Assembly (NCBI RefSeq): GCF_004944975.1
Contig: NZ_SPQG01000001.1
Span: 1-32,806, forward strand
Direction of reading: 5' to 3'
Length of the DNA: 32,806 nucleotides
From: Halorhabdus amylolytica
Lineage (GTDB): Archaea > Halobacteriota > Halobacteria > Halobacteriales > Haloarculaceae
The notes under the pieces are model-generated. The model saw only the letters and a program-made list of their open reading frames with translations, made no database searches and was not told the DNA's origin. Every line of letters starts with the position of its first letter. Position 1 is the first letter of the stretch. The translations under genes were made by a program, and so were the position numbers. Shown here piece by piece: positions 1 through 32,806 of this stretch.

Positions 1-147
1 CAGATTCTCCACGGCGAGTTTCGTCTCGCCGTCGAAGTCGTAGCTGATCCACTCAGGTCGGATCTCCTCGTCGCTTTCGCCGCTCGTTGTTAGTCCGCCC
101 GTTCCGTCCGTGCCTGCAGTTTCGGTATCGCCGATCGCGTTACTCAT
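1..147 (-). CDS. pstB: Phosphate ABC transporter ATP-binding protein PstB (N-terminal fragment)
   Basis: Only the first 49 codons are inside the window; the gene runs off the left edge. The reading starts with ATG at 145-147 (MSNAIGDTETAG) and continues through a low-complexity acidic linker to the segment YDFDGETKLAVENL. I recognise this as the start of the ABC ATPase core of haloarchaeal PstB. The Walker A and B motifs lie outside the window, so they cannot be checked. The start codon sits inside the end of pstA (8-base overlap), which suggests translational coupling. PstB would power phosphate import through the PstC-PstA channel. The assignment rests mainly on operon position plus the short sequence match. 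Confidence 0.8.
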   Translation of the reverse strand, partial: MSNAIGDTETAGTDGTGGLTTSGESDEEIRPEWISYDFDGETKLAVENL

Positions 148-2806
148 AATCGAGTTTCCTCCTGAAGTAGCGTCGCGTCAGAATCCCAACCAGGTAGAAC
201 GATAGCACGACTGCCAACAGCAACAGCGCTGTCCCCCACCCTTTCGAGGGAGACCCGCTGACGCCGGCCGCGATGACCGCCCACACCTGTTTGGGAAGGG
301 CTTTCGACGCTTCGAGCAATGCCCCGTTGTACACGAATGGGGGTTCAGTGATGAACTGGAAACCACCGAGCACGTCGACCGACTGTCCGGCGTCCCCGAC
401 ACCCAACACCAGGATCAACGGCGCGGTCTCGCCGGCGATGCGACCGACGCCGAGAATAACCCCCGTGACGACTCCCGGGACGGCCGCCGGGAGCACGACA
501 CTGCGGATCGTCTCCCACCTGTTGACGCCCAGCGCCGCGCTGGCGTTCCGGTACTCGTCGGGGACCGACTTGATCGCTTCGCGAGACGTGATCAACACCA
601 GGGGTAACAGCATGAACCCGAGGGTGATCATCGCGGCCATGAGACTGGGTGTGTCGCCCAGCCGCGGGATCAGGAACGCGGCCCCGAACAGGCCAAAGAC
701 GACGCTCGGCGTACTCCAGAGGGCGTTAGTCGTGATCTCGACCAGGGCGGTGAACCGGCCCTGTTCGGCGTACTCCGTCAAGAAGACCGCCGCACCGACC
801 CCTAACGGGATGGCGAACAGGGAGGCCCCGACGACGATCCAGACCGTCCCGACTACCGCGGGAAGGATGCCGCCGGGTTCGGCACCCAGTGGGATCGCCG
901 AGAACATCACCATCGGCCAGGAGAGCGTCCCGCCGTCGCTCACGGTCAGCCCCGCCACCGAGAACGGCGAGTCCGTCGTCGCGACGTGGCCCACAATCAG
1001 CACGACGAAGCCCGTCGCCGCGACCAGGCCGAGGCGGATCTCCTCGGCCAGTAGCCGGCCCATTAGGCGCTGCTCGGCGTCGTCAGTCCCCGTCGCCCGG
1101 CGGGCCAGTGTCGCCACCGCAGCGACGACGAGCCCGGCCATCGCGCCGACGGCCGCCGCCGCCGGGAGCAGGTCGACGCCGCCGACCGACGGGGTCGTGG
1201 TCGTCGTCGGCTGGAGAAGTGTCGCTGCCAGGACTACTCCGAGGCCGCCGAATAGCCCGACTTTGACGAACTGTGCGTTACGGCGGGCGCGCTCGGCGAG
1301 GGTTCCGTCCCCGGCGAGTAATCCACCGACTGCGACGACAGCCAGGACAGCGGCGGCGACGCTCGCCACGACGACGCCCCCGAATCCGATCGTCTTCCCG
1401 AGCGGGAGCCCGAACGGCTGCGGTCCGCCCAGCAGGAAGACGACCGCGAGGGTGAGGACGGCCGCGACGGCGAGGCCGAGGCCGCGCTGGACGGCGGACT
1501 GTCGATCGAACGACCGCCCGACGCCGGTGAGGCTCCCGTACTTGCGGTAGAAGTAGGCGAACAGGACCGATCCGGGGATGGCGACGATCAGCGTGCCGAC
1601 CGTCAGCTCGGGCGTGACGGTGAAAGCCGTTTCCAGCGCCTGCTCCTGTCGGCTCTCCATGATCCGATAGGTGAACCGGTGGACGAATGGTTCGCCCCGG
1701 ATGACCACTGCGACGAGAAGGGCCGCGACAGCCCCGACTGTGGCGAGGGGAAGGACGCGGACGATCTGTCTGACACCACTGTTCCAGTCGGGCGCCCCTG
1801 CCGGCCGGCGCGCGTAAGCGAGCGCCGCGACCAGGACCGGCGAGAGGACCACTAGTCCGGACAGGGCGCCGATGGTGAAGCCGTGGAAGGTGTAGTGCAG
1901 CCCCCGGATAGCCACGAACGTCACGATCGAGATCATGACGATGACCGTCAGGGTGGCGTTCAGGTAGATGACCAGGAACGACCCGTACTGGCGGCCGCGG
2001 GCGCCGTATCTGGCGCGGGCCTTTGCGGCCGCCCAGCCCGCGAGCAACGAGCCGAGCACGACGAAAAGCGAGACGACGACCCCGCCCGTGAGCCCGCCGT
2101 TCATCGGTTCGGTCGGCGTCCACGTCCAGCCGGCATCGACCACGGAGCCGACGACGATTATCCCTAGCAGGGAGACGATCAGCGCCGCCGGCAGCGTCGA
2201 TCCGAGGTCCTCGCGCGGCAGGACGGTCAACAGTACCAGTGCCGCCGCGACGAGCAGGCCGGTCAGCACGACGGGTACCCCGTCGAGGACCAGCCCGTTC
2301 AGCGCGACCCCAAGGACGAACCCGACGCCCCCGAACAGCAGGCCGGCCAGCGCGCCAGCGCTCGCGTTTGGTTCCGTGTCCACGACGCCGATCCGCGAGA
2401 TGATCCCGGCGAGGCCGACGGCCAGACCGTCGAGCACCAAGACGGCCCCCAGCAGCGCCCCCAGGTCGACGCTCGGGACTGTCGAAAGGGTTGTCAGCAG
2501 GGCCAGGCCGGCCACCAGCCCGACACCCAGTCCGCGAACGCGTTGTGAGGGGATCGCGACGACGTTCAACGCCGTGAACGCGGCGACGAGACCGACACCG
2601 CCGACGCCCGCCACGGCCACGCCGGCCATGAGATCGGTCAGGGCTGGGCCGGTGGTTTCGAGTCCGAGGGCCCCGACAAGCGTCGCCAGCCCCAACAGGA
2701 AGTTGAGGGCCGCAACCGCGATGGCGACGTCGAGGGCCCGGTCGTAGTAGTCGGCATCGCCGCTGACCAGCGTCGCTTTCTGATCGTGTGCGTACGCATC
2801 GCTCAT
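140..2806 (-). CDS. pstA: Phosphate ABC transporter permease PstA, with very long N-terminal membrane extension
   Basis: Membrane permease of the high-affinity phosphate transporter. The canonical MetI-like permease domain is at the C-terminus, about residues 590-888. It carries the EAA-type ATPase-contact loop near 755-775 (AALGVNRWETIRSVVLPAA) followed by GRIAGETAPLI. PstA proteins are usually about 280-300 residues; this one is 888. The first roughly 585 residues are a series of hydrophobic segments, perhaps a dozen or more, with short polar linkers, and I do not recognise a family for them. The ATG at 2804-2806 overlaps the pstC stop by four bases (ATGA). Composition of the extension resembles the rest of the gene and the frame is open throughout, so it looks real rather than a sequencing fusion. 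Haloarchaeal PstA proteins can be longer than bacterial ones; how usual this length is should be compared. Confidence 0.88.
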   Translation of the reverse strand: MSDAYAHDQKATLVSGDADYYDRALDVAIAVAALNFLLGLATLVGALGLETTGPALTDLMAGVAVAGVGGVGLVAAFTALNVVAIPSQRVRGLGVGLVAGLALLTTLSTVPSVDLGALLGAVLVLDGLAVGLAGIISRIGVVDTEPNASAGALAGLLFGGVGFVLGVALNGLVLDGVPVVLTGLLVAAALVLLTVLPREDLGSTLPAALIVSLLGIIVVGSVVDAGWTWTPTEPMNGGLTGGVVVSLFVVLGSLLAGWAAAKARARYGARGRQYGSFLVIYLNATLTVIVMISIVTFVAIRGLHYTFHGFTIGALSGLVVLSPVLVAALAYARRPAGAPDWNSGVRQIVRVLPLATVGAVAALLVAVVIRGEPFVHRFTYRIMESRQEQALETAFTVTPELTVGTLIVAIPGSVLFAYFYRKYGSLTGVGRSFDRQSAVQRGLGLAVAAVLTLAVVFLLGGPQPFGLPLGKTIGFGGVVVASVAAAVLAVVAVGGLLAGDGTLAERARRNAQFVKVGLFGGLGVVLAATLLQPTTTTTPSVGGVDLLPAAAAVGAMAGLVVAAVATLARRATGTDDAEQRLMGRLLAEEIRLGLVAATGFVVLIVGHVATTDSPFSVAGLTVSDGGTLSWPMVMFSAIPLGAEPGGILPAVVGTVWIVVGASLFAIPLGVGAAVFLTEYAEQGRFTALVEITTNALWSTPSVVFGLFGAAFLIPRLGDTPSLMAAMITLGFMLLPLVLITSREAIKSVPDEYRNASAALGVNRWETIRSVVLPAAVPGVVTGVILGVGRIAGETAPLILVLGVGDAGQSVDVLGGFQFITEPPFVYNGALLEASKALPKQVWAVIAAGVSGSPSKGWGTALLLLAVVLSFYLVGILTRRYFRRKLDYE

Positions 2807-4119
2807 CGTTCACCCGTGAGTTTGCGTTGCATCCGCCGTTCGATGTACTGGGCGATCACGGAGATGGTCGCGACGATCACGAACAGCAACACGCCGGCGA
2901 CGAACAGGATATCGATGGTACCGGAAGAGGCGCTCCCGTAGGAAGTGGCGATCCGGCTCGTCAACGTGACACCCTGGTCGAAGACATCGAACAGCGGGCG
3001 GGCGAAGCCGGTGCCGGCGCCCATGATCGCCGCGACGGCCATCGTCTCGCCGATGGCCCGGCCGAGCCCGAGGATGACCGCTGCCGAGATTCCCGAGAAG
3101 GCCGCGGGGATCGAGATACTTTTCATGGTCTGCCACTCGGTGGCCCCCATCGCGATGGCGCCGTCGCTCATCGAGGCGGGGACACTCGAGAGGGCGTCTT
3201 CCGAGACTGAGACGACTGTGGGCAGCGCCATCAACCCGACGACAGTCCCGGCGATGAAGAAACTCGCCCCGGCATCCAGGAAGGCGCCCTGAACGAAGCC
3301 GTTGAGCACCTGAAAGCCGATGAAGCCGTAGACGATCGACGGGATGCCGGCCAGAATCTCGACGGCGGGCTTGACGATCTCGCGGACACTCTCGCTGGCG
3401 ATTTCGGCGATAAACAACGCACCGAGCAGGCCCAGCGGGGCCGCGACCAGGCCGGCGATGATCGTCACGATGACCGTCGCCCAGATGGCGGGCAACAGCG
3501 ACACGACGCCGCCACGTGGGTCCCAGGCCGTCTCGCCTCCAGTCACCGGTAGCACGGCGTCGAGTCCGAAGAACCACCGAACTCTCCCGTTCGGGCCCTG
3601 GGGCAGGGCTGCCAACGCCAACCCGTGTTCCTGGAAGGCCGGCCACGCGCTCCGGAACAGGAAGTAGGTAATGAATCCGACTGTCAGGACGGTCCCGACG
3701 GTCGCGACGGCGGTCATGATCTTTGCGACCCGGGCCTGGTGGGTCCACCAACCGACCGTCACTGTCACGATGAAACCGGCAAGTGGGTACGCAACCAGGT
3801 CGTTGGGTCCGAGGAACGTGTAGCCGACGCCGACGATCGTCACGACGCTCGAAAGGCCGACGAGGGTCTCCCCTGGCGTCGGTTCCGAGCCGACGAACAC
3901 TCGCTTTGCGCCCACGAGCCAGCGCCAGGCGCGCCCGGGCAGGGTCAGCAGTGTCCTCTCGATCCGGGCCGGAAGTGTGAAGACCATCTGTGCCATCCGT
4001 CCCGGGAGCGCCAGAAGCCATTGCCCGGCCCGGTTCGCCAGGGCAGTTACAACCCCAACCAACGCCCGGAATCGCTCGATCAGTCCCTCGCGTATCCGTC
4101 TCTGTATTCCATTAGTCAT
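2803..4119 (-). CDS. pstC: Phosphate ABC transporter permease PstC
   Basis: Second permease of the phosphate transporter, 438 residues. The MetI-type domain occupies about residues 200-430. It has the PstC-like segment ILAGIPSIVYGFIGF and the EAA loop AIAMGATEWQTMKSISIPAA followed by GLGRAIGETMAVAAI. The first 80 or so residues are an arginine-rich amphipathic region with three spaced repeats of the form L-x-LP-x-R (LLALPGR, VFTLPAR, LLTLPGR), not expected in a bacterial PstC. The ATG is at 4117-4119, 48 bases after the pstS stop. The 3' end overlaps pstA by four bases. It works with PstA, PstB and PstS in the cytoplasmic membrane. Confidence 0.92.
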   Translation of the reverse strand: MTNGIQRRIREGLIERFRALVGVVTALANRAGQWLLALPGRMAQMVFTLPARIERTLLTLPGRAWRWLVGAKRVFVGSEPTPGETLVGLSSVVTIVGVGYTFLGPNDLVAYPLAGFIVTVTVGWWTHQARVAKIMTAVATVGTVLTVGFITYFLFRSAWPAFQEHGLALAALPQGPNGRVRWFFGLDAVLPVTGGETAWDPRGGVVSLLPAIWATVIVTIIAGLVAAPLGLLGALFIAEIASESVREIVKPAVEILAGIPSIVYGFIGFQVLNGFVQGAFLDAGASFFIAGTVVGLMALPTVVSVSEDALSSVPASMSDGAIAMGATEWQTMKSISIPAAFSGISAAVILGLGRAIGETMAVAAIMGAGTGFARPLFDVFDQGVTLTSRIATSYGSASSGTIDILFVAGVLLFVIVATISVIAQYIERRMQRKLTGER

Positions 4120-4167
4120 AGTACTGGAAAGAGCGTGTTCGAGATCGCCGCCCGGTAGGACCCGCGT

Positions 4168-5331
4168 TCAGACCTGGTCGGGGAGTTTCGAACGCTCCTC
4201 CTCGAGTCGGCGCTCGCCGAGCGTGAAGTAGTTGTTCGGCGCGACGAACGTCTCCTGGCCGAACGGATGCAGCATCATGTTGATGGCCGCGGCCTCCTTC
4301 ATCGAGGTCCCCTCCCAGGTGTACATGTGGAGGTCTCGCGAAAGCGGGTAGCTCCGGGAGTCCAGCCCGTTCTCGGGATCCTGGTAGGAGTAGGTCGTTC
4401 CATCCCACTCCAGGGAGATGGGATCGACGCCCTCGGTGCCGAGGAACGCCAGCGCCAGGTAGCTGATGGCGTTGTCGGCCTGGGCGACCGCCTGGGCCAG
4501 GCGCTGGTTCTGCCCGTAGCGGTTGGCGACCTGCGTGTCCTCGGTCGGGTTGTCGAAGACGTTGCTGACGAAGGCGGTCCGGGTCCCGGAGTCCCGGACG
4601 CGTCCGAGCACGCGGACCTCGCGGTCCGGGCCACCGAGTTCGCTCCAGTTGGTGATCCGACCCTTATAGAGGTCCTTCAGCTGCTGGCCGGTGATCCCCG
4701 TGACGCCGGCCTCCGCGATCTCTGCGGACACCACGAGCGGCTGACCGTCGACCGCGACGACGTGGTCGACGAACTGGTCGTAGGAGTCACGCTCGGGAAG
4801 TTCGTCCTCGACGTTCCCCGAGGAGTTACCGATGTCGTAAACCCCGTCCCGGACGTTACGGACGCCCGTCCCCGAGTGCGAGAGGCCGACAGTCCAGCGG
4901 AACGGCGGTTCGCTACTGTCGTCCGGCTCGAAGCCGTACAGACTCGCCCAGTAATCGGCGAGATTCAGGTCCGTGTCGATACCGTACTCGCCGTGGGGCC
5001 AGTACTCGGTGTCGTCGGCCGGACGGTTGGCGTTCCAGTAGGCTGCGGCGTCCTCTGCGACCGGATAGACCGTCGAGGAGCCACCCGATTCCAGCGTGCT
5101 GGTGTCCTGTTGCTGGGACGTCGTGGTCGCCTGCCCCTCGGTGGTCGTCTGCGTCGCTGTCTCGGTGGCCGTCGCCGTCACTGTCGCATCGTTTCCGTCC
5201 TCGACGTTTGCCTGTGTCGTCGTGTTCCCACCACCGCTGCACCCCGCCAGCGCACCTGCCCCGAGTGCGCCGATCGACAGGATGAATTTTCGCCGTGATT
5301 CACTGTCCGGACGCGTCGAATCTCGCGTCAT
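4168..5331 (-). CDS. pstS: Phosphate-binding lipoprotein PstS
   Basis: Extracellular phosphate receptor of the Pst transporter, 387 residues from the ATG at 5329-5331; a TTG codon just upstream is possible but less likely. The N-terminus has a twin-arginine signal (SRRKFILSIGALGAGALAGC) with a lipobox cysteine, so export by Tat and lipid anchoring are expected. A Thr/Ser/Gln-rich linker follows (about residues 35-75), then the binding domain. That domain begins at GGSSTVYPVAEDAAAYW and contains the phosphate-contact loops SHSGTGVRN and VRDSGTRTAF. It is first in the operon and has its own promoter upstream. Expression is presumably induced by phosphate limitation; this is inferred from the family, not shown by a recognised operator. 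Confidence 0.93.
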   Translation of the reverse strand: MTRDSTRPDSESRRKFILSIGALGAGALAGCSGGGNTTTQANVEDGNDATVTATATETATQTTTEGQATTTSQQQDTSTLESGGSSTVYPVAEDAAAYWNANRPADDTEYWPHGEYGIDTDLNLADYWASLYGFEPDDSSEPPFRWTVGLSHSGTGVRNVRDGVYDIGNSSGNVEDELPERDSYDQFVDHVVAVDGQPLVVSAEIAEAGVTGITGQQLKDLYKGRITNWSELGGPDREVRVLGRVRDSGTRTAFVSNVFDNPTEDTQVANRYGQNQRLAQAVAQADNAISYLALAFLGTEGVDPISLEWDGTTYSYQDPENGLDSRSYPLSRDLHMYTWEGTSMKEAAAINMMLHPFGQETFVAPNNYFTLGERRLEEERSKLPDQV

Positions 5332-5364
5332 CAACGTAGAGGGGGGTAGATTTGACTAAAGGGG

Positions 5365-5373
5365 TTTATAATA
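5365..5373 (-). promoter_or_regulatory. TATA box of the pst operon
   Basis: On the minus strand the sequence reads TATTATAAA, 34-42 bases upstream of the pstS ATG, a good archaeal box A. A second AT-rich box (GCTATATAG, about 5447-5455) and three CGCTAT-like motifs lie further upstream between 5405 and 5460 and could be alternative promoters or regulator sites. Confidence 0.6.
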
Positions 5374-5603
5374 GGGGTACAGGGTGGTACGACTGGCTCT
5401 CGACCGCTATGTATCGATATACGCTGCAAGCATCGCTATTGGTGACTATATAGCGGACTGGTCCATCATCTGCCTGAACATTGTTTTCCCAATCGATCCG
5501 AAGAAGGCCACGTCTCCGTCGGCTTCTCCACTGCTCTCCCCGGGCCGCCTGCGCCGACGGACCACAGTTTCGAACCGATCGTCTCCCCTTGCTCGACACC
5601 GTC

Positions 5604-5771
5604 TCAGGAGAGGACCGAGTCGAGCATCGAATGTGCACTTCCGAGTGTTGTCCCCTCGAACTCGTCGTTCCCGCAGGTTTCACACTCCTCGGGCGGCCCA
5701 CCCCTGACGTGGCCCACGAGCGAACGGGTCTGTACCTTGCCACACTGGGTGCATTCCCACTCTTTCGTCAT
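5604..5771 (-). CDS. Zinc-ribbon microprotein, copy 1
   Basis: A 55-residue protein starting MTKEWECTQCGKVQ and ending LDSVLS. Four cysteines at positions 7, 10, 30 and 33 form a CxxC-x19-CxxC zinc ribbon like those of rubredoxin-type small proteins. The ATG at 5769-5771 is preferred over a start 16 codons upstream. It aligns with the paralog next door, and a TATA-like CATTATCC lies about 27 bases before it, as expected for a leaderless transcript. I do not recognise a named function. It may bind nucleic acid or a protein partner; this is a guess from the fold. About 41 of 55 residues match the adjacent copy at 5895-6062. Confidence 0.8.
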   Translation of the reverse strand: MTKEWECTQCGKVQTRSLVGHVRGGPPEECETCGNDEFEGTTLGSAHSMLDSVLS

Positions 5772-5894
5772 GTTTAATGGTAGTATTTGCCGGATAATGA
5801 GTCTTTTTTCAGCACACAACCATTAATTCATTGATGGTTTGAGGAGATAGTCGACGAGTCAGCGAGCAAGTTCGAGGATTCCGAGTTCACTCCG

Positions 5895-6062
5895 TCAGGA
5901 GAGGACCGAATCGAGCACCGTGTGCGCCGCTCCAAGCGTCGTCTCCTCGAACTCGTCGTTTCCGCATTCACCGCACTCCTCCGGGGGACCCGCTCGGATG
6001 TGGCCGACGACAGTGCGTACCTGTACCTTGCCACACTCTGTGCATCGCCATTCTTTCGCCAT
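5895..6062 (-). CDS. Zinc-ribbon microprotein, copy 2 (tandem paralog)
   Basis: A 55-residue protein starting MAKEWRCTECGKVQVRT and ending LDSVLS. It has the same length and the same four cysteines (7, 10, 30, 33) as the copy at 5604-5771. The 14 differences are mostly conservative, which argues that both copies are under selection. The GGPPEEC/AGPPEEC knuckle and the CGNDEFE segment are shared. The ATG is at 6060-6062, with an AT-rich box (ATTAATTAT) about 28 bases upstream. The two genes are tandem on the minus strand, separated by 123 bases containing the downstream copy's own promoter. Function unknown. Confidence 0.78.
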   Translation of the reverse strand: MAKEWRCTECGKVQVRTVVGHIRAGPPEECGECGNDEFEETTLGAAHTVLDSVLS

Positions 6063-6226
6063 ATTTCGTTATAGACACTGGTAGATAATTAATATTTCTC
6101 CACGATCGGTCGCCACCGTACCGTGCACTGTCGATCCTCCCACGGGTCTGTCGGGCACTTGCCCTTCTCGCGGTGGGTTCCCATCTGTGTTCCCGCCAGT
6201 CGAATCGGTCGTTTCCCTGCCGGTGA

Positions 6227-6314
6227 CTCATACGGATTATTGTAGATTATTTCCGGATAACGCCGACCCGGGGGTCGACGGATACCGGTAAATCACTACA
6301 ATAATCCGTATCAG
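6227..6314. repeat. 88-bp imperfect palindrome (intergenic inverted repeat)
   Basis: The two 30-bp ends (6227-6256 and 6285-6314) are inverted copies matching at about 24 of 30 positions, including a perfect 16-base core ATACGGATTATTGTAG. The 28-base centre is also nearly self-complementary, built around CGACCC and GGGTCG, so the whole unit could fold as one hairpin. It lies downstream of nurA and upstream of the zinc-ribbon gene. It contains no gene. It may be a miniature mobile repeat, a bidirectional transcription stop, or a regulator site. I did not find a second copy in this window. Confidence 0.75.
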
Positions 6315-6341
6315 AGGACGTATCGGGAATGGCACTTCGTC

Positions 6342-7589
6342 TCAACGATCCCGGTCCGGTCCCCACCGGTGATCGTCGTAGGACCGCTGACGGTCGCTGT
6401 CGAACTCCCGGCCGATCCGCTCGCGCAACCGCTGTTTGCTCGTAGCGTCGATGCGGGCGAGTTCGTCAGCTTTGGCGACTGCCATCGGCGGACCGCGTTC
6501 GGCGGCCACGTCAGCGACGATCTGTCGAATCAGCCGTTCCCGGCGGTCCCGTTCGCGCGTCACGGCGTAGGGTGCCTCGACGCGGTAGACTAGTTCTGTC
6601 CGGGGGTCGTACAGCGAGAAAAACGTCACCTCGTAAGCCGCCGGATCGAGAGAGCGGGAGATCCCGAGGGCGTCGCCAGCCGTCGAGAGTACCCGGTCGG
6701 TCCCGACCCGTGAGCGAAACCAGTTAGTATAGGTGATCGCATCGGTCCGGATCTCGCCGTCCGCACGACGGGCGAGGACGTGCTCGAAGAGGGCGTCGTC
6801 GTTCGCCCAGGGTGCGGCCGTCCGCTCGCGTAGCGTCCGCGTCACTCCGTTGGCCACGCTGTTCTTGACGAAGCCCACGATCGGGACGTCTCGGTCGACG
6901 AAGCGTTCGACAAGGCGGACGTAGTTCTCGACGACGTCGGCAGGACGTTCGTCGGTCTCGAAGAGGTTGGCCAGTTCGGGGTGACGGTCAGTCCAGTTGA
7001 GCAACCCGGTCGGGTAAATCGGGCCGTCGAGGATCAAGAGGTCGGTCACGTCGCCGGCGTGTTCGAGCGCGTGGTGGCTCTCGGCGAGGTACAGCGCGAG
7101 CGCGTGGACGACTGTCTGGGCGTAACGGTCGACCCGGGGCACCTCGAAGAGTCGTTCGTGGGTGTAGCCCTCGTCGTTCCGGCGCCACTCGTCGTCGCCG
7201 AGGGAAAGCGTCGAGTCGTTAGTATGAGCGCCGACGACGACCGTCCGACTCCGGTGGAGATCCAGGTCTGACGGGACGGCCGCCATCGCCGCCTGGGCGA
7301 CATCCAGAACGAGGCCGTTCTTGAACGTCGTGGGATTGATTGTGCCCGAGTCCAGCCCGTGCTGGGTGTCGAACGGCCGCTCTTCGAGGGCAATCTCGGG
7401 GAGGGGGGCCGCCCGCCGGTAGTGCTCGTCGAGTGGTTCGAGGACCGCCTCGCCGTCGCGATACAGCGGGTCGAGGAACTCGGCCCAGACGGTCTCGGCG
7501 ACGTCACGATGGTCGACATCCTCGACACGACCTCCGAGCCGACCGGCCAGTCGCGCGATCCCCTCGACGTGTACCGGGTCGAGCGTCAT
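6342..7589 (-). CDS. nurA: NurA-domain DNA nuclease
   Basis: A 415-residue NurA-family protein. NurA is a 5'-3' single-strand exonuclease and endonuclease that works with the HerA helicase in archaeal DNA-end resection. Recognisable parts are the N-terminal segment FKNGLVLDVAQAAM, the acidic core LLILDGPIYP, and VPIVGFVKNSVANG, in the usual NurA order. The ATG at 7587-7589 (MTLDPVHVEG) is chosen because a TATA-like box (TTAATATC) lies about 25 bases upstream; a start 46 codons further upstream would pass through that promoter. No herA is in the window. It is divergent from gpmI, sharing a 170-base AT-rich intergenic region. Confidence 0.78.
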   Translation of the reverse strand: MTLDPVHVEGIARLAGRLGGRVEDVDHRDVAETVWAEFLDPLYRDGEAVLEPLDEHYRRAAPLPEIALEERPFDTQHGLDSGTINPTTFKNGLVLDVAQAAMAAVPSDLDLHRSRTVVVGAHTNDSTLSLGDDEWRRNDEGYTHERLFEVPRVDRYAQTVVHALALYLAESHHALEHAGDVTDLLILDGPIYPTGLLNWTDRHPELANLFETDERPADVVENYVRLVERFVDRDVPIVGFVKNSVANGVTRTLRERTAAPWANDDALFEHVLARRADGEIRTDAITYTNWFRSRVGTDRVLSTAGDALGISRSLDPAAYEVTFFSLYDPRTELVYRVEAPYAVTRERDRRERLIRQIVADVAAERGPPMAVAKADELARIDATSKQRLRERIGREFDSDRQRSYDDHRWGPDRDR

Positions 7590-7611
7590 AGCACCCTTTC
7601 CGAACACGCTG

Positions 7612-7620
7612 ATATTAAGC
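7612..7620 (-). promoter_or_regulatory. TATA-like box of nurA
   Basis: The minus strand reads GCTTAATATC ending about 23 bases before the ATG at 7589, giving a leaderless transcript. A further AT-rich stretch at about 7652-7675 (CTATATATCGAATTATAATT) may serve either divergent gene. Confidence 0.5.
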
Positions 7621-7759
7621 GGTCGGGTGACAGGCCGATCGAACGGCCTCGATCTATATATCGAATTATAATTGTCGAATCGGTGGACGGGCGTGCGAAC
7701 GAAGCGGGATTTACCGGCAAATATCAAAAGGTATTAGCCTCGGGCTGGAACTTCGGGGT

Positions 7760-9277
7760 ATGGACGCAGGATTGATCATCCTCGACGGCTGGGGGCTCAA
7801 CGACGATGAAGGCGCACGCGATGCCGTGAAGGCTGCGGACACGCCAAACTTCGACGAATACTGGGAGACCGGCACACACGACCGGCTTGATGTTTCAGGC
7901 CGGCGCGTCGGCCTTCCGGAGGGTCAGATGGGCAACAGCGAGGTCGGGCACCTCAACATCGGGGCCGGCCGCGTCGTCAAACAGGACACTACCCGGATAA
8001 CCGACGACATCGAGGACGGTTCGTTCTTCGAGAACGAGAACTTGCTGGGGGCGATGGAGTACGCCAAAGACAACGACGGGCAGGTCCACTTCATGGGTCT
8101 GGTCAGCGATGGCGGAGTTCACTCCCGGCAGACCCACCTCCACGCGCTGATCGAGATGGCCGCCGACAATGGCGTCCAAGCGGTCACCCACGCCTTCATG
8201 GACGGCCGCGATACCTCGCCGACCGGTGGCGCCGACTACCTCCGAGAGCTTCAGGAAGTCATCGAAGAGAACGGTACCGGCGAGGTCGCGACCGTCACGG
8301 GCCGATATCACGCCATGGACCGCGACCAGAACTGGGAGCGCACGAAGAAGGCCTACGACGCCATCGTCCACCGCGAGGCCGAGTTCTCGGCGCCCGACCC
8401 GGTGACGGCCGCCGAAGAGTCCTACGATCGGGACACGACCGACGAGTTCATCGAGCCGACGCTGATCGAGGGTGGCCCGGCCCTCGAAGAGGGCGACGCC
8501 GTCATCTTCTTCAACTTCCGATCGGATCGAGCCCGCCAGCTCACCCGGATGCTCAACTCGATCGATCCGGACTGGGACTTCGACACCTCGCCGCCGGAGA
8601 CTCACTACGTGACGATGACCCAGTACGACGAGACGTTCGATCTTCCCGTTGCCTATCCGCCGAACCAGCCCAAAAACACGCTGGGCGAGGTCGTCTCCGA
8701 GGCCGGCGGCACGCAGTTGCGTCTCGCAGAATCAGAAAAATATCCCCACGTGACGTACTTCCTCAACGGCGGCCGCGAGGTCAAGTTCGATGGCGAACTC
8801 CGTGAGATCGTCGAGAGTCCGGACGTACCGACCTACGACGAACAGCCAGAGATGAGTGCCGAAGGAGTGACCGACACTGCCATCCAGTACATCGAGAGCG
8901 ACGATCCCGACCTGATGGTGCTCAACTACGCCAACCCCGACATGGTCGGCCACACCGGGGACTTCGATGCAGCCGTCGAAGCCGTCGAAGCCGTCGATGA
9001 ACAGCTCGGCCGGTTGGTCGATGCGGTGCAGGCGGCCGGCGCTGACCTTCTCATCACCGCCGACCACGGTAACGCCGACGACCTCGGTACGGTCGACGAT
9101 CCCCACACGGCCCACACGCTCAACGACGTCCCGATCGTCTACCTCACCAGCGATGGGGACGACGGCGGTCGCACCGTCCGCTCCGGTGGCTCGCTGTGTG
9201 ACATCGCGCCGACGCTGCTGGAACTGCTCGACGTCGAGCAGCCCGAAGAGATGACCGGCGAGTCGCTGCTGGAATAG
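7760..9277 (+). CDS. gpmI: 2,3-bisphosphoglycerate-independent phosphoglycerate mutase
   Basis: Interconverts 3-phosphoglycerate and 2-phosphoglycerate in glycolysis and gluconeogenesis. The 505-residue length fits the bacterial-type enzyme, which has a phosphatase domain with an inserted transferase domain. The N-terminus LIILDGWGLNDD carries the first metal-binding aspartate. GQMGNSEVGHLNIGAGR carries the catalytic serine. VTHAFMDGRDTSP and GRYHAMDRDQNW mark the phosphotransferase domain, and NYANPDMVGHTGD and ITADHGNADD supply the remaining metal ligands. The start is ATG at 7760. An AT-rich box (GGTATTAG, about 7730-7737) sits near -27. It is single, divergent from nurA. Confidence 0.97.
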   Translation: MDAGLIILDGWGLNDDEGARDAVKAADTPNFDEYWETGTHDRLDVSGRRVGLPEGQMGNSEVGHLNIGAGRVVKQDTTRITDDIEDGSFFENENLLGAMEYAKDNDGQVHFMGLVSDGGVHSRQTHLHALIEMAADNGVQAVTHAFMDGRDTSPTGGADYLRELQEVIEENGTGEVATVTGRYHAMDRDQNWERTKKAYDAIVHREAEFSAPDPVTAAEESYDRDTTDEFIEPTLIEGGPALEEGDAVIFFNFRSDRARQLTRMLNSIDPDWDFDTSPPETHYVTMTQYDETFDLPVAYPPNQPKNTLGEVVSEAGGTQLRLAESEKYPHVTYFLNGGREVKFDGELREIVESPDVPTYDEQPEMSAEGVTDTAIQYIESDDPDLMVLNYANPDMVGHTGDFDAAVEAVEAVDEQLGRLVDAVQAAGADLLITADHGNADDLGTVDDPHTAHTLNDVPIVYLTSDGDDGGRTVRSGGSLCDIAPTLLELLDVEQPEEMTGESLLE

Positions 9278-9360
9278 GTCCCTTTCGTTTCTCTCGCTAT
9301 TGTGACGTGAGGTATTCAGTCGAGCAGACCTACGTGGACTGTCGCACCGGGCTTGCGCGA

Positions 9361-9396
9361 TTGACACCCGCCCTGAAGGGCAGGATTCTCTCGCTG
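9361..9396 (+). mobile_element. Orphan IS200/IS605-type terminal hairpin (remnant)
   Basis: Begins TTGACACCCGCCCTGAAGGG, with a stem GCCC/GGGC (9370-9381) around CTGAAG-type sequence, then an AGGATTCTCTC tail. It resembles a second site at 29445-29480 (TTGACATCCTCCCCGCGCTG). The two differ by compensating changes in the stem. From memory, this motif is typical of the end downstream of tnpB in haloarchaeal IS200/IS605 elements. No tnpA or tnpB lies nearby, so this is a remnant or an independently kept RNA element. Confidence 0.45.
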
Positions 9397-9607
9397 AATC
9401 AAGCTAGCCGGCGACGATTCGACTCGGGGAGGAGATTGTGGCCGTCTCGTCCACAGTCCAGTCCGGTCTCGGACACGAAGAGAGGGCGGTCCGGACAGAC
9501 GCGGATCGGGTCGAGCATCGTCGTGACTGTCCGGGATCGGTCCCCAAAACCGTCGTGAATGTACCCGATTGCGGTCGATTTCCGGACTCCGTCTGTCGAT
9601 GCCAGGA

Positions 9608-9616
9608 AGTTTATAG
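9608..9616 (+). promoter_or_regulatory. TATA box of htpX
   Basis: AGTTTATAG lies 27-35 bases before the ATG at 9643, matching a leaderless archaeal promoter and supporting that start. Confidence 0.6.
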
Positions 9617-9642
9617 GCGTTCAGCTTCGATGCACGGTTACC

Positions 9643-10476
9643 ATGAGACATCCAGGCCTGAAGCTCAGGATGGCCATCGTCGGGTCTATCCTGTTTGGAT
9701 TCTACGCGGTCGTGGCGCTGTTTGCCTACGCCGCTTTCGGCGGTGGGACGACGGTGCTTGCGTTGATCCTGCTGGGCAGCGTCCTCTTCGTCGGCGTCCA
9801 GTACAAGATCGGTAAGTGGGCGGCCTTGCGTAGCGTCGGCGCCGAGGACATGCCCGAGGACGATCCGCGATTCAGGGACATCCACCGGTCGATCGAGCGG
9901 ATGAGCCGAGAGATGGACATCGAGAAACCCCGCGTGATGGTCGCCGAGATGGGCGTGCCCAATGCCTTTGCAGTCGGTCGGAAGAAGGCCGGTGTCGTGG
10001 TCGTCTCCGCGGAACTCATCCACATGCTCGACCACGAGGAACTGGAGGGTGTCCTCGCCCACGAACTCGCCCACATCCGCAATCGCGACGTGGTGATGAT
10101 GGTCATCGGCCAGGGGATCGCTTCGATCGTCGCCATCGTCGCCCAGTTCGCCGTGCTGTTCGCCGGCGACAACGACTTCGGCGATTTCATCATGGCGATG
10201 GTCGTCGGCAACGTCGTCCAGTTCATCGTGATGATCTTCGTCATGGCCATCTCGCGGTACCGAGAGTACGTCGCCGACAGTGACGCCTCCGAAATCACGG
10301 GCGGCGAACCTCTTGCGCGGGCACTCGAGAAGATCAACTCCGCCGATCACGGCCGAAGCAAGATCGACGAACAGGCCAGCGCCCTCTGTATCAAAGGGGA
10401 AGAACGCAGCCTGCTGTCGAAGATATTCTCGACGCACCCGCCGACCGAGGAACGCATCCGGCGGCTCCGTGCCTGA
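9643..10476 (+). CDS. htpX: HtpX-like M48 family membrane metalloprotease
   Basis: A 277-residue zinc protease of the cytoplasmic membrane, involved in quality control of membrane proteins. Two hydrophobic segments near residues 10-55 precede the catalytic region. The HExxH motif is in LAHELAHIRNRD, and the third zinc ligand is the glutamate in YREYVADSDA, both standard for M48. Two more hydrophobic stretches lie between them (about residues 155-205). The C-terminus has STHPPTEERI, typical of HtpX. The ATG at 9643 (MRHPGLKLRM) is supported by the TATA box; an upstream ATG at 9559 in the same frame would precede that promoter. It appears monocistronic. Confidence 0.93.
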   Translation: MRHPGLKLRMAIVGSILFGFYAVVALFAYAAFGGGTTVLALILLGSVLFVGVQYKIGKWAALRSVGAEDMPEDDPRFRDIHRSIERMSREMDIEKPRVMVAEMGVPNAFAVGRKKAGVVVVSAELIHMLDHEELEGVLAHELAHIRNRDVVMMVIGQGIASIVAIVAQFAVLFAGDNDFGDFIMAMVVGNVVQFIVMIFVMAISRYREYVADSDASEITGGEPLARALEKINSADHGRSKIDEQASALCIKGEERSLLSKIFSTHPPTEERIRRLRA

Positions 10477-10512
10477 TTTTCGCGGTCGTCGGCTGTCTCG
10501 TCTTCGTGACGC

Positions 10513-10977
10513 TCACTCCAGTCGTACCGGGCCGCTATCCATTGGTTCGCCGTCTTCCAGCAGCCACGCGAACACTGGCACGTATGCGACCCAGGCGAGG
10601 AGATAGCCGACTCCGACGAGAACGCTCCGCGCGCCCAAGCCGCCGTAGATGGCGTCAACCACCCCGATCAGAACCACGACGACGGCGAGAAACGCGATCC
10701 CCGGGCGATCGAGCCAGTCGTAGGCGACCCCGAGCAGGGATCCGAGTACGTAACAGAAGGCGTACCGGGCGGTCGCGACCAGCGCGATGTTGCCCCAGAA
10801 GAGGACCCACACCGGCACGTCGAAGTCACTCTCGAGACCGGCGAGGAGGAGTCGCACCGCCCGATAGAACCCTTCCTGCTGGGTCAGCATGCCGACGACT
10901 GTGAGGACGACCGTCAGCGCCCCGACGACGCGGCCGGCGACGACCCCGACGCTGCCCGGATCCGTTCGTTCGACCAT
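10513..10977 (-). CDS. Small integral membrane protein, function unknown
   Basis: A 154-residue protein with about four hydrophobic segments (roughly residues 10-30, 55-80, 90-110 and 118-140) and short polar loops. I do not recognise a named family. The start is ATG at 10975-10977. It lies 30 bases downstream of the YbjQ-family gene on the same strand and may share its transcript. It ends 36 bases from the convergent htpX stop. Coding character is good: acidic loops, no frame breaks. Confidence 0.75.
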   Translation of the reverse strand: MVERTDPGSVGVVAGRVVGALTVVLTVVGMLTQQEGFYRAVRLLLAGLESDFDVPVWVLFWGNIALVATARYAFCYVLGSLLGVAYDWLDRPGIAFLAVVVVLIGVVDAIYGGLGARSVLVGVGYLLAWVAYVPVFAWLLEDGEPMDSGPVRLE

Positions 10978-11007
10978 CGCTACGGATCGTGCTGGTGGGT
11001 CTCTGCC

Positions 11008-11322
11008 CTACTCGAAGGTGACTGCAGTGCCGTAGGCGATGACCTCCGAACCGCCGTTGGCGATTTCGGAACTCTCTAAGCGAACGTTGACGACTGCGTC
11101 GGCTCCCATCGACCGGGCGTCCTCGGCCATGCGCTCCAGTGCCTCGTCGCGGGCGTCGGTCAACAACTCGGAGTAGGCCTTCAACTCGCCGCCGGTGATG
11201 TTCCGGATGCTCTGGGTGATGTCCCGCCCGACATTTCGGGCCTTGACGGTGTTGCCGCGTGCGATGCCGAGCGATTCGTCGATCTCTTCGCCAGGTACTG
11301 TCTCAGTGGTGACGAACTCCAT
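11008..11322 (-). CDS. YbjQ/UPF0145 family protein
   Basis: A 104-residue protein of the UPF0145 (YbjQ) family, sometimes called a heavy-metal-binding domain, which assembles as pentamers in known structures. Family features are the start MEFVTTETVPGEEI, the central GIARGNTVKARNVGRDI with the following GGELKAYSELL, and the C-terminal GADAVVNVRLESSEI and EVIAYGTAVTFE. The cellular role is not established. It probably forms a transcription unit with the downstream membrane-protein gene. The start is ATG at 11320-11322, with GTTTTAGTA about 23-31 bases upstream as promoter. Confidence 0.9.
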   Translation of the reverse strand: MEFVTTETVPGEEIDESLGIARGNTVKARNVGRDITQSIRNITGGELKAYSELLTDARDEALERMAEDARSMGADAVVNVRLESSEIANGGSEVIAYGTAVTFE

Positions 11323-11344
11323 ATCCCCGGATGTCGCGGGAGCC

Positions 11345-11353
11345 TACTAAAAC
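11345..11353 (-). promoter_or_regulatory. TATA-like box of the YbjQ-family gene
   Basis: The minus strand reads GTTTTAGTA, 23-31 bases upstream of the ATG, the spacing of a leaderless promoter. Confidence 0.45.
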
Positions 11354-11516
11354 TGTGACCTGGACTTCACGACGCGAAGCGCTTATCGACAGGAACAGCA
11401 CCGGGGCAGGCCGCCGGAACGTTCGATGAGGTCGTGGCGGTCGCTGCAATCTAGAATCAACAAAGCCTCTACACTATTCCAAAACTGGTTAATACATCAT
11501 CCATATTGGCTGTTAT

Positions 11517-11714
11517 ATGGTTTCAGTCCTTGCGGAAACGCGTCTTGGGTTATACTTCCAACTTTTGGGCTTGTCACTCTTTGTCGTTGCTATTGCCGAT
11601 TATATCGAGGTGATAGACATAATGTCGTTCCACATATTTGCAATTTTCATCGCACCGATAGGATGGATCCGATATCTGCTCGATAACAGACATAGTCAAA
11701 GACATTCTGAATAA
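11517..11714 (+). CDS. AT-rich orphan membrane microprotein
   Basis: A 65-residue protein starting MVSVLAETRLGLYFQLLG, with two predicted membrane segments (about residues 10-30 and 35-55), a short acidic turn (DYIEVIDIM) and a basic tail. No family is recognised. TTAATAC lies 28 bases before the ATG, the right place for a leaderless promoter, which favours this frame over the longer overlapping frame from 11426. The stretch 11440-11740 is clearly richer in A and T than its neighbours, suggesting recent acquisition or a decayed insert. A real gene is likely but not certain. Confidence 0.5.
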   Translation: MVSVLAETRLGLYFQLLGLSLFVVAIADYIEVIDIMSFHIFAIFIAPIGWIRYLLDNRHSQRHSE

Positions 11715-11746
11715 CTATATCTCACATGTATTTCACCGGACGCTCT

Positions 11747-12670
11747 TCAAAGGAACAACGCCGGGATCGTCTGCCGGAAGATGTTCAGCGAGATCACGAA
11801 CAGGAGCGCGACCACGAACCAGTTGAACCGCTGTTCGTCGATCTCCAGTCGCCGGAGGTACGTCCCGACGAACAACCCGACGAGCGTCACGACGGCGATG
11901 ACTGATCCGAGCCACAGTCGGTAGGGTGTCATGAGGTCGGTGAACAGCGCCATCTGGAGGATCCGGACGGTGAAGATCGCACCCAGCACCATCGAGAGGC
12001 CGCCGATGTATCGTTCCGTGTCTCGTTCGAAGGTGTGGAAGTAGGCGGGCAGCAGCGGCCCGAGGTTCGCCACAGCGAGCAAGAACCCCTCCAGCGCGCC
12101 AGCGACACTCATCGCGACGGGGTGGTGGGCTTTTTCGACGGTCACGAACCCCTGGCCGAGCTGGAAGAGCACGTATCCGAAGACAATCACGCCGATCAGG
12201 AACGGCACCAGCGGGCCGGTCTCGACCGCGTCGAGGACGGCCACACCGACGACCGCGCCGGCGATCGCCAGCGCGAGCAGGAGCCATTCCTCGCGGACGA
12301 ACTGCAGTCCGGTGTCAGTTTCGCCCACCTGGAACATGTTGAGCATCCACGGCGGGATCGCCAGGACGACCACCGCCAGCGTCGGATCGATCACCGATGC
12401 GAAAATGGGGGTCGCGATCAGCGCGTAGCCAAAGCCGATCATGCCCTTGATCGCGCCGGCGAGGATCGCGACACCGACGAACACCACCAAGATCCCCGCC
12501 GAGACGTCCGACTGAAGGCCGCTGGTTATCCCTTCGACGCCGGGGAAGAAGACGATCGATCCGGCGAACACCGACAGTGTTGCCAGGAGCATGGTAACCT
12601 CCCGGTACCGGAAGGACCGGAGGTGTTCGAGGAACGCTGCCGGATCGACGTGCGAATCGCCCGTAGCCAT
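11747..12670 (-). CDS. TauE/SafE (TSUP) family permease
   Basis: A 307-residue integral membrane protein with about eight hydrophobic segments in two halves. Each half begins with a TSUP-like motif: AGAIKGMIGFGYALIATPIF near residues 70-90 and AGALEGFLLAVANLGPLLPAYF near 185-210. Members carry sulfite, sulfoacetate, taurine-derived anions or other organosulfur compounds across the membrane, but the substrate cannot be told from sequence. A positively charged N-terminus of about 25 residues precedes the first segment. The start is ATG at 12668-12670. Neighbours give no hint of a sulfur pathway. Confidence 0.85.
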   Translation of the reverse strand: MATGDSHVDPAAFLEHLRSFRYREVTMLLATLSVFAGSIVFFPGVEGITSGLQSDVSAGILVVFVGVAILAGAIKGMIGFGYALIATPIFASVIDPTLAVVVLAIPPWMLNMFQVGETDTGLQFVREEWLLLALAIAGAVVGVAVLDAVETGPLVPFLIGVIVFGYVLFQLGQGFVTVEKAHHPVAMSVAGALEGFLLAVANLGPLLPAYFHTFERDTERYIGGLSMVLGAIFTVRILQMALFTDLMTPYRLWLGSVIAVVTLVGLFVGTYLRRLEIDEQRFNWFVVALLFVISLNIFRQTIPALFL

Positions 12671-12910
12671 CGGCTACCTTCAGACAGGGATTCTATCCGG
12701 TTGGGGGTTGAGACGACGGTAAGGGACGCATCGATATCGGTCGGCTCGAAACACCGAAAACTTCTGTGTACGGGCCGGGAACGAGCCGTCTCCGGTAAAG
12801 TCCTGTTGCCGCCACGTCACAGATACCGGCACGTCTGTCCGTCTTTTCGTTCTCTCTCAGTGATAGCGGATTCGGGGACATTTTGTCGCTGGCCGTCGAA
12901 TCTTGACGTA

Positions 12911-13114
12911 ATGACAGACGACGAGCCGAACGTTCCGATCGTTTGCGAGGAGTGTGAGACGACCGCCGAAGTCCCGTTGTCGGACCTTGCGGACCGACTC
13001 GAAGGACACAACGAGCGGATGCACGACGGGGAGGCGATCGCGGAGGTCGATCCCGATGTGGCCGATCAACTCGCGGACCTGATCGCCGACGAACTCGGCC
13101 TACTGGACGGCTAG
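12911..13114 (+). CDS. Mini C2H2-type zinc-finger protein
   Basis: A 67-residue acidic protein starting MTDDEPNVPIVCEECET. C12, C15, H33 and H38 make a CxxC-x17-HxxxxH zinc site with the leucine-rich spacer VPLSDLADRLEGHNERMH. The C-terminal third (DPDVADQLADLIADELGLL) is a likely amphipathic helix. Similar mini zinc fingers are common in haloarchaea and a few affect biofilm or stress traits; the role of this one is unknown. The start is ATG at 12911. The stop shares the bases CTAG (13111-13114) with the convergent nadC stop. Confidence 0.75.
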   Translation: MTDDEPNVPIVCEECETTAEVPLSDLADRLEGHNERMHDGEAIAEVDPDVADQLADLIADELGLLDG

Positions 13115-13950
13115 TCCGTCGCCGTTCCAGTCCGAAACGAAAGATCGAGCGCGTCGGCTGAGTGGGTGAGCGATCCCAGCGAGATGACGTCGACGCCAGT
13201 TGCCGCGTACTCGGGTACCGTTTCGACCGTGATCCCACCGCTGGCCTCCGTCAGCGCGTCGCCGGGGTCGTTTTCCACGAGCAGGTCGACCGCTCGCTCA
13301 CACTCGCCCGCACTCATGTTGTCCAGCAGGACGATGTCGGCTCCGGCGTCCGTGGCTCGGGGAGCGTCTTCCGGTTTCTCGACCTCGACCTCGATTTGCG
13401 TCGCGAAGGACGTCTTCTCGGCGACGTGCTCGACTGCGCCTTCAAGCCCCATCTCGGCGATGTGATTGTCCTTGACCATCGCCATGTGCGAGAGGTCGAG
13501 TCGGTGGGTGTCGCCGCCGCCTGCCACGACCGCACGCTTTTCGACCCCGCGCAACCCGGGGGTCGTCTTCCGGGTACTGGCAATCTCGACACTTTCGCAC
13601 ACCTCCCTCGCGGCGTCGACCGCCTCGTGGGTCTTCGTTGCAATGCCGGATGCATGAGCGGAGACGTTGACGGCCGGTCGCTCCCCGCGGAGAATGTCCC
13701 GCGTCGGTCCGGAGACGGAAAGCAGAACCTCACCCGGGTCGATCGCCGTCCCGTCCTCGACAGCTGTCTCGATCGGACAATCCAGATATTCGAAGACGGC
13801 CGTCGCGGCCTCGATTCCGGCCGCGATGCCTTCTTCTTTGGCGACGAGCTGGCCCTCGGTCGTGCCCGGGATGTGGTTCGTCACGTCGTGGTGGCCCAGA
13901 TCTTCGCAAAGCCAGACTTCGATCGTCGAATCGGGGATCACGGTTCTCAC
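13111..13950 (-). CDS. nadC: Nicotinate-nucleotide pyrophosphorylase (quinolinate phosphoribosyltransferase)
   Basis: Converts quinolinate and PRPP to nicotinate mononucleotide, the third step of de novo NAD synthesis. The 279-residue length is normal. Family features are LCEDLGHHDVTNHIPG at the N-terminus, GERPAVNVSAHASGIAT, the substrate-binding STRKTTPGLRGVEKRAV, HRLDLSHMAMVKDNH, and the barrel end ADIVLLDNMS with EASGGIT. The start is GTG at 13948-13950, overlapping the nadB stop by four bases (GTGA), so coupled translation is likely. It is last in the nadA-nadB-nadC operon. Confidence 0.96.
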   Translation of the reverse strand: MRTVIPDSTIEVWLCEDLGHHDVTNHIPGTTEGQLVAKEEGIAAGIEAATAVFEYLDCPIETAVEDGTAIDPGEVLLSVSGPTRDILRGERPAVNVSAHASGIATKTHEAVDAAREVCESVEIASTRKTTPGLRGVEKRAVVAGGGDTHRLDLSHMAMVKDNHIAEMGLEGAVEHVAEKTSFATQIEVEVEKPEDAPRATDAGADIVLLDNMSAGECERAVDLLVENDPGDALTEASGGITVETVPEYAATGVDVISLGSLTHSADALDLSFRTGTATD

Positions 13951-15461
13951 TCCGCGTGGAGACCGACGCTTTCCTCGGGTTCGACGAGGTTGTGCGTCCC
14001 GACGCTTTCGTCGTTCTCTGCCGCGGCCCGAGCGATCAACAGGGCGACGACGCTTGCGTTCCGGAGTTCGTATAGCGACCGGGACGTGCGCGTCCGGACG
14101 TAGGCGTCGACCTCGCCTTTGAGTCGCCGGAGAACACCGAGTGCACGATCCAATTCGTCTGGATCGCGGTCGATATCCACGTACTCGCCCATCACGCGGC
14201 GGAGTCGAGTGAACTTTTCGCGGGCGAAGGAGTCGGGCAACGCCGGATCGCGGTCGTTCAGGTCGGGGACGTCCATCGGCATGGGTTCACGCCCAGGTGC
14301 GTCCTCGCCGGCCCGCAGTCCCCAAACGAGTCCCTCCAGCAGACTGGTGCTGGCCAGGCGGTTGGCCCCGTGGACGCCGGTATGGGCACATTCGCCGACG
14401 GCGTAGAGCCCATCGAGGGAGGCTCGTCCGCGACCGTCGACGCTGATCCCGCCACAGAGGAAGTGCTGGGCCGGCGTGACGGGGATCCCCGATTCCCAGT
14501 CGATGCCACGCTGTTCGCACTGCTCGACGAGGTCGGGGAACTGGCCGGCGAAGTCGACTTCCGAGACGTCGAGGAATACCTCTCCGCTCAGATCGCGCTC
14601 CCGTTTGACCGCCCGTGCGACCACGTCTCGGGGGGCGAGTTCCGCGTCCTCGTCGTAGGCGGGCATGAACCGCTCGCCGTAGGCGTTCTGGAGGATCGCT
14701 CCCTCGCCGCGGACAGCCTCGCTGATCAACAGCGTCCCGCCTTCGTCGACGTACACCGTCGGATGGAACTGGACGAACTCCATGTCCGCAACGTCAGCGC
14801 CGGCGAGTGCCGCCATCGCGATCCCGTCGCCGGTCGACCCGCTCGGGTTCGTCGACTCGGGATAGAGATCGCCGACGCCGCCGGTCGCCAGCACCGTCGC
14901 GCCGGCGAAGATCGGTCGGACGTCACCGCCGGATTCGAGATACGCACCGCGAACTTCGCCCTCGTGAGTGATGAGGTCCAGTGCAGCAGTGTCGTCGAGG
15001 ACGTGAATGTCGGGGTGATCGTCGACGAAGGCCAGGAAGCGTTCGAGGACGTACGACCCAGTCGAGGCGTCGACGTGGAGGATCCGCTCCTCGTCGTGGG
15101 CGGCCTCGCGGCCGAAGTCGAAGTCGAAGTCGTCGTTCCCGTCCCCTGTGTCGAACGGTACCTCCAGTGTCTCGACGAGCACGTCCCGGACGGCGTCGTT
15201 CGCCTTTTCGACGAGGACGTCTACAGCCTCCGGGTCGGCAGTCCCAGCAGAAGCGTCGATAATGTCTTGTTTGAACTGTTCCGGATCGTCCCGTGAAATG
15301 GCGATGCCGCCCTGTGCCCACCACGTCGATGCGTCCTCGGGTCGACGGGCTTTCGTCGCCAGCGTCACCTCTGCGTCCGTTCGGGCGGACGCGAGTGCAG
15401 CGGCACAACCCGCAATGCCGCCGCCGACGATCAGCACCTCGGTTGATTCCTGTCCCGCCAT
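13947..15461 (-). CDS. nadB: L-aspartate oxidase
   Basis: FAD enzyme that oxidises L-aspartate to iminoaspartate, the first step of de novo NAD synthesis. The 504-residue sequence begins with the FAD dinucleotide fold EVLIVGGGIAGCAAALASA. It continues with STWWAQGGIAIS, GATVLATGGVGDLYPESTNP, MEFVQFHPTVY, and the capping-domain and C-terminal signature FLCGGISVDGRGRASLDGLYA with GECAHTGVHGANRLASTSLLE. The start is ATG at 15459-15461, two bases after the nadA stop. The product is passed to NadA, fitting the gene order. Confidence 0.96.
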   Translation of the reverse strand: MAGQESTEVLIVGGGIAGCAAALASARTDAEVTLATKARRPEDASTWWAQGGIAISRDDPEQFKQDIIDASAGTADPEAVDVLVEKANDAVRDVLVETLEVPFDTGDGNDDFDFDFGREAAHDEERILHVDASTGSYVLERFLAFVDDHPDIHVLDDTAALDLITHEGEVRGAYLESGGDVRPIFAGATVLATGGVGDLYPESTNPSGSTGDGIAMAALAGADVADMEFVQFHPTVYVDEGGTLLISEAVRGEGAILQNAYGERFMPAYDEDAELAPRDVVARAVKRERDLSGEVFLDVSEVDFAGQFPDLVEQCEQRGIDWESGIPVTPAQHFLCGGISVDGRGRASLDGLYAVGECAHTGVHGANRLASTSLLEGLVWGLRAGEDAPGREPMPMDVPDLNDRDPALPDSFAREKFTRLRRVMGEYVDIDRDPDELDRALGVLRRLKGEVDAYVRTRTSRSLYELRNASVVALLIARAAAENDESVGTHNLVEPEESVGLHAE

Positions 15462-15463
15462 GA

Positions 15464-16582
15464 TTAGAGTTCGAGCATCCGGTCGAGTGCAGTTTCCGCC
15501 CGATCCGATGTCATCGGATCCACGTCGATAACGTTCTGTTCGCGGCCTTCAACCAGCTCTTCGAGCACCCACAGCAGGTAGTTTGGGTCGATCTGGCGCA
15601 TCGCGTTACAGTCCATGCACGCGTCACCACAGAGGGGAACGACCTCCACTTCGGGGTGCCAGCGATCGAGGTGGTTCGCGAGGTGGATCTCGGTCCCGAT
15701 GACCCACGTCTCACCGGGATCTGCTTCCTCGACTGCGCGCGTAATGTCGGCAGTCGATCCGACTCGATCCGCGGCTTTGACCACCTCACGCCGACACTCA
15801 GGGTGGACGATTACGTTCGCGTCAGGGTGCTCGTCCCGGAGGTCCGTGATATGCTCGGCGCGGAATCGCTCGTGGACCTGACAGTACCCTTCCCAGAGGA
15901 TGACGTCGTTGTTCCGGATCTCGGTAGGGTCCGTGTCGTCAGCCCAAGGGTCCCAGACGAGCGTGTCGTCTTCGAGACCCAGGTCGTGGGCAGTGTTGGT
16001 CCCGAGGTGCTTGTCGGGGAGGAACAGCACTTTCTCGCCGCGCTCGAAGGCCCACTCGAAGGCGTCGGCGGCGTTCGAGGAGGTACAGACCAGCCCGCCG
16101 TGTTCGGCACAGAACGCCTTCAGGTCGGCGTAGGAGTTCATGTAACAGATCGGGATCACGTCGTCGTCGGTCGCGGCCGTGAGTTGCTCCCAGGCGGCGT
16201 CGACCTGTAGCGCCTCAGCCATCCCGGCCATCGGGCAGGACGCCTCCATGCTCGGGAGGATGATCTGCTGGTCGTCGTCGGTGATGATATCCGCGGACTC
16301 GGCCATGAACGTCACCCCACCGAAGATCACGTACTCGGCGTCAGACTCGGCCGCTTCCTTGCTCAACTGGTAGGAGTCGCCGATGAAATCGGCGTGTTCG
16401 ACGATCTCCCGGCGCTGGTAGTTGTGACCCAGGATGACGACGTCCTCGCCGAGTTCATCGAGGGCCGTTTCGATCCGTTGTTCCCGCTTCTCGGCGTCGA
16501 GATCCCGGTAAGCCGGGGGCAACTGCGAGAGATTGTCGTATTTGAATAGGCTGAGCTCCGTGTCCAGATCCGCCGTTTGCAT
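15464..16582 (-). CDS. nadA: Quinolinate synthase
   Basis: A [4Fe-4S] enzyme that condenses iminoaspartate with dihydroxyacetone phosphate to quinolinate. Three pseudo-repeated domains are visible. Cluster-ligand candidates are the cysteines in MEASCPMAG or GGLVCTSSNA, VHPECRREV and CGDACMDCNAM. VILGHNYQRREIVEHADFIG is the typical N-terminal motif. I use the ATG at 16580-16582 (MQTADLD, 372 residues); a GTG three codons upstream (16591) is equally possible. It is first in the nad operon. A partial dyad (CACAATGTG/CGTGTGTG) lies about 16592-16612, just upstream. Confidence 0.95.
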   Translation of the reverse strand: MQTADLDTELSLFKYDNLSQLPPAYRDLDAEKREQRIETALDELGEDVVILGHNYQRREIVEHADFIGDSYQLSKEAAESDAEYVIFGGVTFMAESADIITDDDQQIILPSMEASCPMAGMAEALQVDAAWEQLTAATDDDVIPICYMNSYADLKAFCAEHGGLVCTSSNAADAFEWAFERGEKVLFLPDKHLGTNTAHDLGLEDDTLVWDPWADDTDPTEIRNNDVILWEGYCQVHERFRAEHITDLRDEHPDANVIVHPECRREVVKAADRVGSTADITRAVEEADPGETWVIGTEIHLANHLDRWHPEVEVVPLCGDACMDCNAMRQIDPNYLLWVLEELVEGREQNVIDVDPMTSDRAETALDRMLEL

Positions 16583-16795
16583 GTCGGGCACAATGTGTCA
16601 CCGTGTGTGTTCTGTGCGTTCAGTCCTCCAAATTGAAAAAGATTAGTATTCAATAACTCGATATGGTGGAAGTATTATACAGGAATTGCCGCATTACCGG
16701 GCTCGATCGAACACATCTCATTTTGCGCACCGCCACCGGGATTCACCCATACAGGGTAACACTAATTGGGAATATAGAGAAGTATAAACTGAGAT

Positions 16796-16836
16796 AAGAA
16801 GATATTTTCTTCCACAATGGGGAAATATATTTTCCC
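16796..16836. promoter_or_regulatory. Two AT-centred dyads upstream of dpsA
   Basis: Two near-palindromes occur in a row: AAGAAGATATTTTCTT (16796-16811) and GGGAAATATATTTTCCC (16820-16836), centres about 24-25 bases apart. They end 44 bases before the dpsA ATG, just upstream of the TATA box. This is the usual position of activator or repressor sites in archaea. Confidence 0.5.
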
Positions 16837-16846
16837 GTTCGGAAGC

Positions 16847-16854
16847 CTTTAAGT
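16847..16854 (+). promoter_or_regulatory. TATA-like box of dpsA
   Basis: CTTTAAGT lies 26-33 bases before the ATG at 16880 and supports that start. Confidence 0.5.
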
Positions 16855-16879
16855 GGGTGGCGGGAGTAATTCGGCTTGC

Positions 16880-17428
16880 ATGAGTTCCCACGAACGTGTA
16901 CTCAAGACCGAAGGCGAAGTCGAAGGATCCGAAGGACTGCGAATGGACGCTGAACGCGCCGAGGAGATCGTCGACGCACTGAACACCGATCTGGCGGCGA
17001 CGTACGTCCTCTACCACCAGCTAAAGAAACACCACTGGAACGTCGAGGGTGCGGAGTTCCGCGATCTGCACCTGTTCCTGGGCGATGCCGCCGAAAACGC
17101 CGAGGACTTCGCCGACGAACTCGCCGAGCGCGCCCAGGCGCTGGGTGGCGTTCCCCACGCCAGTGGGGCGACGTTAGAGGCCGAGGCTCCCGTCGAACCC
17201 GAGGACGAGGACGTCTACGACATTCGGACGTCTCTCGAGAACGACCTGGAGATGTACGGCGATATTATCGAGACACTCCGTGAGCACGTCGAGCTGTTCG
17301 ACAGCCTGGGCGATCCGACCACGGCTGAGATCATCCGCCAGAACATCGTCGAAGTCGAGGAGGACGCCCACCACATCGAGCACTACCTCGAAGACGACAC
17401 GCTGGTCACCGCCGACGCGATGGAGTAA
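16880..17428 (+). CDS. dpsA: DpsA, DNA-protecting ferritin-like protein
   Basis: A 182-residue Dps protein that oxidises and stores iron in a 12-subunit shell and protects DNA against peroxide. The length equals that of known haloarchaeal DpsA. The ferroxidase site is visible in KKHHWNVEGAEFRDLHLFLG (histidine and aspartate) with ENAEDFADELAERA (glutamates). The C-terminal helix has EEDAHHIEHYL. The ATG at 16880 (MSSHERVLK) is chosen over one nine codons earlier because of the TATA spacing. Iron- or peroxide-dependent control is likely from the family. It is convergent with truA, with ten bases between stops. Confidence 0.95.
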   Translation: MSSHERVLKTEGEVEGSEGLRMDAERAEEIVDALNTDLAATYVLYHQLKKHHWNVEGAEFRDLHLFLGDAAENAEDFADELAERAQALGGVPHASGATLEAEAPVEPEDEDVYDIRTSLENDLEMYGDIIETLREHVELFDSLGDPTTAEIIRQNIVEVEEDAHHIEHYLEDDTLVTADAME

Positions 17429-17437
17429 GCGGATTCG

Positions 17438-18307
17438 TCACACCCCCGGCTCGATCCCGTCGGCGATCGTCGACGCCACGCGGGCGTTCGCCCGGTGATC
17501 GATCGCTTTCGTTTCGAAGATTTCTCGCGTACTCGGGAGTGCTGACTCGTCGCCATCGAAGGAAAGTCCGGGATACTCGACGCGAGTCAGGACCAGCGGT
17601 TCCGGGGGTGCGGGGGCGATTCCCTGTGGGCCTTCAAGCGCTTCGTCGCCGAGAAGTGTCTCGACGCGATCGAGTCCCGTCCCGCCGCTCGCAACCGCGT
17701 GGATCACTGTGACGGCCCGGCGGACGAACTGGCGCGGAAAGCCATCCGAACGGAGCGTGACGACCAGGAAGTCCTCGTCCCGCCGAACCTCACCGACGAG
17801 ATCGCGAACTGTCCCGGAGTCATCGGGCGTAAAGTTCTGGAAATCGTGTTCTCCCGAGAGCGCCTCGATGGCGTCGCGTGCTCGCGACAGCAGGGCGTCA
17901 GGGGCGTGGAGGTGGTAAGTGTACTCGCGTGCAGTCGCGTCGTGCGTTGCGTGGAACTCCCGGTCGACGTCCGCACTCGCCCAGGCCCGGACGTCGACCG
18001 GGAGTTCGCTGTTGAGCGCGGCGGGCGTCAGCCAGTCGGGACATTCGAAGGCGACGGTCTGGGCGAGTGCGGAAACGCCGGCATCAGTCCGTCCGGCAGC
18101 GGCGTAACCTGGCAGGACATCGCCCGCAGACGCGTCGAAGACATCGAGATCACGGAGAGCGGCGAGGATCGCGTCCGAGACGGTCCTCACGTCGGGCTGG
18201 CGCTGGAAGCCGTGATACGGGCGGCCGTCGTAGGCGATCCGGAAGGCTCGTCTCGAAGCGTCGGTCACGGATCGAATTCGACGGAGCGGGCCTTCGGACT
18301 TTCGCAC
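17438..18307 (-). CDS. truA: tRNA pseudouridine synthase TruA
   Basis: Converts uridines at positions 38-40 of the tRNA anticodon stem to pseudouridine. The catalytic aspartate is in AAAGRTDAGVSALAQ, preceded by the family start FRIAYDGRPYHGFQRQP and followed by REYTYHLH and NFTPDD. The start given is GTG at 18307, ten bases from the preceding methyltransferase gene. A second GTG at 18268 would begin the protein 13 residues later and closer to the usual family N-terminus. It is last in the 17438-20995 cluster, possibly only for transcription. Confidence 0.93.
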   Translation of the reverse strand: MRKSEGPLRRIRSVTDASRRAFRIAYDGRPYHGFQRQPDVRTVSDAILAALRDLDVFDASAGDVLPGYAAAGRTDAGVSALAQTVAFECPDWLTPAALNSELPVDVRAWASADVDREFHATHDATAREYTYHLHAPDALLSRARDAIEALSGEHDFQNFTPDDSGTVRDLVGEVRRDEDFLVVTLRSDGFPRQFVRRAVTVIHAVASGGTGLDRVETLLGDEALEGPQGIAPAPPEPLVLTRVEYPGLSFDGDESALPSTREIFETKAIDHRANARVASTIADGIEPGV

Positions 18308-18316
18308 GTCACCCGG

Positions 18317-19168
18317 TCACGAGTCAGGCCCACGATACAGAAGGTCGTACTGGTGGGCGATGTACGTCAACCGTCCGTCAGCCAGTTGCTGTCGACGGGC
18401 CGCGAGCCAGTCGTCACCCTCAGCGACCGTTCCATCTGAGAGGGCCGTCTGGACGAATCCGAGAATAGCATCAAGGAAATACGCTTCGTCGGCGGGATAG
18501 ATCCCATCCCGAGGGCGAAGGACCCAGTCGGAGGCGGCCATCGCGAGTAGATCGCCGTCCGCACGTCGAGAAGCGTCCGCCAGGTGACGTCCGGCGTGGA
18601 CGTCCCGGCCGGGTTCGGCGTCGATCGCCGCGTGGTAGGCCGCTTCGACTTCCTCATCCACCGGGTGATCGGGCTGGAATATCGTTCCCCCGTCGAAGGT
18701 GATCGGGAGGTAGGCGAGCCCTCCCGGGGCCAGCGCCGATTCGACCCCGGCCAGTAACTCCGAAATCGAAACGAGATCGGCGAAAGCCTGAGCGACGATC
18801 AAATCGACATCCTCGGCGCGTTCGAGTGTCCCGAGTGCGTCGCCGGTCTCGTAGGTGACCGAAAGATCTTCCACAGAAAAGCCGCGGTCGCAAACCGTGA
18901 CTCCGTGGCCGGCCCGTCGGAGTTCGGCCGGCCGCACGTCACGCGCGAAATCGATGACACCAGCGTCGCCGTCGACCCCGCGATACGTCCCGGTATCGAT
19001 CCCCCATTCGAGTAGCCCTGGCACCATCGTTCCCGTGCCACAGCCGACGTCGAGGATCCGTGGCTCGGAGGGCAGCGCCGAGAGTAACCGCTCACGAACC
19101 CGTGGTGAACGAGACCGGTCGTCGAGCGACCGCTTGGCCTCCAGATAGCGGGTTTCGGTGTGGTTCAT
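18317..19168 (-). CDS. Class I SAM-dependent methyltransferase
   Basis: A 283-residue protein with the SAM-binding motif ILDVGCGTGTMVPGLLEWG (about residues 35-53), then YRGVDGD as the acidic loop, and LIVAQAFADLV in the motif IV region. The target is not indicated by sequence. The ATG at 19166-19168 (MNHTETRYLEAKRSL) overlaps the stop of the pterin-synthase-like gene by four bases, so I prefer it to an upstream ATG at 19216. Its tight coupling to the other three genes suggests it modifies a small-molecule intermediate or product of the same pathway; this is inference. Confidence 0.82.
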   Translation of the reverse strand: MNHTETRYLEAKRSLDDRSRSPRVRERLLSALPSEPRILDVGCGTGTMVPGLLEWGIDTGTYRGVDGDAGVIDFARDVRPAELRRAGHGVTVCDRGFSVEDLSVTYETGDALGTLERAEDVDLIVAQAFADLVSISELLAGVESALAPGGLAYLPITFDGGTIFQPDHPVDEEVEAAYHAAIDAEPGRDVHAGRHLADASRRADGDLLAMAASDWVLRPRDGIYPADEAYFLDAILGFVQTALSDGTVAEGDDWLAARRQQLADGRLTYIAHQYDLLYRGPDS

Positions 19169-19560
19169 CCATCGAGACGACGTGCGTGACTCGCCCAGGA
19201 GACGTCGTCTTCCCACATGCGGATCCGGAGGTGTTCCGGGTTCGGATTCGCGAGCGCGTCCGCGACGCGGTCGCCGAACAGGCGGGCGAAGTGTTCGACG
19301 CTCGGGTTCAAGCCCTCGAATTCGGCAAGGTCGTTGAGTAAGGCATCACGATACCGGTCTTCGAGGTCATCGAGAATCGCTTCGACGTCGTCGATGTCGA
19401 CGAGATACCCGTATTCACCGAGTTCGGGGCCGGCAAAGCGAACCTCGACGGTGAAGTGGTGGCTGTGAGGAACCCCCTCCGGACCCGGATCGGGGACTGT
19501 GAGGTAGTGCTGTGCAACGAACTCGCGCGTCACTGTCAGTTCGTACGTGTTGGTCGTCAT
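19165..19560 (-). CDS. 6-pyruvoyl-tetrahydropterin synthase/QueD-like protein without cysteine
   Basis: A 131-residue protein of the PTPS/QueD T-fold family. Zinc ligands expected for the family are present as H18 (AQHYL) and H32/H34 (VPHSHHFTVEV). The family's C-terminal part is seen as NPSVEHFARLFGDRVADAL and LRIRMWEDD. Known PTPS and QueD enzymes use a cysteine a few residues before the HxH motif. Here that region reads PEGVPHSHH and the whole protein has no cysteine, so the usual mechanism is excluded and another reaction is likely. The ATG at 19558-19560 overlaps the upstream dehydrogenase stop by four bases. Confidence 0.82.
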   Translation of the reverse strand: MTTNTYELTVTREFVAQHYLTVPDPGPEGVPHSHHFTVEVRFAGPELGEYGYLVDIDDVEAILDDLEDRYRDALLNDLAEFEGLNPSVEHFARLFGDRVADALANPNPEHLRIRMWEDDVSWASHARRLDG

Positions 19561-20615
19561 CTGTCTGTCTCCGTGTCAGTGTGTTGGGCGTGTGTCTGTG
19601 TCTCCGCAGGGTACGTGAGCAGGATCTGGAGTGCGTTCTCGGAGTGGTTGTCGAGTCGACGGTACGCGGACGGCGCGTCTTCGAACGGGATCCGGTGGGT
19701 AACCAGCGAGTCAACCGGGAGTGACGCCAGATTTTCGAGCGTGACCTCGGTGCGCCGATCGAACGACCAGCGCCCACGGAGTTCGGGGGCGATCGTACTG
19801 ACCTGACTGGACTCGATCGAGACGCGATCGCGGTGGAAATCCCCGCCGAGATCGGGCGTCGGTGATTTCGTCCCATACCAGGAGCCGACGACGATCCGGC
19901 TATCGTAGCCCGAAACAGCGAGGGCGTCGTCCAGGGCCGACGGCGCACCCGATAGTTCGTAGAGCAGATCGAACCCTTCAGGCCCAGCCGCGTCGTTCCA
20001 GCGTGTCTCTGTGTACTCGTTCGGTGCGATCGCCGTATCGGCACCCAGTTGTCGGGCACGTTTTCGACGCCCCGCCAGTGGATCGACGACAACCAGTTCC
20101 GACAGCGGAAACGACGCCAGCAACCCGATCGTACACAGACCGATGGCACCCGCGCCGAAAACCACCACCCGTTCGCCGATCCGCGGCGCCCCGTCGAGAA
20201 CGAGTGTCGTCGCTGTCTCGACCGTCGGGTACATGACCATCTCTTCGGGGCCGGTCCCATCTGGGACCGGGACGAGGGCCGAAGGTGTCGCGCTGAACAC
20301 CGTCTCGTGAGGATTGAACGCGAAGACGGTTCGACCAAGCCACGACGTATCGACGGCCGAACCGGTCTCGATCACGTCCCCGACTGCCGCGTAGCCGTAG
20401 CGTAGCGGATAGGAGAGATCACCATCCAGCGCGTCGAGCGTCTTGTCGGCCGGGAGGTCGCCTGGCGCCTCGCCGCGATAGATGAGTAGTTCCGTCCCGG
20501 GACTGATCGCCGAGACGCGCGTTTCGATGAGTACCTCCTCGGCCGAGTACTCGACCGACCGTTCGCGAAGTTCGACCGCTTCGGGGCCGGTGAAGTAAAG
20601 CGAATCCCCCGCCAT
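19557..20615 (-). CDS. Medium-chain dehydrogenase/reductase, BchC-like, lacking zinc ligands
   Basis: A 352-residue alcohol-dehydrogenase-like protein. The nucleotide-binding fold is clear: RVVVFGAGAIGLCTIGLLAS (about residues 165-185) followed by LVVVDPLAGRRKRARQLGAD. The catalytic-zinc cysteine and GHE motif of classical members are replaced by SAISPGTELLIYRGEAPG and YPLRYGYAAVGDV. This pattern is like the BchC-type subgroup, so a zinc-independent NAD(P)-linked reaction is likely. The ATG at 20613-20615 overlaps the previous stop by one base (TGATG). The substrate is unknown; the neighbours suggest a pterin- or flavin-related compound. Confidence 0.82.
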   Translation of the reverse strand: MAGDSLYFTGPEAVELRERSVEYSAEEVLIETRVSAISPGTELLIYRGEAPGDLPADKTLDALDGDLSYPLRYGYAAVGDVIETGSAVDTSWLGRTVFAFNPHETVFSATPSALVPVPDGTGPEEMVMYPTVETATTLVLDGAPRIGERVVVFGAGAIGLCTIGLLASFPLSELVVVDPLAGRRKRARQLGADTAIAPNEYTETRWNDAAGPEGFDLLYELSGAPSALDDALAVSGYDSRIVVGSWYGTKSPTPDLGGDFHRDRVSIESSQVSTIAPELRGRWSFDRRTEVTLENLASLPVDSLVTHRIPFEDAPSAYRRLDNHSENALQILLTYPAETQTHAQHTDTETDR

Positions 20616-20995
20616 CAGTCGTCGGCCGGGAGCTGGGCGGCGCTCCGAATCCGTGCGCCGATCGCTTGACACTGTTCAAGGGCGTCTTTTCCCCCGGCAC
20701 CGGCCGCGCAAGCTGTCGGGCCGCGACCGATCCCGGCCTGCAGTTCGATCCCGGTCTCGACGGAACCGACAGTCTCCGACCCTGTCTCTGGCGGTTTGTC
20801 GTCCGTGACGGCGAACATGTCGTCGAAACGGCCGTAAAAGGCGTCCCCATCGACCGCACGGACGAAGGTGGCGAAATCGGCGAGCAGTGACGCCTGCAGG
20901 GATTGAGGGTCCGTTTCGTGCCGTGACTTGGGTGTGACAGGCCAGGGATCGTAGTCGTTGCTCTGTACCAGCGCGATCCGGGTTGCTGTTGTCAC
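20615..20995 (-). CDS. Half-size GTP cyclohydrolase III (ArfA)-like protein
   Basis: A 126-residue protein resembling archaeal GTP cyclohydrolase III, which opens GTP to a formylaminopyrimidine in riboflavin/F420 synthesis and is about 250-270 residues with two related halves. Residues 1-66 (SNDYDPWPVTPKSRHETDPQ and FYGRFDDMFAVTDD) match the start of the first half. Residues 80-115 (GIELQAGIGRGPTACAAGAG) match the end of the second half. The middle, including the second GGDN-type motif, is absent. The usual IDNYG and RFDN motifs are altered to SNDYD and RFDD. The start is GTG at 20993-20995 with a TATA-like box 27 bases upstream. It may be a single-domain form working as a dimer, or a protein with a changed role. 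Confidence 0.75.
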   Translation of the reverse strand: MTTATRIALVQSNDYDPWPVTPKSRHETDPQSLQASLLADFATFVRAVDGDAFYGRFDDMFAVTDDKPPETGSETVGSVETGIELQAGIGRGPTACAAGAGGKDALEQCQAIGARIRSAAQLPADD

Positions 20996-21017
20996 TGGAT
21001 CACATACGGACGGCTCG

Positions 21018-21026
21018 ATAATGATT
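21018..21026 (-). promoter_or_regulatory. TATA-like box of the pterin/flavin-like operon
   Basis: The minus strand reads TCATTATCG 23-31 bases before the GTG start at 20995. This supports a leaderless GTG start and a promoter for the whole 17438-20995 cluster. Confidence 0.5.
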
Positions 21027-21208
21027 GTTCGGACTGCTGTGGTTTCTTCCTGTGGGCCTCTCAGTGCCGGAGACGCAAGTCAGAACGACGAAAGACGGCC
21101 GAATCGATCGATGGGACGCCAGTCAAACCAGCAGCATGTCAATTAGTACCACGACCACAGAAAGTATCTCGGATCGAATCCGTCTCGAAGGTAGAGTCTG
21201 GACGCACC

Positions 21209-21979
21209 TCAGCGCTCCCGGCCGAGACGGCCGGTGACGACCAGGAAATCCCGGGCGAACACCGCAAGCGACGGAGCGAGAACGAACGGGGCCGCGGTCC
21301 GGACGAGCGTCGTCGGCGCGGTCGGCGTGAGTGCGACGGTGAGAAACACCATCTGGACGCCGGCCAGGTACTTGCCCAGATCGCTGTCGGGTGGGTCAAA
21401 CAGCGGTCGTCCCCTGTGTCGTCGCCAGGCCAACCCGCTACGATAGACGTACCTGGCGGCCGACAACGAGAGGTACCAAACGGGGAGGACTCCCCAGAGG
21501 ACGGCAACCAGCGGTGCAGCGACGAAGCCGAAGGTATCGAAGGCCATGTCAAGGCGTTCACCGAGTTCGGTCTCCCGGCCGACCGTCCGTGCGATCGTCC
21601 CGTCGAGTTTGTCGAGAACGATCCCGCACCCGTACGCCAGGGCCGGCACCCACGCGAGGCGAGTACCGGGCGGGACGACGACGAATCCAGCCACGACCGC
21701 ATACAACGCGCCCCGGAGCAGGGTCAAGGAGTTCGCTAACCCGAACAGCCCGGCCAGCGGTCCCTCGGCGGCCCGTATCGGAACGAGACGATGACTGGCG
21801 TACCACAGCAGGCCGCCCAGACAGAGACCGGCAACCGCTGCGGGGTCGAGCATCCAGGTATCGAGCTCGCCGGGTGGGTACAGCCCCCGGAGGACGACAG
21901 CGAGTGCGACCGCCCCCAACACCGGAAGCCCCACCTCCATCCCGACAGACAGTGTCCGGTTGGGGCTTCGTTCAGTCAT
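21209..21979 (-). CDS. CDP-alcohol phosphatidyltransferase family protein
   Basis: A 256-residue membrane enzyme that joins a CDP-linked lipid or alcohol to a second alcohol. The full family signature DG-x2-AR-x8-G-x3-D-x3-D is present in DGTIARTVGRETELGERLD followed by MAFD, near residues 138-160. Six or so hydrophobic segments flank it. It could make a phospholipid head group such as archaetidylinositol phosphate, archaetidylglycerol or archaetidylserine; sequence alone does not decide. The start is ATG at 21977-21979. It is on the same strand as the downstream pterin/flavin-like cluster but 213 bases away, so it is probably a separate unit. Confidence 0.88.
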   Translation of the reverse strand: MTERSPNRTLSVGMEVGLPVLGAVALAVVLRGLYPPGELDTWMLDPAAVAGLCLGGLLWYASHRLVPIRAAEGPLAGLFGLANSLTLLRGALYAVVAGFVVVPPGTRLAWVPALAYGCGIVLDKLDGTIARTVGRETELGERLDMAFDTFGFVAAPLVAVLWGVLPVWYLSLSAARYVYRSGLAWRRHRGRPLFDPPDSDLGKYLAGVQMVFLTVALTPTAPTTLVRTAAPFVLAPSLAVFARDFLVVTGRLGRER

Positions 21980-22115
21980 TCAGGCCACATCTCCCACCGG
22001 AAAGGTACTGGGTCCCTGTGCCGGCGGACGTTCGCGCTCGCCTGGGACCGTTCGACGGTTTCATGCAGGAGCCGCTCGGTCGTTGGGACCGGACGAACCT
22101 AAACCTGTCACAAAG

Positions 22116-22502
22116 TCAGGAACGCAACAGGGCCAGCAGGACGCCGAGCAATGCGAGCTGAGCGATCTTGTCGACCGCCCCGAGCGTCCCGATATCGGCC
22201 GGGAAGGACTTCGGACCGTTGACGAAGTTTATGACGAACCACAGGACGATCTGGACGAGAACGAACGGGACCCCGACAGCGTAGACGGTCCGACGGCGAT
22301 AGTCGACCAGTACGAGGACGATCGCGCCCAGAAAGCCAAGCCCCGCAAGGACGAAGCTTATCCCCATCCCCGAAGGGAGAATTCGCACCCCGAGCAGCAG
22401 GTGAATCGCTGCGCTGACGACGGCTGCGAGGATGCCGATCCAGTGGAGCCCACCCAGCGATTCCGTCCGGATCCTCGGTCCCGCCGCTTCGGTTGTTGCC
22501 AT
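22116..22502 (-). CDS. Small haloarchaeal membrane protein (four TM), function unknown
   Basis: A 128-residue protein with four hydrophobic segments (about residues 20-40, 48-65, 72-95, 108-127). The start MATTEAAGPRIRTESLGGLH at ATG 22500-22502 is preferred to an ATG nine codons upstream, because a TATA-like box (GATTATGTA, about 22523-22531) then falls near -25. I believe this is one of the conserved haloarchaeal DUF membrane families but cannot name it with certainty. It sits between the CDP-alcohol transferase and the oxidoreductase fusion. Confidence 0.75.
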   Translation of the reverse strand: MATTEAAGPRIRTESLGGLHWIGILAAVVSAAIHLLLGVRILPSGMGISFVLAGLGFLGAIVLVLVDYRRRTVYAVGVPFVLVQIVLWFVINFVNGPKSFPADIGTLGAVDKIAQLALLGVLLALLRS

Positions 22503-22615
22503 ACCACACATATCGGTGAAGGTGTACATAATCGTGGTGTCGGCGGAGTGACTTACCGCATCGTCGGCCCGAACGGGGTTCCGTAACGTCGTCCTGTGAT
22601 CGCTCGACAGTCCGG

Positions 22616-24589
22616 TTACCGCTCGAATCCGGGGTCACGGAGTGAATCGATACGATCGATTTCGTCGGGAGAAAGTCGGTGTGTGCCAGCGGCCAGGTTC
22701 GAAACGATGTGGGCCGGCGTCGTGCTCGAAGGGATCGCCACGACGTTTCGGGAGACGTTCCAGGCGATGACGACCCCAGCCGGCGAGAGATCGTACTGCT
22801 CACCGATCTCGGCCAATACTGGCTCGTCCAGCAGACCCGGTGCGGACAGCGGGGAGTGAGCGACCACTCTGATTCCGCGTTCGTGACAGAACGAGACGAG
22901 GTCGTTTCGCGGCTGGTAGGGATGGCGTTCGATCTGAACGATCGCCGGTCGAACGGTGCCCGTTTCGAGGATCGTCTCCAGTTGGGGTTGCGTGACGTTC
23001 GAGGCGCCGAGCGTCCGGGACAGTCCCCGATCGTGGATGGCTTCGAGATTCTTCCAGGCCGTTTCGAGCGATATGTCGTCCGTCTCGATATCACCGTCGT
23101 CGTTTTCGGGGAACGTCAGTGCCTCCTGACGCTCGACGGGCAGTTCGGCCAGCCGCGTCAGCGGACCGCGATGGGCCCAGGCCTCGGGCCAGTGTAACGC
23201 GTAGCAGTCAAACGCGTCGATGCCGAGCTCGGCGAGACTTCCCGTTGCGGCCTCGAACATGTGTTCGCGCCGATGGTTCGTCCGCCAGACTTTCCCGAGG
23301 ACGAAGACGGCCTCGCGGTCGGGCGCACCGGGTGCGGAAAGCAACTCGCCGATCCGATGCTCGTTGCCGTAGAGTTCCGCGCTGTCGAGCAAGCGATAGC
23401 CCGCGTCCATGGCCGTCGCGATCGAGTCCCGGCGCTCGACGTACTCGCCGTCACGATATCGCGAACAGCCAAAGCCGATCGGCGGCAGGTCGATCCCGTC
23501 TCGGTCAGTCGCTTGGCCATCTCGGACGCTCGGACGAACGTCCTGATCGGGGAGCGGATCACGGGCCACCCCGAAGTCGCGGACCGTCACCGGCCCGCCG
23601 TTCGCAGCGGCGTCCTCGATGGCGTTGCAGACGGCGACGACGTGAGCTCCCCGCCGAGCGCTTTCCCGAGAGGGAGCTCCCGCAGCGACGGTATCGGCGA
23701 GTCGCTGGACGGCGTCGATGTATTCGATCGACGACGAGGGTGATTGTGGCGGTACTGTGGTATACTCCCGACCGACGCGACCGAACTGGACGTGGTCGAC
23801 GGCCGTCTCCATCGCGCCAGTCCCGTCCAGATACAACGAACCGTCGTCGCCGTGGAGTTCCAGGCCGTAGAACTCCCGACTCCGGTGGGGCGCGTAGAAA
23901 CTTGCCGTCAGCCGGACGGTCGGGCCGGACTCGAAGGCGAGCATCGCCTCGATGTGGCTGGGTGCCGACGGTCGTCGTTGCTCCCGCTCGGGCCAGCTGT
24001 CCAGCGTGTCGGCGACGCGAACCGTCTCGACAGGGCCAAACCACGAAACGAGTAACGTCAACGGATAGACACCGCCGTCGTACAGCGGGCCGATCTCTAG
24101 AAACGAGTCCGGTCGGTCGTGCCAGTCCGTCACGCGACCCACGTGGGCGTGAGCGTAGCCCAGTTGCACGGGACCTGGACGGCCGTCGGCGAGGACGCGT
24201 GCCGCCCGACGCTGTGACGGTCCCTGGGGATTCTCGGGGGCCACGCCGAGGGCGAGGTTACGTTCGCGTGCCATCGATAGCAACTGCCCGGCGGTCTCGC
24301 CGTCGAGCGCGAGCGGTTTCTGGGAGTAGACGTGTCGGTCCGCCGCGAGTGCCGTTCTGGTCACCTCGGCGTGGGCGGCGTGGGTCGTCAGGTTCACGAC
24401 GATTGGCGCATCGACTGTCGAGAGCGCCGTCTCCAGGTCGGTAAACCACGGAGAGTCGTTCTCAGCCGCGAGATTTTTTGCCCGCTCGCCGTCGATATCA
24501 CAGACGCCGGCCAGCGAGAGCGAAGTCGATTCCAGGCCCGACGCGTACTCGGATGCGATCGCACCGGCGCCGACGAACAGACAGTCCAT
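22616..24589 (-). CDS. Fused Gfo/Idh/MocA oxidoreductase and aldo/keto reductase
   Basis: A 657-residue two-enzyme fusion. Residues 1 to about 355 are a Gfo/Idh/MocA sugar-type dehydrogenase. It has the NAD(P) fold at MDCLFVGAGAIASEYASGLE, the lysine motif in HVYSQKPLALDG, and EIGPLYDGGVYPLTLLV in the catalytic region, with tyrosine where many members have histidine. After a linker near 355-380, residues about 380-657 are an aldo/keto reductase barrel with the tetrad aspartate and tyrosine in RLLDSAELYGNE, lysine in FVLGKVWRT and histidine in CYALHWPEAW. The open frame extends 280 codons further upstream, but that part is antisense to the next gene. The ATG at 24587-24589 begins the fold exactly. 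The two domains may act in turn on one sugar. Confidence 0.88.
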   Translation of the reverse strand: MDCLFVGAGAIASEYASGLESTSLSLAGVCDIDGERAKNLAAENDSPWFTDLETALSTVDAPIVVNLTTHAAHAEVTRTALAADRHVYSQKPLALDGETAGQLLSMARERNLALGVAPENPQGPSQRRAARVLADGRPGPVQLGYAHAHVGRVTDWHDRPDSFLEIGPLYDGGVYPLTLLVSWFGPVETVRVADTLDSWPEREQRRPSAPSHIEAMLAFESGPTVRLTASFYAPHRSREFYGLELHGDDGSLYLDGTGAMETAVDHVQFGRVGREYTTVPPQSPSSSIEYIDAVQRLADTVAAGAPSRESARRGAHVVAVCNAIEDAAANGGPVTVRDFGVARDPLPDQDVRPSVRDGQATDRDGIDLPPIGFGCSRYRDGEYVERRDSIATAMDAGYRLLDSAELYGNEHRIGELLSAPGAPDREAVFVLGKVWRTNHRREHMFEAATGSLAELGIDAFDCYALHWPEAWAHRGPLTRLAELPVERQEALTFPENDDGDIETDDISLETAWKNLEAIHDRGLSRTLGASNVTQPQLETILETGTVRPAIVQIERHPYQPRNDLVSFCHERGIRVVAHSPLSAPGLLDEPVLAEIGEQYDLSPAGVVIAWNVSRNVVAIPSSTTPAHIVSNLAAGTHRLSPDEIDRIDSLRDPGFER

Positions 24590-24603
24590 GGACCTACCCC
24601 GGG

Positions 24604-24625
24604 CGGGACGCACTAATGCGTCCCG
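24604..24625. promoter_or_regulatory. Perfect palindrome in the divergent promoter region
   Basis: Arms CGGGACGCA and TGCGTCCCG surround a CTAA spacer. It lies 15-36 bases before the oxidoreductase-fusion ATG and covers the position where its TATA box is expected (minus-strand GCATTAGTG). It is therefore a candidate operator for the divergent pair at 24589 and 24707. Confidence 0.55.
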
Positions 24626-24706
24626 GCGAGCGCAGTCTCTTCGAGGGGTTGAGGGTGACGGACGCCCGGGCGATGCCGTTTTGTCCACCCGAAACGAACG
24701 GCGACC

Positions 24707-25591
24707 GTGACAGAACCGGGAATGGGTCGGCTCGGGACCGCCTACCTCCGGGGACTGCAGGCGATCGGCAAGCGGCTCGACACCGGGACGAACGTCTTCG
24801 AGCGCGACTGGGACGTACTGGTTGTCCTCGACGCTTGCCGGGCGGACCTTCTGCGGGCGGTCGCCCCGGAAACGGATCTGATCAACGAAGTCGATTCGAT
24901 GCGATCTGTCGGTAGTTCCTCCTCGGAGTGGCTCGAAAACACGTTTCCCGGTCACCCGGAGACCGCCCGAACGGTAATGGTAACCGGGAACACCTGGACC
25001 GACCGCTACGTCGAGGCCGACGCCTTCGTCGCGCTGGACGAAGTCTGGAAGTACGCCTGGGACGAGGACCTGGGAACGATTCCGGCGCGGACGGTCACCG
25101 ACCGGGCGATCGCGATGGCCCGGAATCGACAGCCTGAGCGGCTGGTCGTCCACTACATGCAGCCTCACCACCCGTTCGTCCCGGACCCGCTTGCGGAAGA
25201 CGACGGCATGGTTCGGAACAGCGATCACAGCAACCCGGCGAACCCGTGGGTCGCCCTTCGACGTGGCGAGATCGCGACCGGCCGTGTGTGGGACGCCTAC
25301 GAGGCCAACCTCAGACACGTGCTCGAGGAGGTCGAAACCCTGGTGGACAACGTGACGGGCCACGTCACGATCACCGCGGATCACGGCAATCTCTTCGGCG
25401 AGTGGGGACTGTACGGCCATCCGATGCACCTCCCGCTACCGCCGGTGTTGACAGTCCCGTGGGCCGAGACGACGGGTGGCGGTCAAACCGCCTACGCTCC
25501 GAAGTTAGCGCCCCCGGAGCCCCTTCCCGTGAATCGTGTCTACGGGGCGGACGGCGATCGAGAGCGACTCGACGCGCTCGGCTACCGATAA
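24707..25591 (+). CDS. Alkaline-phosphatase-superfamily (sulfatase-like) protein
   Basis: A 294-residue protein of the alkaline phosphatase superfamily. Metal-site motifs are LVVLDACRADLL near residue 40, which has aspartate and a neighbouring cysteine, and HVTITADHGNLFGEWGLYGH near residue 225. VVHYMQPHHPFVPDP is another conserved stretch. This haloarchaeal group typically sits in cell-surface glycan clusters, but whether it acts on sulfate, phosphate or phosphoglycerol esters is unknown. The start is GTG at 24707 or ATG at 24722 (MGRLGTAYL). No signal peptide is seen, so it is probably cytoplasmic. It is divergent from the oxidoreductase fusion and 46 bases before the glycosyltransferase gene. 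Confidence 0.8.
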   Translation: MTEPGMGRLGTAYLRGLQAIGKRLDTGTNVFERDWDVLVVLDACRADLLRAVAPETDLINEVDSMRSVGSSSSEWLENTFPGHPETARTVMVTGNTWTDRYVEADAFVALDEVWKYAWDEDLGTIPARTVTDRAIAMARNRQPERLVVHYMQPHHPFVPDPLAEDDGMVRNSDHSNPANPWVALRRGEIATGRVWDAYEANLRHVLEEVETLVDNVTGHVTITADHGNLFGEWGLYGHPMHLPLPPVLTVPWAETTGGGQTAYAPKLAPPEPLPVNRVYGADGDRERLDALGYR

Positions 25592-25606
25592 CAGACCGGA
25601 GCCCGG

Positions 25607-25616
25607 GGTATATTTT
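25607..25616 (+). promoter_or_regulatory. TATA box of the glycosyltransferase gene
   Basis: GGTATATTTT lies 22-31 bases before the ATG at 25638. It indicates the glycosyltransferase has its own promoter and supports this start rather than an in-frame ATG at 25536 inside the preceding gene. Confidence 0.6.
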
Positions 25617-25637
25617 CTTCCGGCCCAAACGCCCCAC

Positions 25638-26750
25638 ATGGCACAGGTCGCCGTCCTCCACAACACGCTCGACTTCCAGGGCGGTGCGGACGCGGTATGT
25701 CTGGGGACCTGTGAGGCACTGCTTGCCGACCACGAGGTCACGCTATTCACCCTCAGCGAGACTGATCCCGCCGTCCTGGCGGACCGGTTCGACGCAGACC
25801 TCGAGGGGCTTGCGGTACGGACGCCACCGGCCAATGGACCGATTGCGAGGACACTCGCCCGGCTCGGCCCAACGATCGGACCACAACTGGCCTTTCGAAG
25901 CGTGCTCGTCTGGCGGTACTTCCGAGGACACGCGGAGGCGTTCGATCTGACGGTGAGTACCGCAAACGAGTTCTCACTCCCGGGGCCGTCCGTCCAGTAC
26001 GTCCACTACCCGCAGTTTCACCTCCGAGACCGCGCGGACGCCGATTCCGGCCGACTGAATCCAGTGTGGAGCCGGGTGTCCGGTCCTGACCGATGGAACC
26101 TTCGACGTGCGACGCTGCTCGCGAACTCGGCGTGGACTGCCGACGTGGTCGAAAATATCTACGGCGTGCGTCCCGAGGTACTGCACCCGCCAGTCGACCC
26201 GGTCGAGGGCGGTCTCGACTGGGACGACCGCGAACGCGGGATCGTCGTCGTCGGGCGGATCGCGCCCGATAAGCGGGTACTGGACGCGATATCTATCGTC
26301 GACAGTCTCCGCGACCGCGGCCACGATATCCATCTCCACGTCGTCGGGTCAGCGCCGCGCTCCTATCGGCGGTATGCCCAGCAGGTCGCGTCGGCCGCCG
26401 GCCAGCGATCCTACGTCGCCCTCGAACGTGACGTCCCCCGCGAACAACTGCAAGCCCTGCTTCGAACCCACCGCTACGGGCTGAACCTCAAGCCTGACGA
26501 ACACTTCGGTATGTCTGTCGCCGAGTACGTCTCGGCCGGAATGATCGCGTTCGCACCCGACAGCGGCGGTCAACGGGACGTTCTCGACGGGCGGTCGGAT
26601 CGGTTGTTCGACTCGCCGGAGTCGGCCGTCGACCTGATCGAATCGGCGATCCGCACTGACGACCGTCCGTCGCTTCCCCGAGATCGCTTCACCCGCGACC
26701 GCTTCAAAGCCGCGATCAACGAGTACGTAAATCGAGTGATAGCACGATAG
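25638..26750 (+). CDS. Glycosyltransferase family 4 protein
   Basis: A 370-residue GT-B fold glycosyltransferase. The N-terminal domain starts VAVLHNTLDFQGGADAVCLG, the acceptor-side glycine-rich loop. The C-terminal domain has GIVVVGRIAPDKRVLDAI near residues 205-220 and LKPDEHFGMSVAEYVSAG near 290, which contains the E-x7-E nucleotide-sugar site. It transfers a sugar from a nucleotide or lipid-linked donor; donor and acceptor are not predictable. Context (phosphatase-like gene before, HAD hydrolase after) fits assembly of a surface glycan or glycolipid. Confidence 0.9.
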   Translation: MAQVAVLHNTLDFQGGADAVCLGTCEALLADHEVTLFTLSETDPAVLADRFDADLEGLAVRTPPANGPIARTLARLGPTIGPQLAFRSVLVWRYFRGHAEAFDLTVSTANEFSLPGPSVQYVHYPQFHLRDRADADSGRLNPVWSRVSGPDRWNLRRATLLANSAWTADVVENIYGVRPEVLHPPVDPVEGGLDWDDRERGIVVVGRIAPDKRVLDAISIVDSLRDRGHDIHLHVVGSAPRSYRRYAQQVASAAGQRSYVALERDVPREQLQALLRTHRYGLNLKPDEHFGMSVAEYVSAGMIAFAPDSGGQRDVLDGRSDRLFDSPESAVDLIESAIRTDDRPSLPRDRFTRDRFKAAINEYVNRVIAR

Positions 26751-26816
26751 CAGTCCGTCGTGGATCCGGGACGCGGAACGTGACGCTTTTCGCCGTGACG
26801 GTCTGACCATCGGACG

Positions 26817-27467
26817 ATGAACGTCGGTTTCGATCTGGATGGTGTCCTCTTGGACTCGGCGTCCGATCTGTCCTGGCTCGACCGTGGACTCGACGACGCG
26901 TTGGCGGAACTCGGTATCGAACGGACCGAGGCCAACCGCCGAAAACTCTACCCTGACGCGATCGCCGACCTCGAGTCGGTCGCCGAGGAGTTCGACGTCG
27001 ACCCGGACACCCTCTGGGCGGCGCGGACGCGCAACTACACTGGTGGGAAGGTAGAAGCTATCCGCTCCGGTGAACTCGGGCCCTACGGGGACATCGACGC
27101 TATCGGCCGACTTCTCGACGAGACGTTGTTCTGCGTGAGCAACTCCCCGCAGGAGGTCGTCGACGTGTTCTTGGATGAGACCGGGCTCGACGAGCACTTC
27201 GCCGTCGCGGTCGGTCGAGGACATTCCCGAGAAGCGCTCGATCGTCTCAAGCCCGATCCTGCGCTGTTCGAGCCGGTAGCCGACGTCCTCGATGACGACG
27301 AATACGTCTACGTGGGCGATCGGGATAGTGACCGTCAGTTCGCCGTCCGGACCGGGATGGGATACGTCCACCTGGATCGTCGTGAGCGGACACTCGACGA
27401 CGCGGTCGCAGATATCGAGAACGGGGACTGGGAGACACCGGAACCCAGTCAGTCAAAGTCGTCGTAG
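26817..27467 (+). CDS. HAD-superfamily hydrolase
   Basis: A 216-residue HAD phosphatase. Motif I is GFDLDGVLLDS with the nucleophile and acid aspartates, motif II is the serine in FCVSNSPQEV, motif III is the lysine in DRLKPDPALF, and motif IV is YVYVGDRDSD. A small helical cap lies between motifs I and II, as in phosphoglycolate- or beta-phosphoglucomutase-like members. The substrate is probably a small phosphorylated sugar or metabolite. The start is ATG at 26817. Its last 19 bases overlap the 3' end of hisS on the other strand. Confidence 0.88.
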   Translation: MNVGFDLDGVLLDSASDLSWLDRGLDDALAELGIERTEANRRKLYPDAIADLESVAEEFDVDPDTLWAARTRNYTGGKVEAIRSGELGPYGDIDAIGRLLDETLFCVSNSPQEVVDVFLDETGLDEHFAVAVGRGHSREALDRLKPDPALFEPVADVLDDDEYVYVGDRDSDRQFAVRTGMGYVHLDRRERTLDDAVADIENGDWETPEPSQSKSS

Positions 27468-28753
27468 GTCGGTCGACCGCGGTCGCCAGGGAACGAATCG
27501 ACGGGTACCTGCACTTGCTCGCCCGACGCCATGTCTTTGACCGTGATCTCGTCGTCTTCGAGGTCCCGTTCGCCGACGATGATCGCCGTCTCGGCGTTGA
27601 TCGAGTCGGCGTAGTCCAGTTGTGCGCCAAAGGAGCGATCGGAGACGTCGGTCTCGACGACGTTCCCCTCTTGGCGCAACTCGCGGGCGATCCGCGCCGC
27701 GACGGGCCGAGTGTCGCCGACCTGCAGGACGTAGTAGTCCGTCGAGAGTTCTTCTTCCGGCCAGACGCCCGCCCGCTGGAGCAGGAGGGGAAGCGTCGAG
27801 TTCATCACCCCCGGCGCGACACCGACCGCCGGGGTGGGCTGGCCGCCGAAGCTCTCGATGAGGTCATCGTAGCGGCCGCCGCCGAAGACCGCCCGGGAGA
27901 CCTCGCCGACGGAGTCGAAACATTCGAAGACGACGCCTGTGTAGTAGTCCAGCCCGCGAGCAGTCTCCAGGGAAAGCGTACAGTACTCCCGGACACCGAA
28001 GTCCTCGGCGGCGTCCAAGACGGCCTGGAGGTTCTCGACGGCGTCGGCAACGCGGTCGGTCCCGGCGAAGTCGGTCAGTTCGCCGAGGTCGTCGGTCGCG
28101 AGCAGGTCGTCGAACTGCTCGGCTTGCTCGTAAGAGAGGCCGGAGTCGGTCAGGAGATCGTAGTATTCGGCCTCCTCGATCTTCTCGCTCTTGTCGACAG
28201 CCCGGATCGCCGCGCGGGTGTCGATGTCGGCGTCGAATGCCTCCAGTAGGCCGCCAAGGATGTCACGATGTGAGACCCTGAAGTCGAAATCCTCGGCGTC
28301 GAGACCGAGGTTCGTCAGCGCGTCGGCGGCAAAGGCGAGGATCTCAGCGTCAGCTTCGGGTTCCTCGCTGCCGAAGATGTCGACGTTGGTCTGGTAGAAC
28401 TCCCGGAAGCGACCCTGCTGGGGCTCCTCGTAGCGCCAGAACGGCCGGGTGGAGTACCACTTGATCGGCTTGGCGAGGGCTTGCTGTTTCGCGACCACCA
28501 TCCGGGCGACCGTGGGCGTGAGTTCGGGTGTCAGCGCCACGTCGCGGCCACCCTGGTCCTCGAAACTGTAGAGATCCTCGACGATCTCCTCACCGCTCTT
28601 CTCGACGTACAGCCGCGTCTCCTCCAAGGCGGGCGTCGCGATCTCACGAAAGCCATACTGCTGGGCGGTATCCTCGACTGTATCGATGACCTCACGGTGG
28701 GCCGCCATCTCCGCGGGATAGAAGTCCCGAAACCCCTTGATACCGTCGTACAT
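27449..28753 (-). CDS. hisS: Histidyl-tRNA synthetase
   Basis: Charges tRNA-His. The 434-residue class II synthetase begins MYDGIKGFRDFYPAEM. It shows motif 2 as PFWRYEEPQQGRFREFYQ, the histidine-specific loop TARGLDYYTGVVFE with GGGRYDDL, and the motif 3 region TPAVGVAPGV. The C-terminal anticodon-binding domain (about residues 330-434) has YYVLQVGDTRPVAARIAREL and AETAIIVGERDLEDDEITVKDM. The ATG at 28751-28753 is the family start; the frame is open ten codons further. It is convergent and slightly overlapping with the HAD gene. Confidence 0.97.
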   Translation of the reverse strand: MYDGIKGFRDFYPAEMAAHREVIDTVEDTAQQYGFREIATPALEETRLYVEKSGEEIVEDLYSFEDQGGRDVALTPELTPTVARMVVAKQQALAKPIKWYSTRPFWRYEEPQQGRFREFYQTNVDIFGSEEPEADAEILAFAADALTNLGLDAEDFDFRVSHRDILGGLLEAFDADIDTRAAIRAVDKSEKIEEAEYYDLLTDSGLSYEQAEQFDDLLATDDLGELTDFAGTDRVADAVENLQAVLDAAEDFGVREYCTLSLETARGLDYYTGVVFECFDSVGEVSRAVFGGGRYDDLIESFGGQPTPAVGVAPGVMNSTLPLLLQRAGVWPEEELSTDYYVLQVGDTRPVAARIARELRQEGNVVETDVSDRSFGAQLDYADSINAETAIIVGERDLEDDEITVKDMASGEQVQVPVDSFPGDRGRPTYDDFD

Positions 28754-29033
28754 ATCCCCGCATTCGGACAGTGCGCGTTTCAACCCTTCCTTCCGGTCGC
28801 GTCAAGAACGCTGACGGATACACGATTCGTTGCGCGACTTCGTCAATCCTGTTTGTCGCCGGAGTCGGTCGGTCCTCGATCGGATCGACGGCGGTCTCCA
28901 TCCACGTCTCGACGGCATCGTCGGAGAATCCACCGTCGATAGCGTCGGCTGTGGCACTGCGGAAAAGACCGGCGGATGCGGCGGCGTGCTCGGCGTCGGC
29001 GATCGCCCAGAAGCGGTCGCGATGGTCGGTCAC
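28692..29033 (-). CDS. Hypothetical protein with GTG start overlapping hisS
   Basis: A 113-residue frame starting MTDHRDRFWAIADAEHAAAS at GTG 29031-29033. A strong TATA-like box AAATATTCG lies 20-29 bases upstream. The first roughly 70 residues are acidic and look like a real haloarchaeal protein. The last 35 are basic and run 62 bases into hisS in another frame, as if the true end were lost by a frameshift or the gene naturally overlaps. No family is recognised. It is just upstream of hisS on the same strand and may be co-transcribed with it. Confidence 0.5.
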   Translation of the reverse strand: MTDHRDRFWAIADAEHAAASAGLFRSATADAIDGGFSDDAVETWMETAVDPIEDRPTPATNRIDEVAQRIVYPSAFLTRPEGRVETRTVRMRGYVRRYQGVSGLLSRGDGGPP

Positions 29034-29052
29034 TCTTAACCCGATTGGCTAC

Positions 29053-29062
29053 GAATATTTAC
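29053..29062 (-). promoter_or_regulatory. TATA-like box before the GTG-start gene and hisS
   Basis: The minus strand reads GTAAATATTC, 20-29 bases before the GTG at 29033. It overlaps the stop codon of the preceding small gene. Confidence 0.5.
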
Positions 29063-29223
29063 TCTGTTCGAGAAGTGGATTCGTCGCTCTCGTCCGCTTG
29101 AGAGATATTCTCCGAGAGCTTTTCTTCGACTTGGCCCTTCCTTCCGCTGAATATCTGCCCTTCAAACGAAGGACGCCCCTCTATCTCCGCTTCCGCTGGC
29201 TCCGTAGTCTTGTCGTCACGCAT
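29059..29223 (-). CDS. Small hydrophilic protein, downstream member of a pair
   Basis: A 54-residue protein starting MRDDKTTEPAEAEIEGRPSF and rich in charged residues. It shares the motif RPSFEGQ-x-F-x-G with its upstream neighbour (RPEFEGQPMFTG). The ATG at 29221-29223 lies inside the end of that neighbour (8-base overlap), suggesting coupled translation. No family is recognised, and disorder is likely. The start chosen gives the overlap and the shared motif; the frame is open upstream but that part is antisense-like. Confidence 0.55.
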   Translation of the reverse strand: MRDDKTTEPAEAEIEGRPSFEGQIFSGRKGQVEEKLSENISQADESDESTSRTE

Positions 29224-29341
29224 CTGTCTCGCCTTCGTACTCACCGTGGAAATCGCCCGTGAACATCGGCTGGCCTTCGAATTCGGGGCGATCTTCGTCG
29301 TCTGCATCGCCCCCGGACTCGGATGTTTCAGATGGACCCAT
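29216..29341 (-). CDS. Small acidic protein, upstream member of a pair
   Basis: A 41-residue protein, MGPSETSESGGDADDEDRPE continuing to FEGQPMFTGDFHGEYEGETD and a final alanine. The ATG is at 29339-29341 and the stop at 29216-29218. It is very acidic, with a central RPEFEGQPMFTG motif also seen in the next gene, so the two look like diverged duplicates. An AT-rich box (ATAATATAG) lies about 14-22 bases upstream, slightly close for a leaderless transcript. Function unknown. Confidence 0.5.
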   Translation of the reverse strand: MGPSETSESGGDADDEDRPEFEGQPMFTGDFHGEYEGETDA

Positions 29342-29444
29342 TGTTACTCGTATCTATATTATCGACATGAATTGGTCTTTGGTCCGTTGACGCCACCACA
29401 CGCGCACCCCCCTGTGTGCTTGTGTGTGAAAGCGGGTATACCAC

Positions 29445-29490
29445 TTGACATCCTCCCCGCGCTGAAGCGCGAGGCTTTCGCCTCGAACCT
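29445..29490 (+). mobile_element. Orphan IS200/IS605-type terminal hairpin (remnant)
   Basis: Begins TTGACATCCTCCCCGCGCTG, with a stem GCGC/GCGC at 29459-29470 and then a second stem GAGGC/GCCTC at 29471-29484. It is the same type of motif as 9361-9396, with compensating stem changes. It resembles the haloarchaeal tnpB-side transposon end as I remember it. No transposase gene is present nearby. Confidence 0.5.
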
Positions 29491-29654
29491 CCCGTAAAAA
29501 GCAGGTTCAATAGTACTTGCGGTGGCATGACATCTTGGACTGTCTCAGTCGTGGAGGCAGGCATGGAACGTGGTCGATGCGGGAGGGGGGCTCGCTTTTC
29601 TTTTCGGCGCGAACGCAGTGAGCGCCGAGGTGTTTTTCGTCGAGCATTTTGCAA

Positions 29655-29681
29655 GGGGGTCCCCACTGGTGACCCCCCGCA
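29655..29681 (-). terminator. Hairpin downstream of menB
   Basis: On the minus strand GGGGGGTCACC and GGGGACCCCC form a GC-rich stem shortly after the menB stop, followed by TTGCAAAA. This could end menB transcription, although archaeal termination mainly depends on T-runs. Confidence 0.35.
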
Positions 29682-29692
29682 GTAAAAGTCGT

Positions 29693-30577
29693 CTAGTAGT
29701 GCCAGGGATAGTCGTCGAAATCTGGTTCCCGACCCTCGTTGAAGGCGTCCCTTCCTTCGTGAGCTTCGTCGGTCATGTACGCGAGGCGCGTGGCTTCCCC
29801 GGAAAAGACTTGCTGGCCGACCATGCCGTCCTCGGGGAGGTTGAACGCGTACTTGAGCATCCGCATCGCAGTGGGGGACTTGCCCTCGATGCGCTCGGCC
29901 CATTCCAGGGCCGTCTCTTCCAGTTCCTCGTGGGGAACGACCTCGTTGACCATTCCCATGTCGGCGGCTTCCGCGGCGTCGTAGGTCTTCCCGAGGAAGA
30001 ATACCTCACGGGCCTTTTTCTGTCCTATTTGGCGGGCGAGATAGGCGGAGCCGAACCCCCCGTCGAAACTCCCCACGTCGGGGTCGGTCTGGAGAAACTT
30101 CGCGTGTTCTTCGCTGGCCAGCGTCATGTCACAGATCACGTGCAGCGAGTGGCCGCCGCCGACCGCCCAGCCGGGAACGACCGCGACGACGGGTTTAGGC
30201 ATGTGACGGATCTGACGCTGTACTTCGAGAATATGAAGGCGGGGCCCCTCTCCCTCGGTATCTCCGTCCTCGTACTCGTACCCGGCATCGCCACGGATCG
30301 ACTGATCTCCCCCAGCGGAGAACGCCCAGCCACCGTCTTGCGAGGAGGGGCCGTTGCCGGTCAGGAGAACACAGCCGACATCGGTCTGGCGTTTGGCGTG
30401 ATCGAGTGCGGCCGAAAGTTCGTCGACTGTCTCCGGCCGGAAGGCATTGCGAACGTCGGGACGGTCGAAGGCGATGCGGACGGCTCCCACGTCGCGGGCA
30501 CGATGGTAGGTGATGTCGGTGAAATCGACCGACTCGATCGGTTGCCAGCGATCGGGCTCGAAAATATCCGAAACCAT
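29693..30577 (-). CDS. menB: 1,4-dihydroxy-2-naphthoyl-CoA synthase
   Basis: Crotonase-fold enzyme that cyclises o-succinylbenzoyl-CoA in menaquinone synthesis. The 294-residue sequence has the MenB hallmarks: AFDRPDVRNAFRPETVDEL, the oxyanion-hole segment AFSAGGDQSIRGDAGY, VVAVVPGWAVGGGHSLHVIC, FLQTDPDVGSFDGGFGSAYL, and the C-terminal tail REPDFDDYPWHY. The start is ATG at 30575-30577 (MVSDIFEPD) or two codons earlier at 30583. Other men genes are not in the window. It is divergent from the PRC-barrel gene. Confidence 0.95.
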   Translation of the reverse strand: MVSDIFEPDRWQPIESVDFTDITYHRARDVGAVRIAFDRPDVRNAFRPETVDELSAALDHAKRQTDVGCVLLTGNGPSSQDGGWAFSAGGDQSIRGDAGYEYEDGDTEGEGPRLHILEVQRQIRHMPKPVVAVVPGWAVGGGHSLHVICDMTLASEEHAKFLQTDPDVGSFDGGFGSAYLARQIGQKKAREVFFLGKTYDAAEAADMGMVNEVVPHEELEETALEWAERIEGKSPTAMRMLKYAFNLPEDGMVGQQVFSGEATRLAYMTDEAHEGRDAFNEGREPDFDDYPWHY

Positions 30578-30697
30578 ACCCATCGTCGGGTCGGCCCGAA
30601 GAAAAACGTCCCGGACAGGTCGGAACGGACGACGTGGGGAAGGCCGGCGTCTGACGCTCTGCCAAGAATTAAGGCACCCCCTCCCCAGATTCCGAGT

Positions 30698-31003
30698 ATG
30701 CCAATCGACCGAGACGCGAGCCCACAGGAGATCACGTCGCTAGTTGGCCGAGAAGTGTACTCGAACAACGGCGTCTACGTCGGCGAGGTCGAGGATCTTC
30801 GACTGAATCTTGATGCCGAAGCGGTGACGGGGCTGGCGCTCCATCAGTTGAACACCGAACTGTTCGACGCGGAGACGACCAGCTCCCGTGGTGCGATCGT
30901 TCCTTATCGGTGGGTACAGGCCGTCGGTGACGTCGTCATCGTCAACGACATCGTCGAACGGGTCCGGAACGGGGAACCGGAGACCGACGACGTCGTCGCC
31001 TAA
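30698..31003 (+). CDS. PRC-barrel domain protein (possible CdpB-type cell-division protein)
   Basis: A 101-residue protein that is one PRC-barrel domain: EITSLVGREVYSNNGVYVGE, then VEDLRLNLDAEAVTGLALHQ and GAIVPYRWVQAVGDVVIVND. Recently described haloarchaeal PRC-barrel proteins CdpB1 and CdpB2 act with SepF in cell division. From memory this sequence resembles the CdpB1 type, but I could not check. The start is ATG at 30698, with AGAATTAAGG (30664-30673) as a well-placed TATA-like box. Its stop overlaps that of the convergent DHH gene. Confidence 0.8.
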   Translation: MPIDRDASPQEITSLVGREVYSNNGVYVGEVEDLRLNLDAEAVTGLALHQLNTELFDAETTSSRGAIVPYRWVQAVGDVVIVNDIVERVRNGEPETDDVVA

Positions 31004-32457
31004 GAGCCGTTTGAACTGTCCGATCCTTCGACGCCCATCGCCTCGAAGAGTTTCGAGCGGACGGCTTCTTCCGTGAGTTCGAGGAGGGTATCGCGATTGT
31101 CTTCGCTGGTCTCGATTCCGGTGAAGATACCCAGGGGAATCTCGACGCTGGCGTCCGTCGAGTGGCCGGCAGTCTCGCCGATCTCGCCGAAGGCTTCCTC
31201 CAGGACGTTGCCGATGTTCATTCGGATGTCCTTCGAGCGTGCGGCCAGGTAGATCGTATCGTCGGCGATCGCGAAGACGGCGGTGGTAGTGATCCCTTCG
31301 AGGTTGAGCAACTGCTGGGCGGCCTGTGCGAGGGCATCTCGATCGCGGATGAATCCGGCGTTCGAGACGAGGTGGCTCCCTCTGACCTGCCGGTTGCGGA
31401 TCGCCTCGGCGAGGACGTCGAGCGTCTCCGGACTCATGCTGGGAGACTCGACCTGTTCGAGCGTGTCGTGGTCGGCGAAGGGGTAGAGATATGCAGCGGC
31501 CGTGAGATCGGCCGGCGTCGTCTCGCGTTTGAAGTCCAGCGTCTCGGCGCGGATGCCATAGAGGAGCGCGGTCGCGACCTCTTGATCGAGACTGAGATCG
31601 AGTTCCTGAACGTATTTCGTGAGGATCGTCGACGTAGCCGAGACGTTCGGCCTGACGTCGGTGAACTCCGCCTCGGTTCCGGTTTCGACCTCGAAATGGT
31701 CGATAACGATGTCGATCCCGTCGCCGAACCCCTCCGAGGGCGTCCCGCTCTTGGCGTAGTCGACAAGCGCGAAGGTATCGTACTCGTCGAGATCGACCGC
31801 GGAGCGGGAGGTGAGTTCCAGGCCGAGCAGGTTGACAAACGCCCGGTTCTCGTGGTGGCCGATGTCGCCCTCGTAGATGATGTCTGCCTCGACGTCACGA
31901 CTTTCGGCGATCGCACGGAGCGCGGCGGCGCTGGCGATCGAGTCCGGGTCCGGGCCGCGGTGGATCAGGATCGCCATCCGAGCCTCGGTGTCGTCGATCA
32001 CTGCTGCGAGTTGGTTGGCCTTGTGTTCGAGTTCACCGGTCTCCAGCGCACGCAGCGCGGAGTCAGCGATCACCGCCGAGGGGTTGATCACGACGTTGGC
32101 CCCGAGTTCGGAGAGTTCGTCAGCCGAGACCGGGTCGGAAGCGCGGGCGACGATAAACTGATCCTCGTCGCGCGCCCGCAGGTGTTCGACGGCGGCGGCG
32201 TTGGCGTTCTCGTCCGGCGAGAGGATCAAGACGACATCCCGATCGTCGAGTTCGGCAGTGACGGACTCCTGGCTGATGTCCGCGGTCCGCGCGTTGAGAT
32301 CCTGATCTCGCAACGCCTCGACGCGTCCCTCGTCCTTGTCGAGGATAAGGACATCCTTGCCCTCCGCCTCGAGTTCTTCGGCGACGGCGTGGCCCACACT
32401 TCCACACCCCAGGATGGCGTAGGTCGACATCGAGGCCATCGTGACGTCGGTACTCAT
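31000..32457 (-). CDS. TrkA-N (RCK) and DHH-family phosphoesterase
   Basis: A 485-residue cytosolic protein. An N-terminal Rossmann/TrkA-N domain (ILGCGSVGHAVAEELEAEGK) spans about residues 10-130. A DHH phosphoesterase core follows with HRGPDPDSIASAAALRAIAE, FALVDYAKSG and IVIDHFEVETG, then a DHHA1 domain near the C-terminus (SNAGFIRDRDALAQAAQQLL and DASVEIPLG). The DHH motif itself reads DHF. Related RCK-DHH proteins are thought to cleave small nucleotides such as c-di-AMP or short RNA; the substrate here is unknown. The ATG at 32455-32457 is chosen because GGTTTAAGG lies about 27 bases upstream; the frame is open eight codons further. Confidence 0.88.
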   Translation of the reverse strand: MSTDVTMASMSTYAILGCGSVGHAVAEELEAEGKDVLILDKDEGRVEALRDQDLNARTADISQESVTAELDDRDVVLILSPDENANAAAVEHLRARDEDQFIVARASDPVSADELSELGANVVINPSAVIADSALRALETGELEHKANQLAAVIDDTEARMAILIHRGPDPDSIASAAALRAIAESRDVEADIIYEGDIGHHENRAFVNLLGLELTSRSAVDLDEYDTFALVDYAKSGTPSEGFGDGIDIVIDHFEVETGTEAEFTDVRPNVSATSTILTKYVQELDLSLDQEVATALLYGIRAETLDFKRETTPADLTAAAYLYPFADHDTLEQVESPSMSPETLDVLAEAIRNRQVRGSHLVSNAGFIRDRDALAQAAQQLLNLEGITTTAVFAIADDTIYLAARSKDIRMNIGNVLEEAFGEIGETAGHSTDASVEIPLGIFTGIETSEDNRDTLLELTEEAVRSKLFEAMGVEGSDSSNGS

Positions 32458-32481
32458 TAGGACGGTCGTTGGCCCGCGCAC

Positions 32482-32490
32482 CCTTAAACC
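32482..32490 (-). promoter_or_regulatory. TATA-like box of the TrkA-N/DHH gene
   Basis: The minus strand reads GGTTTAAGG, 25-33 bases before the ATG at 32457, fitting a leaderless promoter. Confidence 0.5.
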
Positions 32491-32540
32491 GTCGCGATTG
32501 TCGCCAGAAACTGAGATCCACTGTCCGGGAGGAAAGGAAA

Positions 32541-32549
32541 CGTATTTGA
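32541..32549 (+). promoter_or_regulatory. TATA-like box of tRNA-Lys
   Basis: CGTATTTGA lies 28-36 bases before the mature tRNA 5' end. Confidence 0.45.
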
Positions 32550-32576
32550 ATCGCCCGACGCAACCCAGGAATACCT

Positions 32577-32650
32577 GGGCCGGTAGCTCAGTCCGGCAGA
32601 GCGTCTGACTCTTAATCAGACGGTCAGGGGTTCAAATCCCTTCCGGCCCG
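32577..32650 (+). tRNA. tRNA-Lys (anticodon CTT)
   Basis: A complete cloverleaf is visible. The acceptor stem is GGGCCGG with CCGGCCC and discriminator G, and the D-arm is GCTC/GAGC. The anticodon stem TCTGA/TCAGA surrounds CTCTTAA (anticodon CTT), and the T-arm is AGGGG-TTCAAAT-CCCTT. There is no intron and CCA is not encoded. Its last 22 bases are repeated downstream. Confidence 0.97.
32629..32650 (+). repeat. att-like direct repeat, tRNA copy
   Basis: The 3' 22 bases of tRNA-Lys, from GGTTCAAAT to CCGGCCCG. They are identical to 32754-32775. tRNA 3' ends are standard integration sites for archaeal integrases. Confidence 0.7.
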
Positions 32651-32753
32651 TGCAGTGAACCGGTGAGCGATGCGAACCGGTGAACGAATCGGACGGAAGG
32701 ATTGAATCAGGAAAGTCGCAGGACCGAGCGAAGCGAGGTCATCGTCTTTCCGT

Positions 32754-32775
32754 GGTTCAAATCCCTTCCGGCCCG
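32754..32775 (+). repeat. att-like direct repeat, second copy
   Basis: Exact copy of the tRNA-Lys 3' end, without the rest of a tRNA, 125 bases after the first. The 103 bases between the copies hold a short direct repeat (GAACCGGTGAGCGA at 32657-32670 and GAACCGGTGAACGA at 32674-32687) and no gene. Confidence 0.7.
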
Positions 32776-32783
32776 CTCACTCT

Positions 32784-32806
32784 GGCGCTCGCAACCCGCG
32801 AGCGCC
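32784..32806. repeat. Perfect 9-bp inverted repeat at the window edge
   Basis: GGCGCTCGC and GCGAGCGCC with an AACCC loop, eight bases after the second att copy. It could be a terminator or an arm site of the attachment region; it reaches the edge of the window. Confidence 0.5.

Follow-up and report, generated by a model that had tools for sequence, protein, structure and literature searches.

A likely haloarchaeal form of the PTPS-IV gene cluster with a decaying ArfA gene in Halorhabdus amylolytica

Main finding

The genes described here likely represent the haloarchaeal form of a PTPS-IV cluster shared with bacteria, which would use a riboflavin-type GTP product and whose ArfA gene would have decayed in Halorhabdus amylolytica after the gain of RibBA. 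PTPS-IV-type clusters are known and uncharacterised; new is the haloarchaeal form with a decayed ArfA entry enzyme. Sequence comparisons show a conserved core of a zinc-less dehydrogenase, a cysteine-less PTPS-fold protein and a SAM methyltransferase, with an entry slot that ArfA occupies in archaea and GTP cyclohydrolase II (RibA) occupies in bacteria. In the window, which is the whole 32,806 nucleotide stretch of contig NZ_SPQG01000001.1 that was analysed, the ArfA gene has decayed and the other three genes are under purifying selection, in a genus which has acquired bacterial-type RibBA and RibH.

Organisation of the locus

The four cluster genes and truA are arranged as first described (Table 1), and the cluster reaches beyond positions 17438-20995, upstream to about 26750. 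The stop/start overlaps of 1-4 bases reported in the preliminary description are present at all three junctions, with TGATG (one base shared) between the ArfA-like gene and the dehydrogenase and ATGA (four bases shared) at both the dehydrogenase/PTPS and the PTPS/methyltransferase junction. As also reported, truA follows closely. A start at GTG (position 18268) is more likely, which puts truA about 48 bases past the methyltransferase, because the NCBIfam match begins only at residue 20. It is not thought to be part of the pathway.

Table 1. Predicted genes of the cluster and its surroundings in the window
Feature	Position	Strand	Remarks
ArfA (GTP cyclohydrolase III) remnant, cluster-type	20615..20995	-	126 aa; two in-frame internal deletions
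Zinc-less medium-chain dehydrogenase	19557..20615	-	352 aa; purifying selection
PTPS/QueD-fold protein	19165..19560	-	131 aa; motif E28xxxH32SH34 replacing CxxxHGH; distinct haloarchaeal subfamily
SAM-dependent methyltransferase, class I, cluster member	18317..19168	-	283 aa
truA, tRNA pseudouridine(38-40) synthase	17438..18268	-	Adjoining housekeeping gene
CDP-alcohol phosphatidyltransferase	21209..21979	-	Recurrent neighbour, 31/80 named loci; bacterial clusters too
DUF7475 membrane protein	22116..22529	-	Recurrent neighbour, 29/80 named loci
Gfo/Idh/MocA oxidoreductase fused to aldo/keto reductase	22616..24589	-	Recurrent neighbour, 24-27/80 named loci
Family-4 type glycosyltransferase, divergently oriented	25536..26750	+	Recurrent neighbour, 21/80 named loci

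The four proteins had been described as each lacking standard catalytic features. This applies to the ArfA-like protein, the PTPS, whose translation indeed has no cysteine, and the dehydrogenase, but it is too broad, because the methyltransferase has a DVGCGTG motif and a Methyltransf_25 match and shows no obvious loss. Only the ArfA gene is damaged; the peculiarities of the PTPS and the dehydrogenase are common to the whole haloarchaeal family.

Conservation of the cluster in haloarchaea

The window-type PTPS was found in 31 of 59 haloarchaeal genomes, and there were about 250 haloarchaeal genome matches. Among 80 named loci the dehydrogenase is present in 69, the methyltransferase in 60, ArfA in 43 and a glycosyltransferase in 40, and most of these loci show the order (ArfA)-dehydrogenase-PTPS-(glycosyltransferase)-methyltransferase. 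Gene order, on which the preliminary description had made its reading depend, is thus conserved in other Halobacteria. The statement that arfA-type genes have such neighbours in other haloarchaea was correct as well, Haloferax species included; sister species of H. volcanii have the arrangement ArfA-dehydrogenase-PTPS-GT4. Roughly one in two haloarchaeal clusters lacks an adjacent ArfA, which weighs against the main reading. In the plasmid records examined, the PTPS of such loci is annotated as 6-carboxytetrahydropterin synthase (queuosine). The cluster is widespread in haloarchaea but uncharacterised, and our literature search found no paper describing the combined cluster.

Decay of the ArfA gene

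The H. amylolytica genome (G000) was compared with a sister species with an ArfA deletion (G004) and with two relatives with intact ArfA (G006 and G008). In the ArfA tree, the cluster copies of G006 and G008 fall inside a supported clade of 25 members, 24 of which are PTPS-linked. The ArfA-like open reading frame of H. amylolytica encodes 126 amino acids, compared with 258 in the intact relatives; 132 of about 258 codons are gone in frame (62 + 70 relative to G006), and the two tandem palm domains of ArfA (about 250 amino acids) are not both accommodated. Only positions 2-60 and 203-233 of the GCH_III profile are covered, and a search of the genome with this profile returned these two fragments and no other ArfA. 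Relative to the intact copies, G004 carries a different in-frame deletion. The ArfA motif QIDxYGPWTVTP is missing from the remnant, with QSNDYDPWPVTP there instead, and FVGGDN is missing with deletion of the GGDN segment. Furthermore, near-invariant residues are changed and the conserved QIDDYGPWTVTP segment is eroded in both G000 and G004.

For the G000/G004 pair, the remnant has a dN/dS of 0.81, a loose estimate of relaxed selection whose bootstrap range includes 1 and extends from as low as 0.47 to 1.44, compared with 0.20 (bootstrap 0.11-0.34) for the same codons in the intact copies of G006/G008. Purifying selection on the ArfA protein is not apparent in the remnant. The case for relaxed selection is loose in a second respect, as a stop-free frame of the remnant has a probability of about 0.16 under neutrality. 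The same pair gives values of 0.22 for the dehydrogenase, 0.08 for the PTPS and 0.22 for the methyltransferase. These values bear on the possibility that the whole cluster is dying in the genus and that the three intact genes have merely not decayed yet. Four of the seven Halorhabdus species lack both the window-type PTPS and any ArfA, which is in keeping with such a process. However, selection on the three genes of G000/G004 matches that in G006/G008 in strength at a stage at which the decay of ArfA is already advanced, and we regard the death of the whole cluster as unlikely.

The 126 amino acid protein might alternatively be a functional GTP cyclohydrolase or nucleotide binder with a single palm domain, produced by fusion of the N-terminal half of domain 1 and the C-terminal half of domain 2. 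In favour of this, G000 and G004 both have an open frame although their deletions differ, the overlap with the dehydrogenase gene is retained despite the decay and the AF2 model has a weak similarity to GTP cyclohydrolase III and to GGDEF domains. Against this stand the elevated dN/dS, the shared erosion of the QIDDYGPWTVTP segment and the model itself, which has a pLDDT of 61 and a pTM of 0.45 (the PTPS model reaches a pLDDT of 93) and in which strands 3 and 4 are not separated by a helix. Moreover, the pieces kept differ between the two species, and therefore the remnants have no common fold. A functional half-size enzyme is thus improbable to us, and sequence and model together point to a decaying ArfA copy under relaxed selection. 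The length and homology given for a half-size GTP cyclohydrolase III-like protein hold, but its reading as a variant enzyme does not. Some non-enzymatic role of the remnants is conceivable, because their frames have stayed open through three in-frame deletions and numerous substitutions.

The PTPS-like protein and the dehydrogenase

The PTPS-like protein has the T-fold of COG0720, with the SCO6650 structure 3d7j as its closest PDB match by both sequence and fold (Foldseek E 2e-10). In 30 relatives, Glu28 and His34 of its ExxxHSH motif are invariant and His32 is conserved in at least 90%; the predicted zinc ligands are His18, likewise invariant, His32 and His34. It belongs to a conserved subfamily and is not a damaged copy. 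Assignment to PTPS-IV by signature was rejected, as FGPAQ is absent and the aligned stretch reads PGPEG.

If the protein were instead QueD of archaeosine synthesis, or PTPS-III of folate synthesis with a shifted motif, the same fold would be expected, and PTPS-III also has Glu in place of Cys. The published motifs are CxxxHGH for PTPS-I, to which QueD belongs, and ExxHGH for PTPS-III (PMC5041015), and the spacing of ExxxHSH matches neither. In addition, the protein forms a clade of its own apart from QueD, no QueD-pathway or folate gene is among the recurrent cluster neighbours and the PTPS is instead co-conserved with the dehydrogenase and the methyltransferase. A deazapurine role is unlikely, because full-length QueC is missing from G006, which does carry the cluster. 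Taken as a whole, identity with either enzyme is very improbable, which leaves the separate PTPS subfamily as our preferred assignment.

The dehydrogenase is without zinc ligands, as first described. It carries SAISPGTE and YGYAAVG at what we take to be the sites where zinc MDRs have their catalytic Cys and His-Glu ligands. Its Streptomyces counterpart is likewise zinc-less (SGVSRGTE, YGYLNVG), and this, too, is a conserved subfamily and not a damaged copy.

Riboflavin genes in the genus

RibBA was found in 7 of 7 Halorhabdus species and in none of 52 other haloarchaea. Its DHBP domain is bacterial-type, in agreement with the NCBIfam identities, as is RibH in all seven species. The genome studied here combines bacterial RibE-RibBA-RibH with archaeal ArfC. 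Creatininase-family genes, which were looked at for a possible loss of ArfB alongside ArfA, are present in all genomes.

The proposal that haloarchaea use the cluster to complete an otherwise incomplete riboflavin or F420 pathway could draw on the adjacency of ArfA and PTPS in Haloferax and on the riboflavin auxotrophy of an H. volcanii arfA deletion (PMC8305020), but it is very improbable, because the four cluster-less congeners retain RibBA, RibH, ArfC and CofH-like genes, and this PTPS is missing from 28 of the 59 haloarchaea. The cluster is therefore not required in all riboflavin and F420 producers of the genus. Of the suggested pathway to a pterin, deazaflavin or riboflavin precursor, a GTP-derived start remains likely and the gene order is conserved, but the filling of a riboflavin gap was not borne out.

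Proposed pathway and history

The cluster probably converts a GTP product of the riboflavin type to a methylated pyrimidine or pteridine, which would be glycosylated in many species. ArfA would originally have supplied the formamidopyrimidine (FAPy) substrate. Judging from presence and absence of the genes, RibBA may now supply an equivalent diaminopyrimidine phosphate, which would have made ArfA dispensable. Less certainly, the PTPS-fold protein could bind zinc through its three His, and its Glu28 could serve as acid/base in a reaction at either the ring or the side chain. With the same lower certainty, the dehydrogenase could oxidise or reduce a side-chain carbon and the methyltransferase might finish the core. 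The TGATG overlap may couple translation of the remnant and of the dehydrogenase, which would keep the remnant an open frame; translational coupling at TGATG/ATGA overlaps has been shown in Haloferax volcanii (PMC6728339).

More broadly, we somewhat favour the view that an undescribed pathway to a GTP-derived, methylated and often glycosylated small molecule is common to haloarchaea and many bacteria, with ArfA and GTP cyclohydrolase II as interchangeable entry enzymes and, in this genus after its gain of RibBA, an ArfA decaying into a translational leader of the dehydrogenase. If true, the genus is a natural experiment in entry-enzyme replacement. An assumed odd enzyme would give way to a testable history, in which bacterial riboflavin genes enter one haloarchaeal genus and the ArfA of a second pathway then decays. 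About 250 haloarchaeal loci would be linked to bacterial PTPS-IV clusters that are still unsolved, and Haloferax offers a tractable archaeon where the cluster product could be sought.

Comparison with known systems

The remnant and its intact relatives are homologous to ArfA/GTP cyclohydrolase III (MJ0145, HVO_1284). The related cluster copies form a separate ArfA clade, and the remnant differs further in being only half as long and no longer constrained. With QueD and PTPS-III the cluster PTPS has the T-fold in common, but neither their motifs nor their associated genes. The best NCBIfam match of the dehydrogenase is to BchC-type medium-chain dehydrogenases, with which it shares the Rossmann MDR architecture; however, its score of 63 bits is far below the cut-off of 291, and the haloarchaeal cluster has no bacteriochlorophyll context.

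The closest parallel are the bacterial PTPS-IV clusters of Streptomyces, rhizobia and Rhodobacterales, whose neighbourhood with GTP cyclohydrolase II and RibD_C has already been published (PMC5445326). They have the same order dehydrogenase-PTPS-(GT4)-methyltransferase, and nearby genes for a CDP-alcohol phosphatidyltransferase and for either a GTP-cyclohydrolase or a RibD-family protein, as in haloarchaea, and the solved protein closest to the haloarchaeal PTPS, SCO6650, comes from them. Two Streptomyces plasmid matches (H14 and H27) are PTPS-IV proteins without the full cluster. The cluster dehydrogenases of both groups are 35-38% identical. The haloarchaeal PTPS keeps HxH without FGPAQ, and in the unrooted tree the two groups form separate supported clades; since their PTPS proteins are also only about 24-30% identical, the haloarchaeal and bacterial pathways may lead to different products. 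The entry enzyme differs as well: the bacterial core is accompanied by GTP cyclohydrolase II (RibA) and/or a RibD-family reductase, and archaea have ArfA for RibA. In Salinivenus lutea, a RibA-RibD fusion lies upstream of dehydrogenase-PTPS-methyltransferase, exactly in the slot of ArfA.

Gene content and conservation of the cluster

The four genes and truA lie on the minus strand where the preliminary description had placed them, with the junctions TGATG, ATGA and ATGA in the cluster. Pfam and NCBIfam models match GCH_III (GTP cyclohydrolase III, in two fragments), an MDR dehydrogenase, PTPS, a class I methyltransferase and TruA. The PTPS indeed has no cysteine, and in the dehydrogenase the zinc ligands typical of such enzymes are missing, but the SAM motif of the methyltransferase is unremarkable, so the proposal that each enzyme lacks standard catalytic features goes too far.

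Gene order is conserved in other Halobacteria, and the suggested association of arfA with such neighbours is borne out. The window-type PTPS is found in 31 of 59 haloarchaea, and a scan of genome contigs detected 254 stretches encoding it. The cluster core recurs in most of the best 80 loci, which carry the dehydrogenase (69), the methyltransferase (60), ArfA (43), a GT4 glycosyltransferase (40), a CDP-alcohol phosphatidyltransferase (31) and a Gfo/Idh-aldo/keto reductase (AKR) protein (24-27). Two layouts are recurrent: that of the window, with a Gfo/Idh-AKR gene and a divergent glycosyltransferase, and that of Haloferax and Natrinema, where GT4 follows PTPS. A Halobellus limi plasmid carries dehydrogenase-PTPS-methyltransferase only. 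The Haloarcula marismortui PTPS match is split in two pieces without an annotated gene, and this copy is probably frameshifted.

The ArfA tree has a supported clade of 25 sequences, 24 of them PTPS-linked, which includes the copies of G006 (a congener) and G008 (a relative with intact ArfA). It is distinct from the canonical clade, into which copies from Haloferax and those without a PTPS link fall. In the whole-genome set, genomes bearing a copy of the clade of 25 have a second ArfA elsewhere, except in the window's genus.

Coordinates of features discussed in the text
Feature	Location	E-value
Complete bacterial-type ribE-ribBA-ribH operon, window's genome	L076:9744-12129 (G000:C22)	
Divergent QueC-like gene, window's genome	G000:C12:53030-53644	2e-34
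Divergent QueC-like gene, sister species	G004:C1:388228-388794	2e-25
NadB, G006	L095:9108-10937	
Split PTPS match, Haloarcula marismortui	NC_006395.1:104283-104650	
PTPS cluster with RibA-RibD_C fusion upstream, Salinivenus lutea	L230:5337-9344	

Decay of ArfA

Full-length ArfA is present in most relatives from other genera. Within the genus, G006 has a full copy, the sister species G004 a short one and four species none; a whole-genome search found no further GCH_III in the window's genome. What had been described as a half-size GTP cyclohydrolase III is a decayed ArfA remnant. Aligned to the 258-aa G006 and G008 copies, it misses 62 and 70 codons, and near-invariant residues are altered. In G004 the loss, of about 140 codons, affects another part of the gene; the two short genes keep different pieces, indicating at least two deletion events. 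On codons common to all four species, dN/dS is 0.81 between the window's genome and G004 (bootstrap 0.47-1.44) and 0.20 between G006 and G008 (bootstrap 0.11-0.34). The former pair gives 0.22 for the dehydrogenase, 0.08 for PTPS and 0.22 for the methyltransferase. The AlphaFold2 model of the remnant is poor (pLDDT 61, compared with 93 for PTPS; pTM 0.45), with strands three and four not separated by a helix. Judged from these sequences, ArfA has decayed in the window's genome, with selection persisting on the remaining cluster genes.

The remnant ORFs have three in-frame deletions and zero stop codons (neutral expectation 1.9, P about 0.16), and the TRATG overlap of ArfA and dehydrogenase is retained in all four species, which together suggest that translation through the remnant ORF still matters. 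Of 14 gene pairs with such overlaps, nine of the 14 being from Haloferax volcanii, 13 showed strict translational coupling (PMC6728339); by analogy, coupling may operate at the remnant-dehydrogenase junction.

Riboflavin genes and the role of the cluster

A search for GTP cyclohydrolase II (RibBA) found it in every species of the genus (seven of seven) but in no other haloarchaeon of the 52 covered. RibBA of the window's genome lies between RibE and RibH. RibH is bacterial in type in each of the seven species, as is the DHBP domain in the genus; a bacterial riboflavin operon was apparently transferred into this archaeal genus. ArfC is retained, and the diaminopyrimidine phosphate it uses is the product of RibBA. 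ArfA is thereby bypassed, and RibBA could explain its loss. A haloarchaeon of 99% completeness (G038, locus L147) has the PTPS cluster and RibH, with neither ArfA nor GTP cyclohydrolase II detectable.

An archaeosine role is unlikely, as the cluster is present in G006, where full-length QueC is absent. Divergent QueC-like genes, possibly of a defence or DNA-modification system, occur in two species of the genus, in which QueC is otherwise lacking. The G006 NadB match is in two pieces near the N-terminus, 312 bases apart in the same frame register; the gene either is broken or carries an in-frame insertion. The suggested filling of riboflavin steps, or a requirement of the cluster for F420 synthesis, is contradicted by four congeners with neither the window-type PTPS nor any ArfA, which keep RibBA, RibH, ArfC and CofH-like genes (CofH-like matches are under the model's curated cut-off in 12 of 12 genomes, making their identity likely, not certain).

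RibBA may supply substrate to the cluster. A zinc-bound PTPS would act through Glu28, which is invariant together with H18 and H34, the zinc-less dehydrogenase would perform side-chain redox, and methylation, in other species also glycosylation, would follow. Phosphorylated or glycosylated pterins are known from haloarchaea and Sulfolobus and are a possible lead on the product.

Bacterial counterparts

The core is common to haloarchaea and to clusters in Streptomyces fungicidicus, Rhizobium, Peteryoungia, Palleronia, Thiodictyon, Methylosinus (with an unnamed protein in the methyltransferase slot), Microbacterium and a Rhodobacteraceae strain; close to the core, these bacteria encode RibA, a RibD-family protein or both. 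The halophilic bacterium Salinivenus lutea (Rhodothermota) has a haloarchaeal-type PTPS with dehydrogenase and methyltransferase, probably by interdomain transfer, and upstream, in the archaeal ArfA slot, a RibA-RibD_C fusion (RibD_C half identified by eye). Of all the evidence, this fusion speaks most strongly for a riboflavin-type GTP opening as the entry step. Comparison of these loci indicates a conserved core with an interchangeable entry enzyme.

By sequence and fold, the nearest solved protein to the cluster PTPS is Streptomyces coelicolor SCO6650 (3d7j), which has the FGPAQ signature of the bacterial class PTPS-IV. PTPS-IV has been reported next to GTP cyclohydrolase II and RibD_C genes (PMC5445326) and has been linked to F420, though the data were unpublished (PMC5041015). 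In the tree, the haloarchaeal cluster PTPS, PTPS-IV and QueD each have a clade of their own, and we therefore do not class the haloarchaeal protein as PTPS-IV.
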